DNA of 56,106 nt from Lachnospiraceae bacterium (lineage in GTDB: Bacteria; Bacillota; Clostridia; Lachnospirales; Lachnospiraceae): assembly GCA_017437785.1 (NCBI GenBank), contig JAFRXH010000089.1:1-56106 (forward strand), read 5' to 3'. Positions 1-56,106 of the stretch are shown here, one piece after another. The notes under the pieces were generated by a model. That model did not search any database. It was given only the letters and a program-made list of their open reading frames with translations, and was not told where the DNA came from. Within the stretch, counting starts at the first letter, position 1. Every line of letters starts with the position of its first letter. The translations under genes were made by a program, and so were the position numbers.

Positions 1-19
1 CCATCCCCCTGTACCCATC
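1..19. repeat. Edge fragment of dispersed palindromic repeat
   Basis: Read on the minus strand, this stretch carries GATGGGTACAGGGG, the same 14 bases that open the two full palindromic elements near 17293 and 41593. The element is cut by the window edge, so I cannot tell whether the second arm exists. It lies just downstream of the FeoB-associated gene, as expected for an intergenic element. Confidence 0.5.
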
Positions 20-23
20 ACCA

Positions 24-158
24 TCACATCTTCTTATGACATTTCCCGGCCATGGGGCAGCCTATACAATGCCGCCCCTTTTTCTTTTCTTTGTAGATGT
101 ATATGCATGCGAGCGTGACAAGGAGGATTATCACGGCCGCCGCAATAATGTCTGTCAT
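24..158 (-). CDS. FeoB-associated Cys-rich membrane protein (44 aa)
   Basis: A 44-residue ORF that starts at ATG 158 behind a GAGGG ribosome binding site and lies 15 bp after feoB. One N-terminal hydrophobic segment (residues 4-22, rich in Ile, Ala, Leu and Val) is followed by a basic KEKKKGRH stretch and the cysteine motif HCIGCPMAGKC at residues 30-40. That layout (single helix, then H-C-x-G-C-x(5)-C) is the signature of the small proteins encoded after feoB in many Clostridia. They are thought to assist the FeoB ferrous iron channel at the membrane, by analogy with FeoC, but no biochemical role is established. The cysteines could bind iron or a cluster; that is inference. Confidence 0.85.
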   Translation of the reverse strand: MTDIIAAAVIILLVTLACIYIYKEKKKGRHCIGCPMAGKCHKKM

Positions 159-173
159 ACTTAAGCCCTCTGT

Positions 174-2171
174 TTAATCAGCCTTCAGCCGGTATTCCAT
201 AGCCATCTTACTGCGGTTATTTAATATAATTCCTGTGATAATAGCCGCAAATGCCAATACTGCTATCAGACCGCCGGCGAATCCTGCGCCCAGGCTTCCT
301 GTGGTAATGAGCGTACCGATCTGGTATACAAGGAAGCCCACTGTAAAGCCTGTAGCCAGCTGCAGTCCTATAGCTCCCCACAGCCACTTGGCCGATTTCA
401 TCTCGGAATTCATTGCTCCCAGTGCCGCAAAGCAGGGAGGTGTATAAAGGTTAAACATCAGATATGCCAGCGCTGCAACCTTTGTGATACCGATGACTGC
501 TGCCACGGTGGTACCCTCACCCACAAGCTCCATTTCCTCGGGATCGACCAGATTGGTGATCGCATATACGGTAGCGATGGTACCTACCACATTTTCCTTT
601 GCGATAAAGCCGGTGATAGCTGCTGCAGCCAGCTGCCATGCTGCCACACCGACTACAGGTACCAGCAGTACCGAGAAAGGACCTGCGATAGAAGCCAGTA
701 TGGAAGTATCTTCCATTCCTTCTTCTACTACTTCAAAGTTCCAGTTAAATGCCTGCATGATCTGAACAACCGTGTTGCATACAAGTATTACCGTACCGGC
801 CTTTACGATATACGCCTTGCCGCGCTCCAGCATGGACTTGAGCGCAAACATAAGGCTGGGTACCTTATATTCTGGCAGCTCGATTATGAAGAAGCTCTTT
901 CTGTATTTCATACCGGTTATTGCCTTTATAAGCAATGCTCCCAGCAGTATCAGCACGATACCCATCATATAGCATACAAAGCTTACCCAGGTAGCCTCAG
1001 GGAAGAATGCGCCTGCAAACAGCGCTATAACAGGAAGCTTGGCACCACAGGGCATAAAGGTTGCCAGCATTGCGGTGGCTCTTCTCTCCCTTTCGTTACG
1101 GATGGTACGGCAGGCCATTATGGCAGGTATACCGCAGCCGGTTCCTATTACCATGGGGATCACCGATTTACCTGAAAGTCCTACACGCTTAAATATGGGA
1201 TCAAGTACAACGGTAGCACGTGCCATATATCCGCAGTCCTCAAGAAGTGCGATAAGGAAATACATTACCATTACCAGAGGCAGGAATCCGACCACGGCGC
1301 CCACGCCTCCGATTATACCGTCAACCAGCAGTGCATAAAGCAAAGGATTGGCATCCGCCATCTGCTCGCCTACCCATTCCTTAAAGGAATCGATCGCTCC
1401 TGCCAGCAGATCAGCCACCCAGGTACCTACGGTAGTCTGGGATATATAAAATACCAGGAACATGATACCTGCAAAGATCACCAGTCCCAGGATAGGATGA
1501 GTAAGGACTTTATCAAGCGTATCCCCTTTGGTCTTATCCTTTGTGAGCACCTTGCGGTTCTCAACCTCGCTTACTATCTTTTTGACAAATTCGAAACGGT
1601 TACGATCGGAGGCTTCCACTGCCGCCTTATCCGTAAGGTCCACATCACCTTCATCATAAGGTGCCTTCTGTCCCTTGCCATTTAATTCCACAGCCTTGCT
1701 GACCACTTCCGATAAGCCTTTTCCTTCGGTGGATACCGTAGATATAACAGGGCAGCCAAGCTTCTCGGAAAGCTTATTGATGTCGATCCTGTTACCCTTC
1801 TTGTCGTTAACATCACTCTTATTCAGCGCTACGACTACGGGTATTCCCAGTTCCAGAAGCTGAGTGGTAAAAAACAGGCTGCGGCTTAAGTTGCTGGCGT
1901 CTACGATATTGATTATCGCATCGGGATGCTCATGCTTTACATAACCGCTGGTGATACTCTCTTCGGAAGTAAACGGCGACATCGAATATGCTCCCGGCAG
2001 ATCGACTGCTATCAGTTCCTTCCCGCTCTCGTTGTAACTCTTTTTGATGGGGCTCTCTTTCTTATCCACCGTTACCCCGGCCCAGTTACCGATCTTTTCA
2101 CTTCTTCCGGTAAGGGCATTAAACATAGTGGTCTTTCCGCTGTTTGGATTACCTGTCAAAGCGATCCTCAT
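174..2171 (-). CDS. feoB: Ferrous iron transport protein B
   Basis: A 665-residue inner-membrane Fe(II) transporter with an N-terminal G-protein domain. The G1 P-loop GNPNSGKT is at residues 7-14, G3 DLPG at 57-60 and G4 NKSD at 117-120. The C-terminal half holds many hydrophobic segments, including the two Gate regions with conserved Cys (GTGCGIPAIMACRTI and the later YTPPCFAALGAM). I placed the start at ATG 2171 because GGGAGG lies 8 nt upstream. A longer frame reaching 2222 adds 17 residues that are not family-like. feoA lies 222 bp upstream with its own terminator, so feoB probably has its own promoter. The 44-aa FeoB-associated gene follows. Length and motifs are normal for the family. 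Confidence 0.97.
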   Translation of the reverse strand: MRIALTGNPNSGKTTMFNALTGRSEKIGNWAGVTVDKKESPIKKSYNESGKELIAVDLPGAYSMSPFTSEESITSGYVKHEHPDAIINIVDASNLSRSLFFTTQLLELGIPVVVALNKSDVNDKKGNRIDINKLSEKLGCPVISTVSTEGKGLSEVVSKAVELNGKGQKAPYDEGDVDLTDKAAVEASDRNRFEFVKKIVSEVENRKVLTKDKTKGDTLDKVLTHPILGLVIFAGIMFLVFYISQTTVGTWVADLLAGAIDSFKEWVGEQMADANPLLYALLVDGIIGGVGAVVGFLPLVMVMYFLIALLEDCGYMARATVVLDPIFKRVGLSGKSVIPMVIGTGCGIPAIMACRTIRNERERRATAMLATFMPCGAKLPVIALFAGAFFPEATWVSFVCYMMGIVLILLGALLIKAITGMKYRKSFFIIELPEYKVPSLMFALKSMLERGKAYIVKAGTVILVCNTVVQIMQAFNWNFEVVEEGMEDTSILASIAGPFSVLLVPVVGVAAWQLAAAAITGFIAKENVVGTIATVYAITNLVDPEEMELVGEGTTVAAVIGITKVAALAYLMFNLYTPPCFAALGAMNSEMKSAKWLWGAIGLQLATGFTVGFLVYQIGTLITTGSLGAGFAGGLIAVLAFAAIITGIILNNRSKMAMEYRLKAD

Positions 2172-2327
2172 ACTAAATTCCTCCCTTTTTCCTTTATATA
2201 CATCCTTTGGTATCAGTCTCAATTCCCGCTTTGATCACTGACTGGACAAAGGAGTATTTACATATATACCGTTAGTGTCCATGCACCGTGATTAGCAAAA
2301 CATCACATTGATTAGCTTTATTTTACA

Positions 2328-2356
2328 ATCATTAGTATTCGCTAACGCATGGTCAA
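2328..2356 (-). promoter_or_regulatory. Putative feoB promoter
   Basis: On the minus strand TTGACC (2356-2351) and AATGAT (2333-2328) are separated by exactly 17 bp. The -35 matches five of six consensus bases; the -10 matches only four. It lies downstream of the feoA terminator and about 157 bp before the feoB start, so feoB would have a long leader. The box is inferred by eye. Confidence 0.4.
2332..2345. promoter_or_regulatory. Possible iron-responsive operator (TTAG-N6-CTAA)
   Basis: TTAGTATTCGCTAA is a perfect 4+4 inverted repeat with a 6-bp centre. It fills most of the spacer of the putative feoB promoter, the classic place for a repressor. The half-site resembles operators of DtxR/IdeR-type metal repressors. 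Related TTAG/CTAA half-sites recur around 2292, 2313 and upstream of feoA at 2620-2680. Which regulator binds is inference. Confidence 0.35.
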
Positions 2357-2385
2357 AAATATATGCCTTCTAACTTCGAAGGCAT
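2354..2385 (-). terminator. Rho-independent terminator after feoA
   Basis: On the minus strand ATGCCTTC pairs perfectly with GAAGGCAT across a 7-nt loop (2385-2363), followed by ATATTTTT. It begins 9 bp after the feoA stop, so most feoA transcripts should end before feoB. Confidence 0.75.
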
Positions 2386-2393
2386 CAACCCGA

Positions 2394-2606
2394 TCAGATC
2401 AGTATTACATCCGCAAGATCCGGATCTATGTTATATCGTGCATCTTTTATGGAAACCACAAGATTCTTCTTTTTATCCACCACGGTGATCTTCTCCCCGC
2501 TGTAGCAGCCCAGCGTGAATAAAAAGCTTTCCAGCTCCTCATCACCGTCCAGGATAAGGTCTTTTATCACGTATTCTTTTCCCAGCTCCGCATCATTTAG
2601 TGTCAT
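2394..2606 (-). CDS. feoA: Ferrous iron transport protein A
   Basis: A 70-residue cytosolic SH3-like protein. It begins with the typical TLNDAELGKEYVIKDL strand, has the central LESFLFTLGCYSGEKITVV segment (the family's L-x-x-G-x-x-x-G-x-x-I pattern) and ends with DPDLADVILI, which resembles the conserved A-x-x-I-x-V end of FeoA. It supports FeoB, probably through the FeoB cytosolic domain. The upstream 130 bp is AT-rich and has several TTAG half-sites, consistent with iron control, but I see no single clear promoter. A terminator follows directly. Confidence 0.9.
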   Translation of the reverse strand: MTLNDAELGKEYVIKDLILDGDEELESFLFTLGCYSGEKITVVDKKKNLVVSIKDARYNIDPDLADVILI

Positions 2607-2734
2607 CTTATCCCCTTTAGTTATCGCATACTGTTTTTAGCAATGATTTACTTATTTTAGTTAACACGCACATCCGTTAGCTATCACTACCATGTCACAT
2701 GATAATACAAAAGCCGGAAAAGTCAAGAACTTTT

Positions 2735-3463
2735 TTAATGTCTTTCTTCAGTATTACTATAACATTCACAGAATCGTCCTGAGAATCCCGGCGGCATATC
2801 AGCAGCGTACAGATGCGAAGTATCGCCGAATGCCGTGCATCGCCACGCCACCTCGCCTTTCCTGCGTTCCTCCGTAATAATGGTAGTTACGGAAGTGGGC
2901 GCGCTGATAAATCCCTGCCAGATTATCATGGGGGATATACCTATCAGATGCGCCAGCACCAGCGAAGTCAGACCGAAATGACAGAAAAACACCAGTGTGT
3001 CGTTATTGGGTTTTAAAGCCCTGTACATACGCCCGTCCCTTTTATATCCGCGCTGCAGCAAAAACTCATCCAACGCAGCTGTAGTCTTCGCATAATACTC
3101 CGGTATCCCTGCGCGGGTAAATACCGGATGCTCCGACCAGCGCTTTTCTTCGTACATCTCATCCAGCACCGTCCAGTCGGCAGGCATCCAGTCCCAAGGC
3201 ACATGATCGCTGTCAGGCTTATCGGGGCGTCGTACGCCGTAACTGAACTCTCTTAGCCACCATAATTCCTCGGGTTCAATCCCGCTTCCTTCAAGCGCCA
3301 GTTCCGCTGTCTGTTTAGCCCTTCCAAGCGGAGACACAAAGTATCCCTGTGCCGTGATCTTTTTCATTCTGGGTACTAAGAGTTTTGCCTCCTTGATCCC
3401 CTGCTCTGTCAATCCGTCTATATTATAATCGGGATCACCGTGTCTTATGAATATGAGTTTCAT
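2735..3463 (-). CDS. Histidine phosphatase family protein
   Basis: A 242-residue protein of the phosphoglycerate-mutase-like superfamily. The catalytic RHG motif is at residues 7-9 (FIRHGDPDYN), an Arg lies in SPLGRAKQTAE, and the second catalytic His is in FFCHFGLTSLVL. These proteins transfer phosphate to the first His and hydrolyse phosphomonoesters, but the substrate cannot be read from sequence. The insert between about residues 60 and 130 is rich in Trp and acidic residues. It lies 27 bp downstream of the GH95 fucosidase in the same direction, so it may act on a sugar phosphate from the same pathway; that is inference from context only. Confidence 0.85.
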   Translation of the reverse strand: MKLIFIRHGDPDYNIDGLTEQGIKEAKLLVPRMKKITAQGYFVSPLGRAKQTAELALEGSGIEPEELWWLREFSYGVRRPDKPDSDHVPWDWMPADWTVLDEMYEEKRWSEHPVFTRAGIPEYYAKTTAALDEFLLQRGYKRDGRMYRALKPNNDTLVFFCHFGLTSLVLAHLIGISPMIIWQGFISAPTSVTTIITEERRKGEVAWRCTAFGDTSHLYAADMPPGFSGRFCECYSNTEERH

Positions 3464-3490
3464 CCTTTTAATCCTTTCCGCTGCAGGCCC

Positions 3491-5722
3491 CTACTTTATT
3501 TTGTAATCTTCTCCGGCCTTCAGCGATATCTCCGTTGTGCTTTCTTCATCATATCTTATACGGCAGTTACCGTCTGTCGCAGCATGAACGGATGCAGCTT
3601 GCAGCCTGCCGCCGCTCCAGCTCATATCGATCGTAAATCCGCCTTTAGCACGCAAGCCGCTTACGCTGCCGCTGCTCCACAAAACAGGCAATGCAGGCAG
3701 CAGCTTTATCTCCCCGTCTGTACATTGCAGCAGTGCTTCGGCTATAGCCGCGGTACCGCCGAAGTTTCCGTCGATCTGGAACGGCGGATGATTATCAAAC
3801 ATATTGGGATTGGTCGAGACGCTAAGCAGTTTCTTCAGGTTCTCATATACCTTATCCTTATCATGAAGACGTGCCCACATATTCGCTATCCACGCGCGGC
3901 TCCAGCCCGTGTGTCCGCCCCCGTGTGATAAGCGTCTGTCAAGTGTAGCCCTGGCCGCCTGAGCCAGCTTTGGCGTCTTCTGCGGCGTGATAAGCTCTGC
4001 CGGATGCAGCGCAAAAAGCTGTGAGATATGTCTGTGGCCTATCTCCACCTCATCATAATCAACGGCCCACTCTTTGATCTGTCCGTATTTGCCCACTTCG
4101 GGCTGCGGCAGACGCTCACGCATTTCCTTAAGCTTAGCTGCCAGTTCTCTGTCCGTATCAAGTATTTCGCTGCAGTCTATCACCGCACTAAAGAGACAGT
4201 TCAGTATCTGTGAGTCCATGGAAGGTCCCATGCACATGCGGCCTTCGGCACCTTCTTTTGTACGGTAGGTATTTTCGGGTGATACGGAAGGCCCTGTTAT
4301 CAGCCTTCCCTGCTCATCTTCCGTGAGATAATCGATAAAGAACTCTGCCGCTCCTTTTATCAGATGGAATCTTTCTTTCAGGAACTCCTTATCAAGGCTG
4401 TAGAGATAATGCTCATATACATGCAGTGCCAGCCATGCCCCGCTCATCGGCCAGATGGTAGCAGGTATCCATTTGTCCTGCGGTGCGCAGTCGCCCCAGA
4501 TATCGGTATTGTGATGGCATACAAAGCCCTTATCGATACCGTACATTTCCTTTGCTGCAGCATGACCGTTTTCAGCCACGCGCTCTAGCAGATCAAAGAG
4601 CGGCTCATGGCACTCTGCCAGATTACAGCTTTCTGCCGGCCAGTAATTCATCTCGGTATTTATGTTCACGGTAAACTTGCTGCCCCATGCGGGCCACATA
4701 CTGTCGTTCCATATGCCCTGAAGATTGAGCGGCTGTGTCCCCGGACGGCTTCCGCTTATCATAAGATACCTTCCGAAGTTAAAGTAAAGCTCCATCAGTT
4801 TATTGTCGGGATGCTCTTCTATCTTTTTAAGCCTCTCATCCGTAGGCAGGCCAGCATTACCCTCACTGTTATCATCAAGGTTCAGTTCCACGCGCCCATA
4901 CAGAGCCCTGTAATCCGCGATATGCGCCTCTCTCAATTCCTTATATGACTTACACAGCGCTTTCTCCACATCATTCACGGCCTGTTTTATATGATCCTTA
5001 CAATAAAAGCTGCTCCTTGCCCCCAGAACGATCACTGCCTCATCCGCATCCTCTATACGTATGGTATTGCCTACGCAGCGTTTGCTGCCGCCCGTGCACG
5101 CCGCATTCAGTGCAGCCGCAAAAAAGATCCCGTCGGCCGATCCCGTACCACCGCTGTATACTATATTTCCGTTCCCATCCCTTCTGCAGTCGTCAAAGTA
5201 ATCATCACGGCCGCCTATGCTTACACTGCAGGAAAGCTTTCCGGCACTCTGTGCTTTAAGGAAAATAACCATCACATTATCGGGAGCCGAAACGAATACC
5301 TCACGCAGATACCCCGTCCCCCTGTATGTATACTCCGTTACTGCTATAGCCTCCCCGGGGTCAAGCCGCCTTCTGTATGAACTAACTTCCGAACCATCAT
5401 GTCCGAAAAAAATATCCAGGTTTCCAAGCGGCATATAATGCCTGCTGTTTTCGGGGGTGCCCGCCATGGTATCCATAGCCAGGCGCTCGGCTTCATCAGT
5501 CTTTCCGGCTCTTAATAATTCACGTACCTTAAGCATCCCTTCACGCGCATCCGGATTTATACGATGGCGCAGTCCGCCCGACCATATCGAATCCTCGTTA
5601 AGTCCGATATGCTCCTTATCCGTAGCCCCATATACCATTCCGCCTATACGGCCGTTGCCTACAGGCAGTGCTTCGTCAAAACATGTTGCCGGCTTTTTGT
5701 ACCAGAGTATGTTATCACCCAT
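3491..5722 (-). CDS. Glycoside hydrolase family 95, probable alpha-L-fucosidase
   Basis: A 743-residue enzyme, normal length for GH95. The N-terminal signature ALPVGNGRIGGMVYG followed by HIGLNEDSIWSGG is characteristic. Further in are NTEMNYWPAESCNL, the SVSPENTY motif (family active-site region) and FQIDGNFGGTAAIAEALL. GH95 enzymes release alpha-1,2-linked L-fucose, or in some members L-galactose, by inversion. There is no signal peptide, so the protein should be cytosolic and act on imported oligosaccharides, for example mucin or milk glycan fragments. The start ATG 5722 has GGGAG 8 nt upstream. The gene ends in TAG. No sugar transporter is adjacent in the window. Confidence 0.93.
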   Translation of the reverse strand: MGDNILWYKKPATCFDEALPVGNGRIGGMVYGATDKEHIGLNEDSIWSGGLRHRINPDAREGMLKVRELLRAGKTDEAERLAMDTMAGTPENSRHYMPLGNLDIFFGHDGSEVSSYRRRLDPGEAIAVTEYTYRGTGYLREVFVSAPDNVMVIFLKAQSAGKLSCSVSIGGRDDYFDDCRRDGNGNIVYSGGTGSADGIFFAAALNAACTGGSKRCVGNTIRIEDADEAVIVLGARSSFYCKDHIKQAVNDVEKALCKSYKELREAHIADYRALYGRVELNLDDNSEGNAGLPTDERLKKIEEHPDNKLMELYFNFGRYLMISGSRPGTQPLNLQGIWNDSMWPAWGSKFTVNINTEMNYWPAESCNLAECHEPLFDLLERVAENGHAAAKEMYGIDKGFVCHHNTDIWGDCAPQDKWIPATIWPMSGAWLALHVYEHYLYSLDKEFLKERFHLIKGAAEFFIDYLTEDEQGRLITGPSVSPENTYRTKEGAEGRMCMGPSMDSQILNCLFSAVIDCSEILDTDRELAAKLKEMRERLPQPEVGKYGQIKEWAVDYDEVEIGHRHISQLFALHPAELITPQKTPKLAQAARATLDRRLSHGGGHTGWSRAWIANMWARLHDKDKVYENLKKLLSVSTNPNMFDNHPPFQIDGNFGGTAAIAEALLQCTDGEIKLLPALPVLWSSGSVSGLRAKGGFTIDMSWSGGRLQAASVHAATDGNCRIRYDEESTTEISLKAGEDYKIK

Positions 5723-5779
5723 TCGCTATTCTCCCTTTTATAGATTGCATGCGTGGCGACATGCACGCCATATACAATA

Positions 5780-5827
5780 CGATCAGGTCACCCCGCAGCA
5801 TAACAACGCAGGGTACAGGCCTGATCG
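5780..5827 (-). terminator. Hairpin, probable terminator of the 1168-aa gene
   Basis: CGATCAGG and CCTGATCG pair perfectly at the base, and an inner ACCCTGCG/TGCGGGGT stem forms with G-U pairs. It starts 16 bp after the stop of the large secreted-protein gene. No U-tract follows, so termination may be weak or the hairpin may protect the 3' end. Confidence 0.4.
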
Positions 5828-5842
5828 TAAAGTTACTTGTGT

Positions 5843-8800
5843 TTAATCGGCAATTATCATGCCCTTCCAGTTGTTGATCCAGTCATGTTTCTCAAGCTTA
5901 ACAATATTGAACTTGATCGTCAGCGTTCCGCCGTAATTGCCAAGTCCTCTTACTGTAACGCTCGCTTTACCTGCCTCAATATTGTTGCTGTATCCCACTA
6001 TCTCAAACTCATTCGTCTTAAGACCGTTTGTAAAGCGGATATCCGATCTGTTAAGGATTATCTCGCTTCCGGTATATACCTGATCGGCAATATTGGCCTT
6101 AAACTTCGATATGGACTGGGTAATAAGTCTGTAGCGTATACGAATGGATCCGGTATAATTTCCCTTGCCGTTGACCCTCACGTGGAGAAGCGTGCCTGCA
6201 TCGGGAATATCATCATCTCCTACCGGAGCACCTGCTACTCTCAATTCCGCAGCAGTCTTTCCCTTTACATGCACATAGCAGTTTTCGTCATAACGGTAAG
6301 CCAGGTCCTTATTATCATAATCCGTTCCGGCTTTTAACTTCTTTCCTGTAGTATCATAGATGACAGGCTTGCATACATAGTTGCCGGGCTTATTCTTCCA
6401 TACCACATCTGTGGCTGTTCCCTCAAGCCCTCCTATAAACTGGGGAAGGATGGAAAACTTATAGGGCCCAAGCTTTCCTTTATAACCGCCCTTGCCCTCG
6501 ACTGTGAACGAAGGAGCCTTTGCTGCCGACTGATTAGCCGCCTTTTTGTTGTTCTTATAAGTAACCTTATAGTCGATTCCCTCACGAAGGTAGACGTATT
6601 CATCTCCGTTCTTCCTTCCTACCAGCATATCGATCTTCGTTCCGCCTTTTTGATAGATAGCCAGTACATCCGGTGATACTTCATACTGTCCCTTTGATAT
6701 ATCTACCTTGTTTATCTTGTACTTTTTGGATATGCTGCCCTTATAGCCGGCCTTTTCAAGTCCGGTTACCACTACAGTAGCCTTTCCTGCCTTATCACCG
6801 TTCTTATAGCTTATCAGATAATCCTCACCTTCAGTGAGCACCTCCGATCCCTTGTTTACGGAAACCGTAGGATAACATCCGTCGGGACTGTAATCATATA
6901 CTTCCTGGCTGAGTTTTATGGTTACAGCCTTTTTAAAGTTTTCAAGTTTCTCAGCTGCGGGTATCTCTTTCTTCTTTTCTACAACCTTAAATGCATGCTT
7001 AAGCTCACCCATGTAATTGCCGGTACCACGGATAGTGACAGTATAATCTCCCGCTTTGGACAGATCTACCTCGTCAGTATCCACGAAAAAGTCAACACCG
7101 GCTTTAAGCTTTCTGCCGCCAAGCGTAAGCTTGATCCTGATATCCTTTTCGGTTGAACCGGCTACTGCTCCGGCCCCTGCCACCTGGGCATAAGACAGAT
7201 CTGCAGGTGCGATATAAAAGCTCTTATTAAGCTCCGCAACGATATTGCCCTTAAACTTAAAGCAGGCATTTGCGGAAGACGTTTCCGTTGACGCATTGAT
7301 GTTATTACTGTACTTGATCGTGTAGTCTTTCTTATAGATAAGTCTCCTGTTATTATAGTACACTCTGAAGGAATCCGGCTTAAGTGCCTTTCCGGTATAA
7401 GTGAGTTCAGGCATGGATGCCTCTGCTACCCAAAGTCCCTTAGGCAGGTCAGCCGGTGTTTCATATTCACCTCTGTCTAATGTTATAACATCGCCCCAGT
7501 CATTGCTGTCCAGCATATAGAGCCAGTCAGTATGATCACTTACCTTATAGATCTTATTACCGCTCACATCCAGCGCTTCTTTTACTGCAACTGCTCTGAT
7601 GTAGCTGTTCCCCGAAATAGTGATAGGTTCCGAATACTTTGTAAAATAAGCATTATCCTCGGTCTCTTTTCCGGGAGTATATACAGCAGCTCTTTTCTTT
7701 TGATCTTCTTCACCGAATTCCCATTCTATACTGCCGTCCTCATCAACATGTACCACATACCCATAGATGAGATAATAGATATCTGCTCCTAAAGTATCGC
7801 AACTGAGCCTTACCCTGGTGTCCTTGGATATTACGACATCCCCGGGTATCGCATATACATCACAGATCTCATCATCACCGTCTACCGTTATCTCGACAGA
7901 TGCTTTGACCTTATTATAATCATCTGTAGGCAGCGCCCATACCTTGGTCTTTCCTGCTCCGGCCCCTTCTAAGACATAAGGGTCATTTTTCTTGGCAGGT
8001 TTCTTGATACGTACCACCTTATCATTGTCGGCTTTTAACGTAAAGCTGGTATCATCTGCATCCAGCGGCAATACCTTTACCGTTGCCGTAGTGGTATCGT
8101 CCAAAGCTACTACAGTATTATTCACACTGATACTGATCGACTTAACATGCACTATAACATGTACGGGATAAGTAAAGCTGAACTCCTTGTTTGCAAGCTT
8201 GATCGTAGCGGTGATATTGCCGTCTGTACCTTCATCCGCTTTTACGGTGAGCTTGTTGTTCTTTATGGATGCCTGCAGCTTGTTATCTGCTTTCCATACA
8301 GGTGCATCGGTGATGACCGGGAGCTTCGCATTCTCCGGCTTATGCTCCCTGCTCACTACATATCCGCTGAAAGTCGGCAGATCCTTTGCAACATTTGTAT
8401 CTACTTTTATCTTTGTCCCTGCTGCCAGGCTGGCACTAACATCCTTATTGCTTAAGAACTTATCAAGGACGTCAATCGTAACATTAACGTCCTCGACACG
8501 GGGATTACGGTTAGCCAGGTTGGTGGGGAATTCCGTAAGCTCCAGTGCCCAGTAATGAGTCCCCTGGAATACCACGTGTCCTACTGCCATATAATGGTAA
8601 CTGTCGCTTAGTAAGGAATTAAGCGATACGCTCCTAAATATATTAGCAGCCTCTCCTCCGTTGGCTCCTTCACGGATCAGTATCTCTTTTCTTGCTTTGC
8701 CCTTAGCGGTATCGTTATCATTGTAGATAGTATCATAGTTTCTTCCGTCGGGTCTGGTATTTGAATAGTAGATAGCAGCCTCGGCAGCACGCAGGGTAGC

Positions 8801-9349
8801 CTTCTGCTCCAGTCCGTTATCATAGGTAAGTCCGTCTTTTTTACCGTCCTTGCGGATAGCATTGATCGAAACTCCGGCATTTCTGCCTTCCTTCTGATCA
8901 TACTTCATCTTAAATGTCAGCCTCGAAAAAGAATCGGCATTATCATCAGACTCTTCTCCTGCTTCAACATCATCACTTATAAGTCCGTCTTCGTAGCCGC
9001 TGCCGCTTTCTTCTTCAGCTGCAGGCTCCTGCTCATCTTCGGGTGCAGTCACTTCATCTTCGGAAACGGTTTCGTTCTCCGATACGGCAGTCTCTTCTTC
9101 CTCTGCTGCCTCATCTTCGCTTACCGAATCTCCCGATACCGCATCTTCCGGTATCTTCTCCTCCTCTGCAGCATCCTCAGATACCGCCTCATCATCGGAA
9201 ACCGCAGCCTCATCATCCGATATGCTGACGCCCTCCTCTTCGACCACTGTCTCTTCTCCCGCTGCATACACTGCCAGCTGTGGTGTCATCTCACCGCAGC
9301 AGAGCGTAAGGATCAGTATCCAGCTCAAAACTCTACGCAACTTTTTCAT
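5843..9349 (-). CDS. Large secreted Ig-like-repeat surface protein (1168 aa)
   Basis: Residues 1-30 form a signal peptide (basic KKLRR, hydrophobic core, AVYAAG cleavage region). Residues about 32-140 are an acidic low-complexity tract of repeated VS-(D/E)-DE units. The middle holds beta-rich Ig-like segments and one with the AIPGDVVISKDTRVRLSCDT pattern of chitobiase/Fn3-like domains. The C-terminal half is a run of about 90-residue modules, each with a YTG-like strand, a G-x-DY-x-(V/I)-x-Y motif and a G-NYTG-x-(I/L) closing strand. No LPXTG motif, C-terminal membrane helix or S-layer homology domain is visible, so the mode of anchoring is unclear. Start ATG 9349 has a strong AAGGAGG site. 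A role in adhesion or glycan binding is inference. Confidence 0.8.
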   Translation of the reverse strand: MKKLRRVLSWILILTLCCGEMTPQLAVYAAGEETVVEEEGVSISDDEAAVSDDEAVSEDAAEEEKIPEDAVSGDSVSEDEAAEEEETAVSENETVSEDEVTAPEDEQEPAAEEESGSGYEDGLISDDVEAGEESDDNADSFSRLTFKMKYDQKEGRNAGVSINAIRKDGKKDGLTYDNGLEQKATLRAAEAAIYYSNTRPDGRNYDTIYNDNDTAKGKARKEILIREGANGGEAANIFRSVSLNSLLSDSYHYMAVGHVVFQGTHYWALELTEFPTNLANRNPRVEDVNVTIDVLDKFLSNKDVSASLAAGTKIKVDTNVAKDLPTFSGYVVSREHKPENAKLPVITDAPVWKADNKLQASIKNNKLTVKADEGTDGNITATIKLANKEFSFTYPVHVIVHVKSISISVNNTVVALDDTTTATVKVLPLDADDTSFTLKADNDKVVRIKKPAKKNDPYVLEGAGAGKTKVWALPTDDYNKVKASVEITVDGDDEICDVYAIPGDVVISKDTRVRLSCDTLGADIYYLIYGYVVHVDEDGSIEWEFGEEDQKKRAAVYTPGKETEDNAYFTKYSEPITISGNSYIRAVAVKEALDVSGNKIYKVSDHTDWLYMLDSNDWGDVITLDRGEYETPADLPKGLWVAEASMPELTYTGKALKPDSFRVYYNNRRLIYKKDYTIKYSNNINASTETSSANACFKFKGNIVAELNKSFYIAPADLSYAQVAGAGAVAGSTEKDIRIKLTLGGRKLKAGVDFFVDTDEVDLSKAGDYTVTIRGTGNYMGELKHAFKVVEKKKEIPAAEKLENFKKAVTIKLSQEVYDYSPDGCYPTVSVNKGSEVLTEGEDYLISYKNGDKAGKATVVVTGLEKAGYKGSISKKYKINKVDISKGQYEVSPDVLAIYQKGGTKIDMLVGRKNGDEYVYLREGIDYKVTYKNNKKAANQSAAKAPSFTVEGKGGYKGKLGPYKFSILPQFIGGLEGTATDVVWKNKPGNYVCKPVIYDTTGKKLKAGTDYDNKDLAYRYDENCYVHVKGKTAAELRVAGAPVGDDDIPDAGTLLHVRVNGKGNYTGSIRIRYRLITQSISKFKANIADQVYTGSEIILNRSDIRFTNGLKTNEFEIVGYSNNIEAGKASVTVRGLGNYGGTLTIKFNIVKLEKHDWINNWKGMIIAD

Positions 9350-9375
9350 CTTTATGCCTCCTTAATTGATTGTGT

Positions 9376-9423
9376 AAAAAACCCGCACGGTATGCACAGT
9401 ATATTCCCCTGCGTCTATACCGC
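9376..9423 (-). terminator. Imperfect hairpin plus U-tract in the leader of the 1168-aa gene
   Basis: On the minus strand GCGGTAT (9423-9417) pairs with ATACCG (9393-9388), with a shorter inner GCAG/CTGTGC pairing, and is followed by GCGGGTTTTTT. It lies between a TATAAT box and the start codon of the secreted protein gene. It could therefore be the polC terminator or an attenuator inside the leader. Confidence 0.45.
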
Positions 9424-9437
9424 AAAGGATCCCTGCT

Positions 9438-9446
9438 ATTATATCA
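9438..9446 (-). promoter_or_regulatory. Extended -10 promoter upstream of the 1168-aa gene
   Basis: On the minus strand TGATATAAT is a perfect TATAAT with the extended TGn element. The upstream region is a T/A-rich stretch without a good -35. It is about 90 bp before the start codon, giving a leader that includes the hairpin at 9376-9423. Confidence 0.5.
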
Positions 9447-9472
9447 CGTTGTTTAAAAAAATAATAATGTTT

Positions 9473-12400
9473 TCATCCACCCATAAGATCAAATAATGAT
9501 ATCTGGTTGGAACTTGTCATATTGCCCAGTATGCCCAGCTTGTCCAGTGTTTCCATAACGGTCTGGCTGGTCTTGGTCCTTTGCATGAAATCGTCCTTTG
9601 AAAGGAACTCGCCCCTGGCTGCCGCATCCTCTATCAGCTCCGCATTCTTATCACCCAGACCCGATATCGATGTAAAGGAAGGCATGATCTTTCCGTCCAC
9701 TACCTGGAAATAAGATGCCTTAGCCTTATAAAGGTCGATGGTCGTGAACTCAAAACCGCGCGCATACATCTCCTGCACGATACGCATATCATCGTAGGTA
9801 TCCTTATCCTTCGGCAATGCGGTCTTATCATTTAGCTTCGACTTGATGATAGCCATGTGCTCTTCAAGTCTTGCCTTTCCCAGACACATCAGCTCGTAAT
9901 CAAAAGCCGATGCCCTTATGGAGAAATATGCACAGTAATATGCCAGCGGATAGTTTATCTTGCAGTATGCTATACGCCAGGCCATCATTACATAAGCAGC
10001 CGCATGAGCCTTGGGGAACATATACTGTATCTTTGAGCAGGACTCTATATACCATTCCGGGACGTTATGCTCACGCATGTGATCCGTCCATACCGCCCAC
10101 TTTTCGTCGACCTTATGCTTGGCCACAGCGCCCTTTCGCACGGCTTCCATGATATTAAAGGATTCCTCGCTCTCAAGCCCCATCTGTATCAGATAGGTCA
10201 TGATATCATCACGTGTACATACGGCTGTTGATATGGTCGCTATACCGTTCAGTATCAGATCCTTTGCATTTCCCAGCCACACATCTGTACCGTGGGAAAG
10301 TCCCGATATACGCACCAGATCGGCAAAACTCTTAGGCTGTGCATCTATAAGCATCTGCATTGCGAAGTCGGTACCGAATTCCGGTATACCCAGCGCTCCC
10401 AGCTGCGTCCCTCCTATATCGTCCGGCGTTATCCCCAGTGCCGACGTATTCTGGAACAGGCTCATGACCCCCTTATCGTCCAGCGGTATCGTCAAAGGAT
10501 CGATACCTGTTATATCCTGCAGCATCCTTATCATCGTAGGATCATCATGCCCCAGTATATCCAGCTTTAAGAGGTTATGGTCTATGGAATGGTAATCAAA
10601 GTGAGTGGTCACCGTATCCGTTTCCAGGTCGTTCGCGGGGTGCTGTGTAGGTGTGAACGAATTGATATCTTCGCCCACAGGCAGCACCACTATACCGCCG
10701 GGATGCTGTCCGGTAGTACGCCTTATGCCCACGATATTGGGAACCATACGTTCCACTTCCACGTCACGCTTTACTATACCGTTCTCGCGGAAGTAATTCT
10801 TTATATAGCCGAATGCCGTCTTATCTGCCACGGTACCTATGGTACCGGCACGATAGGTCTGGCCGGCGCCGAATATAACCTCGGTATATTTGTGCGCTTT
10901 CGACTGATACTCACCTGAAAAATTAAGATCGATATCCGGCTCCTTGTTTCCCTTAAATCCCAGGAAAGTCTCAAAAGGTATGTCGAATCCGTCCTTCTTA
11001 AGTTCCGCTCCGCATCTGGGGCATTTCTTAGAAGGCATATCGCAGCCCGCGGTACCCGCATAGGCCTTAACCTCCGGGGAGTCAAAGTCACTGTAATGGC
11101 ACTCAAGGCAGTAGTAATGCGGCGAAAGGGGATTTACCTCCGTTATACCGGCCATGGTAGCAACAAAGGACGAACCTACCGAACCACGTGAACCTACCAG
11201 ATATCCGTCTTCCACCGATTTCCAAACCAGCTTCTGCGCTATTATGTACATAACGGCAAACCCGTTGCTGATTATGGAATTCAGCTCTCTCTCGAGTCTT
11301 GCCTCCACTATCTGCGGCAGCGGATCTCCGTACATCTCATGCGCCTTGTCATAGCATATCTTACGCAGCGTCTTGTCGGAATCCGCTATTACAGGCGGGC
11401 ACTTATCCGGCCTTACCGGGCTGATACGGTCGCACATATCCGCTATAAGATTGGTATTGGTTATGACCACTTCCTCTGCCTTGTCAAACCCAAGGTAGGA
11501 GAACTCGTTAAGCATCTCCTCCGTGGTATGAAGATACATGCTCTTTGCATCGTTACGTGCCTTATCCACACGTTTCCCCGCAAGTATTATCGTGCGGTAT
11601 ATCGCATCCTCGGGCTCAATGTAATGCACATCTCCCGTAGCGCATACCGGCTTGTTGTATATCTCTCCCAGCTGTACTATGCGCTTGTTCACGGCTATCA
11701 GGTCATCTACCGTCTGCAGCGTGGGCAGCTTTGAATTTTCCAGCTGGAATTCATTATTGCCTATAGGCTGTATCTCCAGATAATCGTAAAAATCGATTAT
11801 CTCTGCTATCTCTTCATCGGTCTTTCCGTTGATGATGGCCTGGTAGAGCTCGCCGTTGGAGCAGCCGCTGCCCACTATCAGTCCTTCCCTGTATTTGATC
11901 AGTTCCGAACGCGGTATACGCGGATACGGCCAGCGTGCGTTGCGCCCGAAGTACTTAAGGTGAGAGAGGCTTACCAGCTTATACAGATTACGCCTTCCTA
12001 CCTCATTTTTGGCTATTATCACGGCATGATCGGGGTGCAGATCGGCTATCTTATCCTCACTGAGCTGCGACGCAGCATTAAGCTGGGTCAGGTTCTCTAT
12101 CTTGCGCTCCTTTAGCATCTCAAGGAACTTAACAAAGATCAGCGCCGTAGCCTCCGCATCATCAACAGCCCTGTGATGATGGAATGCCGGTATGTTCAGT
12201 TCTTTTGCCAGGTGGTCCAATGTATATTTACCCATGCGGTGCATGAGGAGCCTGGCCAGATCGATGGTATCGGTATGTGTAAAATCATATGTAAGCCCCA
12301 GTTCACCCGCAAAATGCCTGATGAATGAGGTATCAAATCCCGCATTATGCGCAACCAGCACGCAGCCCTCGCAGAACTTAAGAAACTGCGGCAGTATCAC

Positions 12401-14101
12401 ATCGACTCCCGGTGCATCCTTCACCATACTGTCGCTTATGCTGGTGAGCTTTTCTATCTCCAGCGGTATAGGCACTCCCGGATTGATGAATTCCGAGAAG
12501 CGTTCCGTGATCTTGCCGTTTACCACTTTGACCGCACCTATCTCTATGATACGGCTGTGCCCGGGTACAAATCCGGTCGTCTCAAGATCGAATACGACGA
12601 ACGGTGAATCAAGGCTCTGGCCTTTGTCATTTACCACTATCTGCTTTAAGTCGTCTACCATATAGGCTTCAATGCCGTATATTATCTTAAAGCTGTCGTT
12701 CTTCTCCAGCGCATGGCTCGCAAAGGTAAACCCCTGTACATTTCCGTGATCCGTGATCGCTATGGAGGTATGTCCGAAGTGCTTTGCCACTTTTATTATG
12801 TCAGCCGCATCTCCGCAGGCATCCATATCACTCATCTTTGTATGACAGTGCAGCTCCACTCTCTTCCTGGCCGCAAAATCTTCACGCCGGCTGCGGAAGT
12901 CGGGGATCTTCTTGATACCTATGATATTGATCAGCTCCAGCTCACGATCAAAATCATCATACTTGGGCATGCCCTTTACCTTGATGAAAGATCCCGTCTT
13001 GACCGCAGGGCGCATCTCCTCCGCAAGCTCAGGTGTTAAGAATATCTTGATCCTTATCGAATCACTGAAATCCGTGATCGTGTACTTGAATATGAAGTTG
13101 CCCGTCTTCCTGAGGCACACCTCATCAAAGCCGGTGACCTGACCTCTTATGATCACCGCCCCTATCTCTTCTTCCACGGATGATATCTCATCGGGTTCTC
13201 CCTCAAAACTCCTGCCGTAGATCAGATCCGGATCATCACTCATCTTAAGCTTCTTTACGCTGCCTGCGAAGTTTCCGCCGCTGTCTTTCTTTGAATATTT
13301 TGACGAGCTTTTCTTTTCAGCGCCCGAAGCAGCGCTCTTATCCTTACTCTCCTTATCCTTAACGGGAGCTGCAGCCTCTTTTGTTTCCTTTGCCGGCTTC
13401 TTAAGTTCAGCGGCTGCTTTTTTTGTTTCGTCCGCTTCCGTTTCCGCAGCTTTTTTCTCGGCGATACCGCCTAAAAGTTCCTCTGTCACGCCGGCAGCGG
13501 CGGATTCCCTCATACTCATACGCTCGATGGTATCCTGCATGATGCTCTCCACCATATGGCGGCTGCGCATCTCGCTTTCCTCACGGTAACGGCTCTCTTT
13601 CTTCTCCGTGTACTCGATGCGCGTATTCAGGTCAAGATGGAAACGGTCCTGGAATACCTTATCGCAAAAGTCGATTATCTGCTGTTCCTTCTGCTTTGCG
13701 ACAAAGCTCTCGGGTATCAGCAGGGTAAGGACTCCGTCCGATACCTTGCGCGCGGTATTCCTCATCACGGTATACATCACCCTGTCCTTTAAGATCATCT
13801 CGCTTAAGAGGCTGTCAAAGTAATTCTCTACCACATATGCCGCATCATACTGATCGTTAAGATGATAATCCTCGATGATCGAGGTGCTGAGCCCCTTGCT
13901 TGTAAAAAGAGCGCTGTCAAGCTCCTTCTGAAGGGCAAAGATATGGTCTTTGGTTATCATCCTGTCATACGATATATATATCTTTACACGTGATTCATCC
14001 TGCTTGACCACTACACGGTCAATATCAACATCCTCAAAAAGACGCTTAAGATCGTCACGTATATCAAGCATCCCAAATGTTTCGCTGAATCTCTTACTCA
14101 T
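9473..14101 (-). CDS. polC: DNA polymerase III alpha subunit, PolC type
   Basis: A 1542-residue replicative polymerase of the Gram-positive type. Order: N-terminal domain, a Lys/Ala/Glu-rich linker (about residues 205-285), OB fold (about 300-400, EEIGAVIIRGQVTGFDEV), PHP domain (about 415, VELHCHTKMSD), a DEDD 3'-5' proofreading exonuclease inserted in it (about 505, FDLETTG; later HHHRAVDDAEAT), the catalytic palm (YLVGSRGSVGSSF and PDIDLNFS near residue 1055), a Zn-binding Cys set (C-x-x-C and C-P-R-C near 1020-1040) and a C-terminal domain. Most PolC proteins are about 1430-1450 aa; the extra length is partly the linker. ispG lies 7 bp upstream, the usual ispG-polC arrangement of Firmicutes. 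Confidence 0.97.
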   Translation of the reverse strand: MSKRFSETFGMLDIRDDLKRLFEDVDIDRVVVKQDESRVKIYISYDRMITKDHIFALQKELDSALFTSKGLSTSIIEDYHLNDQYDAAYVVENYFDSLLSEMILKDRVMYTVMRNTARKVSDGVLTLLIPESFVAKQKEQQIIDFCDKVFQDRFHLDLNTRIEYTEKKESRYREESEMRSRHMVESIMQDTIERMSMRESAAAGVTEELLGGIAEKKAAETEADETKKAAAELKKPAKETKEAAAPVKDKESKDKSAASGAEKKSSSKYSKKDSGGNFAGSVKKLKMSDDPDLIYGRSFEGEPDEISSVEEEIGAVIIRGQVTGFDEVCLRKTGNFIFKYTITDFSDSIRIKIFLTPELAEEMRPAVKTGSFIKVKGMPKYDDFDRELELINIIGIKKIPDFRSRREDFAARKRVELHCHTKMSDMDACGDAADIIKVAKHFGHTSIAITDHGNVQGFTFASHALEKNDSFKIIYGIEAYMVDDLKQIVVNDKGQSLDSPFVVFDLETTGFVPGHSRIIEIGAVKVVNGKITERFSEFINPGVPIPLEIEKLTSISDSMVKDAPGVDVILPQFLKFCEGCVLVAHNAGFDTSFIRHFAGELGLTYDFTHTDTIDLARLLMHRMGKYTLDHLAKELNIPAFHHHRAVDDAEATALIFVKFLEMLKERKIENLTQLNAASQLSEDKIADLHPDHAVIIAKNEVGRRNLYKLVSLSHLKYFGRNARWPYPRIPRSELIKYREGLIVGSGCSNGELYQAIINGKTDEEIAEIIDFYDYLEIQPIGNNEFQLENSKLPTLQTVDDLIAVNKRIVQLGEIYNKPVCATGDVHYIEPEDAIYRTIILAGKRVDKARNDAKSMYLHTTEEMLNEFSYLGFDKAEEVVITNTNLIADMCDRISPVRPDKCPPVIADSDKTLRKICYDKAHEMYGDPLPQIVEARLERELNSIISNGFAVMYIIAQKLVWKSVEDGYLVGSRGSVGSSFVATMAGITEVNPLSPHYYCLECHYSDFDSPEVKAYAGTAGCDMPSKKCPRCGAELKKDGFDIPFETFLGFKGNKEPDIDLNFSGEYQSKAHKYTEVIFGAGQTYRAGTIGTVADKTAFGYIKNYFRENGIVKRDVEVERMVPNIVGIRRTTGQHPGGIVVLPVGEDINSFTPTQHPANDLETDTVTTHFDYHSIDHNLLKLDILGHDDPTMIRMLQDITGIDPLTIPLDDKGVMSLFQNTSALGITPDDIGGTQLGALGIPEFGTDFAMQMLIDAQPKSFADLVRISGLSHGTDVWLGNAKDLILNGIATISTAVCTRDDIMTYLIQMGLESEESFNIMEAVRKGAVAKHKVDEKWAVWTDHMREHNVPEWYIESCSKIQYMFPKAHAAAYVMMAWRIAYCKINYPLAYYCAYFSIRASAFDYELMCLGKARLEEHMAIIKSKLNDKTALPKDKDTYDDMRIVQEMYARGFEFTTIDLYKAKASYFQVVDGKIMPSFTSISGLGDKNAELIEDAAARGEFLSKDDFMQRTKTSQTVMETLDKLGILGNMTSSNQISLFDLMGG

Positions 14102-14108
14102 ACTTCAC

Positions 14109-15182
14109 TTATTCCCTGATCATCTGTTCCAATTCGTTCCTTAAAGCATCAAGCAGCTCACTCTCCGGCATCTTGCGGATGATCTGCCCCTTCTTGATCA
14201 GCAGGCCCTCACCGTTGCCCCCTGCTATTCCTATATCGGCCTCCTTAGCCTCTCCCGGGCCGTTAACGGCGCATCCCATGACCGCCACCCTTATGTCCTT
14301 CTGCTTAGGCAGTTTTATGGTCCGTACCATCTCTTCCACACGTCCGGCAAGGCCTATCAGGTCGATCTTTGTCCTGCCGCAGGTCGGACAGCTTACCACT
14401 TCTATGCCTCCGCTTCTGAGTCCCAGGCTGCGCAATATCAGTTTGGCAGACCGCACTTCCTCAACCGGATCACCTGTCAGCGATACTCTTATCGTATCTC
14501 CTATGCCCTTTTCAAGTATTATGCCTATGCCCAGGGCGCTCTTGATATTACCGGATATCAATGTGCCCGCTTCTGTTATACCCACATGCAGCGGGTAAGG
14601 CGTCTTTCCGGCCAGCTCCTCATGGGCCGCGATGCTCATCCGAACATTTGATGACTTGATGCTTATCACGATATTACCGTAATCGCATTCCTCGATCATC
14701 CTCACCTTATCCAGTGCACTCTCCACTATGCCCTGAGCGGTCACTCCGTGGTATTTATCTACCAGTGCCGCCTCCAGCGATCCGGAATTCACTCCCACCC
14801 TGATAGGGATATCCTTTGCCTTTGCCGCCCTTACCACTTCCTTGAGCTTCTCCTCCCCGCCTATATTTCCGGGGTTGATACGTATCTTGTCCGCGCCGTG
14901 TTCTATCGCTGCCAGCGCACACTTATGGTCAAAATGTATATCCGCCACCAGCGGGATGTGTATATGGCTCTTTATCTCATCCAGAGCCTCTGCTGCAGCT
15001 ATCGTAGGCACAGTACAGCGTATTATCTCGCAGCCTTCCTCTTCAAGTTTAAGTATCTGCTCTATCGTGGCCTTCGCATCCTCTGTGGGTGTATTGGTCA
15101 TGGACTGGATCAGTATGGGGCTGCCTCCGCCTATCACACGATCTCCGATCTTTATCTTTTTTGTTTCATCACGAAATGCCAT
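14109..15182 (-). CDS. ispG: 4-hydroxy-3-methylbut-2-enyl diphosphate synthase (flavodoxin)
   Basis: A 357-residue iron-sulfur enzyme of the MEP isoprenoid pathway. It converts MEcPP to HMBPP using a [4Fe-4S] cluster. Ligands are visible as CPTC (Cys265, Cys268), Cys304 in GCAVNGPGEA and Glu311, with the same spacing as in E. coli IspG. The N-terminal TIM-barrel signature SPILIQSMTNT is present. I chose ATG 15182, which has GGAGG 5 nt upstream; the frame extends 21 codons further to 15245 without a binding site. polC follows after 7 bp. The usual upstream partners dxr and rseP are not present; a protein kinase gene lies there instead. Confidence 0.96.
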   Translation of the reverse strand: MAFRDETKKIKIGDRVIGGGSPILIQSMTNTPTEDAKATIEQILKLEEEGCEIIRCTVPTIAAAEALDEIKSHIHIPLVADIHFDHKCALAAIEHGADKIRINPGNIGGEEKLKEVVRAAKAKDIPIRVGVNSGSLEAALVDKYHGVTAQGIVESALDKVRMIEECDYGNIVISIKSSNVRMSIAAHEELAGKTPYPLHVGITEAGTLISGNIKSALGIGIILEKGIGDTIRVSLTGDPVEEVRSAKLILRSLGLRSGGIEVVSCPTCGRTKIDLIGLAGRVEEMVRTIKLPKQKDIRVAVMGCAVNGPGEAKEADIGIAGGNGEGLLIKKGQIIRKMPESELLDALRNELEQMIRE

Positions 15183-15253
15183 GTCTTCCTCCTTATGCCT
15201 GCCCCTTAAGCGGGGTGTGCCTATGACTGCAATATGCTCTCTCACGAGATGGG

Positions 15254-15262
15254 ATTATATCA
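15254..15262 (-). promoter_or_regulatory. Extended -10 promoter of ispG-polC
   Basis: On the minus strand TGATATAAT (TGn plus perfect TATAAT) lies about 70 bp upstream of the ispG start. The region further upstream has TTGTCA, but at 27 bp it is too far to be the -35, and a T7 run lies between. This suggests that ispG-polC is transcribed independently of the kinase gene. Confidence 0.5.
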
Positions 15263-15300
15263 TACCCGGACTTTCAAAAAAAGGATTGACAAAAGCATCT

Positions 15301-16368
15301 TTATATGAAATACCCGCTGTTTGAGTCTTTTTCCGTAAGTATTATATTCCAGCTGCGCTGCAGCACAAATCCGCCGTCATGAAAAAGTTCATCCCTTACC
15401 ATCCCCCATATAAGGCTTAAGAGCGCCGCACTGTAAGCAAACAGTTCCGCCCCTGCTGCGGGTGTGTTCATGTGCCTCAGCCACAGCAGCATGCACAGCA
15501 CGGCGACCTGAGCCCACATCAGTATCTGATACATGTGCTCCTCTGCAGCATTCAGCAGTATCTCCCTGCCGGGCTTTATCTTATCCAGCCTTTCCAGAAG
15601 AGCCGTGCCGTTTGCGGGGCGTTTTGACGCATCTGCCGACAGGCATGCATCGATCAGCTTCTTTGATGATCTGCTTACCATCCGCCCCAGTTCCTCACCG
15701 CATAACGGATGGAAAGGCGGCGCCGCGGGATCCACTGCGCTCAGCATATACGAATATACGGCTGCCATTGCATATACATCCGCATCTGCCCTTACCGCTC
15801 CCTTCATTAACTGCTCCGGTGCGGCGTAGCCCCTGGTCCCGCAGATCTGTGATTCTTTAAACGCCCCGTTATCCGTAAGCGCCGTCCCGAAATCCAGAAG
15901 GCGCAGCTCTTTATTCCCGCTTATCACAAAGTTAGACGGCTTAATGTCCCTGTATAGTATCCGGGGCCTGCAGTTATGCAAAAAAGCCACAATGTCGCAC
16001 AGCTTCTTCATCAGTGCCAGAGCTTCCTCCTCATCCAGAGGGGCATTCCTGCGTATATACTCCTCCAGCGTGATTCCTTCCACATATTCCATTACCAGCA
16101 CGCTGCAGTCTTCATCCTCAAAGAAGTCTACCGGATAAGGTATGCGCCGGTCTTTTAACAGCTTCATCCTCTCCGCCTCTGTCCTGAGGCAGCGCCTTAA
16201 CACCCCGTCCTTTTCTCCCATAGCCATCTTCATGGCAAAACGTGTATGAAGCTGTGTATGCTCGGCCAGCCACACTGCTCCCATCCCGCCTTCTCCCAGT
16301 TTACGTATCAGCCTGTATCTTCCGATCTCTATCCCGCTCCCGTCGCTTTTTATATCCATCTCTGCCAT
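15301..16368 (-). CDS. Membrane-associated Ser/Thr protein kinase without PASTA domains
   Basis: A 355-residue eukaryotic-type (Hanks) kinase. The glycine loop LGEGGMGAVW is at 24-33, the ATP-binding Lys is Lys47 in FAMKMAM, the catalytic loop is YRDIKPSN at 139-146 (Tyr in place of the usual His, a known variant), DFG is at 159-161 and APE at 183-185. Two short hydrophobic segments follow near residues 283-299 and 308-325, so the protein is probably membrane-bound with a cytosolic kinase domain. There are no extracellular PASTA repeats, unlike PrkC. The PP2C phosphatase gene lies 65 bp upstream in the same direction, forming a kinase/phosphatase pair. The targets are unknown. Confidence 0.9.
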   Translation of the reverse strand: MAEMDIKSDGSGIEIGRYRLIRKLGEGGMGAVWLAEHTQLHTRFAMKMAMGEKDGVLRRCLRTEAERMKLLKDRRIPYPVDFFEDEDCSVLVMEYVEGITLEEYIRRNAPLDEEEALALMKKLCDIVAFLHNCRPRILYRDIKPSNFVISGNKELRLLDFGTALTDNGAFKESQICGTRGYAAPEQLMKGAVRADADVYAMAAVYSYMLSAVDPAAPPFHPLCGEELGRMVSRSSKKLIDACLSADASKRPANGTALLERLDKIKPGREILLNAAEEHMYQILMWAQVAVLCMLLWLRHMNTPAAGAELFAYSAALLSLIWGMVRDELFHDGGFVLQRSWNIILTEKDSNSGYFI

Positions 16369-16433
16369 TTATACCGCTCCCTTTTTTATGCATACCGTCT
16401 TTTCATAAGTATTCTGCTGCTGCCGCTTTACTC

Positions 16434-17138
16434 TCAGCTGCATCCCAGATATATCGCGGACATATTATCAGTACAGCCCCTCCTTACTCCTGCCTTGGCC
16501 AGCGCTCTTAATGCCCTGTCCGCATCCTCTCTCTGCCGGATGCGTTCTCTGCCCAGCGCATTAAGCATATCCTTAGGTTTTATCTTTTCACCGAATCCGT
16601 CGCTGTGCAGCAAAAAGCACATGCCCTTCATTGCCCTTCCGCTGCTCATATGAGGCGCTTTAAAGCTGCCTATGCCTATACATCTGTCCACGCCCCGTTC
16701 GTTCCCCTGGCGGGGCGCCAGGGCTCTTATCTTCCTTCCCAGACTGTATGCCATGGAATCCCCGCTCTGAAACAACAGATAGCGCCTGTTAAAGATGAGC
16801 AGCAGGGTCATGGTAGTACCGCAGCGCAGCCTGTTTTCCAGAGCATACCTTCTTAGCTCTTCATGCACCGTAAACAGCTGTCTCTGCAGGCAGCGCCGGA
16901 TGCGTCCCCTGCTAAATCCGTTTTTGAGCACGGGCGGGAGCTTATCGTAAAACCACACGCTGAGACTCTCCACCAGATAACCGCTGGCCAGCTCCCCCTT
17001 ATCCTCGCCTCCCATACCGTCACAGATAAGCGCCATCGTAAGCTCTCCCGCCCTGGTCTCCATCCTGTGCAGGGCTATCGAATCCTCATTTTTCTCCCTT
17101 CCGCCCTTTTCGTAGAGCAGCGAATAAAAAAGCACCAT
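16434..17138 (-). CDS. PP2C-family protein serine/threonine phosphatase
   Basis: A 234-residue PPM phosphatase. Metal-binding motifs are visible: REKNEDS at residues 14-20, ICDGMGG at 38-44, a DG near SDGFGEKI and the terminal TDNMSAIYLG. It should remove phosphate from Ser/Thr, most likely of the partner kinase encoded 65 bp downstream and of its substrates. I chose ATG 17138 because GGAGGG is 7 nt upstream; the frame opens at 17183 with no binding site. The C-terminal half contains several Arg-rich stretches (RGRIRRCLQRQ, GRERIRQRED). Length is close to the 240-250 aa typical of bacterial Stp-type enzymes. Confidence 0.92.
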   Translation of the reverse strand: MVLFYSLLYEKGGREKNEDSIALHRMETRAGELTMALICDGMGGEDKGELASGYLVESLSVWFYDKLPPVLKNGFSRGRIRRCLQRQLFTVHEELRRYALENRLRCGTTMTLLLIFNRRYLLFQSGDSMAYSLGRKIRALAPRQGNERGVDRCIGIGSFKAPHMSSGRAMKGMCFLLHSDGFGEKIKPKDMLNALGRERIRQREDADRALRALAKAGVRRGCTDNMSAIYLGCS

Positions 17139-17292
17139 AAAAACTCCCTCCTTTAACAGGAATGTTCTTAACGGTACTTCCAAAGATAATATATGATATG
17201 TGCCCGCTATCTGGCGGAATGCAGGGCTTTAAATATGTGTTTGATCGCTGCCAGGCTGAATGTTACAGCAGAACGAAATTAATGTCAAGCCC

Positions 17293-17330
17293 GGATGGGT
17301 ACAGGGGACGGTTCTCTGTACCCGTCCCCT
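17293..17330. repeat. Dispersed palindromic repeat, copy 2
   Basis: GGGTACAG and CTGTACCC form an 8-bp stem around GGGACGGTTCT, extended to GATGGGTACAG/CTGTACCCGTC with one G-U pair. A competing stem GGGGACG/CGTCCCC is also possible, so two alternative hairpins exist. Thirty-one bases are identical to the copy at 41593-41633. It lies between the PP2C gene and the serA operon terminator. Confidence 0.8.
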
Positions 17331-17338
17331 CTCCGCAC

Positions 17339-17368
17339 AAAAAAACCCGGAATGATATACATTCCGGG
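17339..17368 (-). terminator. Rho-independent terminator of the serC-serA operon
   Basis: On the minus strand CCCGGAATG pairs perfectly with CATTCCGGG around a 5-nt loop and is followed by seven T residues. It begins 21 bp after the last ORF of the operon. It is the clearest intrinsic terminator in the window. Confidence 0.92.
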
Positions 17369-17389
17369 CCTGATCGTTTAATAAAGCTT

Positions 17390-17659
17390 TCAGCTCATTA
17401 TGTCCCCATAGGAATTCATGTTTCCCATGGTGCTCTGGAACTTGCGCTCCAGCTCTACGCTGCGCTCGCTTGCCAGATCCATATAGCGGATGAATACGCT
17501 CTCTACGCTCTCGCCGCTTTCGGAGGCTATCTCCTCCATCACCGGCTTAAGCTTTTCAAGCATAAAGCCTACCTGTGTCTTCTGAGGATCTATGCCGTCG
17601 AGCACCTCATCTGCGTAATTGTTTATGCGCTCTAAGAAAGCTGCATCTTCTTTAGTCAT
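17390..17659 (-). CDS. Small protein coupled to serA (89 aa, function unknown)
   Basis: An 89-residue, mostly helical, acidic protein without membrane segments or recognisable motifs. The start ATG 17659 is one base after the serA stop codon (TAA-G-ATG), so translation is probably coupled, and the operon terminator lies just behind it. The pattern of charged and hydrophobic residues (DAAFLERINNYADEVLDGI, then VGFMLEKLKPVMEEIA) suggests an amphipathic helical bundle. I do not recognise the family. The position invites a role linked to serine synthesis, for example as a regulatory or assembly partner of SerA, but nothing in the sequence proves it. Confidence 0.75.
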   Translation of the reverse strand: MTKEDAAFLERINNYADEVLDGIDPQKTQVGFMLEKLKPVMEEIASESGESVESVFIRYMDLASERSVELERKFQSTMGNMNSYGDIMS

Positions 17660-17660
17660 C

Positions 17661-18827
17661 TTATTTCACCACTCTTACCCTGATAACGCCCTCGATGCCC
17701 TCGAGTTTCTTAAGAAGCTCGTCGGTGATCGCAGAATCTGTATCTATCATGGTATATGCATAATCACCCTTGGACTTGTTGGTCATGTTATCGATATTGA
17801 TGCCCACCTCACCGAATACACCGGTGAACTTGGTGATCATGTTTGCAACATTCTTATGGCAGATAGCTACACGGCCTGCAGTCTGGCATACGCCCATATC
17901 TGCATTGGGATAGTTTACGGAATTCCTTATGTTACCGTTCTCTAAGAAATCGCGTACTTCCTGTACTGCCATAACAGCGCAGTTGTCCTCTGCTTCCTCT
18001 GTGGATGCCCCCAGGTGAGGCATAAGGATAACACCTTCCTGACCTGCAGTGGTAGGGTTGGCAAAGTCGGATACATACTTGCGGATCTTGCCTGCCTTGA
18101 TGCCCTCAAGGATAGCAGGCTCATCGCACAGAAGATCACGTGCAAGGTTGATGATTATTACACCGTCCTTCATAAGAGCGATAGCATCCTTGCCGATCAT
18201 GCCCTTGGTGCTGTCAAGCAGGGGCACATGAATGGTGATGTAATCGCACTCACGGTAGATATCGTTAACATCGGTAACGTGCTTAACATCGCGGCTTAAG
18301 TTCCATGCTGCGTTGATGGAAAGATAAGGATCGTAACCGTATACTTCCATGCCCATATGCTTTGCAGCATTTGCAACCAGCACACCTATAGCGCCCAGAC
18401 CGATGATACCAAGCTTCTTGCCTGCGATCTCGGTACCTGCGAATTTCTTCTTTTCCTTCTCAGCGGTCTTTGCGATATTCTCATCTGCTGCATCGCTCTT
18501 TGCCCACTCGATACCGCCTACGATATCACGTGCTGCAAGCAGCATACCGGCAAAAACCAGTTCCTTAACTGCATTTGCATTTGCGCCGGGGGTATTGAAT
18601 ACCACGATACCCTGCTCTGCACATTTATCAAGAGGGATGTTGTTAACGCCTGCGCCTGCACGTGCTACAGCCTTAAGTGCTGCAGGCAGCTCCATCTCAT
18701 GCATTACGGCACTTCTTACCAGTATGGCATCAGCCTCGTTAACATCATCTGTCTTAGCATAATCAGCTGTAAAATTATCCAGACCGCATGCTGCGATAGG
18801 ATTTAAGCAATGATATTTAAAAGCCAT
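17661..18827 (-). CDS. serA: D-3-phosphoglycerate dehydrogenase
   Basis: A 388-residue NAD-dependent dehydrogenase, first step of the phosphorylated serine pathway (3-phosphoglycerate to 3-phosphohydroxypyruvate). The NAD-binding Rossmann motif GLGAIG is at residues 143-148 with the acidic YDPYLS end of beta-2. The catalytic triad regions are INLARDLL (Arg), CDEPA (Glu side) and MPHLGASTEEAE (His). The C-terminal 75 residues form an ACT domain (GEVGINIDNMTNKSKGDYAYT), the usual serine-binding regulatory module. serC is 16 bp upstream, so both enzymes should be co-expressed. Confidence 0.96.
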   Translation of the reverse strand: MAFKYHCLNPIAACGLDNFTADYAKTDDVNEADAILVRSAVMHEMELPAALKAVARAGAGVNNIPLDKCAEQGIVVFNTPGANANAVKELVFAGMLLAARDIVGGIEWAKSDAADENIAKTAEKEKKKFAGTEIAGKKLGIIGLGAIGVLVANAAKHMGMEVYGYDPYLSINAAWNLSRDVKHVTDVNDIYRECDYITIHVPLLDSTKGMIGKDAIALMKDGVIIINLARDLLCDEPAILEGIKAGKIRKYVSDFANPTTAGQEGVILMPHLGASTEEAEDNCAVMAVQEVRDFLENGNIRNSVNYPNADMGVCQTAGRVAICHKNVANMITKFTGVFGEVGINIDNMTNKSKGDYAYTMIDTDSAITDELLKKLEGIEGVIRVRVVK

Positions 18828-18843
18828 TTTAAGTCACACTCCT

Positions 18844-19926
18844 TTACTTATTCTCTACTTCAAACTTCTTCATGAACTCAACCAGAGCCTTAACGCCCTC
18901 GATAGGCATAGCGTTGTAAATGGAAGCTCTCATGCCGCCTACGCTTCTGTGGCCCTTAAGGTTCTCAAGGCCTGCTGCCTTGGATTCTTTAACGAACTTG
19001 GCATCCAGCTCTTCGTTACCGGTGATGAAAGGTACGTTCATGAGTGAACGGTCTTCCTTAACAACGGTGCCCTTGAACAGGCTGCTCTCATCAAGGAAAT
19101 CATAAAGGATCTTAGCCTTCTCCTCGTTGCGCTGCTTCATAGCCTCAAGTCCGCCCATCTTCTGGATCCACTTGAATACCTTACCGCAGATATAGATGCC
19201 GTATGCGGGAGGGGTATTGTAAAGTGACTTTGCGTCTGCGTGGATCTTGTATCTTAACATGGTAGGTGTTCCGGGAAGTACATCCTCGGTGATCAGCTCT
19301 TTCTTCATGATAACGATAACCACGCCTGCAGGTCCGATGTTCTTCTGAACGCCGCCGTATACCAGACCGTACTTAGTCACATCCATAGGCTCGCTTAAGA
19401 AGCAGGAACTTACATCGGAAACAAGAGTCTTTCCCTTGGTATTGGGAAGCTTCTTAAACTTGGTTCCGTATATTGTATTGTTCTCACAGATATACACATA
19501 GTCAGCATCAGGGCTGATAGGCAGATCTGAGCAATCAGGGATATAAGAGAAGGTCTTATCCTCTGAAGATGCGATCTTGTTAGCCTTACCGTAGATCTGT
19601 GCCTCCTGATATGCCTTCTTTGCCCACTGACCGGTAACGATGTAATCTGCTACCTTGTTCTTCATAAGGTTCATGGGGATCATTGCGAACTGCTGGCTCG
19701 CACCACCCTGCAGGAACATTACTTCGTAATCATCGGGTATTGAAAGGAGGGAGCGCAGGTCAGCCTCCGCGGTCTTAATGATGTCATCATAAACCTTAGA
19801 TCGGTGACTCATTTCCATGACTGACATACCGCATCCGCGATAGTCCAGCATTTCATCTGCTGCTTCCTTCAGTACTTCCTCGGGCAGCACAGCCGGTCCC
19901 GCTGAAAAATTGTACACTCTGCTCAT
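18844..19926 (-). CDS. serC: Phosphoserine aminotransferase
   Basis: A 360-residue PLP-dependent class V aminotransferase. It converts 3-phosphohydroxypyruvate and glutamate to phosphoserine. The start MSRVYNFSAGPAVLPEEVL is typical; I chose ATG 19926, with GGAGG 8 nt upstream, over a start five codons earlier. The PLP lysine is in YGGVQKNIGPAG. The GGASQQFAMIPMNL phosphate-binding region and the RASIYNAMP end are also as expected. First gene of a serC-serA-89aa operon with a clear promoter at 19977-20005. Confidence 0.97.
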   Translation of the reverse strand: MSRVYNFSAGPAVLPEEVLKEAADEMLDYRGCGMSVMEMSHRSKVYDDIIKTAEADLRSLLSIPDDYEVMFLQGGASQQFAMIPMNLMKNKVADYIVTGQWAKKAYQEAQIYGKANKIASSEDKTFSYIPDCSDLPISPDADYVYICENNTIYGTKFKKLPNTKGKTLVSDVSSCFLSEPMDVTKYGLVYGGVQKNIGPAGVVIVIMKKELITEDVLPGTPTMLRYKIHADAKSLYNTPPAYGIYICGKVFKWIQKMGGLEAMKQRNEEKAKILYDFLDESSLFKGTVVKEDRSLMNVPFITGNEELDAKFVKESKAAGLENLKGHRSVGGMRASIYNAMPIEGVKALVEFMKKFEVENK

Positions 19927-19976
19927 AACTCTTTCCTCCATAATTATTTACTATTTGCTAAAAACAGATAAATAAG

Positions 19977-20005
19977 ATAATATACCCCTTTTTCTGCCGC
20001 GTCAA
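19977..20005 (-). promoter_or_regulatory. Sigma-A-type promoter of serC-serA
   Basis: On the minus strand TTGACG (20005-20000), a 17-bp spacer and TATTAT (19982-19977). The start codon is about 50 bp downstream. No T-box or other riboswitch fits in the short leader. Confidence 0.8.
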
Positions 20006-20024
20006 TGACTTTTTTCCCGGCGCC

Positions 20025-23000
20025 TTACTTCACTTTTCTCGCAACGATCTTAAACTTTCCTGAAGCCATGCCGCTGTAAGGACTGTCTTCCTTGGCCGTA
20101 ATGATCATCGTAGCCTTTTTGCCCTTCTTTACATTGTCAGCATAGCTTACATCAAAGTACTTAAAGACCTCCGCTCCGGTAAGCACGGTTTTCCCGATCT
20201 TCACCTTTATATCGCCCTGGCGGAATGCATTCGCAGGATCGAAGGTAACGGGAGAACCGGTATAGGCCACATTCTTAAGCTTCTTTGTCCCATCTTTTAC
20301 TACCAGGCTAATCTTTGCCTTGGATATATCGGTCTTTGTATCCCTGTATACCCTGTAGGTGGTGCTCAGCTCTTTGGTACCGTCTGTAAAGCTCCTGCCT
20401 TTACTCTTTACTGTCACGGTGATGAGCTTCTCATTCTCGCCTTCCTCCAGCTTAAGCTTTTTAGGCATATCATTGCCGCTTATTGAATAGCTTACAGTAT
20501 ATTCGGAAGAAGCAACCACTTCGCCGTTTACTGTAACTACAGGCTTAGCCCTATACTTTCCGGCCTTCTTATAAAGCATATCGCCGACAAATATCTCAGC
20601 CGTACCAAGCGAAGCCTTTACTATAGTAAAGCTTACCTCCGGTGTGGTAGCGCCCTTATAGTTACCGATGAAGCTGAACTTGATCTTACCGGTAGCTTCT
20701 GCTTTTGCGTTATTACTGTACCTAAGGGTATAATCGATACCTTCGGAAAGCACTCTGGTAATACCTGACTGTGATGCCGTAACAAAGACCGCAGGCGTTA
20801 CCTTATTCTTTGAGTATGAATAGCTGCCCTCAGGCATGCCTTCCTCAGGTATGAGCTGTACAGTTATGGCTGCATCTATAGCAGGAGCTATCTTATAGCT
20901 TAAGGCTGTGCTTCCTGTATAGCTGCCTATACCCGTTACCTGCACATTTACGGTACCTGCATTGATAACATCTGCAGAATAGCTTACTGCATAATCTTTA
21001 CCTTCCGTAAGCTTATTTCCGGCCTGATCGGTCACCGTAAGATCACCAGCACCTAAAAGCTGTGGTGTTCCGTCATATACACGGCTCACCGTGCCTAGCG
21101 CTACCTTGATAGCGGTCTTTGCAAACTCTTCCTTATCCTTTATGCGGTTAACGGGCAGATCCTTTATCTCTCCTGCAAAATTACCGCCCTTTGCGGTAAA
21201 GCTTACTGTTTCCGTACCATCTGACGCCTTTGATATTTTAGCGTTAATGCCTTTCTTTATCTCCGTTCCGTTATAGATGATAACAGGTTTAACTGCCTTG
21301 TCTCCCTGCACTGTAAGGCCGCTCACCACTATGCCTTCCGCAGGCAAACCGCTCTCATCGGCTATCTGCTTGGGCTCTATGATGAAGCTTAACTTATAAG
21401 TACCGCTGTAGCCGTTCTTTCCTTTTACAGTAACGTCTACCTTACCGGCATTTATGTTCTTGCCGTAGTTTACACTGTAATCCACGCCATTGGTCAAAAG
21501 CCTGCTTCCGCAATAACCCTTTATCACAGGCTCTATCTCACTGCCTGTATATTCCGTACTGAAGTTATCCGTATCATCTTCAAATACGAACTTCATCTCT
21601 GCCGCTTCCTCTATGACCGGAGTAGGCGTAGGTGAAGGTGCATAGGTAGGTACAGGCCCTGCAGTAGGTGTAGGTGTTACTGTCACAGTAGGAGTAGGTG
21701 TGTCCTCACCTGTGGGTGTAGGATCCGCTTCTCCCGTAGGTGTGGGTGTTGCATTTTCAGAGGGTGTAGGAGTTACATTCTCCGAAGGTGTAGGGCTCAC
21801 CTTATCAGTGGGCGTAGACTTATCCTCTGTAGGAAGCGCATCAGTCCTGAAGGTCGCAGCTGCACTTGCAGGTGAAGCCTCATGGTTTGCATCCCCGCTT
21901 ATCCTCTGGAAGAAAGTATACTCTGTATCTGCATTGAGTCCGCTGAAGGTATTGCTGCTCTGCCATGAATGGCCGCTTAAGCAGTACTCATAACCGTTAT
22001 ATGCTGTCAGTGTGATGCTGCTGGTAGTTGAGCTCTTCTTTGTGGGAGCTTCAGGTGCAGCCTGTGATGCTTTGCTTATCACTACCATCACACTGCCCAT
22101 GGCACTGTCGGTATGGTTTTCATCGCCGAATGCCTTATACCATACATAATAGGTACCGGCATTTATCTCTGTGGGTATGCTCTCAGAAAAGCTCTCAGCC
22201 GGTGCTTCGCTGCTTCCCTTGGCATACTTTATGGTACCGCCTGTAGCTGCGCCTACGCTTACAAGTGCCTGTGCACTGCCGTTATAGGTCAGGCTGTTTG
22301 CAACAGGTGCGGTGGTCACTGCAGCCGCCGGCTTTAAGATGTTAAAGTCTGCCGTTGCATAGCCTCCCAGGTAATTATCCGTTTCAGCTATATTTGCACT
22401 TATTGTGTAGCTGCCTTCGGTTGAAGGTATCGTATCAGTATAGGTACTGTCAGCAGCATCCTTTACCTTATAAAGGAAGGTAACTGCGCCGTTTCCGGGA
22501 TTACCGGTAACTACAGGAGTGCCTGCTTCGGAGCCCTGGGCAAAGTCTGCCATAGCTACTACAGGATTTATTGGTGCTTTATTGATAGTAAAATGAACTG
22601 TCACTTCATCAAAGCTGTAATTGCCGCCGCTGTTTGCGCTTACTGTCACATCCGCGGTTCCCGCATTGGTATTATTTGCATATTTCACGGTATACGCAGA
22701 AGAAGCAATTTCGTTGCTGCCGTTCTTTACGGTAACAGCAGGCTTCTTCTCGGTACCGTCATAAGTATAACTGTTTTGGGAAAGTGTCACTTCAGGCGTG
22801 AAAGCATAAGCATCTATGGTCAGTATACCCGATTTATAAGTCACGGTATAATTGCCCTGCTCTGCAGCCCCTGCAGGAGTTATTACATACCTGCCGACGT
22901 TTTCACCCTCCTCGCGACTGAAGGTATAGCTTAATACATCACTTCCGAAAGTTCCGCTCACTGTTGCGGTATACGAAGGATCCGCTGCACCATAAGCCTT

Positions 23001-26000
23001 AACCGCGTCATTAGCAGAAACAACGGCAGCGGCCCTAGCTATGGTCACATTAACGGGCCCGCCTGCTTCACTCTCCTCATAGTTACTATCCCCAAATACT
23101 TTATATGAAATGCTGTAGCTGCCGGCATTCAGACCTTCGGGTATAGCTTCAATATAAGCTCCTCCGTTTACTGAATATTTGATAGTGCCCCCGGAAGCCT
23201 CAGCTGCATTTATCAGTTCCTGACCGGCACCGCTGTAAATAAGTCCTGTTTTTGCCTGAGGAGCTTTAGTTACCGTGGCCTGTGCTTTATTTATGGTAAA
23301 TACGCCTGTATTGCAGCTTACGCTGTAATTACCCTGCAGCGCCTCAGCCGAAGGAATTATCACATAATTACCAACATTCTCACCTTCCTCACGGGAAAGC
23401 GTATATGCAACAGTATCGTTACCGATAAGGCCGTTCACCGAAGCAGTAAATACAGGATCCGCTGTACCATAGGTCTTGCTCTTATTCTCTGCTTTTATCG
23501 TAACAGCCTTAGGATCTATCTTAAGATATCCGTCTGTCACAATAAATTCCACATTTGAGTAGTTTGCATCGGTATTGCTGAACAGTTCTGCCTTTAAGCC
23601 CAAAGCATAATTTCCTGCGTCTGTCTTTGAGGGAACAGCAATGCCGTTAAAAGAAATATTTGCCAGAGAATAGGAAGCATTGTCACAGGACATATCAAAA
23701 AGCTGATCACCCTGAACCGCTGTCTGCGTTCCCGACATAGTGTGTGCCGTACCGTCATAGGTAAAGCTTTCATTATGTCCGGTAACCGTTACAGTCACTT
23801 TGGCTGAACTGGGCTGTATCTTAAATGTACCCGTCTTTACCGTAACGCTGTAATCGGGATTCGAAGCAGCCGTTACGCTCACGTTTATGGTGTATTCACC
23901 AACATTTTCACCCTGCACACGGCTTAATACCACATCGGCTAACGTATCCATGCCGCATAAACCGTAAGCTTTATATGTCAGCTCAGGGTCATCATCACCA
24001 AAGGTCTTTGTAACATCATCTGCGCTGACCGTTACTGCCTTGGGCACTACCGTTACCGGAGCGCTTATATCACCGATATAGTTACCGATACCCGTGATGA
24101 CCGCTTGATAGGTACCGGTATGCAGCGGCATTATAGTAAAGCTGATGGTATAATCGGTATCCTTTATAAGTTTTTTCGTGCTGTCATCCGTAACAAAATA
24201 TACATCAGGATACTGTTCACTGCCGCTATAGGTCAGTTCATCCACACTTACGCTATCATTATCTAATTTGTCTTTCCACCTGCCGTATAGAGTGATATCC
24301 TCGGTTACCGCTATATTGATATCAAAAGCATCTCCCGTACAGTCGGGATCTTCATACCAGCCATAGAACTCTTTACCTGCAGGTGCGGTAAGCTTATCCT
24401 CAGCAGCCTGTAGATCTGCACTGCTTAATACCGCATTCTGGGAAACGATCACTTCATGAATATCCGTGCCGGCCACATTAAAGGATACCTTGCAGATATC
24501 TGTAAGCTCGATCTTTTTCAGATCAGCCGCACCGTTCTTCGCCTCTATCTTAATATAGCCGGGCTTTCCCGAAGCGGTATCGGAGCATGCTAATAATTCT
24601 TCCGCTGCCGTCATAGCCTTTCCGTTTACAAGGATATTCGCATAACCGTTTGGTACATTTATACGTATGCCGTTTTTATCATGGATAGGTACATAGATCA
24701 CCGTCCCCTGTTCAAGCTTCAGCCCTTTAGCCATACGATCGGACGTATCATCGTACTTTTGGATTTTCGCCCCTTCTTCCGTGGTATCAACATACAGGCC
24801 GTCGATATACACTGCAGAACCGCTCACCTCTTCCCCCAATACACCCAGTATATCCTCAGATGTAAGATCCCAGGCTGTAGTCTGAGATACGGGCATAACT
24901 TTTATAAAATAAATATAGTTATCCTCAAATGTAAGCTGATAAGTCTTGTCAGCTTGGGCTTTAAAGATCACCACCGAATTTTTATCTGATCTGGCCTTCC
25001 CGGGGCTGAGCACTGCTGCTTCCGGAGCATCTCCTCCCTCTTCCATAAAGATAAGATCTTCATAATGTCTTTTTACAACTACAGCCACTTCACTATCTTC
25101 TGTGGTTTTTATACTGAAATACTGCAATTCGGGATCGCCGCCACCGGAATATAAGTATCCGTCACACGCTGAAATACCTGCTGATGCTATACAGATACTA
25201 TCAGGAGTGGAACTTTTGTGTATCCTTATTCTGTTAGCGCTATCAGCATATCCAGCGGTATAATGTCCTGGTGTTTTATCATATAATATAAATCCGTTAT
25301 AACTGAGGGAAGCATCTTTCAAAAAATATTTCCATTCGTCATGAAACAATGTATATACAAGATCCTCATTGTTTATATTCCCTACTGAGAATTCCCCGGG
25401 AACAGCATCCTTAAACACCGGATACAGAGCCTTATTTCCGGTAACCGCAAGATTTGTAAGATTATACGGGTCGCCGTTTTCTGTCTCAGACCACCATGTA
25501 AACACTTTGCCCTCAGGAACAGTAAGTTTTCCCATGGCAGTTTTGGTTTCAAGACTGGGAATTTGATGATTCTCAGGAACTTCTACCTCATAAACCGTTT
25601 CACTGCCATTTTTAAAGCTTACGGTATATGTTGAAGCATCATCAAATCGTATGTTATTTAATTGTGTTCCACTTCCAAAAAAAACACAATCCCCCCATAT
25701 CTTAGTATACCCTGGCCTGTCAGAACCTTCATCCGTACTCATAAAAGTATCGAAATTGCACAGAGTCGAAAAATTTCCCTTTCTGCAATCACCATTTACC
25801 TCGATATTAAGCATATCAGCATTGATTTTTAAAAATCTGTTCTCACGTACAGGGACATAAACAGAAGCATCGCATAATTTTATTCCGTTTTTATAAGGAT
25901 CATTTATTTTGGATTCTGCCGTCGTAGTATCAAATATCAATCCGTAAATATATGCTGTTGTGCCTGATATCTCACTGATCCGGCCGCATAAATATACTAT

Positions 26001-27065
26001 TTTATTGGGTATATCTTCATAGAGCGTATTTACATACTCATCTTCTTCTGGAGCACTCCTAAAATCCCAGTAATCCCACGCCTCCGATGGCAAAACCTTT
26101 ACGAAATAAATCGCAACGCCCCTGTCAGCACTGATTTTGTACGTTTTCCCTGCTTCAGTCTTAAATACCACAGTTGAAGGTTTATATACATCCGGATCCT
26201 TCGATACAGGGATAACTGCTTCCCGGATAATATCATCATCGTCCTTCAGATATACTTTATAATCTGCTTTAGGATCACTTTCCGGAAAATAATGCTTATC
26301 AAATTTTGCAACTACAACCACATCAGAACATGCTACAGTCTGAAAACTGATATAAGTATGCTCAAAAGGGGTTGCATCATTAAAACGAAGATATGCATCT
26401 GTTGCATTTTTGCTTACCGGTAAAACCGGGACAGCTTCTTCAGAAGTTCCTTGATAGATCTTTATTTTATTCATGCTGTCAGTTTTATTAGGTTCATAAT
26501 CTATAGGGATACTATCATATATAGTGAATCCGTTATAATTGACAGCGCCGTCTATAAAATAAGAAACTCTACAGATGTTCTGTTTTTTTTCGTTTGCGTC
26601 CTGCACGGAGTCACGTACATTCGGATAAGAAAACTCATCAAAATACAGCTCTGAAGGCTCTTCGCTATTTTGTTCGGGCACACTGCCAAGGAGTTCTGTA
26701 TCATCAGTTAATACAGGCAGTATTTCACCTGCAGAAATAACTGCAGCTTCATCTCCGGAAACGGTATCCGGCTCATCTTCTGAATCTGTTTCCACCTCAT
26801 CTGTTGAAACGGTACCTGCCTCATCTTCTGAAACTGTATCTGTCTCATCCGCAGAAACGGTATCCGGTCCATATTCTGAAACACTATCCGCCTCATCTGC
26901 GGAAACAAGCCCATCTGTCTGCCCTTCTTCCCCGACAAGGTACTCCATCGCCCCATCCGGGCCTCCTGCCGCATAGGCCGGGACCGGATAGCTTGAAAAG
27001 AGCATAGCCGCCGCCAGGACTGCCGCCATCTTTCTTCTGAATCTGATCATTCCCTTTTTGAACAT
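20025..27065 (-). CDS. Giant secreted YDG/Ig-like-repeat surface protein (2346 aa)
   Basis: Signal peptide at residues 1-32 (FRRKMAAVLAAAML core, PAYA end). An acidic tract of VS-x-DE repeats (about 50-105) follows. Two related modules of about 300 residues, each with a YNGF-(T/I)-(I/L)-YD motif, both end in an InlB/Listeria-Bacteroides-type repeat (FTWWSETENGDPYNL; FYGWYEDPDCTGDAFD). Several YDG/MBG-type domains follow between about 1000 and 1650 (KTFGDDDP, KTYGTADP, KAYGAADP; EGENVG). A Pro-Thr-rich linker is at about 1745-1820. The C-terminal 500 residues are Ig-like modules like those of the 1168-aa protein. I chose ATG 27065 (GGAAAGGAAATATT before it). There is no LPXTG, SLH domain or C-terminal helix. 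Adhesin or matrix function is inference. Confidence 0.85.
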   Translation of the reverse strand: MFKKGMIRFRRKMAAVLAAAMLFSSYPVPAYAAGGPDGAMEYLVGEEGQTDGLVSADEADSVSEYGPDTVSADETDTVSEDEAGTVSTDEVETDSEDEPDTVSGDEAAVISAGEILPVLTDDTELLGSVPEQNSEEPSELYFDEFSYPNVRDSVQDANEKKQNICRVSYFIDGAVNYNGFTIYDSIPIDYEPNKTDSMNKIKIYQGTSEEAVPVLPVSKNATDAYLRFNDATPFEHTYISFQTVACSDVVVVAKFDKHYFPESDPKADYKVYLKDDDDIIREAVIPVSKDPDVYKPSTVVFKTEAGKTYKISADRGVAIYFVKVLPSEAWDYWDFRSAPEEDEYVNTLYEDIPNKIVYLCGRISEISGTTAYIYGLIFDTTTAESKINDPYKNGIKLCDASVYVPVRENRFLKINADMLNIEVNGDCRKGNFSTLCNFDTFMSTDEGSDRPGYTKIWGDCVFFGSGTQLNNIRFDDASTYTVSFKNGSETVYEVEVPENHQIPSLETKTAMGKLTVPEGKVFTWWSETENGDPYNLTNLAVTGNKALYPVFKDAVPGEFSVGNINNEDLVYTLFHDEWKYFLKDASLSYNGFILYDKTPGHYTAGYADSANRIRIHKSSTPDSICIASAGISACDGYLYSGGGDPELQYFSIKTTEDSEVAVVVKRHYEDLIFMEEGGDAPEAAVLSPGKARSDKNSVVIFKAQADKTYQLTFEDNYIYFIKVMPVSQTTAWDLTSEDILGVLGEEVSGSAVYIDGLYVDTTEEGAKIQKYDDTSDRMAKGLKLEQGTVIYVPIHDKNGIRINVPNGYANILVNGKAMTAAEELLACSDTASGKPGYIKIEAKNGAADLKKIELTDICKVSFNVAGTDIHEVIVSQNAVLSSADLQAAEDKLTAPAGKEFYGWYEDPDCTGDAFDINIAVTEDITLYGRWKDKLDNDSVSVDELTYSGSEQYPDVYFVTDDSTKKLIKDTDYTISFTIMPLHTGTYQAVITGIGNYIGDISAPVTVVPKAVTVSADDVTKTFGDDDPELTYKAYGLCGMDTLADVVLSRVQGENVGEYTINVSVTAASNPDYSVTVKTGTFKIQPSSAKVTVTVTGHNESFTYDGTAHTMSGTQTAVQGDQLFDMSCDNASYSLANISFNGIAVPSKTDAGNYALGLKAELFSNTDANYSNVEFIVTDGYLKIDPKAVTIKAENKSKTYGTADPVFTASVNGLIGNDTVAYTLSREEGENVGNYVIIPSAEALQGNYSVSCNTGVFTINKAQATVTKAPQAKTGLIYSGAGQELINAAEASGGTIKYSVNGGAYIEAIPEGLNAGSYSISYKVFGDSNYEESEAGGPVNVTIARAAAVVSANDAVKAYGAADPSYTATVSGTFGSDVLSYTFSREEGENVGRYVITPAGAAEQGNYTVTYKSGILTIDAYAFTPEVTLSQNSYTYDGTEKKPAVTVKNGSNEIASSAYTVKYANNTNAGTADVTVSANSGGNYSFDEVTVHFTINKAPINPVVAMADFAQGSEAGTPVVTGNPGNGAVTFLYKVKDAADSTYTDTIPSTEGSYTISANIAETDNYLGGYATADFNILKPAAAVTTAPVANSLTYNGSAQALVSVGAATGGTIKYAKGSSEAPAESFSESIPTEINAGTYYVWYKAFGDENHTDSAMGSVMVVISKASQAAPEAPTKKSSTTSSITLTAYNGYEYCLSGHSWQSSNTFSGLNADTEYTFFQRISGDANHEASPASAAATFRTDALPTEDKSTPTDKVSPTPSENVTPTPSENATPTPTGEADPTPTGEDTPTPTVTVTPTPTAGPVPTYAPSPTPTPVIEEAAEMKFVFEDDTDNFSTEYTGSEIEPVIKGYCGSRLLTNGVDYSVNYGKNINAGKVDVTVKGKNGYSGTYKLSFIIEPKQIADESGLPAEGIVVSGLTVQGDKAVKPVIIYNGTEIKKGINAKISKASDGTETVSFTAKGGNFAGEIKDLPVNRIKDKEEFAKTAIKVALGTVSRVYDGTPQLLGAGDLTVTDQAGNKLTEGKDYAVSYSADVINAGTVNVQVTGIGSYTGSTALSYKIAPAIDAAITVQLIPEEGMPEGSYSYSKNKVTPAVFVTASQSGITRVLSEGIDYTLRYSNNAKAEATGKIKFSFIGNYKGATTPEVSFTIVKASLGTAEIFVGDMLYKKAGKYRAKPVVTVNGEVVASSEYTVSYSISGNDMPKKLKLEEGENEKLITVTVKSKGRSFTDGTKELSTTYRVYRDTKTDISKAKISLVVKDGTKKLKNVAYTGSPVTFDPANAFRQGDIKVKIGKTVLTGAEVFKYFDVSYADNVKKGKKATMIITAKEDSPYSGMASGKFKIVARKVK

Positions 27066-27113
27066 AATATTTCCTTTCCGTGCACGTCCGCACATTAAGA
27101 TACTTTTTGTACG

Positions 27114-27143
27114 AAAAAATATACTGCCCCAAGGGGCAGTATA
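27114..27143 (-). terminator. Terminator of the decayed surface-protein gene
   Basis: On the minus strand TATACTGCCCC and GGGGCAGTATA are perfectly complementary with TT between, followed by TTTTTT. It lies about 30 bp after the stop codon of the pseudogene and just upstream of the 2346-aa gene, so it still insulates the two. Confidence 0.85.
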
Positions 27144-27172
27144 TCATATTTAGCAAGAATTTGCATTCAAGC

Positions 27173-27471
27173 TTATTTCACTTTACGCTTAACGATCTTG
27201 AAGCTTCCCGAACACATACCGCTGTATTTACTGTCTTCCTTTGCGGTAAGGATAATTGTTGCCTTGCCTTTCTCTACGTTATCGGCATAGGTCATATGGT
27301 CAGGATCGAACCGTCTATGGAATATGTGGCATTCTCCCCGCAGGTACCGGCCTCCAATATATCATAAGCAGCTGCCCTCAGCGAAAGCTGCGGCAGCTGC
27401 AATTCTCCTGCTATCATGACCAGCGTCATGATTTATGAGATGATCCTGTTTTTAATATGTTTGTTTTTCAT
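27173..27471 (-). pseudogene. Remnant of a BspA-like / Ig-like surface protein gene
   Basis: Reading from ATG 27471 (AAGGAG upstream) gives MKNKHIKNRIIS, an in-frame TAA, then a hydrophobic signal-like stretch ending LRAAAYD. Next comes EAGTCGENATYSIDGS, the typical opening of BspA-type leucine-rich-repeat proteins, and then a TGA. The last 40 codons before TAA 27173 read YADNVEKGKATIILTAKEDS and continue to FKIVKRKVK. This closely matches the end of the 2346-aa protein (YADNVKKGKKATMIITAKED, ending FKIVARKVK). A large internal deletion evidently joined the start and end of a longer gene, with two stops fixed since. The RBS and terminator are still present. Confidence 0.85.
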
Positions 27472-27536
27472 AGTACTGCTCTCCTTAATAGCCTGTTCCT
27501 TACTGCTTTATCCCGTACAGCTCAGCTCTGTACTAC

Positions 27537-27902
27537 TCAATCCTGTACTGCGTCAAATATGAATTCTGCCTCTTCCTCGGTAAGCTCTGCAGCCACAGCC
27601 ACATTAGCGTCCTTATCGATGATATACCAGTCGGTACCGTCATTCATGTAGCCTAATACCAGCTCCCCTACTCTTATCAGCATAAGGGGCGTACCGTCAT
27701 CCAGCTCATCCTCGGTAACTTCATAATCTGCTATTGCTTCTTCACTTCCGTTGTTAAGATACGCCATCTGCTCCCCATCATCCGAATAGAAAAAGCAGAT
27801 GAACAGATCGCTGTTACCGTCATTCGCATAAAAGCCGCTGTCATAAGTCCACTTATCCCCCTGCAGCATGTCATGTACATCAGAAAACATTCCCTTGCTC
27901 AT
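27537..27902 (-). CDS. Hypothetical acidic protein (121 aa)
   Basis: A 121-residue soluble, strongly acidic protein with no signal peptide or membrane segment. It alternates short beta-like strands (SDLFICFFYSDDGEQMAYL, TPLMLIRVGELVLGYM, TDWYIIDKDANVAV) and ends in an acidic helix (LTEEEAEFIFDAVQD). I do not recognise the family. A plausible but weak GGTAAGGA site precedes ATG 27902. It lies between the surface-protein remnant and a gene-free stretch and has no obvious partner. The steady coding pattern and clear ends support a real gene. Confidence 0.6.
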   Translation of the reverse strand: MSKGMFSDVHDMLQGDKWTYDSGFYANDGNSDLFICFFYSDDGEQMAYLNNGSEEAIADYEVTEDELDDGTPLMLIRVGELVLGYMNDGTDWYIIDKDANVAVAAELTEEEAEFIFDAVQD

Positions 27903-28160
27903 TTTCCTTACCGCCTTTCATTTTTATAGTTTTTTGTATGTGGCATTTTATGCCGTTTCCCCACTTACATAGGCCTTCCATCGAGCATGATAGCATACTT
28001 TAATGAAGGATGCCACAAAAAACTGATCATTAGCTGCCGGCAATAATCTATCCCATCCATAAGGGACATGAACATAACATCTGAGCGGGAGGTTGGAATG
28101 CCTCCGAAAGATCGTTTACATTTAATTCATATGGAATAAGTCACCTCGCCCAAACGACCA

Positions 28161-28194
28161 GAAACGCCGGAGAGCTGCAACTCTCCGGCGTTTC
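28161..28194. terminator. Very strong 14-bp stem-loop in the gene-free stretch
   Basis: GAAACGCCGGAGAG pairs perfectly with CTCTCCGGCGTTTC around CTGCAA. Only short T runs flank it (TTTC on either strand, within the stem). It may terminate an unannotated plus-strand RNA or block antisense transcription toward the 121-aa gene. Confidence 0.6.
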
Positions 28195-28263
28195 ATTGTG
28201 CAAATATGTGCAATAAATATAGACTTTCTATGTCTGCTATGATAATAACACCCTGCTTACGCA

Positions 28264-28290
28264 GTGTCAATGTTTTTTATCTGATATAAT
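28264..28290 (+). promoter_or_regulatory. Promoter of tmcAL
   Basis: GTGTCA, a short 15-bp spacer and a perfect TATAAT (28285-28290) preceded by the extended TGn element. The start codon lies about 50 bp downstream. Confidence 0.55.
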
Positions 28291-28338
28291 CCCGTTCCCC
28301 AAAAACTTCTGCTCACAAACATAGGAAGTTATGATAAA

Positions 28339-29553
28339 ATGATCTTCATGAAAACTATAGGTATCATCGCAGAATTTAACCCCTTCCATACGGGGCATGA
28401 ATATATCATGAAAGCCGCGCGCGAAGTATACTGTGCAGATCAGCTCGTTGTAGTTATGAGCGGTGACCATGTACAGCGCGGTGAGCCGGCCATCATCGAT
28501 AAGTATGCCAGGGCTAAGGCTGCACTGTGTGCAGGTGCCGATCTGGTGCTGGAACTGCCGATGGTATATGCTACCGGCAGCGCGCAGTATTTCGCCCGGG
28601 GAGCCGTGTCCGCTCTCTTAAGCTGCGCCTGTGTAGACGCACTTTTATTCGGCAGTGAGTGCGGCAGTATAGATATCCTAAAGGAGCTTGCTTTTGGAAA
28701 TACCGCAGCCGATAAAGCTATCTCAGATGAAACGTTATCCGGCTTAAGCTCCGCCACAGGGATCCATGACGGGCACTTTACACCTAATGAGCTGCGCCTG
28801 TCCCCCAACGATCTGCTTGCCGTTGAATATCTAAAGGCCCTTGAATATTTCGGATCAGATATTATCCCGTTGACGATCCCAAGGATAGGGACTCCGCATA
28901 ACGAAACTATGGCAAGTGATACCTATGCTTCTGCAAGCGCCCTGAGGCAGATGCTCTCCACCGGCGATGCAGACTCCGCAGGCAATATGATCTCCGCATA
29001 CATGCCGGAATACGCCTGCGATATACTCTCCGGGTATATATCAAGCAGGCAGCTCTTAACTGCAGATGCCTATTCGGACGCCCTCTTTACCGTGCTGCTC
29101 CAAAACAGGCCGGCAGGATATGCCGGATTTTTCGATGTTTTTGACGATCTGTCAGATAAGATAATATCAAAGCTTGAAGGATTTTCTTCCTTCACAGCCT
29201 TTATAAACAGCCTTAAATCAAAGGATATCAGCTACAGCCATTTAAGCCGCGCGCTTTTACATATCCTGCTGGGCATTAAGAAAAGCGATGTCGATCTGCT
29301 TTCGCAATACTACGACTATTGCCCCTGGCTGAGGATACTTGGGCTTAAGAAAGACGCAGGCATACTTAGCCTGATCAAACGCTCAGCCAAACGCCCGCTG
29401 CTTTCCAAACTGGCCGACTCGGATAAACTGTTGGACAGCAACCTGCTGTCTGTTCTGGCTACTGACATCTCTGCGTCGGAATTATACAGCTACCATTCCA
29501 AGAAAAAAAGCGGCTTCGTTTCCGAATACCGCCGCGGGATAGTCATTCTTTAG
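28339..29553 (+). CDS. tmcAL: tRNA(Met) cytidine acetate ligase
   Basis: A 404-residue protein of the YlbM/DUF795 family. It makes N4-acetylcytidine at the elongator tRNA-Met anticodon wobble base from acetate and ATP. The nucleotidyltransferase motif IIAEFNPFHTGHEYI near the N-terminus, SGDHVQRGEPAI, DLVLELPMVYATGSAQYFA and GTPHNETMAS are diagnostic. The first ATG is 28339; ATG 28348 gives the family-like MKTIGII start and is equally plausible. AGGAAG at 28323-28328 could serve either. It ends in TAG and overlaps the end of the convergent nth gene by 11 bp. It is one of the few plus-strand genes. Confidence 0.93.
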   Translation: MIFMKTIGIIAEFNPFHTGHEYIMKAAREVYCADQLVVVMSGDHVQRGEPAIIDKYARAKAALCAGADLVLELPMVYATGSAQYFARGAVSALLSCACVDALLFGSECGSIDILKELAFGNTAADKAISDETLSGLSSATGIHDGHFTPNELRLSPNDLLAVEYLKALEYFGSDIIPLTIPRIGTPHNETMASDTYASASALRQMLSTGDADSAGNMISAYMPEYACDILSGYISSRQLLTADAYSDALFTVLLQNRPAGYAGFFDVFDDLSDKIISKLEGFSSFTAFINSLKSKDISYSHLSRALLHILLGIKKSDVDLLSQYYDYCPWLRILGLKKDAGILSLIKRSAKRPLLSKLADSDKLLDSNLLSVLATDISASELYSYHSKKKSGFVSEYRRGIVIL

Positions 29554-30163
29554 AAGGACATATATCCTTCAGAAAGCACTCCCTGCATTTGGGCGATCTG
29601 GCCGTGCAAAAGCTGCGTCCCAGCGCTATGAACTGAATATTGCATAGTATCCAGTGATCCTTCGGCAGCTTCTTCATCAAGTCATATTCGACTTTTTCGG
29701 GATCGGTATTTTCGCTAAGTCCAAATCGTCTGGCCAGGCGCCCGACATGCGTATCCACAACTATGCTGGGGATACGGTAGATATTTCCGCGTATCACATT
29801 GGCTGTCTTTCTGCCCACTCCCGGCAGTGTTACCAGCTTGTCTATATCCGAAGGCACTTCCCCGTCATATTCGGCTATAAGCTTTTTACAGCATGCAATG
29901 ATATTCTTTGCCTTGTTATGATAAAAGCCGGTAGAGTGTATATCCTCTTCCAGCTCTTTAATATCCGCCTGTGCGAACGCCTCCACAGACGGATATTTTT
30001 TAAACAGATCTTTGGTGACCAGATTGACTCTTGCATCGGTACACTGTGCACTTAAGATGGTGGCGATCAAAAGCTGCCAGGCCTCTTCGTGTTCAAGATA
30101 GCAAAAGAGCTCTGTTCCATATTCCTTATCCAGGCGTTTTAACAGCTCCTTAATCTTTATCAT
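29543..30163 (-). CDS. nth: Endonuclease III
   Basis: A 206-residue DNA glycosylase/AP lyase that removes oxidised pyrimidines. The helix-hairpin-helix LPGVGRKTANVI carries the catalytic Lys, and VDTHVGRLARRFGL carries the catalytic Asp. The [4Fe-4S] cluster cysteines are Cys186, 193, 196 and 202 (C-x6-C-x2-C-x5-C). Length is standard. The start overlaps the stop of the upstream 73-77-aa ORF by 4 bp (ATGA), so the two are translationally coupled. Confidence 0.96.
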   Translation of the reverse strand: MIKIKELLKRLDKEYGTELFCYLEHEEAWQLLIATILSAQCTDARVNLVTKDLFKKYPSVEAFAQADIKELEEDIHSTGFYHNKAKNIIACCKKLIAEYDGEVPSDIDKLVTLPGVGRKTANVIRGNIYRIPSIVVDTHVGRLARRFGLSENTDPEKVEYDLMKKLPKDHWILCNIQFIALGRSFCTARSPKCRECFLKDICPSKE

Positions 30164-30393
30164 GTCTCTTCATCATCCTTCTTAAGTGTCAGATCGGAAT
30201 ACATGTCCAGCTTGGCCACGATGCGGCTGGCGTCATCTCCGTAGATCCTGCTGCCTCTGTGTGACACCAGCGGCTCTCCTTCGCGCTGCTCATCCACCTC
30301 TACGCTCATGCGCATGGTCCCCGAAGCCACCTCTTTATCCAGATGTGCCAATATGGATTCTATTCTCTCGTCTTCTGCCATATCCTTTCTCAT
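30160..30393 (-). CDS. Small protein coupled to nth (73-77 aa, function unknown)
   Basis: A 77-residue charged protein if it starts at ATG 30393, or 73 residues from ATG 30381. Neither start has an ideal binding site: AAGGAG sits only 1 nt before the first, and GAAAGG 2 nt before the second. The sequence has short strands (TMRMSVEVDEQREGEP, RIVAKLDMYSDLTLK) and no motif I recognise. Its ATGA overlap with nth shows co-translation. A role in DNA repair would be guesswork. Confidence 0.65.
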   Translation of the reverse strand: MRKDMAEDERIESILAHLDKEVASGTMRMSVEVDEQREGEPLVSHRGSRIYGDDASRIVAKLDMYSDLTLKKDDEET

Positions 30394-30425
30394 GCTCCTT
30401 CCGGCTCTTTTGCCTCAATACAAAG

Positions 30426-30452
30426 CGATGCCCGCTAAACAGCCGGGCATCG
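30426..30452 (-). terminator. Hairpin terminator after ilvB
   Basis: CGATGCCCG pairs with CGGGCATCG across a 9-nt loop, about 20 bp after the ilvB stop. On the minus strand it is followed only by CTTTGTATTG, so the U-tract is weak. Confidence 0.6.
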
Positions 30453-30474
30453 TTTACAGTATATATAATTTCTA

Positions 30475-32196
30475 TCAGCCCTGTCTGGCCTTAAGATCAT
30501 CTGCATCAAACACAGCTTCCAGAGGCTGTCCGCCGGGAACCATGGGATAAACCTTATCATCTTCTTTGATGACGCAGTCGATAACTACAGGCCCCTTAGC
30601 CTTGATGGCTTTCTTGAGCACATCCGCCAGCTCTTCTTTCTGGGTAACACGGTAAGCCGTACAGCCAAGCGCTTCCGCAACCTTAACATAATCGACCTTA
30701 TCTTCCAGAACGGTCTGCGAATAACGCTGCCCGTAGAAAAGGGTCTGCCACTGTCTAACCATACCCAGCACATGGTTATTGATGATTATCTCTATGATGG
30801 GCACCTGATAACGTGATGCCGTAGCCAGCTCCTGCATGTTCATTCTGAAGCATCCGTCACCGGCGATATTAACACAGATCTTATCGGGACGGCCGTACTT
30901 TGCGCCTATGCAGGCCCCCAGGCCATAACCCATGGTTCCCAGGCCGCCGCTTGATAAGAAGGTCCTGGGCTCGGTATATTTGTAGAACTGTGCAGCCCAT
31001 ATCTGATGCTGTCCCACATCGGTAGTGATAACCGCCTTGCCTTTGGTCACATCATAAAGGGTCTCTATCACATAGGGGCAGGTAAGACGTGAATGAGGAT
31101 AGGTAAGGGGCATCTTTTCTTTCATCTCCTTGATCTTATCCATCCATTCCCTGTGATCCTGCTTTGTAAGCTTTTTATTGATGATCGTGAGCACTTCCTT
31201 AAGATCGCCTACTACAGAAGCCGCGGTGCGTACATTCTTATTTATCTCCGCAGCATCTATATCGATATGCAGTATCTTTGCCTTGGGCGCAAAGGTCTTG
31301 GGATTAGAGACCACACGGTCGGAAAAACGTGCTCCAAGAGCGATGAGCAGATCACATTTGCTCACGCCTATATTGGTGGTCTTGGTACCGTGCATGCCTA
31401 TCATACCGGTATAATTATCTGCAGTGCCGTCGTAAGCTCCCTTTCCCATAAGACTGTCGCATACAGGTGCGTCCAGCTTCTTTGCAAATTCTGCCACTTC
31501 CTTTGTAGCACCGGATATTATCGCGCCGCCGCCCACATATATGAAAGGACGCTCGGAGGCTTTTATAAGCTCTATGGCCTTATCGATATCCTCATCCGTA
31601 TAACGTTTTTCAAGCTTAAGAGTTGAAGGCTTTGCTTTCTTATAAGCGCATTTTGCAGCAGTAACATCCTTGGTTATATCGACCAGCACAGGACCGGGAC
31701 GCCCGCTTCTTGCGATCGCAAAAGCCTTGCGTATGGTATCTGCCAGCACATTGACATCCTTTACCATAAAGCTGTGCTTGGTGATGGGCATGGTCACGCC
31801 TGCGATATCCACCTCCTGGAAGGTATCCTTGCCAAGCCATGGAAGGGTAACATTACAGGTGATAGCCACTAAAGGTACGCTGTCCATATGAGCCGTAGCG
31901 ATACCGGTTACCAGGTTGGTCGCTCCGGGGCCGGATGTAGCCATACATACGCCCACCTTGCCGGTAGCGCGCGCATAACCGTCTGCCGCATGGGCAGCGC
32001 CCTGCTCATGACTGGTCAGCACATGATTGATCTCATCCGCATGACGATAAAGCTCGTCGTAGATATTAAGGATAGTTCCTCCGGGATAACCGAATACGGT
32101 ATCCACACCCTGCTCCTTAAGACACTCTATAACTATCTGGGAACCCGAAAGCTCCTGAACTGCTGCCGAAGCAGTTTTAGTCTTTTTTGCTGCCAT
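30475..32196 (-). CDS. ilvB: Acetolactate synthase large subunit
   Basis: A 573-residue TPP/FAD/Mg enzyme, first common step of valine, leucine and isoleucine synthesis. HEQGAAHAADGYARA contains the catalytic Glu. The Mg-TPP motif GDGCFRMNMQELATA followed by INNHVLGMV is clear. The protein has the full three-domain layout without a fused regulatory ACT domain, and no ilvN regulatory subunit is adjacent in the window. ilvD lies about 55 bp upstream in the same direction. The small GATCC-TTTTTA-GGATC inverted repeat between them is a minor feature without a U-tract. Confidence 0.95.
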   Translation of the reverse strand: MAAKKTKTASAAVQELSGSQIVIECLKEQGVDTVFGYPGGTILNIYDELYRHADEINHVLTSHEQGAAHAADGYARATGKVGVCMATSGPGATNLVTGIATAHMDSVPLVAITCNVTLPWLGKDTFQEVDIAGVTMPITKHSFMVKDVNVLADTIRKAFAIARSGRPGPVLVDITKDVTAAKCAYKKAKPSTLKLEKRYTDEDIDKAIELIKASERPFIYVGGGAIISGATKEVAEFAKKLDAPVCDSLMGKGAYDGTADNYTGMIGMHGTKTTNIGVSKCDLLIALGARFSDRVVSNPKTFAPKAKILHIDIDAAEINKNVRTAASVVGDLKEVLTIINKKLTKQDHREWMDKIKEMKEKMPLTYPHSRLTCPYVIETLYDVTKGKAVITTDVGQHQIWAAQFYKYTEPRTFLSSGGLGTMGYGLGACIGAKYGRPDKICVNIAGDGCFRMNMQELATASRYQVPIIEIIINNHVLGMVRQWQTLFYGQRYSQTVLEDKVDYVKVAEALGCTAYRVTQKEELADVLKKAIKAKGPVVIDCVIKEDDKVYPMVPGGQPLEAVFDADDLKARQG

Positions 32197-32252
32197 GAGT
32201 TTACTCTCCTTATTGATATTCTTATTGTAAGATCCTTTTTAGGATCACATTG

Positions 32253-33923
32253 TCAGGCTTTGCCGGGTACCTTAAGTATCGCGCCCTGATTACCGGATGT
32301 TACCAGCTCGCGGTAGCGTGCCAGATAACCGGTAAGATGCTGCTCCTTAGGCTGCCACTTTGCGCGTCTGGCTGCCAGTTCCTCATCGGAAACCTTCATC
32401 TCGAGCTTATTGTTAGGTATATCGATGGAAATGATATCGCCTTCCTCAACAAGCGCGATAGGTCCGCCTACAGCGGCCTCAGGAGATACATGTCCTATGG
32501 ATGCACCGCGGCTTGCGCCCGAGAAACGTCCGTCGGTTATAAGTGCTACGGATGAACCGAGTCCCATACCTGCAATAGCAGATGTAGGATTGAGCATCTC
32601 TCTCATGCCGGGGCCGCCCTTAGGGCCTTCATAACGGATCACGACCACGTCACCGGCTACTATCTTACCGCCCTTGATGGCTGCTATAGCATCTTCTTCG
32701 CAGTCGAATACTCTTGCAGGTCCTTCATGCACCATCATCTCGGGTACAACGGCGCTTCTCTTTACAACGCCACTATCCGGAGCCAGGTTGCCCTTGAGCA
32801 CTGCTATGCCGCCGGTAGGGCTGTAAGGATTCTCTACGGGTCTGATGACTTCGGGATCCAGATTCACGCAGCCCTTTATATTCTCCGCAACGGTCTTGCC
32901 GCTTACGGTGATCAGATCTGTATATAATAAGTCTTTCTTGCAAAGCTCATTCATAACCGCATATACGCCGCCGGCCTCGTTCAGATCCTCCATATAGGTA
33001 GGGCCTGCAGGTGCTAAATGGCACAGGTTGGGGGTCTTTGCGGAAAGCTCATTTGCTATATCAAGGTTAAGTTCCACACCTGCCTCATGCGCTATAGCAG
33101 GCAGATGCAGCATGGAATTGGTGGAGCAGCCCAGCGCCATATCTACGGTAAGTGCGTTCATGAATGCCTTCTCTGTCATGATATCGCGGGGTCTTATATT
33201 CTTCTCTACCAGTTCCATTATCTTCATTCCGGCATGCTTTGCCAGACGGATACGCTCTGAATAAACAGCCGGAATGGTACCGTTGCCCTTAAGCCCCATG
33301 CCAAGAGCTTCGGTAAGGCAGTTCATTGAATTGGCCGTATACATACCCGAACATGAACCGCAGGAAGGACATACCTTCTCTTCAAACTCTTCAAGATCCT
33401 CTTCAGTGATCTTTCCGGCAGCCAGCTCACCTACAGCTTCGAACATTGATGATAAGCTGCGCTTGCGTCCCTTTACATGGCCGGCCAGCATGGGGCCGCC
33501 GCTCACAAAGATCGTAGGGATATTTACACGTGCTGCTGCCATTAACAGTCCGGGCACATTCTTATCACAGTTGGGGATCATTACCAGACCGTCAAAACCG
33601 TGTGCCATAGCCATACACTCGGTAGAATCAGCGATCAGATCACGCGTTACCAGCGAGTACTTCATTCCTATATGTCCCATCGCGATACCGTCACATACAG
33701 CAATGGCCGGGAATACAACAGGCATGCCGCCTGCCATAGCCACACCCATCTTCACAGCCTCTGTGATCTTATCCAGGTTCATATGGCCGGGTACTATCTC
33801 ATTAAAGGAAGATACGATACCTATCATGGGCCGCTGTCTCTCTTCCTTTGTAAAACCTAAAGCATTGAACAGACTCCTGTGAGGCGCCTGCGCGGTTCCG
33901 CATTTAACACTGTCGCTTCTCAT
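32253..33923 (-). CDS. ilvD: Dihydroxy-acid dehydratase
   Basis: A 556-residue iron-sulfur dehydratase of branched-chain amino acid synthesis (dihydroxy acid to 2-keto acid). Motifs with cluster cysteines are visible: [10 protein letters not shown] and [17 protein letters not shown], plus SFNEIVPGH and [19 protein letters not shown]. Length is standard. The ribosome binding site AAGGAG lies inside the last codons of the 36-aa ORF that starts at the end of leuB, so leuB, the small ORF and ilvD form a coupled series. Confidence 0.97.
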
Positions 33924-33924
33924 T

Positions 33925-34035
33925 TTAACCGTCTCCTTTTCTTTTCTTATCTTTCTTTATGCCTATGATAATGGCAATACATAGCAATAAAAACTTAAGC
34001 AGATCCCATTTTGCGTCCAAAAGAAATTTCTTCAT
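33925..34035 (-). CDS. 36-aa single-helix membrane protein between leuB and ilvD
   Basis: This ORF starts at ATG 34035-34033, overlapping the leuB stop as TGATG, and ends at TAA one base before the ilvD start codon. Its last codons contain the AAGGAG site for ilvD. The product has [14 protein letters not shown], then a hydrophobic core [12 protein letters not shown], then a very basic end ([10 protein letters not shown]). This is a single membrane helix with a positive-inside tail. It is too short for default gene calling. It may be a genuine small membrane protein, or merely carry ribosomes into ilvD (translational coupling). I do not recognise it as a known family. Confidence 0.5.
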
Positions 34036-35120
34036 CAAGCTATACGCTCTGCTATCAGACTGCCCATCTCCGTGCAGCCCACCTTAGTGCAGCCTTCGCT
34101 GAAGATATCTCCCGTGCGGAAGCCTTCCTTAAGTACCTTATCCACTGCTGCATCGATGGCATCGGCTTCCTTATCCAGATCGAAGGAATAACGCAGCATC
34201 ATGGATGCGGAAAGGATAGTTGCAATAGGATTGGCAATATCCTTGCCTGCTATATCGGGCGCCGATCCATGGCTGGGCTCGTAGAGTCCGAACTTCGTAT
34301 CATTAAGCGATGCGCTGGCAAGCATTCCTATCGAACCTGTTACCATGCTGGCCTCATCCGATAAGATATCGCCGAACATGTTCTCGGTAAGTATCACATC
34401 AAACTGTGAAGGATCACGCACCAGCTGCATTGCGCAGTTATCTACCAGCATATGCTCAACCGTAACTTCCGGGTAGTTCTTTGCCACTTCGTTGACAACG
34501 GCTCTCCAAAGTCTGGAGGAATCCAGCACGTTTGCCTTATCAACGCTGGTCACCTTCTTACGGCGCTTCATCGCTATCTCAAAGCCCTTTATTGCTATAC
34601 GGCGTATCTCAGCCTCAGTATAGGTAAGGGTATCGATGGCTTTCTTCATGCCGTTTTCTTCAACGGTCTTTCTCTCACCGAAATACAGACCGCCGGTAAG
34701 CTCACGCATAATCAGCATATCAAAGCCTTTGACTGATATCTCTTCCTTTAAGGGGCAGGCTCCGCGCAGCTCGGGATAGAGTACGGCGGGGCGCAGATTT
34801 GCAAACAGATTGAGTGCCTTTCTTATCTTAAGAAGGCCTGCCTCGGGTCTCTTTTCCGGGGGCAGCTTATACCAGGGTGAAGTGTTGGTGTCTCCGCCTA
34901 TGGAGCCCATAAGCACGGCATCCGCTGCCTTTGCGGTAGCGATAGCCTCATCTGTCAGCGGCTCACCGCAGGCATCGATGGATGCGCCTCCCATTAAAAT
35001 ATCCGTGAATTTCATTTCGTGGCCGTATACTTCAGCCACCTTTTCAAGTACCCTTTTGGCCTGGCCCACTATTTCGGGACCTATGCCGTCACCGGGTATA
35101 CAGGTGATATTAAGTGTCAT
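34035..35120 (-). CDS. leuB: 3-isopropylmalate dehydrogenase
   Basis: A 361-residue NAD-dependent decarboxylating dehydrogenase of leucine synthesis. [13 protein letters not shown] at the N-terminus, MGSIGG, the substrate-binding Arg and Tyr regions ([26 protein letters not shown]) and the metal/NAD motif [15 protein letters not shown] followed by [10 protein letters not shown] are all present. Length is standard. leuA, leuC and leuD are not in the window. It lies between yajC (53 bp upstream) and the 36-aa ORF (overlapping stop/start). Confidence 0.97.
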
Positions 35121-35173
35121 GTTTTTATGCTCCTTTTTAATGAACTTCGGCTTGTCCTCATTAAGTACTCTAC

Positions 35174-35518
35174 TTATTTCTCTGCTTTTTCAACCTGAGC
35201 TATAGCGCTCTTTCTCATGGGGATGCGGCAGTTTTTGTTGCTTCCGAATTCTACGATAACGTCATCCTCGGTGATATCGATAAGAACGCCGTAGAAGCCG
35301 CTGGTGGTCACGACCACATCGCCCACTTCCATCTCCTTGAGCATCTCCTGCATTCTCTTCTGCTCCTTTTTCTGGGGACGCAGAAGCAGGAAATAGAAAA
35401 TAGCGATCATTGCCACTATGGATATGATATAGGAAAGTCCCAGTCCGCCCGCTGCACCTGCCTGAGCGCTTCCCGCAGCAGCGGCACCGTCAGTCAATAA
35501 CATTGATAAGATATTCAT
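35174..35518 (-). CDS. yajC: Preprotein translocase subunit YajC
   Basis: A 114-residue membrane protein with one helix (about residues 28-46, [19 protein letters not shown]), followed at once by the hallmark [14 protein letters not shown] and a small SH3-like domain ([18 protein letters not shown]). YajC associates with SecDF and the Sec channel. The usual neighbour tgt lies upstream, separated here by a hairpin and a promoter. The Ala/Gly-rich N-terminus ([16 protein letters not shown]) is typical of Lachnospiraceae homologues as I remember them. Confidence 0.95.
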
Positions 35519-35559
35519 TTTATGTTCCTCCCTGTTTTGGTTTTAAAATATCGTTTCTA

Positions 35560-35588
35560 ATAATACACAAAAAAAAGCCCTGCCGCAA
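35560..35588 (-). promoter_or_regulatory. Putative promoter of yajC and the branched-chain genes
   Basis: On the minus strand TTGCGG (35588-35583), a 17-bp spacer containing T8, and TATTAT (35565-35560), about 42 bp before the yajC start. No T-box leader lies before leuB, ilvD or ilvB, so these may depend on this promoter. Confidence 0.45.
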
Positions 35589-35616
35589 GAGTATTTTTTG
35601 TTCCCCTTAACAGCCG

Positions 35617-35639
35617 GATCGCGCACTTACTGCGCGATC
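35617..35639 (-). terminator. Hairpin after tgt
   Basis: GATCGCGCA pairs perfectly with TGCGCGATC around CTTAC, 16 bp after the tgt stop. There is no U-tract directly behind it, so it may be a weak terminator or a 3'-end stabiliser. Confidence 0.45.
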
Positions 35640-35655
35640 AAGACCCAATAACATT

Positions 35656-36795
35656 TTATTCCCCCTGCATGGCCGAAAGCTTCTCTTTTTTATACGCTGC
35701 AAAGCGCCCCTGATCAAGGGCATCGCGTATCTCTTCCATAAGATGGTTATAGAAATAAAGATTATGGAGCACACCAAGGCGCATGCCCAGCATTTCCTTC
35801 GCCTTAAGCAGATGTCTGATATATGCGCGCGAATACCTCTGGCACGCCGGACACTTACAGCCCTCTTCTATGGGTCTGTCATCCCTCTCATACTGTGCGT
35901 TCATCAGGTTTATCTTCCCATGTCCCGTATACATGTGCGCATGTCTTCCGTTCCTGGTGGGATATACGCAGTCAAAGAAGTCAACGCCGCGCTCCACCGC
36001 CTCCAGGATATTTGCGGGTGTGCCCACTCCCATCAGGTAAACAGGCTTATCCTTAGGCAGATAAGGTACGGTCTCATCCAGTATATAATACATCTGCTCG
36101 TGGCTCTCACCTACAGCGAGCCCGCCTATCGCATACCCCGGCAGATCAAGCTCCCTGATCCTTTTTGCGTGCTCTATGCGGATATCGGCGAATACCGCTC
36201 CCTGATTGATCCCGAAAAGCAGCTGGTCAGGATTCACGGTATCCTCACGCGCATTAAGTTCCTTCATTTTAACGATGCAGCGCTCAAGCCATCTGGTAGT
36301 CCTGTCCACCGACGGCTGCACATAAGCGCGCTCTGCCAATGCAGGCGGGCACTCGTCAAAAGCCATGGCTATGGTAGAGCCCAGATTCGACTGTATCTGC
36401 ATGCTCTCTTCCGGTCCCATAAAGATCTTATGTCCGTCTATATGCGACTGGAAGGTCACTCCCTCTTCCTTTATCTTGCGCAGGCCTGCCAGTGAAAACA
36501 CCTGAAATCCGCCGGAATCCGTAAGGATCGGCCGTTCCCAGCTCATGAACTTATTCAGTCCGCCCATGGCTTTGACCACTTCGTCACCCGGACGCACATG
36601 CAGATGATAGGTGTTGGAAAGCTCCACCTGCGTGCCTATACGCTCCAGATCTTCCGTCGATACCGCACCTTTGATAGCACCCACAGTGCCCACGTTCATA
36701 AACACCGGAGTCTGTATGGTGCCGTGGACCGTCTCCATCACGGCACGCTTTGCCCTGCCTTCCGTTGCCAGGACCTGATATCTCATCTTTTCCAT
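35656..36795 (-). CDS. tgt: Queuine tRNA-ribosyltransferase
   Basis: A 379-residue enzyme that exchanges guanine 34 of GUN-anticodon tRNAs for the queuine precursor. TDSGGFQVFSL, the catalytic-Asp region FDCVYPTRNGRHAHMYT and the zinc site CKCPACQR with a later His (VLHNLYFYNHLM) are diagnostic. I chose ATG 36795 (AAAGGTGG upstream); the frame continues 16 codons without a binding site. queA is not adjacent on the upstream side, where a divergent zinc-ribbon gene lies. Confidence 0.96.
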   Translation of the reverse strand: MEKMRYQVLATEGRAKRAVMETVHGTIQTPVFMNVGTVGAIKGAVSTEDLERIGTQVELSNTYHLHVRPGDEVVKAMGGLNKFMSWERPILTDSGGFQVFSLAGLRKIKEEGVTFQSHIDGHKIFMGPEESMQIQSNLGSTIAMAFDECPPALAERAYVQPSVDRTTRWLERCIVKMKELNAREDTVNPDQLLFGINQGAVFADIRIEHAKRIRELDLPGYAIGGLAVGESHEQMYYILDETVPYLPKDKPVYLMGVGTPANILEAVERGVDFFDCVYPTRNGRHAHMYTGHGKINLMNAQYERDDRPIEEGCKCPACQRYSRAYIRHLLKAKEMLGMRLGVLHNLYFYNHLMEEIRDALDQGRFAAYKKEKLSAMQGE

Positions 36796-36899
36796 AAATA
36801 TATTTCCACCTTTAAACACATAATAGATGCATTGCATTAGCATACCACAAACGCCGGCTTAAATCTACGCAGATTAGCAAAAAAGCAACCGTCCGCGTA

Positions 36900-36929
36900 T
36901 GGTCATCCCGGGTATTATTGATGTATAAT
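36900..36929 (+). promoter_or_regulatory. Promoter of the zinc-ribbon membrane protein operon
   Basis: TGGTCA, 18-bp spacer, perfect TATAAT (36924-36929). The start codon is about 34 bp downstream behind AGGAGGG. Confidence 0.55.
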
Positions 36930-36962
36930 ATCAAACATCGTTACCTGATACAGGAGGGAAAT

Positions 36963-38594
36963 ATGATCGCATGTCCCAAATGCGGAGCAGAACTGCATTT
37001 TGATATCACCACACAGAGATTAACCTGCTCATTCTGCGGCATATCCCAGTCTCCGGATGATAACGCTTCCCCGGGACTTTATGCCGATGAGGAAAAATAC
37101 GGCTCTTCCGACAGCCGGCAGATGAACGTCATCCTGTACAGCTGTCCGCAGTGCGGCGGCAGTATCTATTCGACCGATGAGTCCGTAAACGGCTTTTGCA
37201 GCTATTGCGGATCCAACGTAATGCTTTCATCACGCATGTCAAAGATGCGCTATCCGCGTTTTATCGCTCCCTTTAAGATCGATAAGGCTGCCTGCAAGCA
37301 GCGATATCTTAACCATATAAAAAATTCCTTCTTCACTCCAAAGGAACTTAAGGATCCTGAGTATCTTGACCGTTTCCGCGGTATATACATGACCTACTGG
37401 GGTTATGACGTGGAAGTCAGCGGCTTCATCTCCCTCGACGGTGAAAAAACAGAGCGTAACGGTCTGTATCTGGATACTGACAAATATAAATGCAGGGGCT
37501 GGCTCACAACGGAGTATAAAGGCGTCTTCTACGATGCCTCCTCTTCCTTTGAGGATCACTACAGTGAACGGCTGGCTCCTTTTGACTATAATTCGCTGGT
37601 TGCCTTCAACCCTTCCTACTTAAGCGGATTTTATGCGGATATGCCTGATCTGGCCGATACGGTCTACGAAGACAATGCCCTGTTCATCTGCAAGGAAAAT
37701 GCCTTCCGCTCCGTTCACCTGCAAAAGTATTTTCCTTCGCTGCATTTTGACGCATCCCAGATAGATCAGTTCACAAAAACCCTGGATGCACGCACGCGCA
37801 TGCCTTATACCACCTTCTTTCCCGTCTGGTTCTTATCATATAGGAAGAACGACAGGGTAGCCTATGCCGTGGTTAACGGCCAGACCGGCCGTATAGTCAG
37901 TGATATGCCTGTGGATAAAAATAAATTCATACTTTCGGGACTGCTTATATCCGTCCCCATTTTCATACTGCTGTGCCTGCTGCCTTCGATGCCGCTCAAT
38001 GCCATGATGCTTACCGGAGATATCTTTTCATTATCCTCCGTACTCATGCTCTACTACATGACAAAGGAAGTTTTCATACGCAAATACCGCCTCTACGATA
38101 AAGGCTATCTCAGCAAGCATGACCGGCTGAATTATAAGTACATCCTTAAAATGGAGGCCGATGCACAATGGCAGAAAAAAGGCAACGAAGGCCGGCTGTG
38201 GATAGCGATCATCTGCGCCGCCATATGCCTGCCGGTACTGCTCAAATCTCTTGCCGGGATGAAGATGCTTAATGCACTGGTCCTGTCAGGTTTTATGACC
38301 GTTTTACTTTCCATTGCCGCAATATGGTGCATCAGCCGCGTATTTCATATGGCCGGCAAGAGCAGGTGGATACTGTCAGGTTCCTTATTCCTCATACTCT
38401 TATCATCCATCCTGGGATACTACATAGGTATAAAGCACGCCTACAGCACCTTTGCATATTACACCATATTCTCCTGCCAGATGGCGGGAAATCTGCTGGC
38501 ACAGCATACCGTGCTGTCGCAATATAACATACTTACAACACGTCCTTTAAAACAGCTCGACAGACAGGGAGGAAATGACGATGCGTGGGATTAA
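36963..38594 (+). CDS. Double zinc-ribbon membrane protein, function unknown (543 aa)
   Basis: Two N-terminal zinc ribbons are visible: Cys4/Cys7 with Cys22/Cys25, and Cys61/Cys64 with Cys79/Cys82 (CPQCGG, CSYCG). A soluble region of about 220 residues follows, with PRFIAPFKIDKAACKQRY and FRGIYMTYWGYDVEV. This region is like the beta-rich domain of other bacterial zinc-ribbon/TFIIB-type membrane proteins. About six hydrophobic segments fill residues 315-530. Start ATG 36963 has a perfect AGGAGGG site, so the extra 15 codons upstream are not used. It overlaps the next small membrane gene. The family is uncharacterised as far as I know. Confidence 0.75.
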   Translation: MIACPKCGAELHFDITTQRLTCSFCGISQSPDDNASPGLYADEEKYGSSDSRQMNVILYSCPQCGGSIYSTDESVNGFCSYCGSNVMLSSRMSKMRYPRFIAPFKIDKAACKQRYLNHIKNSFFTPKELKDPEYLDRFRGIYMTYWGYDVEVSGFISLDGEKTERNGLYLDTDKYKCRGWLTTEYKGVFYDASSSFEDHYSERLAPFDYNSLVAFNPSYLSGFYADMPDLADTVYEDNALFICKENAFRSVHLQKYFPSLHFDASQIDQFTKTLDARTRMPYTTFFPVWFLSYRKNDRVAYAVVNGQTGRIVSDMPVDKNKFILSGLLISVPIFILLCLLPSMPLNAMMLTGDIFSLSSVLMLYYMTKEVFIRKYRLYDKGYLSKHDRLNYKYILKMEADAQWQKKGNEGRLWIAIICAAICLPVLLKSLAGMKMLNALVLSGFMTVLLSIAAIWCISRVFHMAGKSRWILSGSLFLILLSSILGYYIGIKHAYSTFAYYTIFSCQMAGNLLAQHTVLSQYNILTTRPLKQLDRQGGNDDAWD

Positions 38595-38916
38595 GATCTA
38601 TATACTGATATCAGTACTGAGTTTTCTGATGCTCTACCTGCTGGTAGATACCGAGATAAAGACCGGTTCTGTCCCCTTGGGAACAGAAGCCGCGGCCGAA
38701 GCAGAGGCGGAAAGCTCTCCCGTTTCAAAGATCGCAGCAAATGCGCTTATGTCGCTTTGCATCGCATATACTTTTAACCTGCTTATCATCATAATGAAGA
38801 AGCGTGAGAAGCCTGTAAGCGATGATCAGCTTCTGTGCGGCAGCTGCAGCAGCTTTGTGATAGAAAAAGCGGAGACGGAGTATCTGGGAAGATCCCAAAA
38901 ACTCCGTCCGCTGTGA
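38581..38916 (+). CDS. Small membrane protein partner (111 aa, function unknown)
   Basis: Two hydrophobic segments (about residues 4-23, IKIYILISVLSFLMLYLLV, and 58-76, NALMSLCIAYTFNLLIIIM) with an Ala/Glu-rich loop between them (EAAAEAEAESS). The C-terminal tail carries a C-G-S-C pair (LLCGSCSSFVIEK), perhaps half a zinc site. I chose ATG 38581, 8 nt after GGAGG; the ATG two codons earlier is too close. The start lies inside the end of the zinc-ribbon protein gene, so the two are coupled and may form one membrane complex. I do not recognise the family. Confidence 0.65.
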   Translation: MRGIKIYILISVLSFLMLYLLVDTEIKTGSVPLGTEAAAEAEAESSPVSKIAANALMSLCIAYTFNLLIIIMKKREKPVSDDQLLCGSCSSFVIEKAETEYLGRSQKLRPL

Positions 38917-38925
38917 TAGTACTTC

Positions 38926-40296
38926 TTAATCTGCCGTAAATATCATTACCGTTCCTTCGGGTATATGCTCAAATTCCGACTCCGTTACGGTAACTCTCAG
39001 CTCATCACCCTTGCGCTCGAGGGTCGCGCTGAAACGAAGCTTATCGTTTACATAGCCCTGGTTAATGCTTAGCTTATCACCACTCATATCTATATTGGCA
39101 TAAGCCTCTATCCCGCAGAGCCGGTATACTTCAAACACCAGATAATACCCGCCCGTCTGGGGATCGGCCTGAGATATATCCAGAGTACTTATCCCATCAT
39201 CCTTACTTATCCAGCTGCCCAGGAACTCTTTATCCATATCCCCGTATACCGCAGGATCCCTTTCTACATCCGGGGCCCCGGTGGCAACCTGATTAAAATA
39301 CCCGTACGCAAAGTAGGGATAATGTATAATATTGCTTATCTCACCGTCACCGTTAGTATATACCTCAACCAGACCGGGGGAATAGCATCCCGAATGTGCC
39401 CACTGCTCCATGCCCGCATATTCGTATACCACGGCATTGAACGGATATCCGTTATCACAAAATGCATAGCCTGCTGCCCTTGCCGTAATACTGCCTTCCA
39501 GATCAAACTCTTCAAATACCGGCACCACTTCCTGCAGCGTGCAGCTGTCACCGTATTCGGAGAACTGCAGCGCAAAGAAACTGTCATTGGTTCTTTTAAC
39601 ACCGCCCATATTAAAGCCGCGCTCTCCCATCTTCGGGCTTTCTTCCCAGTCCCTTTCAAATAACCAGCACCCGAAACTTACCTGACGGTCCTCAAGCATA
39701 ATGCTGTGTCCAAGCTCTGATAAGCCGTTTCCCATCTCCTGGATAAAGAGTCTGTCACAGCCTTCATCATTAGCCAGCATTATCAGGTAGTCAATACTTC
39801 CTCCGTTGTTATTGAACGGAAAACCATCGGTCGATCCCTTTCCGGTAAAGCGCAGCATACAGTACTGCTGCGGTGCGGCATCATACGGGGATAACAGTTC
39901 GAAGCTGTAATATGCCTCTTCTGCAGCATAAGCCATATGATATGTTGCGCTCATATCAGATGCATCAAAAGTAAGCGTATCGTTCAGAAGTTCCACCGGC
40001 TGTATCTTATTGTCGCCCTCGTGCAAAAGCCAGGTCCCGTCCAGATAACCTGCTATCTCATCCTTTGAAGCATGATATGCTTTCGTAAATCCAGACTCCG
40101 CTTCCGGTGTGGGTGTGGGGCTTACTTCTACCACCGGATCAGGCTTATCCGGTTCCTCAGTCGGCTCGGGTGCCTTTTCCGTCGGCGTTGCAGATGCATC
40201 GGCATCATAGCTGCCCCTGGATGATCCTTGATCTGATGTACAGCCCGCCAGCAAAGCAAAACACAAAAGCAGAGTGCCCACTATCTTCTTTTTCAT
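38926..40296 (-). CDS. Extracytoplasmic lipoprotein, function unknown (456 aa)
   Basis: The N-terminus MKKKIVGTLLLCFALLAGC is a lipoprotein signal with the lipobox LLAGC, so the mature protein is anchored at Cys19 outside the membrane. A Pro/Thr/Glu-rich linker follows to about residue 70 (TPTEKAPEPTEEPDKP). The remainder is beta-rich with many aromatic residues, with no family I recognise; two regions describing similar strands (YLDGTWLLHEGDNKIQ; FLGSWISKDDGISTLDI) may be related lipocalin-like repeats. I chose ATG 40296 (GGGAGGAG upstream). The gene stands alone and converges with the small membrane protein gene 10 bp away. Confidence 0.75.
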   Translation of the reverse strand: MKKKIVGTLLLCFALLAGCTSDQGSSRGSYDADASATPTEKAPEPTEEPDKPDPVVEVSPTPTPEAESGFTKAYHASKDEIAGYLDGTWLLHEGDNKIQPVELLNDTLTFDASDMSATYHMAYAAEEAYYSFELLSPYDAAPQQYCMLRFTGKGSTDGFPFNNNGGSIDYLIMLANDEGCDRLFIQEMGNGLSELGHSIMLEDRQVSFGCWLFERDWEESPKMGERGFNMGGVKRTNDSFFALQFSEYGDSCTLQEVVPVFEEFDLEGSITARAAGYAFCDNGYPFNAVVYEYAGMEQWAHSGCYSPGLVEVYTNGDGEISNIIHYPYFAYGYFNQVATGAPDVERDPAVYGDMDKEFLGSWISKDDGISTLDISQADPQTGGYYLVFEVYRLCGIEAYANIDMSGDKLSINQGYVNDKLRFSATLERKGDELRVTVTESEFEHIPEGTVMIFTAD

Positions 40297-40399
40297 TATA
40301 ACTCCTCCCTCACAAAAAGCTGCAGATATTATTACTCCTGCTGCATTGCACATTATAATCCATGGGATTTTTGCGGTCAAGGAACTAAGGCTTTGCAGC

Positions 40400-40428
40400 T
40401 TGCCATTATCTTTTGTGCATGTTATACT
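40400..40428 (+). promoter_or_regulatory. Promoter of aroC
   Basis: TTGCCA, exactly 17 bp, TATACT with an extended TGn element (TGT before TATACT). About 75 bp upstream of the start codon. Confidence 0.7.
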
Positions 40429-40500
40429 CGCCCACGGAATAAATCAAGGTATTTACAGATTCATGAAACTCATTTAAATAATAAAGCGAGGTAACAGAAA

Positions 40501-41592
40501 ATGCCCGGATCAACTTTCGGAACCTTATTCAGAGTAAGTACGTGGGGAGAATCACACGGCCCGGCGCTGGGCTGCGTGATAGACGGCTGCCCTGCCGGCC
40601 TTACGCTTAATGAAGAACTGATACAGCCTTATCTTGACCGCCGCAAGCCCGGCACTTCAGCCATGACCACGGCCAGAAGTGAGGCCGATAAGGTCAGGAT
40701 CCTTTCCGGAGTATTCGAAGGCCGTACCACAGGTACTCCGATCTCGCTGATGATAGAAAACACTTCACAGATATCAAAAGACTACGGAAATCTCTCCGAT
40801 ACCTTCCGTCCCGGGCATGCAGATTATGGCTTCTACACTAAATACGGGCACCGCGATTATCGCGGAGGCGGACGCAGCTCCGGGCGCGAAACTGCCGCAC
40901 GCGTTGCTGCAGGCGCTGTAGCTGCACTCATCCTTGAAAACTACGGTATAAGGCTCAGGGCATACACTACCGCGATAGGCCCGGTTGCATTAAGCGACGG
41001 CCTTGCCGATAAGTTAAGCCTTGATGAGATATCCGCCCTCAGTACAAATGCAGCATGCATGCCGGATGAAGATAGCGCTGCTGCCGCACTCAAAGCCGTA
41101 GAAGCCGCCCGTGCCGAATGCGATTCTTTAGGCGGTATCGTAGAATGCCGGATCGAAGGCGTTCCTGCCGGCATCGGTGAGCCTGTATTCGATAAACTTG
41201 ATGCTATGCTGGGCCATGCCCTCTTCTCTATCGGTGCGGTTAAAGCCGTAGAGATAGGCGACGGGATAAAGGCCGCCGCCGCAAAGGGCAGCGAAAACAA
41301 TGACCGCATGCGCATGAAGGACGGTGATGTAAGCTTTGATACAAATCATGCCGGCGGTATACTTGGCGGCATCTCTAACGGTAATACCATCCTGGCACGT
41401 GCTTATTTTAAGCCCACGCCATCCATCTATCAGCCGCAGGATACCGTAAATGAAAAAGGTGAGGACATAAGCCTCACCATAAAGGGCCGCCACGATCCGG
41501 TGGTCGTTCCCAGAGCAGTCGTGGTAGTCGAAGCGATGTGCGCCATCACCCTGCTGGATCTTTATCTGCAGAACCGCAATTCACGCATATAA
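40501..41592 (+). CDS. aroC: Chorismate synthase
   Basis: A 363-residue FMN-dependent enzyme, last step of the shikimate pathway (EPSP to chorismate). The family signature GESHGPALGCVIDGCPAG is near the N-terminus. RPGHADYGFYTKYGHRDYRGGGRSS is split over the active site, and HAGGILGGISNG and RHDPVVVPRAV lie further on. Length is standard. GAGGT lies about 10 nt before the start. Its stop codon directly adjoins the palindromic repeat at 41593, which may serve as its 3'-end hairpin. Confidence 0.97.
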   Translation: MPGSTFGTLFRVSTWGESHGPALGCVIDGCPAGLTLNEELIQPYLDRRKPGTSAMTTARSEADKVRILSGVFEGRTTGTPISLMIENTSQISKDYGNLSDTFRPGHADYGFYTKYGHRDYRGGGRSSGRETAARVAAGAVAALILENYGIRLRAYTTAIGPVALSDGLADKLSLDEISALSTNAACMPDEDSAAAALKAVEAARAECDSLGGIVECRIEGVPAGIGEPVFDKLDAMLGHALFSIGAVKAVEIGDGIKAAAAKGSENNDRMRMKDGDVSFDTNHAGGILGGISNGNTILARAYFKPTPSIYQPQDTVNEKGEDISLTIKGRHDPVVVPRAVVVVEAMCAITLLDLYLQNRNSRI

Positions 41593-41633
41593 TGCGGATG
41601 GGTACAGGGGACGGTTCTCTGTACCCATCCGCA
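41593..41633. repeat. Dispersed palindromic repeat, copy 3 (perfect)
   Basis: TGCGGATGGGTACAG and CTGTACCCATCCGCA are perfectly complementary 15-bp arms around GGGACGGTTCT. The element begins immediately after the aroC stop codon and ends 6 bp before the stop of the convergent lactonase gene, so it fills the whole intergenic space. Its core is identical to copy 2 over 31 bases. Confidence 0.9.
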
Positions 41634-41638
41634 ATTTC

Positions 41639-42688
41639 TCACCCCAGCTTATGGAATACTACGCAATTGGGCTGCTGGATCTTTATCTCTTTGGTATTCA
41701 TTACCAGCGTATGCTTTTCCAGATCAACCGCAAAGAATGTCATGGTATTGTTTTCGTGGTTTAAGGAAACCAGATGTTTGTTATCCGGGAATAATGCCGC
41801 ATCCTTGGGATAATCACCGCTGATCGGCAGCGTAAACAGCTTGCTTAAAAGGCCGCTCTTCTGGTCTATGGCAAAGATGCTCACACTGTTATCACCGGCA
41901 CTAGAACATACCAGGTATTTAAAATCATTTGACAGATTAAGTGCCGAAGCCGCGGAATTTCCCGCATGATAATCATTCAGCGTGGGCACGGACTGTATCT
42001 TCTCAAACTCCGGATTGTCACCGTCTTCGTAATATCTGTATACCGATATCGAATTGCTGGCTTCGTGGATTATATATATGAACTGTCCGTCTTTTGATAT
42101 CTTTATATGGCGGGGTCCCGAATACTGCTCGGCATGTATGATATCCACCATCTTTAGTTTTCCCTGTGCATGATCCACCTTATATACCTTGGTGTGATCC
42201 AGTCCCAGATCGGCCGCAAGCAGGTACTTGTTATCACGTGTCATCTTAACACAGTTGACATGGGGGCGGAAATTCTTATCGGCCACGCTGCCTATTCCCT
42301 TATGATATACCTCGTCGGTTATCTCCCCTATCTTTCCGTCTTCGTCCAATCGTAAAACGGTTATCTTACCATCGTGGTATCCTGCCACGAAAAGGAAACG
42401 GTCACGGTAATCCGTTGAGAGATAGCAGCCTCTCATTCCGTTTATAGATGCTGCGGATATAGTCTCCAGCGTACCGTCCTTTTTGATATTATAGGCTTCC
42501 ACGCCCTGATCCGTAATGGAATACAGCACCTTACGGTTGTGCGATATGGTCACGTAAGAAGAATTGCTTATCTGCACCTGCTCCTTCTCGGTGAACTTTC
42601 CTGCCTCCATATCCACGTCATATACACGCATCCCCACCTTGCTGCCCTGGGTATAACAGGATACGTATGCCACATATTTCCCTGCCAT
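41639..42688 (-). CDS. Lactonase family beta-propeller protein (6-phosphogluconolactonase-like)
   Basis: A 349-residue protein of the YbhE/Pgl beta-propeller family, with repeated strands such as YVTISHNRKVLYSI, GCYLSTDYRDRFLFVAGYHDG, RPHVNCVKMTRDNKYLLAADLG and GPRHIKISKDGQFIYIIHE. Characterised relatives hydrolyse 6-phosphogluconolactone or act on carboxy-cis,cis-muconate lactones. The exact substrate here is not certain. I chose ATG 42688 with GAGGTG before it; a GTG three codons earlier is the alternative. It follows the citrate synthase gene by 5 bp. Confidence 0.85.
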   Translation of the reverse strand: MAGKYVAYVSCYTQGSKVGMRVYDVDMEAGKFTEKEQVQISNSSYVTISHNRKVLYSITDQGVEAYNIKKDGTLETISAASINGMRGCYLSTDYRDRFLFVAGYHDGKITVLRLDEDGKIGEITDEVYHKGIGSVADKNFRPHVNCVKMTRDNKYLLAADLGLDHTKVYKVDHAQGKLKMVDIIHAEQYSGPRHIKISKDGQFIYIIHEASNSISVYRYYEDGDNPEFEKIQSVPTLNDYHAGNSAASALNLSNDFKYLVCSSAGDNSVSIFAIDQKSGLLSKLFTLPISGDYPKDAALFPDNKHLVSLNHENNTMTFFAVDLEKHTLVMNTKEIKIQQPNCVVFHKLG

Positions 42689-42693
42689 TATGC

Positions 42694-44067
42694 TCACCTC
42701 TTTTCTAAGGCTGTATACTCTCTGTGCTTTCCCACATACTTATATGCAGGTCTTATTATCTTTCCTTTATTTACCAGTTCTTCCAGACGGTGTGCACTCC
42801 ACCCCGATATCCTGGCTATAGCAAACATTGGCGTAAAGAGTTCTTCGGGGATGCCCAGCATGCTGTATAAAAAGCCGCTGTAGAAATCAACATTGGCACA
42901 TACGGGCTTAAATACCCTCCTTGACTTTGTTATCAGTTCGGCTGCGATGCGCTCTACCGAATCATACAGTTCAAACTCAGCCATGCGGCCCTTTTCCTCT
43001 GCCAGCATTCTGGTGCAGTCCTTTAAGATAACCTTTCTGGGATCGGAAAGCGTATAGATCGCATGTCCCATACCGTATATCAGACCGCTCTTATCAAAGC
43101 CTTCCTTCTTAAGGAGCTTTTCAAGATAATCGGCTATCGCCGCCTCGTCGGAGTAATCGCTGACATGGTCCTTCATATCCCGAAACATCTGCTGCACCTT
43201 AAGATTAGCGCCGCCGTGCTTGGGACCTTTAAGCGAAGCTATAGCTGCTGCTATCGCAGAGTAAGTATCCGTTCCCGAGGAGGTTACCACATGCGTGGTA
43301 AACGTTGAATTATTACCTCCGCCATGCTCTGCGTGGAGCACCAGCGCCGTATCTAAAACAGCAGCCTCAAGCGGCGTAAACTGCCCGTCAAGCCTTAACA
43401 TATGCAGGATATTCTCTGCCGTTGAATAATCCTTCTTCGGAGTCTTGATCAGCAGGTTCTTGTTCAGATCAAAGTGACGGTAGCCATGATAAGCATATAC
43501 CGAAATGAGCGGTGTCTTGCCTATCATCTGCAGACACTGTCTTAATACATTGGGTACCGATGTATCCTCGGGATTGGCATCGAACGAATAAAGGCTCAAT
43601 ATCGCTTTCTGCAGCGAATTCATTATATTTATGCTTGGATTATGCAGGATGACATCTCTTACAAAATCACCGGAAAGCTCCTGCAGGTCGGTAAGTATGG
43701 CCTTAAAGCTCTCAAACTGTTTTTCATTGGGAAGAGAACCGAAAAGCAGCAGATATGTTATCTCCTCAAAGGCGTAACGCTTGCCCTTATTGCCTTCCAC
43801 AAGATCGTTCACATTGATGCCCTGGTAATAAAGCTCTCCCTCAGCCGGAAGCTTGACTCCGTCCACGACCTTGCTGCCGTTGACATCCGATATCTCGGTA
43901 AGTCCGGTGAGCACGCCTTTACCGTTTGAATCACGCAGGCCCCTCTTTACATCATACTCCAGATAAAGATTCTGGTCTATCTCGCCCGAAGCCATGCAAT
44001 AATTGACCAGTTCGTTGAAGAGCTCGTTCCTGTCCTCGCTCAGTTCCATCATTGAATTCTGATACAT
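42694..44067 (-). CDS. gltA: Citrate synthase
   Basis: A 457-residue citrate/2-methylcitrate synthase family enzyme (oxaloacetate plus acetyl-CoA to citrate). The active-site regions HAEHGGGNNSTFTTHVV, GPKHGGANLKV, GMGHAIYTLSDPR and the Asp in NVDFYSGFLYSMLG are present. The N-terminal about 50 residues are an extra helical segment seen in many clostridial forms. The start ATG 44067 has AGAGGT upstream. It lies 21 bp after trpS and 5 bp before the lactonase. In an anaerobe it probably supplies 2-oxoglutarate for glutamate. A methylcitrate role cannot be ruled out. Confidence 0.92.
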   Translation of the reverse strand: MYQNSMMELSEDRNELFNELVNYCMASGEIDQNLYLEYDVKRGLRDSNGKGVLTGLTEISDVNGSKVVDGVKLPAEGELYYQGINVNDLVEGNKGKRYAFEEITYLLLFGSLPNEKQFESFKAILTDLQELSGDFVRDVILHNPSINIMNSLQKAILSLYSFDANPEDTSVPNVLRQCLQMIGKTPLISVYAYHGYRHFDLNKNLLIKTPKKDYSTAENILHMLRLDGQFTPLEAAVLDTALVLHAEHGGGNNSTFTTHVVTSSGTDTYSAIAAAIASLKGPKHGGANLKVQQMFRDMKDHVSDYSDEAAIADYLEKLLKKEGFDKSGLIYGMGHAIYTLSDPRKVILKDCTRMLAEEKGRMAEFELYDSVERIAAELITKSRRVFKPVCANVDFYSGFLYSMLGIPEELFTPMFAIARISGWSAHRLEELVNKGKIIRPAYKYVGKHREYTALEKR

Positions 44068-44088
44068 CGCCTATACCTCTGTCAAAAC

Positions 44089-45195
<1,107 letters not shown>

Positions 45196-45208
45196 ATATG
45201 TTCTCCTC

Positions 45209-45754
45209 TCATTTCTTCCTAAGAAGTTTTGCTTTTATATACGAAACGGTATATTCTTCCCCGTACTTTGCATTCATCTTAAGCAGATGCTCCAGTATCT
45301 TCTGTGTTGTGGGATGCAAGAATCTGCTGATATCACCTTTGTTATAATACTCAAGCGGCGAAGCATCCGTATAGGCTTCCTTCTGGTATATCTTGCAGGC
45401 CGCCAGCCTGTCCATGAACATCTCAACTATATAGCGGTTGGGCATGCGCGCGGGGATAGCTTTTACTTCCCCTGTGTCCTTATCCCTTATCGGATAATCT
45501 ATCCAGTACTCAAAATGATGTTTGTTCCTGCCCTTGTGATGCAGCCAGGCAGATGAATAGCCGATCGCTTCACGCTCGGCTACATTGGGACTTCTGAATC
45601 CCTGATAATACTTTGCCCCCGGTAAGAACTCCGTAAGTGAATACTTCGACAGATCATGGGTAAGCCCCTGAACATAAAGCCCTACCTTAAAGCATCCTTT
45701 CATCACCTCTATGCGATGTTCGGTTATAGTCTTAAAATGTTCCCATGCTTTCAT
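45209..45754 (-). CDS. DUF5662 family protein
   Basis: A 181-residue soluble protein that matches, from memory, the uncharacterised DUF5662 family. The N-terminal helix [20 protein letters not shown] leads to [13 protein letters not shown], with a His-Asp pair. Later [19 protein letters not shown] has clustered histidines. The His/Asp arrangement suggests a metal-binding HD-like fold, which is inference. I chose ATG 45754, 6 nt after AGGGTG. It lies 13 bp upstream of trpS in the same direction. A possible TATTAT -10 lies about 32 bp upstream on the minus strand. Confidence 0.8.
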
Positions 45755-45799
45755 AATGATCACCCTTTCTCATAAAATGATATAATACCATAAATAAGC

Positions 45800-45828
45800 T
45801 TGTATTTAAAGTGATAATTTTTTATAAT
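45800..45828 (+). promoter_or_regulatory. Promoter of the DUF1292 gene
   Basis: TTGTAT, 17-bp AT-rich spacer, perfect TATAAT (45823-45828). The start codon lies about 54 bp downstream behind GGGAGG. Confidence 0.7.
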
Positions 45829-45881
45829 ACCTAAAAGAGCGTTATGCGCCGAAGAATCCTTATCTGGGAGGAATACATAAG

Positions 45882-46187
45882 ATGGGTAAGAAAGAAGAAT
45901 TTGATGACGACGAGATGTACGTACAGCTCGATCTCGAAGACGGTACGGTAGACTGCTCTATAGTAGCTATATTCGAATGCAACAAAAAAGACTACATCGC
46001 TCTGCTGCCGCTTGATGAAGACGGCGAAAACGAAGACGGTGAAGTATGGATCTACGGCCACGAAGAAGACGAAGAAGGCAACCCTTCCCTCCGCTACATC
46101 GACGATGAGGAAGAATACGAGGCTGCCTCCGACGCCTTTGATGAGTATCTCGACAACGTGGAGTTCGACGAGATCATCGACGAATAA
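45882..46187 (+). CDS. DUF1292 domain-containing protein
   Basis: A 101-residue, extremely acidic protein (about a third Asp/Glu). The family pattern is clear: MYVQLDLEDGTVDCSIVAIFE, then DYIALLPLDEDGEN, then GEVWIYGHEEDEEGNPSLRYIDDEEEYEAASDAFDEYL. DUF1292 proteins (YrzB-like) are small, widespread in Firmicutes and without known function. Start ATG 45882 has a strong GGGAGG site. It is divergent from the DUF5662 gene and convergent with the helicase gene. Confidence 0.9.
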   Translation: MGKKEEFDDDEMYVQLDLEDGTVDCSIVAIFECNKKDYIALLPLDEDGENEDGEVWIYGHEEDEEGNPSLRYIDDEEEYEAASDAFDEYLDNVEFDEIIDE

Positions 46188-46232
46188 GCCCGGGCTCCCA
46201 ACGTAAACCATCTCCACCGGCTGTTTGGCGTT

Positions 46233-48077
46233 TTATTTTAATCCCGCTTCTTTGATGAATCTGCTGGGTATCATTTTGATCCCGGCAGATTTTTTCTGAT
46301 AGAAGATAAACAGTTTATCCCTGGCACGCGTCATGGCCACATAGAATATGCGGCGTTCCTCCTCTATCTCCGCCTCTTCTTTTGCCTTCTTCTGGGGCAC
46401 ATAGCCTTCATTCACGTCGGGAAGCACCACCATGCTGTATTCAAGCCCTTTGGATCCGTGCATGGTCATAAGCTGTACCGCATCCCTGTTCTTATCCTTC
46501 CCGCTTTGGCGTAATTCTTTTTCGTAAACATCTATGCTCTCCAGCCATTCCCCGTATGCGTCATGTTCCTTTGCCGAGTCACATATGAATTCAAATTCGT
46601 CCATAAGCTCCTGCATATCCCTGCCCTTTGCAGCCGCATCCGATCTGGCCCAGGCTTCGTAGCCCATGCCCTTTCTGATATACATAAGCGCCGCGTACAC
46701 CGGCATATCCTCTATACTCTCAAGATGAAAACGCAGCGATTTTATCTGTGCATTCACCGCAGCTTTATACCCGCCGCTGCTTATAAGCCGGTTAAGGTCC
46801 ACCGTCTCTCCTGTGAGCGAAGCCCTTCGTATATACCTCATCGGCTTGTTCATAAAACGCAGGAAATTCTTCCGGCTCCTGTCCCCGTGGGCAAAAGCCA
46901 GTATTGCCAGCATATCTTTCGCTGTATCGCCCGAAAAGATACTGCCCACCTTTTCCTTAATATAAAAAGGTATCCCCGCTCCGGACAATGCCCTGGAATA
47001 ATACTCCGCTCCGTTATTGGTCCTAAATAAAAGCGCCATATCCTTATACTTCATATGAGCGTGAGCTTGTTCGATCAGTCCGCACACAGCCAAAGCCTCT
47101 GCGCTGCGCTCTTCAAAGCCGTTTACGAAAACCGCCCTATCGCCGTCTCGCTTAGCCCTTAATTTCTTCACAAAACGCGAATTATTATTCCCGACCAGCG
47201 CCAGCGCTGCATTTACTATCGGGGGAGTACTGCGGAAGTTTTCCTTAAGTACCACCTTCTGTGCCTGCGGGTAATCCTTCGGAAATCCCAGCATTATCTT
47301 AGGATCGGCACTCCTGAAGCCGTAGATGGACTGGTCGTCGTCTCCTACGATAAACAGATTCGCGTCAGTCCCCGCCAGCATCCTTACCACCTTATACTGC
47401 ATGGGATTTATATCCTGGAATTCATCCACCAGTATGTAACGGTAACGCTTCTGCCATGCTTTAAGTATCTCCGGTCTTTCTTTAAACAGCCTGTAGGTAT
47501 CCAGCACCATATCATCAAAGTCTATCTTATGCTCTGCCTTTAACAGACTGTGGTACTCGTTAAAGATAGCGGTAAAGTCTTCCGGCGCTGTCATCCCCTT
47601 TGAAGCGTCGTAGCTTTCCGGCGGCAGACCGTCGTTCTTTAATCTCGAGAACAGTGAAAGAAGCTCATCTATGGTATTCTCATCGTCCTCCACAGACTCA
47701 TAGCCTCCAAGCACAGCCTTAAGATACCGGCGCTTCTCCGCGTCATCCAGTATATCGGATCTGTTATAGTGAAAACATTCCTTAAGGATCCCAAGGAATA
47801 CGGCATGAAAGGTGCCGAAATTCACATCGCTGCCGCTTTCGCCGCACAGCTGTATAAAGCGCTCTTCCATCTCTGTGGCAGCTGCTTTGGTAAATGTGAT
47901 CACCAGGATGCTTCCGGGATCTATCCCGTGCTCTGTTACCATATATGCGATACGTCGGGTGATCACAAAAGTCTTGCCCGAACCGGGGCCGGCCAGTACC
48001 ATCATAGGACCGTTCTTATGACGTACCGCCTTCTCCTGTTCGGGACTCAGACCTGAAAAAATATCATTTTTATACAT
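46233..48077 (-). CDS. UvrD/PcrA-like superfamily 1A DNA helicase
   Basis: A 614-residue 3'-5' helicase of the UvrD/Rep/PcrA group. Motif I is LAGPGSGKTFVITRRIAYM, motif II YILVDEFQDINPMQY, motif III GDDDQSIYGFRSADP, motif IV LKENFRST, motif V MTMHGSKGLEYSMV and motif VI VAMTRARDKL. It is shorter than PcrA (about 720-750 aa) mainly in the 1B/2B regions and lacks the C-terminal RNA-polymerase-binding tail. It is therefore probably a paralogue and not the main PcrA. I chose ATG 48077, 7 nt after GAGG; ATG 48083 is too close. It is about 70 bp downstream of gltX. Confidence 0.92.
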   Translation of the reverse strand: MYKNDIFSGLSPEQEKAVRHKNGPMMVLAGPGSGKTFVITRRIAYMVTEHGIDPGSILVITFTKAAATEMEERFIQLCGESGSDVNFGTFHAVFLGILKECFHYNRSDILDDAEKRRYLKAVLGGYESVEDDENTIDELLSLFSRLKNDGLPPESYDASKGMTAPEDFTAIFNEYHSLLKAEHKIDFDDMVLDTYRLFKERPEILKAWQKRYRYILVDEFQDINPMQYKVVRMLAGTDANLFIVGDDDQSIYGFRSADPKIMLGFPKDYPQAQKVVLKENFRSTPPIVNAALALVGNNNSRFVKKLRAKRDGDRAVFVNGFEERSAEALAVCGLIEQAHAHMKYKDMALLFRTNNGAEYYSRALSGAGIPFYIKEKVGSIFSGDTAKDMLAILAFAHGDRSRKNFLRFMNKPMRYIRRASLTGETVDLNRLISSGGYKAAVNAQIKSLRFHLESIEDMPVYAALMYIRKGMGYEAWARSDAAAKGRDMQELMDEFEFICDSAKEHDAYGEWLESIDVYEKELRQSGKDKNRDAVQLMTMHGSKGLEYSMVVLPDVNEGYVPQKKAKEEAEIEEERRIFYVAMTRARDKLFIFYQKKSAGIKMIPSRFIKEAGLK

Positions 48078-48147
48078 TGGCATACCTCTTTATCCGCGGC
48101 CTTCTCTTCCGCTTATCTGTATGCCTTCTCAGAGTATAGAGATGATA

Positions 48148-49614
48148 CTATACGGCCGCTGCACTGTCAAGCAGCTCTATGCCTTTCTTTATACGCGCTA
48201 TACTCTCTTCCTTCCCCAGCACTTCCATTATCTCGGTCGCACCGGCCGGTGTCATCTGCTTGCCGGATACTGCGGTACGGATGGGCCACATCACATAGCC
48301 GTTCTTTACACCCTTCTCCTCAACGTACTTAAGCAGGGTCTGGTAAAGCGCATCGTTGGAATAATCATCCTGCGCTTCGAGCAGCGGCAGTATATCCTTA
48401 AGCACCTGCAGCGAAGATGCAGCGTCCGTCTTCATCTTCTTGTGAGTATACATTGCTATATCGTACTGAGGAAGCTCCTCAAAGAAGTCCACATGCTCCG
48501 CTATATCCGGGAATACTTCTATGCGGGTCTTGACCATGTTTGCTATCTTCTTAAGATCCAGATCCTTCTTTATAGTCTGCTTAAGGAAAGGTTCTGCCAT
48601 CTCATAGAAGGTATCAAAATCCATGGCCTTTAAGTACTCGCCGTTCATCCAGCGCAGCTTTACGATGTCAAAAACAGCGGGGGATTTGCTTATCCTGTGA
48701 TAATCAAATTCCTTTATCAGCTCATCCAGCGAAAATATCTCCCTGTTATCTTCGGGGCTCCATCCAAGAAGCGCAATGAAGTTAACTATAGCCTCAGTCA
48801 CAAAGCCCTGTTCCAGAAGATCCTCAAAGGATGAATGACCGCTCCTCTTTGAAAGCTTCTTGTGATTCTCATCGGTGATGAGCGGCAGATGGATATATAC
48901 CGGGCTCTCCCAGCCGAAAGCATCATACAGTCTCTGGTACTTGGGCGACGAAGAAATATACTCATTTCCTCTAACCACATGTGTGATGTTCATGGTATGG
49001 TCATCCACAACATTCGCAAAATTGTAGGTAGGATAGCCGTCCGACTTGATCAGTATCATATCATCCAGCTCAGCATTCTCTACAGTGATATCGCCGTAAA
49101 GCTCATCCCTGAATGTAGTGGTCCCCTCATTGGGGATGTTCTGTCTTATTACAAAAGGTTTGCCCGCAGCCAGATTTGCCTCGACCTCTTCCTTCGAAAG
49201 CCCCAGGCAGTGCTTGTCATAAATGCTTATCTCCTTGCCTTCCACGACCTCGGTCTTGAGCGTAGCCAGTCTTTCCTTATCGCAGAAGCAGTAATAAGCC
49301 TCGCCCTTCTCAACGAGCTCCTTTGCATATTTCATATAGATGCCCGTCTTTACACGCTCGCTCTGTACATAAGGACCGTAACCGCCATCCTTATCGGGCC
49401 CCTCATCGTGATAAAGGCCTGTCTTCTCAAGAGTACGGTTGATGATATCGATAGCGCCTTCCACAAAACGTTCCTGATCGGTATCCTCGATGCGCAGCAT
49501 AAAGTCTCCGCCTTCATGCTTAGCTATAAGGAACTCGTAAAGTGCCGTCCTTAAGTTTCCTACGTGCATCTTGCCCGTAGGGCTCGGTGCATAACGTGTA
49601 CGGATTTTAGTCAT
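48148..49614 (-). CDS. gltX: Glutamyl-tRNA synthetase
   Basis: A 488-residue class I aminoacyl-tRNA synthetase. The HIGH-equivalent motif is [19 protein letters not shown] and the KMSKS-equivalent is [16 protein letters not shown]-type motif [12 protein letters not shown] and [16 protein letters not shown] are present. Length is standard for the bacterial (likely non-discriminating) form. I chose ATG 49614, 8 nt after AGGAGG; ATG 49620 is only 2 nt away from it. It ends in TAG. It lies 25-31 bp behind the ABC permease gene and could be on the same transcript. Confidence 0.97.
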
Positions 49615-49645
49615 TTTCATATCCTCCTAAAAATATTATGATGTA

Positions 49646-51760
49646 CTAATTTCTGCGTCTGTAATACCAGATCCCAAGACCGACCATCAGCACGGCCCCC
49701 GGGATCAGCCCCGTAAGGATCAGTGATATCACTCCCCTTGCGGTGGGATCCACAAGTATGGGATCATAGCTGTAAGGCTTAACCGGTACATCGGCCTCCG
49801 CTTCAGTCTCGGAAAGCTTGAGCAGGCTTCGCATGAAAAGCTCATAGTTACTGCCGTTAACAGCCATATTGATATCTTTATACAGGAAGTAGTCCGTAGT
49901 ATAGGTCACTACCCTGCTGACTCCGCCGGCTCCGTATCTCTCTGTGTATACACCCAGTGAGAAAGGCCCCTTTTCCATGTCGCGTCCCACTTTTATATAG
50001 GCACTGTCCGTGGTGCGCAGGAAAGTAATGCCGCTCACATCGGCCGTTTCCTTAAGGCGTATGCCTCTTGAGAACGGCATGTAGATAAAACGTGTACGCC
50101 CCGTAGTATATACAGATCTTGTCAGCTCACCTTCGATTATCTCCGGCAGCAGAAATTCCGCTGTCCCGTTATAATATGCGGGGTCCGCCTCGCTCACCAC
50201 TCCGGGCAGGACTTCCATACCAAAGTCCGCCAGCAGGCTGTAGAAATTATTAAGCTCGGCCCCCTCTGTATATCCGGTTATGAATAACGCAGCCTTGCCC
50301 TTCTCCATGAAGCGCTTAAGCTTCACCAGGTCATCATCATTCATATCCTTTACCGGCGCCAGTACGAATACGATATCGCCGTCATCGGGGATATCTTCGT
50401 GAAGCAGCAGGTTTATGGATTCCATATCGTATCCGGCATTTGCGATACGTGTATTGAGCTCTTCATCCGGCTCAAACTCATCATGTCCCGTGATGCAGTA
50501 AATCTTGGGCACATGGTCGTTTATAACATAGCGGACGGCGCTCATTATACGGCCTTCTCCGTCGTACCCCGATACATGATAGTCGGTGGTGACGTAGCCG
50601 CCTTCGGTCACATCATATGCATAATCGTAGCTCACCTGATAACAGTCGTAATAATTAACCACGCGGCTCTTGCTTCCGCTTACCACGATCATACTGTTGG
50701 ATAGCGGCTCCACATCCGTATAATCCAGATAAAAATACGGATTCTCCTTAGGATCGATATAGTCCACCTTGACAAATCCGCTGCTCTCTTCCATACGGTT
50801 AAGCGTAGCGTCCAGGGTCTCATCCTTATCCTCATCATTTACCAGAACGTATATCTGCACGGCGCGGTCTAAGTTTGCCAGTGTACGCCTGCTCTCATCC
50901 GTGATGGAACGGATGCCGTTATAAGTAAGGTCGATACTCTTGCTTTCGTAAGGAAGCGCCCTTACACCGATGTTTATAACGACCACCGCTGCAGTGACCA
51001 GCACTATCTTAAGCGTATTGGCCAGCGCCCAGGGGATGCCGTGTGTACGCACCGAAAAACGTCTTGCTGCCAGCATCTGCTCGGTATAGAAAAGCGAAAG
51101 TACCACGACCGAAATATAATATACATAATCGGGCAGGTAGAGCACGCCGTACAAGCTGTTGTCAAACGGCCCGGTAAGGTCGAATATCGAGAGCGCCGAC
51201 GTAAGCATATTCCCGTCGCGGCTTATCATGCCGCTTATAGCCTTTATCATCGCGCTTAGCAGCAGCACAAAGAAACTCAGCACAGCCGCTATCATCTGGT
51301 TCTCGGTCAGGGAAGAGATAAAGACTCCCAGTCCCAGGGCAGCCAGACCGAAGAAAAAGAAGCCCACAACCGCCAGCACGTTTTCGTTAAACGGTACATC
51401 CCCGTATATCCTCATGATCAGCGGGTATGCCAGCATCACGGGGAATACCGGAAGGAATACCGCAACTGCAGCCAGATACTTGCCCACAACTATCTGCCAC
51501 AGCCTTACCGGCGACGTGAACAGCAGCTGGTCCGTGCGGTGGCGTTTTTCCTCCGCAAAGCTGCGCATCGTGATAAGAGGCATGGTAAAGATAAATATGA
51601 ACAGCACCGCATCAAGGATATAAGAAAGATACGGCATGCCGTTTGTCAGTCCGTAATACCTGAAGTACCAGCCCATAAAAAACAGCGTTATGGCCAAAAA
51701 CAGCCAGCCGCTCAGATTACGGAAGCTTCCGAGCCACTCTTTTTTAAATACCGCCCACAT
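49646..51760 (-). CDS. ABC transporter permease fused to a GldG-like extracytoplasmic domain
   Basis: A 704-residue fusion. Residues 1 to about 240 are an ABC-2-type permease with about six helices (MWAVFKKEWLGSFRNLSGWL, and FAEEKRHRTDQLLFTSPV, the GldF-like motif). After a further helix (about 250-268), residues 270-660 form a GldG-like domain (LDRAVQIYVLVNDEDKDETL; KIYCITGHDEFEPDE; LKRFMEKGKAALFITG). A last helix is near 675-698 (GVISLILTGLIPGAVLMVG), followed by YYRRRN. In many bacteria GldF and GldG are separate proteins. Start ATG 51760 overlaps the ATPase gene by 17 bp behind GGAGGAGG. It ends in TAG. Substrate unknown. Confidence 0.85.
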   Translation of the reverse strand: MWAVFKKEWLGSFRNLSGWLFLAITLFFMGWYFRYYGLTNGMPYLSYILDAVLFIFIFTMPLITMRSFAEEKRHRTDQLLFTSPVRLWQIVVGKYLAAVAVFLPVFPVMLAYPLIMRIYGDVPFNENVLAVVGFFFFGLAALGLGVFISSLTENQMIAAVLSFFVLLLSAMIKAISGMISRDGNMLTSALSIFDLTGPFDNSLYGVLYLPDYVYYISVVVLSLFYTEQMLAARRFSVRTHGIPWALANTLKIVLVTAAVVVINIGVRALPYESKSIDLTYNGIRSITDESRRTLANLDRAVQIYVLVNDEDKDETLDATLNRMEESSGFVKVDYIDPKENPYFYLDYTDVEPLSNSMIVVSGSKSRVVNYYDCYQVSYDYAYDVTEGGYVTTDYHVSGYDGEGRIMSAVRYVINDHVPKIYCITGHDEFEPDEELNTRIANAGYDMESINLLLHEDIPDDGDIVFVLAPVKDMNDDDLVKLKRFMEKGKAALFITGYTEGAELNNFYSLLADFGMEVLPGVVSEADPAYYNGTAEFLLPEIIEGELTRSVYTTGRTRFIYMPFSRGIRLKETADVSGITFLRTTDSAYIKVGRDMEKGPFSLGVYTERYGAGGVSRVVTYTTDYFLYKDINMAVNGSNYELFMRSLLKLSETEAEADVPVKPYSYDPILVDPTARGVISLILTGLIPGAVLMVGLGIWYYRRRN

Positions 51761-52712
51761 CTTCTGCCTCCTCCTTCATGGGCCGTATGAAGGTAAGTTC
51801 CAGATAAACTTCCTCCAGGGTAACCTGACGCCCCGTCATTTCAAGTATTGTATAGCCTGCCTTTATGCAGGCTTGGGAAAGCACTTCCCTGACATCCTTT
51901 CCCTTTTTGGCCGTAACCTCTATGGTGCAGGATTCGGAATCTTCCTTGCAGACCTTGTGACTCTCTATATCCTTGATCTTGTCCATGGCGCGTTCGGCAG
52001 CCGTGGCATTGCCCTTAAGCACCAGGCTCAGACGCTGCTGCTCATTATACTCCTTCACCAGATGCTCCGGAGTATCATCAGCGACCAGCCTGCCGCCCGA
52101 TAAGATCATCACGTGATCGCACAGACTGCTTACTTCACTGAGTATATGAGTGGAGAAGATCACAGTATGATCCTCTTTAAGTCTGCGTATCAGCTCACGC
52201 ATCTCTACTATCTGCCTGGGATCCAGACCGGATGAGGGCTCATCCAGTATTATCAGTTCGGGATCGCCCGTGATGGCCTGGGCCAAGCCCACTCTCTGCT
52301 TGTAGCCTTTTGATATCTGCTTGATCAGATGCTGCTTGACATAGCCCAGGGCCAGCAGCTCCTCAACGCGCTCCACTTCCTTGCGCTTTTCCTTGCCCAT
52401 AAGGCCTTTGAGCTCGGCAGCAAAACCAAGATATTCCGATACGGTCATATCCGGATACAGAGGCGGTACTTCGGGAAAATATCCTATATGTCTTTTAGCC
52501 TTGACGGGATTTTTGATCATAGAGATATCATTGATGAGTATCTCTCCGCTTCCGGGCGCAAGATAACCGCTTATCATGTTCATGGTGGTACTCTTACCCA
52601 CACCGTTAGGACCTAAAAAGCCGTATATCTTTCCCTTCTGGGTCTCGAAAGATATATCCTTTACGATCTCGCGTCCTCCGTATGCCTTACACAGATTCTC
52701 AACTTTAAGCAC
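51744..52712 (-). CDS. ABC transporter ATP-binding protein (GldA-like)
   Basis: A 322-residue ATPase. Walker A is GPNGVGKSTT, the Q-loop region is IGYFPEVPPLYPDMT, the signature is degenerate (ISKGYKQRVGLAQAI), Walker B is LIILDEPSSGLDP and the H-loop is STHIL. The C-terminal about 80 residues form the regulatory extension typical of ABC-2 export ATPases. The start is GTG 52712; its GAGAGGTA site overlaps the stop codon of the glycosyltransferase-like gene 12 bp upstream, so expression is coupled. It overlaps its permease by 17 bp. Confidence 0.92.
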   Translation of the reverse strand: MLKVENLCKAYGGREIVKDISFETQKGKIYGFLGPNGVGKSTTMNMISGYLAPGSGEILINDISMIKNPVKAKRHIGYFPEVPPLYPDMTVSEYLGFAAELKGLMGKEKRKEVERVEELLALGYVKQHLIKQISKGYKQRVGLAQAITGDPELIILDEPSSGLDPRQIVEMRELIRRLKEDHTVIFSTHILSEVSSLCDHVMILSGGRLVADDTPEHLVKEYNEQQRLSLVLKGNATAAERAMDKIKDIESHKVCKEDSESCTIEVTAKKGKDVREVLSQACIKAGYTILEMTGRQVTLEEVYLELTFIRPMKEEAEDVGGI

Positions 52713-52724
52713 TTCTTCTACCTC

Positions 52725-53570
52725 TCATACCACGGCATCCTTAAGCTCTTCAAGCGATGCCGCTGTTTCATACATATCCGGAAATTCCCTTTTCATCCTC
52801 TCCATGCAGCGTCTGACAAATCCCCGTCTTTCGTCCATATTATACTTAAATACATTCTTGTGCCCCCATAGATGTGTGAAGGTATTCTGCTCTCTGAGCC
52901 CCTCCATATCGGGACAGAAAGAATGTACGCTTAAGCCTCTTGCCGCCGCACACATCGGCAGTATACGCTGTTCGGCAAAAACCATCGGGCACAGATTATC
53001 ATCCGTATGCCGGATGTTTTGCATAAAACGCAGAGACTCCCTAACATAATAATCCCTGAAATCATTATCTCTTATATAGAGCATGGCCGTATTGGCCGGA
53101 CGGATCTTAAAATCCCAGTCTCCCGGATAGCGGTAAGACTCATTCATGGGAAAGCTCCCCGGATCGGGATAGATAGCCGGATTAAGCTCTTCTCTGTGTA
53201 TCACTGCTATCGACTTGTCCCTTAAATGCCTGCCCAGGCTGTTCCATATTATCAGATCCGTATCTATCATGACCGAAGGCATATCTTCAAGCTTAAGGGC
53301 GCACAGCTTTCCCGCCGCCCAGAAAACCTTAGGGTCTATGTCATCAGGCACCGAAAATATCTCCATTCCGCGCGAGAAGATCCGATCAAGCCCCCTGTCC
53401 ATAAAAAAAGCGCCGGATGCCTTATCGGCGTATAATTTAGTCCTGCCGTTATAGTTTTCGTAAGATGCTACCGACAGCATAAGACACGCCAGCTCATAAT
53501 CCTGCAGGGCGAAACCGCCGTCTTTTCCGGCACCTGCCGGTTTTGTCCATATCGAATAAAAACCGTTCAT
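52725..53570 (-). CDS. Putative GT-A-fold glycosyltransferase-like protein (DUF6734-like)
   Basis: A 281-residue soluble protein. FYSIWTKP at the N-terminus, TKLYADKASGAFFMD, VFWAAGKLCALKLEDMPSVMIDTDLIIW with a D-T-D motif at about residues 98-100, and FTHLWGHKNVFKYN near the C-terminus together match what I remember of the DUF6734 family. That family looks like a GT-A nucleotide-sugar transferase; the D-T-D would hold the metal and sugar nucleotide. It begins 3 nt after the stop of the Gly-Ser-Tyr repeat gene and ends 12 nt before the ABC ATPase gene. It may glycosylate Ser or Tyr of the repeat protein, but that is inference from order alone. Confidence 0.65.
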   Translation of the reverse strand: MNGFYSIWTKPAGAGKDGGFALQDYELACLMLSVASYENYNGRTKLYADKASGAFFMDRGLDRIFSRGMEIFSVPDDIDPKVFWAAGKLCALKLEDMPSVMIDTDLIIWNSLGRHLRDKSIAVIHREELNPAIYPDPGSFPMNESYRYPGDWDFKIRPANTAMLYIRDNDFRDYYVRESLRFMQNIRHTDDNLCPMVFAEQRILPMCAAARGLSVHSFCPDMEGLREQNTFTHLWGHKNVFKYNMDERRGFVRRCMERMKREFPDMYETAASLEELKDAVV

Positions 53571-53573
53571 ATT

Positions 53574-54668
53574 CTAGATAAGATCCAATCCGTATCCCAG
53601 CTCCTCGATAAGGCGCCTGATCACAAATCCTTCCTGCTTATCCTCTCCACCGGCGTTATTTACCGTATCCGCCGTCTTCCTCTCCGATCCCACGCATACA
53701 TCCGCAAACCCGCCGTATATAAAACTGCCGCGGTGATAACTGCCGTTATAAAAACTGCCAGTAAGGAAATACCTCCCCGTGAAGCTGCCGTTTATATAGC
53801 TTCCTCTTGTGTAGCTGCCTCTGATATAGCTGCCAAGCCCTAAGCTTCCGCCTGTATAGGAAGATGCCGTATAGCTCCCCGTTCCGAACGTAAATCCCTT
53901 AAAGCTGCCCGCAAATTCGCTGTAGCTGCCGCCATAAAAGTAGTTCCGGTAACTGCCCGCCCCGAACAGGAGCTTTAAATAACTGCTGCCTCCGAAGAAC
54001 CAGCTGAGATAACTTCCGGATAATCCGCCCTTATAACTGCCACCGGCATTTATATAGCTGCCGCGTACATAGCTGCTGTGCTGATACGAACCATGTATGT
54101 AACTTCCCGCTGCGTAATGCATGCTCACAAAACTGCCTTTTCGGTATGAACCGTGCAAATAGGAACTGCGGGAGAAACTTCCCCTTCCGCCCCCCACGGG
54201 TCCCGGCACGTTTTCTTTTGCGGCTGCCTTCATCACCGGCATAAGCTCAGGGGCTTCATTACCCATAAATACCAGTCCTTCGGGCGCTTTCACATCACAG
54301 CCGTTAAAGTACAGGTCAAACACCGCATCCTTATCAGCCAGGGCCATGCTCTCGACATACAGCCGCCCCTGCTTGGCATAAAGCTTTACGAAAACAGGAA
54401 ATCCATGCCCGCACTTAAGCATCTCTCCGGCTCTTTCAGCATCACAATGCATCATAAAGCCGCCCTCGGGCAGAGGATTTACCAGCTTGGAGTTAAACTC
54501 ATGATTCCATACGGTATATACCGCAAACGCATTAAACTCCGGGCAATAGTTTTCATACGACAAAAAGGCATATCCGCTATGAAATGCCGCCAGTTCGTTT
54601 ATTCTGTTATCGTATGTGCGGACAGATTCCCCCTCCGGCCTGTCCAGCCATGTGAATCTACCAGCCAT
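53574..54668 (-). CDS. Gly-Ser-aromatic pentapeptide-repeat protein (364 aa), function unknown
   Basis: Residues 1 to about 155 are a globular domain I do not recognise (FLSYENYCPEFNAFAVY; PEGGFMMHCDAERAGEM). Residues about 163-326 are a repeat of five: G-S-(Y/F)-x-x. I count 23 (G/S)-S-(Y/F) triplets. Nine pentads run in perfect register at the start, about six in the middle and fourteen at the end, with Tyr, Phe or occasionally Leu always at position 3. This spacing equals that of pentapeptide-repeat beta-helices (A-D/N-L-x-x) with G-S-aromatic in place of A-D-L. There is no signal peptide or membrane helix. A 38-residue mixed tail follows. Start ATG 54668 has a weak AAGGG site. It ends in TAG, 3 nt before the glycosyltransferase-like gene. 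Confidence 0.8.
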   Translation of the reverse strand: MAGRFTWLDRPEGESVRTYDNRINELAAFHSGYAFLSYENYCPEFNAFAVYTVWNHEFNSKLVNPLPEGGFMMHCDAERAGEMLKCGHGFPVFVKLYAKQGRLYVESMALADKDAVFDLYFNGCDVKAPEGLVFMGNEAPELMPVMKAAAKENVPGPVGGGRGSFSRSSYLHGSYRKGSFVSMHYAAGSYIHGSYQHSSYVRGSYINAGGSYKGGLSGSYLSWFFGGSSYLKLLFGAGSYRNYFYGGSYSEFAGSFKGFTFGTGSYTASSYTGGSLGLGSYIRGSYTRGSYINGSFTGRYFLTGSFYNGSYHRGSFIYGGFADVCVGSERKTADTVNNAGGEDKQEGFVIRRLIEELGYGLDLI

Positions 54669-54713
54669 AGCTGCCCTTCATGTAGTTTTTGCGCATATAT
54701 ACCAATATATTAC

Positions 54714-54760
54714 CATAAAATAAGGAGCAATAAAAGGATTATTTTTCCTTCTAAAGCTCC
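54714..54760 (-). terminator. Terminator after dut
   Basis: On the minus strand GGAGC...GCTCC closes a hairpin with an inner AAGGA/TCCTT stem (54760-54724), followed by TTATTTTA. It separates nrdG-dut from the repeat-protein operon, whose start lies about 46 bp further. No strong promoter is visible in that gap. Confidence 0.65.
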
Positions 54761-54812
54761 GTATATCCTGGCTTTTTCCGGGATCCTTACGGTCCTTCCG
54801 GATCACTTGCCG

Positions 54813-55247
54813 CTATGCCCTGCCCGTAGATCCGAATCCGCCCCTGTCAGCCCCCTCAAGATGTGTGCATTCCTCAAACTCCACAGCCGGCTGGTGCTCC
54901 ATTATGCGGAACTGGCACACACGGTCATTAACGTGTATCTCGGTATCCCTTACTGCCAGCACAGGCATGAACCACTGGTCATTATCTCCGCAATAGCTCT
55001 CATCTATTACCCCGCAGTGATTCGTCTGTATGATACCGAAATTCTTGAAGGTAGAGCTGCGCGGGACCACATGGGCTTCATAGCCTGCCGGCAGCTGCAT
55101 CCCCACTCCAAGCGGGATAAGCTTAAACTCTCCTTTTTTAAGCGAGATGTCTTCTGCGCTGCGCAGGTCGATCCAGTCGGATTTTCCTTCGATATAACGC
55201 AGCTTCTCTATTTTATCACTGAAATACTTTATCTTTATCTTAGGCAT
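54813..55247 (-). CDS. dut: dUTP diphosphatase
   Basis: A 144-residue trimeric dUTPase (dUTP to dUMP and PPi). The five motifs are visible: [36 protein letters not shown] (catalytic Asp and Tyr-like position), DRVCQFRIM and [11 protein letters not shown] at the C-terminus. I chose ATG 55247 with AAGGAG 6 nt upstream. It starts 2 nt after the nrdG stop, so the two nucleotide-metabolism genes are co-translated. It ends in TAG. Confidence 0.95.
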
Positions 55248-55249
55248 GA

Positions 55250-55762
55250 TCACTCCTTATAATCACGGCAGTATAAAACAGGTCTGTTGGGATCGGTCTG
55301 CGCAAGAGTCGCCCTTACGTCGATCACTCTCTGATTGCTGCTGCCCTTCCACTGCAGGTTCACATCCTTCTTATCCTGCTTAAACTCCCCGTCAACTACC
55401 ACATCAACATACTGCATAACCGGATAATGCAGCACATCCTCCCAGTCGTATCCGGTGTACAGCCATATATTCTTATCGGGATAACGTTTCTTAACTTCCT
55501 CTGCAAAGGCGCGCACATCCAGTCTGTTGGCCGGAAAGAGCGGATCTCCGCCGCTGAAGGTAAGTCCGCTTATATAGCTCTTATCAAGCTGCTCGAATAT
55601 CTCCTGCTTGGCAGCATCATCAAAGGCAAGGCCGCCTTCGGGATCCCAGGTAATGGGATTATGGCAGCCCGGGCAGCAATGATCACAGCCCGCTACCCAC
55701 AGCACCACGCGCAGTCCGTCGCCGTTAAGCATATCGTCATGGGTAATATTATGGTATCTCAT
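55250..55762 (-). CDS. nrdG: Anaerobic ribonucleoside-triphosphate reductase activating protein
   Basis: A 170-residue radical SAM enzyme that installs the glycyl radical on NrdD. The cluster motif CDHCCPGC (C-x3-C-x2-C) follows VVLWVAGC near residue 26, and the SAM-binding GGE-type motif appears as [12 protein letters not shown]. Length is standard. AGAGAG precedes ATG 55762. The expected partner nrdD would lie to the right on the minus strand, but the tandem repeat array occupies at least the next 300 bp. Confidence 0.95.
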
Positions 55763-55795
55763 CTCTCTACTCTGTCTCTTTCTGTAGTATTATTC

Positions 55796-56106
55796 GATTA
55801 GCGTCGCTCATCCGTCAAAATGCTTCGCATTTCGCCGACTTCCGGCTCTCCTATCTGTTTTCGCGATTAGCGACGATCATCCGTCAAAATGCTTCGCATT
55901 TCGCCGGATGTCCGGCTCTCTTATCTGTTTTCGCGATAAGCGACGATCATCCGTCAAAATGCTTCGCATTTCGCCGGCTTCAGGCTCTCCTATCTGTTTT
56001 CGCGATTAGCGACGATCATCCGTCAAAATGCTTCGCATTTCGCCGGATGTCCGGCTCTCTTATCTGTTTTCGCGATTAGCGACGATCATCCGTCTAAATG
56101 CTTCGC
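55796..56106. repeat. Tandem repeat array of alternating 69- and 70-bp units
   Basis: Four full units and a fifth cut by the window edge start at 55796, 55865, 55935, 56004 and 56074. Units 2 and 4 (70 bp) appear identical. Units 1 and 3 (69 bp) share CTTC in place of GATGTC and differ from each other at a few bases. The higher-order unit is thus about 139 bp. Each unit holds AAATGC-TTC-GCATTT; in 70-bp units this nests inside an outer CATCCG/CGGATG stem. No unit-to-unit unique spacer exists and no continuous reading frame was noted. Confidence 0.9.

Follow-up and report, generated by a model that had tools for sequence, protein, structure and literature searches.

A run of four tightly packed genes in the genome of a Lachnospiraceae bacterium (assembly GCA_017437785.1, contig JAFRXH010000089.1) begins with a gene for a Gly/Ser/aromatic repeat protein and ends with a pair of ABC transporter genes, which raises the question of which of these genes belong together and what is done to the repeat protein. 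The window referred to below is the whole 56,106-nucleotide stretch of DNA that was analysed.

A four-gene run on the minus strand

The ORF list agrees with a preliminary description of the run as four packed minus-strand ORFs, the third of which has a GTG start; from the first gene to the last, the ORFs are separated by 3 nt and 12 nt and then overlap by 17 nt. The genes and the elements upstream of them are as follows.

53574..54668, minus strand: tagged repeat protein gene, 364 aa, with an N-terminal domain, a GS(Y/F) low-complexity body and a GYGLDLI tail (ORF)
52725..53570, minus strand: DUF6734 protein gene, 281 aa, a proposed tail-directed glycosyltransferase (PF20508 match)
51744..52712, minus strand: ABC ATPase gene (GldA/DrrA-like), 322 aa, GTG start (ORF, PF00005)
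49646..51760, minus strand: ABC permease fused to a GldG-like domain, 704 aa (PF12698 and PF09822 over cut-off)
54724..54757, minus strand: hairpin between dut and the repeat gene, a possible weak terminator (approximately -10.7 kcal/mol over a 34-nt stretch)
54707..54715, minus strand: putative extended -10-like box TGGTAATAT preceding the repeat gene (comparable box in the nearest relatives)

Where a terminator had previously been placed between the repeat gene and dut, a hairpin does fold near 54724-54757, but it is absent from the output of a consensus terminator scan. The -10-like box at 54707-54715 was likewise absent from consensus promoter scan output. Its counterpart in locus L068 is TGATATAAT in a MAFFT alignment of the closest relatives, and the box appears similar to the housekeeping type.

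The repeat protein ends in a conserved tail

Three parts of the repeat protein can be distinguished.

54243..54668, minus strand: N-terminal domain, approximately residues 1-142, found in this genus only (alignment of 32 sequences)
53694..54194, minus strand: low-complexity G/S/Y/F body, period 5, residues 159-325 (lag-5 count)
53577..53597, minus strand: C-terminal tail GYGLDLI, the proposed recognition tag (genus homologues and co-occurrence with DUF6734)

Homologues of the protein were identified in 32 of the 35 genomes from its genus, and the alignment of their N-terminal domains contains eight invariant columns. When a profile of this domain was compared with 397 genomes of the family it matched three, all from the same genus. 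Weak matches to the domain in G135 and G236 (E 0.005 and 0.009) contain internal stops and were discounted, and a match to the repeat protein in G297 (E 3.6e-6) corresponds to an 80-aa frame that overlaps a more extended Thr/Glu-repeat ORF in locus L003, which we took to be chance.

The Gly-Ser-aromatic pentapeptide period noted in the preliminary description is statistically real. Between residues 159 and 325 there are 25 pairs of Tyr or Phe at a lag of 5, versus a mean of 8.2 in shuffled sequences (z 7.8; 0 of 2000 shuffles as high), and the 23 (G/S)S(Y/F) starts in the body are spaced by 5 residues in 12 of 22 cases and by 10 in 6 of 22. The window protein matched no Pfam family, pentapeptide models included; its homologue in L087 matches PF01469 at 1.9e-34. 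No high-hydropathy stretch was detected in the window protein. A PHROGs search returned a single weak compositional match, for one relative, and no relatives of either the repeat protein or DUF6734 were found among the viral contigs searched, nor was DUF6734 found in phages.

The tail was noticed without a pattern search, amongst genus homologues collected by homology and class ORFs selected by composition. It is present in 32 of the 33 genus proteins found by homology whose end lies on the contig, the sole tail-less homologue being a frame-broken copy in L096, and in 12 of 12 Gly/Ser/Tyr/Phe-rich ORFs chosen beside DUF6734 in the class. The codons of the tail vary while its peptide is constant. 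Tagged ORFs were defined by the pattern GYG(L/I/V)x(L/I)I; as the tail logo was built from matches to the pattern, its fixed letters are partly given by construction. The tail, which is the best conserved feature of the protein, and the assignment of its neighbour to DUF6734 had both been missed in the first reading.

The second protein belongs to DUF6734 and has catalytic-type residues

The second protein matches Pfam PF20508 (DUF6734) with 41.7 bits against a cut-off of 27, over residues 6-269 of 281, and the same family is matched by all 46 aligned homologues (E up to 1). It contains one motif of immediate interest.

53256..53264, minus strand: D-T-D motif, residues 103-105 of the DUF6734 protein (both D invariant)

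This motif, which had been pointed out before, is thus present, and its two aspartates belong to a set of catalytic-type residues, D103, D105, N160, E200, Q201, H233, G236 and K238, that are identical in 46 of 46 homologues. The order and spacing of these motifs lie inside the range seen for DxD, N, DQ and H in 12 GT8 enzymes, in a post hoc, no more than suggestive comparison for which 30 invariant DUF6734 columns were available to choose from. No significant similarity of DUF6734 to a known glycosyltransferase was found: a PDB profile search gave one irrelevant match, to an antibody chain (E 0.6), Pfam Nucleotid_trans reached a best E of 0.077 in 2 of the 46 sequences only, and hhalign against GT8 gave E 0.08 at a probability of 0.7%, with GT-B controls at 0.41 and 0.45. 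AlphaFold models of the repeat protein and DUF6734, made from only four sequences, had mean pLDDT values of 27.1 and 40.5, respectively, too low for either model to be informative. A literature search returned no paper naming DUF6734.

The tagged ORF and DUF6734 form a recurring two-gene unit

The unit that recurs across genomes consists of two genes, one encoding a tagged protein and the other DUF6734. A DUF6734 homologue is found in 33 of the 35 genus genomes, and in each of these 33 loci a tagged ORF immediately precedes it, as established by script for 32 and by hand for L070. Taking adjacency as an end of the tagged ORF within -60 to +300 nt of DUF6734, a tagged ORF directly precedes DUF6734 in 63 of 76 Clostridia loci (61 by script, with L070 and L207 added by hand). 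Other clostridial families show the same pairing, with partners whose N-terminal parts differ, and the earlier proposal that the repeat protein and the transferase-like gene form a unit is therefore well supported. The 13 unlinked loci come from genus g421 (11 loci) and g473 (2 loci, L210 and L213). Whole-genome searches covered 5 of these 13 unlinked genomes, all of them g421, and each of the five holds a tagged low-complexity ORF elsewhere.

Co-occurrence is also evident at the level of whole genomes. In a set of 53 genomes, the tail pattern was found in 34 of 35 DUF6734-positive versus 1 of 18 DUF6734-negative genomes (Fisher p ~1e-11); the only positive genome to miss the pattern, G720, has GYGLNII right before DUF6734, and the only match in a negative genome is an 8-aa frame. 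Amongst 382 genomes of the class, the pattern was found in 19 of 20 positive and 15 of 362 negative genomes. Each of the 20 positive genomes contains a tagged ORF that is 60 aa or longer, and the 15 matches in negative genomes are frames of 7-45 aa only. A backwards control pattern gave 3 matches in the 53 genomes and 17 matches, spread over 16 genomes, among the 382. The tail pattern has a non-zero background, and the control rate is similar to the 15 matches in negative genomes.

These genus-wide counts bear on whether the cassette belongs to a spore-coat or exosporium glycoprotein system like that of BclA and SgtA. In L085, L091, L092 and L095 the cassette is preceded by CotJB- and CotJC-like ORFs, and L091 and L092 also have a GerA-like ORF; CotJB was assigned by profile, and the other ORFs are presumably CotJC-like and GerA-like. 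Set against this, SpoIVA is found in 7 of the 35 genus genomes, with no match in the genome studied here, compared with 33 of 35 for DUF6734, CotJB exceeds its cut-off in 6 of 35, and the box upstream of the repeat gene would suit a housekeeping promoter, such that we consider a spore-coat role highly improbable.

The partners of DUF6734 share the tail and, for the most part, a Ser-rich low-complexity body, and have exchangeable N-terminal parts that fall into seven groups without BLAST similarity between them. Most are 130-480 aa in length, and those of L182, L142 and L215 are approximately 60-80 aa. In L133 and L215 the partner is almost devoid of such a body, so the target may lie elsewhere in the protein. 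Bodies of the SGSGSG form contain almost no Tyr or Thr and lack aromatic residues. Besides the partner, no neighbour family is common to more than 3 of 9 genera, as judged at 19 class loci from the genes within 5 kb, not all of these genes being annotated by profile.

In another reading, the tagged protein would serve inside the cell as a scaffold or primer, either condensate-forming or glycogenin-like, from which DUF6734 initiates a polysaccharide; the tail would then anchor the enzyme without directing dense glycosylation of the protein. The GT8-like motif order of DUF6734, the lack of a high-hydropathy stretch in the window protein and its resemblance to condensate-forming proteins, which are G/S/Y-rich in composition, are each consistent with such a role. 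We nevertheless regard it as quite unlikely, given that no polysaccharide-making neighbour family recurs and that the SGSGSG bodies are without aromatic residues.

Outside the Clostridia, two Bacteroidota plasmids carry DUF6734 beside small bacteriocin-like peptides, one of which has a GG-leader-like match below curated cut-offs. VKOR/thioredoxin proteins are encoded near the Bacteroidota DUF6734 loci and a lantibiotic dehydratase near one of them, and a GYG-type tail is absent from both. Together with the three short partners, and with the tail being the sole part common to all partners, these surroundings would suit a RiPP-like system, in which the tagged protein is a precursor that DUF6734 modifies in or near the tail, for example on the Tyr of GYG, to give a small modified peptide or C-terminal fragment. 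RiPP precursors vary in the core and keep the recognition part constant, and the fixed tail looks like a recognition part. As most partners also have long bodies and the neighbour tabulation, as far as annotated, makes no dedicated protease or exporter apparent, a RiPP-like role seems unlikely.

The ABC genes are not a constant part of the system

In the preliminary description, the transferase-like enzyme glycosylated the repeat protein and the neighbouring ABC genes provided for its export or display. ABC genes do follow DUF6734 in 26 of the 33 genus loci, L074 being counted with the ATPase alone on its contig, but they are missing from six (L079-L084, of which L079 was checked again with the same outcome), and L098 cannot be judged. 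Three of the ABC-less genomes (G004, G321 and G324) have no GldFG-like match anywhere (E 1e-10), and in the other three (G299, G303 and G328) the only such match lies elsewhere and is 32-33% identical. Across the class, an ABC ATPase-like ORF was found within 5 kb of DUF6734 in 1 of 19 loci. The tabulation of neighbours first suggested as a check thus separates the two pairs: repeat protein and transferase-like gene co-occur, whereas the ABC pair is not a constant companion. The scores of the ABC neighbours also fall below those set for GldA/GldF equivalogs (TIGR03522 301.7 bits for the ATPase, cut-off 402.6; TIGR03518 90 of 288.5). Because the cassette is kept in the ABC-less subclade, which largely contradicts the export reading, we have set that reading aside as very improbable; with 6 of 32 informative loci lacking it, the ABC pair is not upheld as a part of the system, and a window protein devoid of high-hydropathy stretches lends no support to export or display.

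A proposed tail-directed modification

In the reading that we prefer, and to which we would give an even chance, the two genes make up an enzyme-substrate cassette in which DUF6734, a GT-A-like enzyme, would recognise the tail and modify its partner, perhaps on Ser. The repeat protein would probably be cytoplasmic at first and would carry GYG(L/I)xLI at its very C-terminus; DUF6734, as a GT-A-like glycosyltransferase with a DxD motif, would dock on this tail and add sugars to the partner, serines in the low-complexity body being the most likely acceptors. The small peptides beside DUF6734 in the two Bacteroidota plasmids count in favour of this reading, and the missing GYG-type tail there counts against it. 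Serine is the suggested acceptor because it is the sole hydroxyl residue that is plentiful in all body forms. With recognition supplied by the tail, the body and N-terminal part would be free to change, as is seen. What the sequences show is co-occurrence, adjacency, the conserved tail, the exchangeable N-terminal parts and the identical catalytic-type residues; action of DUF6734 on its partner, sugar transfer, docking at the tail and the acceptor residue are inferred. Glycosylation of the repeat protein by DUF6734 is plausible, and for the product we think a scaffold, inside the cell or on its surface, more probable than a secreted factor.

As the pairing recurs with otherwise different partners, the tail may mark a protein for DUF6734. 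It is conceivable, if somewhat short of an even prospect, that GYG(L/I)xLI is a transferable address tag by which otherwise unrelated proteins, in several clostridial families, are marked for modification by the single enzyme family DUF6734, so that any bearer would be glycosylated. For DUF6734, a family of unknown function, the pairing points to a specific class of candidate substrates and to a recognition signal that can be tested directly. If the proposal is true, bacteria would possess a tail-directed system of protein modification, of which our literature search found no description, with relatives of the enzyme in peptide-making Bacteroidota loci. Were the tail sufficient, it would offer a new portable route for labelling bacterial proteins, and it would account for a set of fast-changing Ser/Gly/Tyr-rich proteins that have their last seven residues in common.

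Comparison with known systems

Some of the literature searches for precedents of the motif and substrate found nothing. Pentapeptide-repeat proteins (PF01469 and relatives) resemble the window protein in their period-5 aromatic repeats and differ in that it has no Pfam match and that the bodies of other partners are built of SG, TSY or FGSG. The GT8 glycosyltransferases, to which LgtC and glycogenin belong, have a motif arrangement like that of DUF6734: in WaaO and WaaJ, DxD, N, (D/E)Q and H follow one another in the same sequence and at similar distances, yet the PW that follows the H motif in all 12 GT8 rows is absent from DUF6734.

In Clostridioides difficile, the gene immediately upstream of bclA3 encodes SgtA, an enzyme of GT-A type that adds O-GlcNAc to repeat Thr in vitro (PMC7157674). 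An enzyme gene likewise adjoins the partner gene in the 63 of 76 loci described above. In contrast, the repeats of BclA3 are collagen-like GPT repeats on the spore surface rather than GS(Y/F)xx with period 5, SgtA carries TPR repeats that distinguish it from the DUF6734 system, and the passages of that paper dealing with BclA3 and SgtA mention no GYGxxLI tail (PMC7157674). BclA3 and SgtA moreover come from a spore former, whereas 28 of the 35 genus genomes are without a SpoIVA match.

Glycocin RiPPs also place a glycosyltransferase beside a ribosomally made substrate, as is proposed for the DUF6734 cassette. Glycocins are short peptides with N-terminal leaders, whereas the fixed element of the DUF6734 partners is C-terminal and some of these proteins exceed 400 aa in length.

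Locus architecture

The window contig belongs to a 3.2 Mb genome of 107 contigs; three close named relatives of this genome are Lachnospiraceae assembled from metagenomes, one of them from sheep rumen. Between dut, whose product is a dUTPase by profile match, and a gene on the other side that we take to be gltX (gene names were assigned by ORF similarity) lie four consecutive open reading frames (ORFs):

Minus strand, first ORF: 364-aa repeat protein that matches nothing in Pfam or NCBIfam at E up to 1
Minus strand, second ORF: DUF6734 protein (PF20508, 41.7 bits versus a cut-off of 27)
Minus strand, third ORF: ABC ATPase, by Pfam/NCBIfam profile search
Minus strand, fourth ORF: fusion of an ABC-2 permease with a GldG-like domain, by Pfam/NCBIfam profile search

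The ORF coordinates agree with the tightly packed row in the preliminary description: 3 and 12 nt separate the ORFs at the first two junctions, and at the third they overlap by 17 nt. Elsewhere in the window, upstream of nrdG, a direct-repeat array of ~60-nt units with hairpins (55800-56106) reaches the window end.

The repeat protein comprises a ~142-residue N-domain, a body rich in G, S, Y and F, and the terminal sequence GYGLDLI. The pentapeptide-repeat character ascribed to it is borne out by 25 pairs at lag 5 in the body, compared with a shuffle mean of 8.2, a value reached in 0 of 2000 shuffles.

Conservation of the DUF6734-partner pair

Within the genus, DUF6734 was found in 33 of 35 genomes and the repeat protein in 32; two genomes that are 72% and 81% complete (G317 and G318) have neither, and G331 retains DUF6734 with only the last 66 residues of the tagged ORF, at a contig end. 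An ORF ending in the tail lies immediately upstream of DUF6734 in 33/33 loci (32 scored by script, L070 by hand), including three in which it is cut by the contig (L086, L090 and L096). Some loci carry additional ORFs. In spore-forming relatives (L085, L091, L092 and L095), ORFs similar to CotJB and, presumably, CotJC precede the cassette, as does a presumably GerA-like ORF in L091 and L092. A 1108-aa ORF, which we take to be secreted and metallopeptidase-like, separates dut from the repeat gene in G315 (L069:11060-14386), and in G304 the cassette is preceded by a presumed serine recombinase-like ORF (L093:5968-7488).

DUF6734 was also identified in 20/391 genomes of the class, representing 10/223 genera with the window's own genus included, and in 41/70 genomes of one other family. 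Amongst the loci examined, namely 19 from the class and the 24 of 31 further loci in the other family that the search returned, a tagged ORF directly precedes DUF6734 in 14/19 and 16/24, respectively (L207 scored by hand). The remaining 13 loci, in which no tagged ORF adjoins DUF6734, fall into two genera, g421 (11) and g473 (2). Whole-genome searches of five g421 members with the tail pattern found, in every case, a tagged low-complexity ORF elsewhere, directly in front of a gene that presumably encodes a peptidase U32 (L181-L185). The contig end truncates this ORF in G778, where a second match lies in a 10-aa frame.

The ABC pair, by comparison, had been suggested as part of the system; it does not hold its place. 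These genes follow DUF6734 in 26 of the 33 genus loci and are missing in six (L079-L084), L098 being a locus where their presence cannot be judged. In three genomes with ABC-less loci (G004, G321 and G324), a genome-wide search at 1e-10 gave no GldFG-like match, and the other three (G299, G303 and G328) have one elsewhere that is 32-33% identical. Tabulation of neighbours upholds the pairing of repeat protein with GT-like gene, which recurs, but not the ABC genes. When ORFs of 100 aa or more up to 5 kb away from DUF6734 were counted in the 19 class loci, an ABC ATPase-like one turned up in 1/19, and no neighbour family exceeded 3 of 9 genera; the two that reach three are the tagged partner itself and a membrane protein that precedes the partner in four loci.

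A constant tail on variable proteins

The partner bodies vary strongly from species to species. Forms in the genus include GSF-N pentapeptides, FGSG stretches, 14-residue GSYRGIG-GSYRSLx units and 14-residue TSYRAFGTYNFLGE units; beyond it, one family has SGSGSGSG and another TSYTTSY or GSFGSF, frequently alongside YEYEYE tracts, and the body is nearly absent from the L133 and L215 partners. By blastp at 1e-4, the N-terminal parts form three groups, with 30, 19 and 6 members, and four singletons. Seven partners are listed without such a part: contig ends truncate four of them, and the other three (L142, L182 and L225) are naturally short.

The tail was first seen without being assumed: all 12 class ORFs chosen by position and G/S/Y/F content end in it. 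In the genus, 32 of 33 proteins found by homology and ending on the contig carry it. The exception is a frame overlapping a tailed frame in L096, where the gene seems to be frame-broken or at an assembly edge; there (L096:2-720, G301) the N-terminal part and tail occupy overlapping frames, with the apparent break within the body. Variants include GYGINLI, GYGIDLI, GYGLELI, GYGIHLI and GYGVNLI, and the logo over 62 partners reads G-Y-G-(L/I/V)-x-(L/I)-I, its fixed letters being partly by construction as the set was gathered with a tail pattern. Looser patterns revealed no other tail form beside DUF6734. Constraint on the tail acts at the protein level, and its codons are variable. G309 has about four copies of the 3' end of the repeat gene, with the tail codons, ahead of DUF6734 (L071:1880-2095); the copies are in different frames, and one reads GYGPDLI.

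Across genomes, we searched for GYG(L/I/M/F)x(L/F)I followed by a stop, one ambiguity also admitting a following Trp. In a smaller set, the pattern occurred in 34/35 DUF6734-positive versus 1/18 negative genomes (Fisher p ~1e-11), and the backwards control matched three times. In a larger set, it occurred in 19/20 positive versus 15/362 negative genomes, negative status resting on a PF20508 search of imperfect sensitivity. As the backwards control gave 17 matches in 16 of 382 genomes, the 15 matches in negative genomes are no more than chance would give; the frames that hold them all measure 7 to 45 aa, so that within this pattern no tailed ORF longer than 45 aa was found in the 362 genomes. 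The one positive genome missed, G720, has GYGLNII in a 61-aa ORF directly before DUF6734. Second matches in positive genomes lie in a 154-aa frame without a low-complexity body (G794) and an 8-aa frame (G004).

Predicted function and comparison with known systems

Eight residues of DUF6734 (D103, D105, N160, E200, Q201, H233, G236 and K238) are identical in 46/46 homologues, among them both aspartates of the D-T-D motif noted previously. Twelve GT8 enzymes share this order of motifs, with DxD, N (11/12), DQ and H, and the distances between the motifs in DUF6734 lie within GT8 ranges; in GT8 these residues bind metal and phosphate. A profile comparison with GT8 placed the first three motifs in register without reaching significance (E 0.08), versus 0.41 and 0.45 for GT-B controls. 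Our best guess is that DUF6734 is a GT-A-like sugar transferase.

We propose that DUF6734 would dock on the tail of its partner and then modify it, most likely on serine. This would be the simplest mechanism: the tail is common to all partners, is absent, as far as the search pattern reaches, from ORFs longer than 45 aa in the 362 DUF6734-negative genomes, and is constrained as peptide rather than as codons.

The only plasmid records with DUF6734 that we found are from Bacteroidota:

L227:4101-7554, DUF6734 plasmid locus
L239:1426-12165, DUF6734 plasmid locus, lantibiotic dehydratase also present

Here, stronger DUF6734 members lie beside small bacteriocin-like peptides and VKOR/thioredoxin proteins. 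The peptides include a GG-leader-like one (L227, 5718-5912; match below curated cut-offs) and a Cys-rich one (L239, 10351-10542). No GYG-type tail was found in either locus, so DUF6734, if it acts on peptides there, would use another signal.

A search of the open-licence PMC literature returned no paper containing DUF6734, PF20508, IPR046621 (which we take to be its accession) or four spellings of the tail. The nearest demonstrated analogue is SgtA/bclA3 of C. difficile: SgtA, encoded immediately upstream of bclA3, transfers O-GlcNAc onto repeat-peptide threonines in vitro (PMC7157674).
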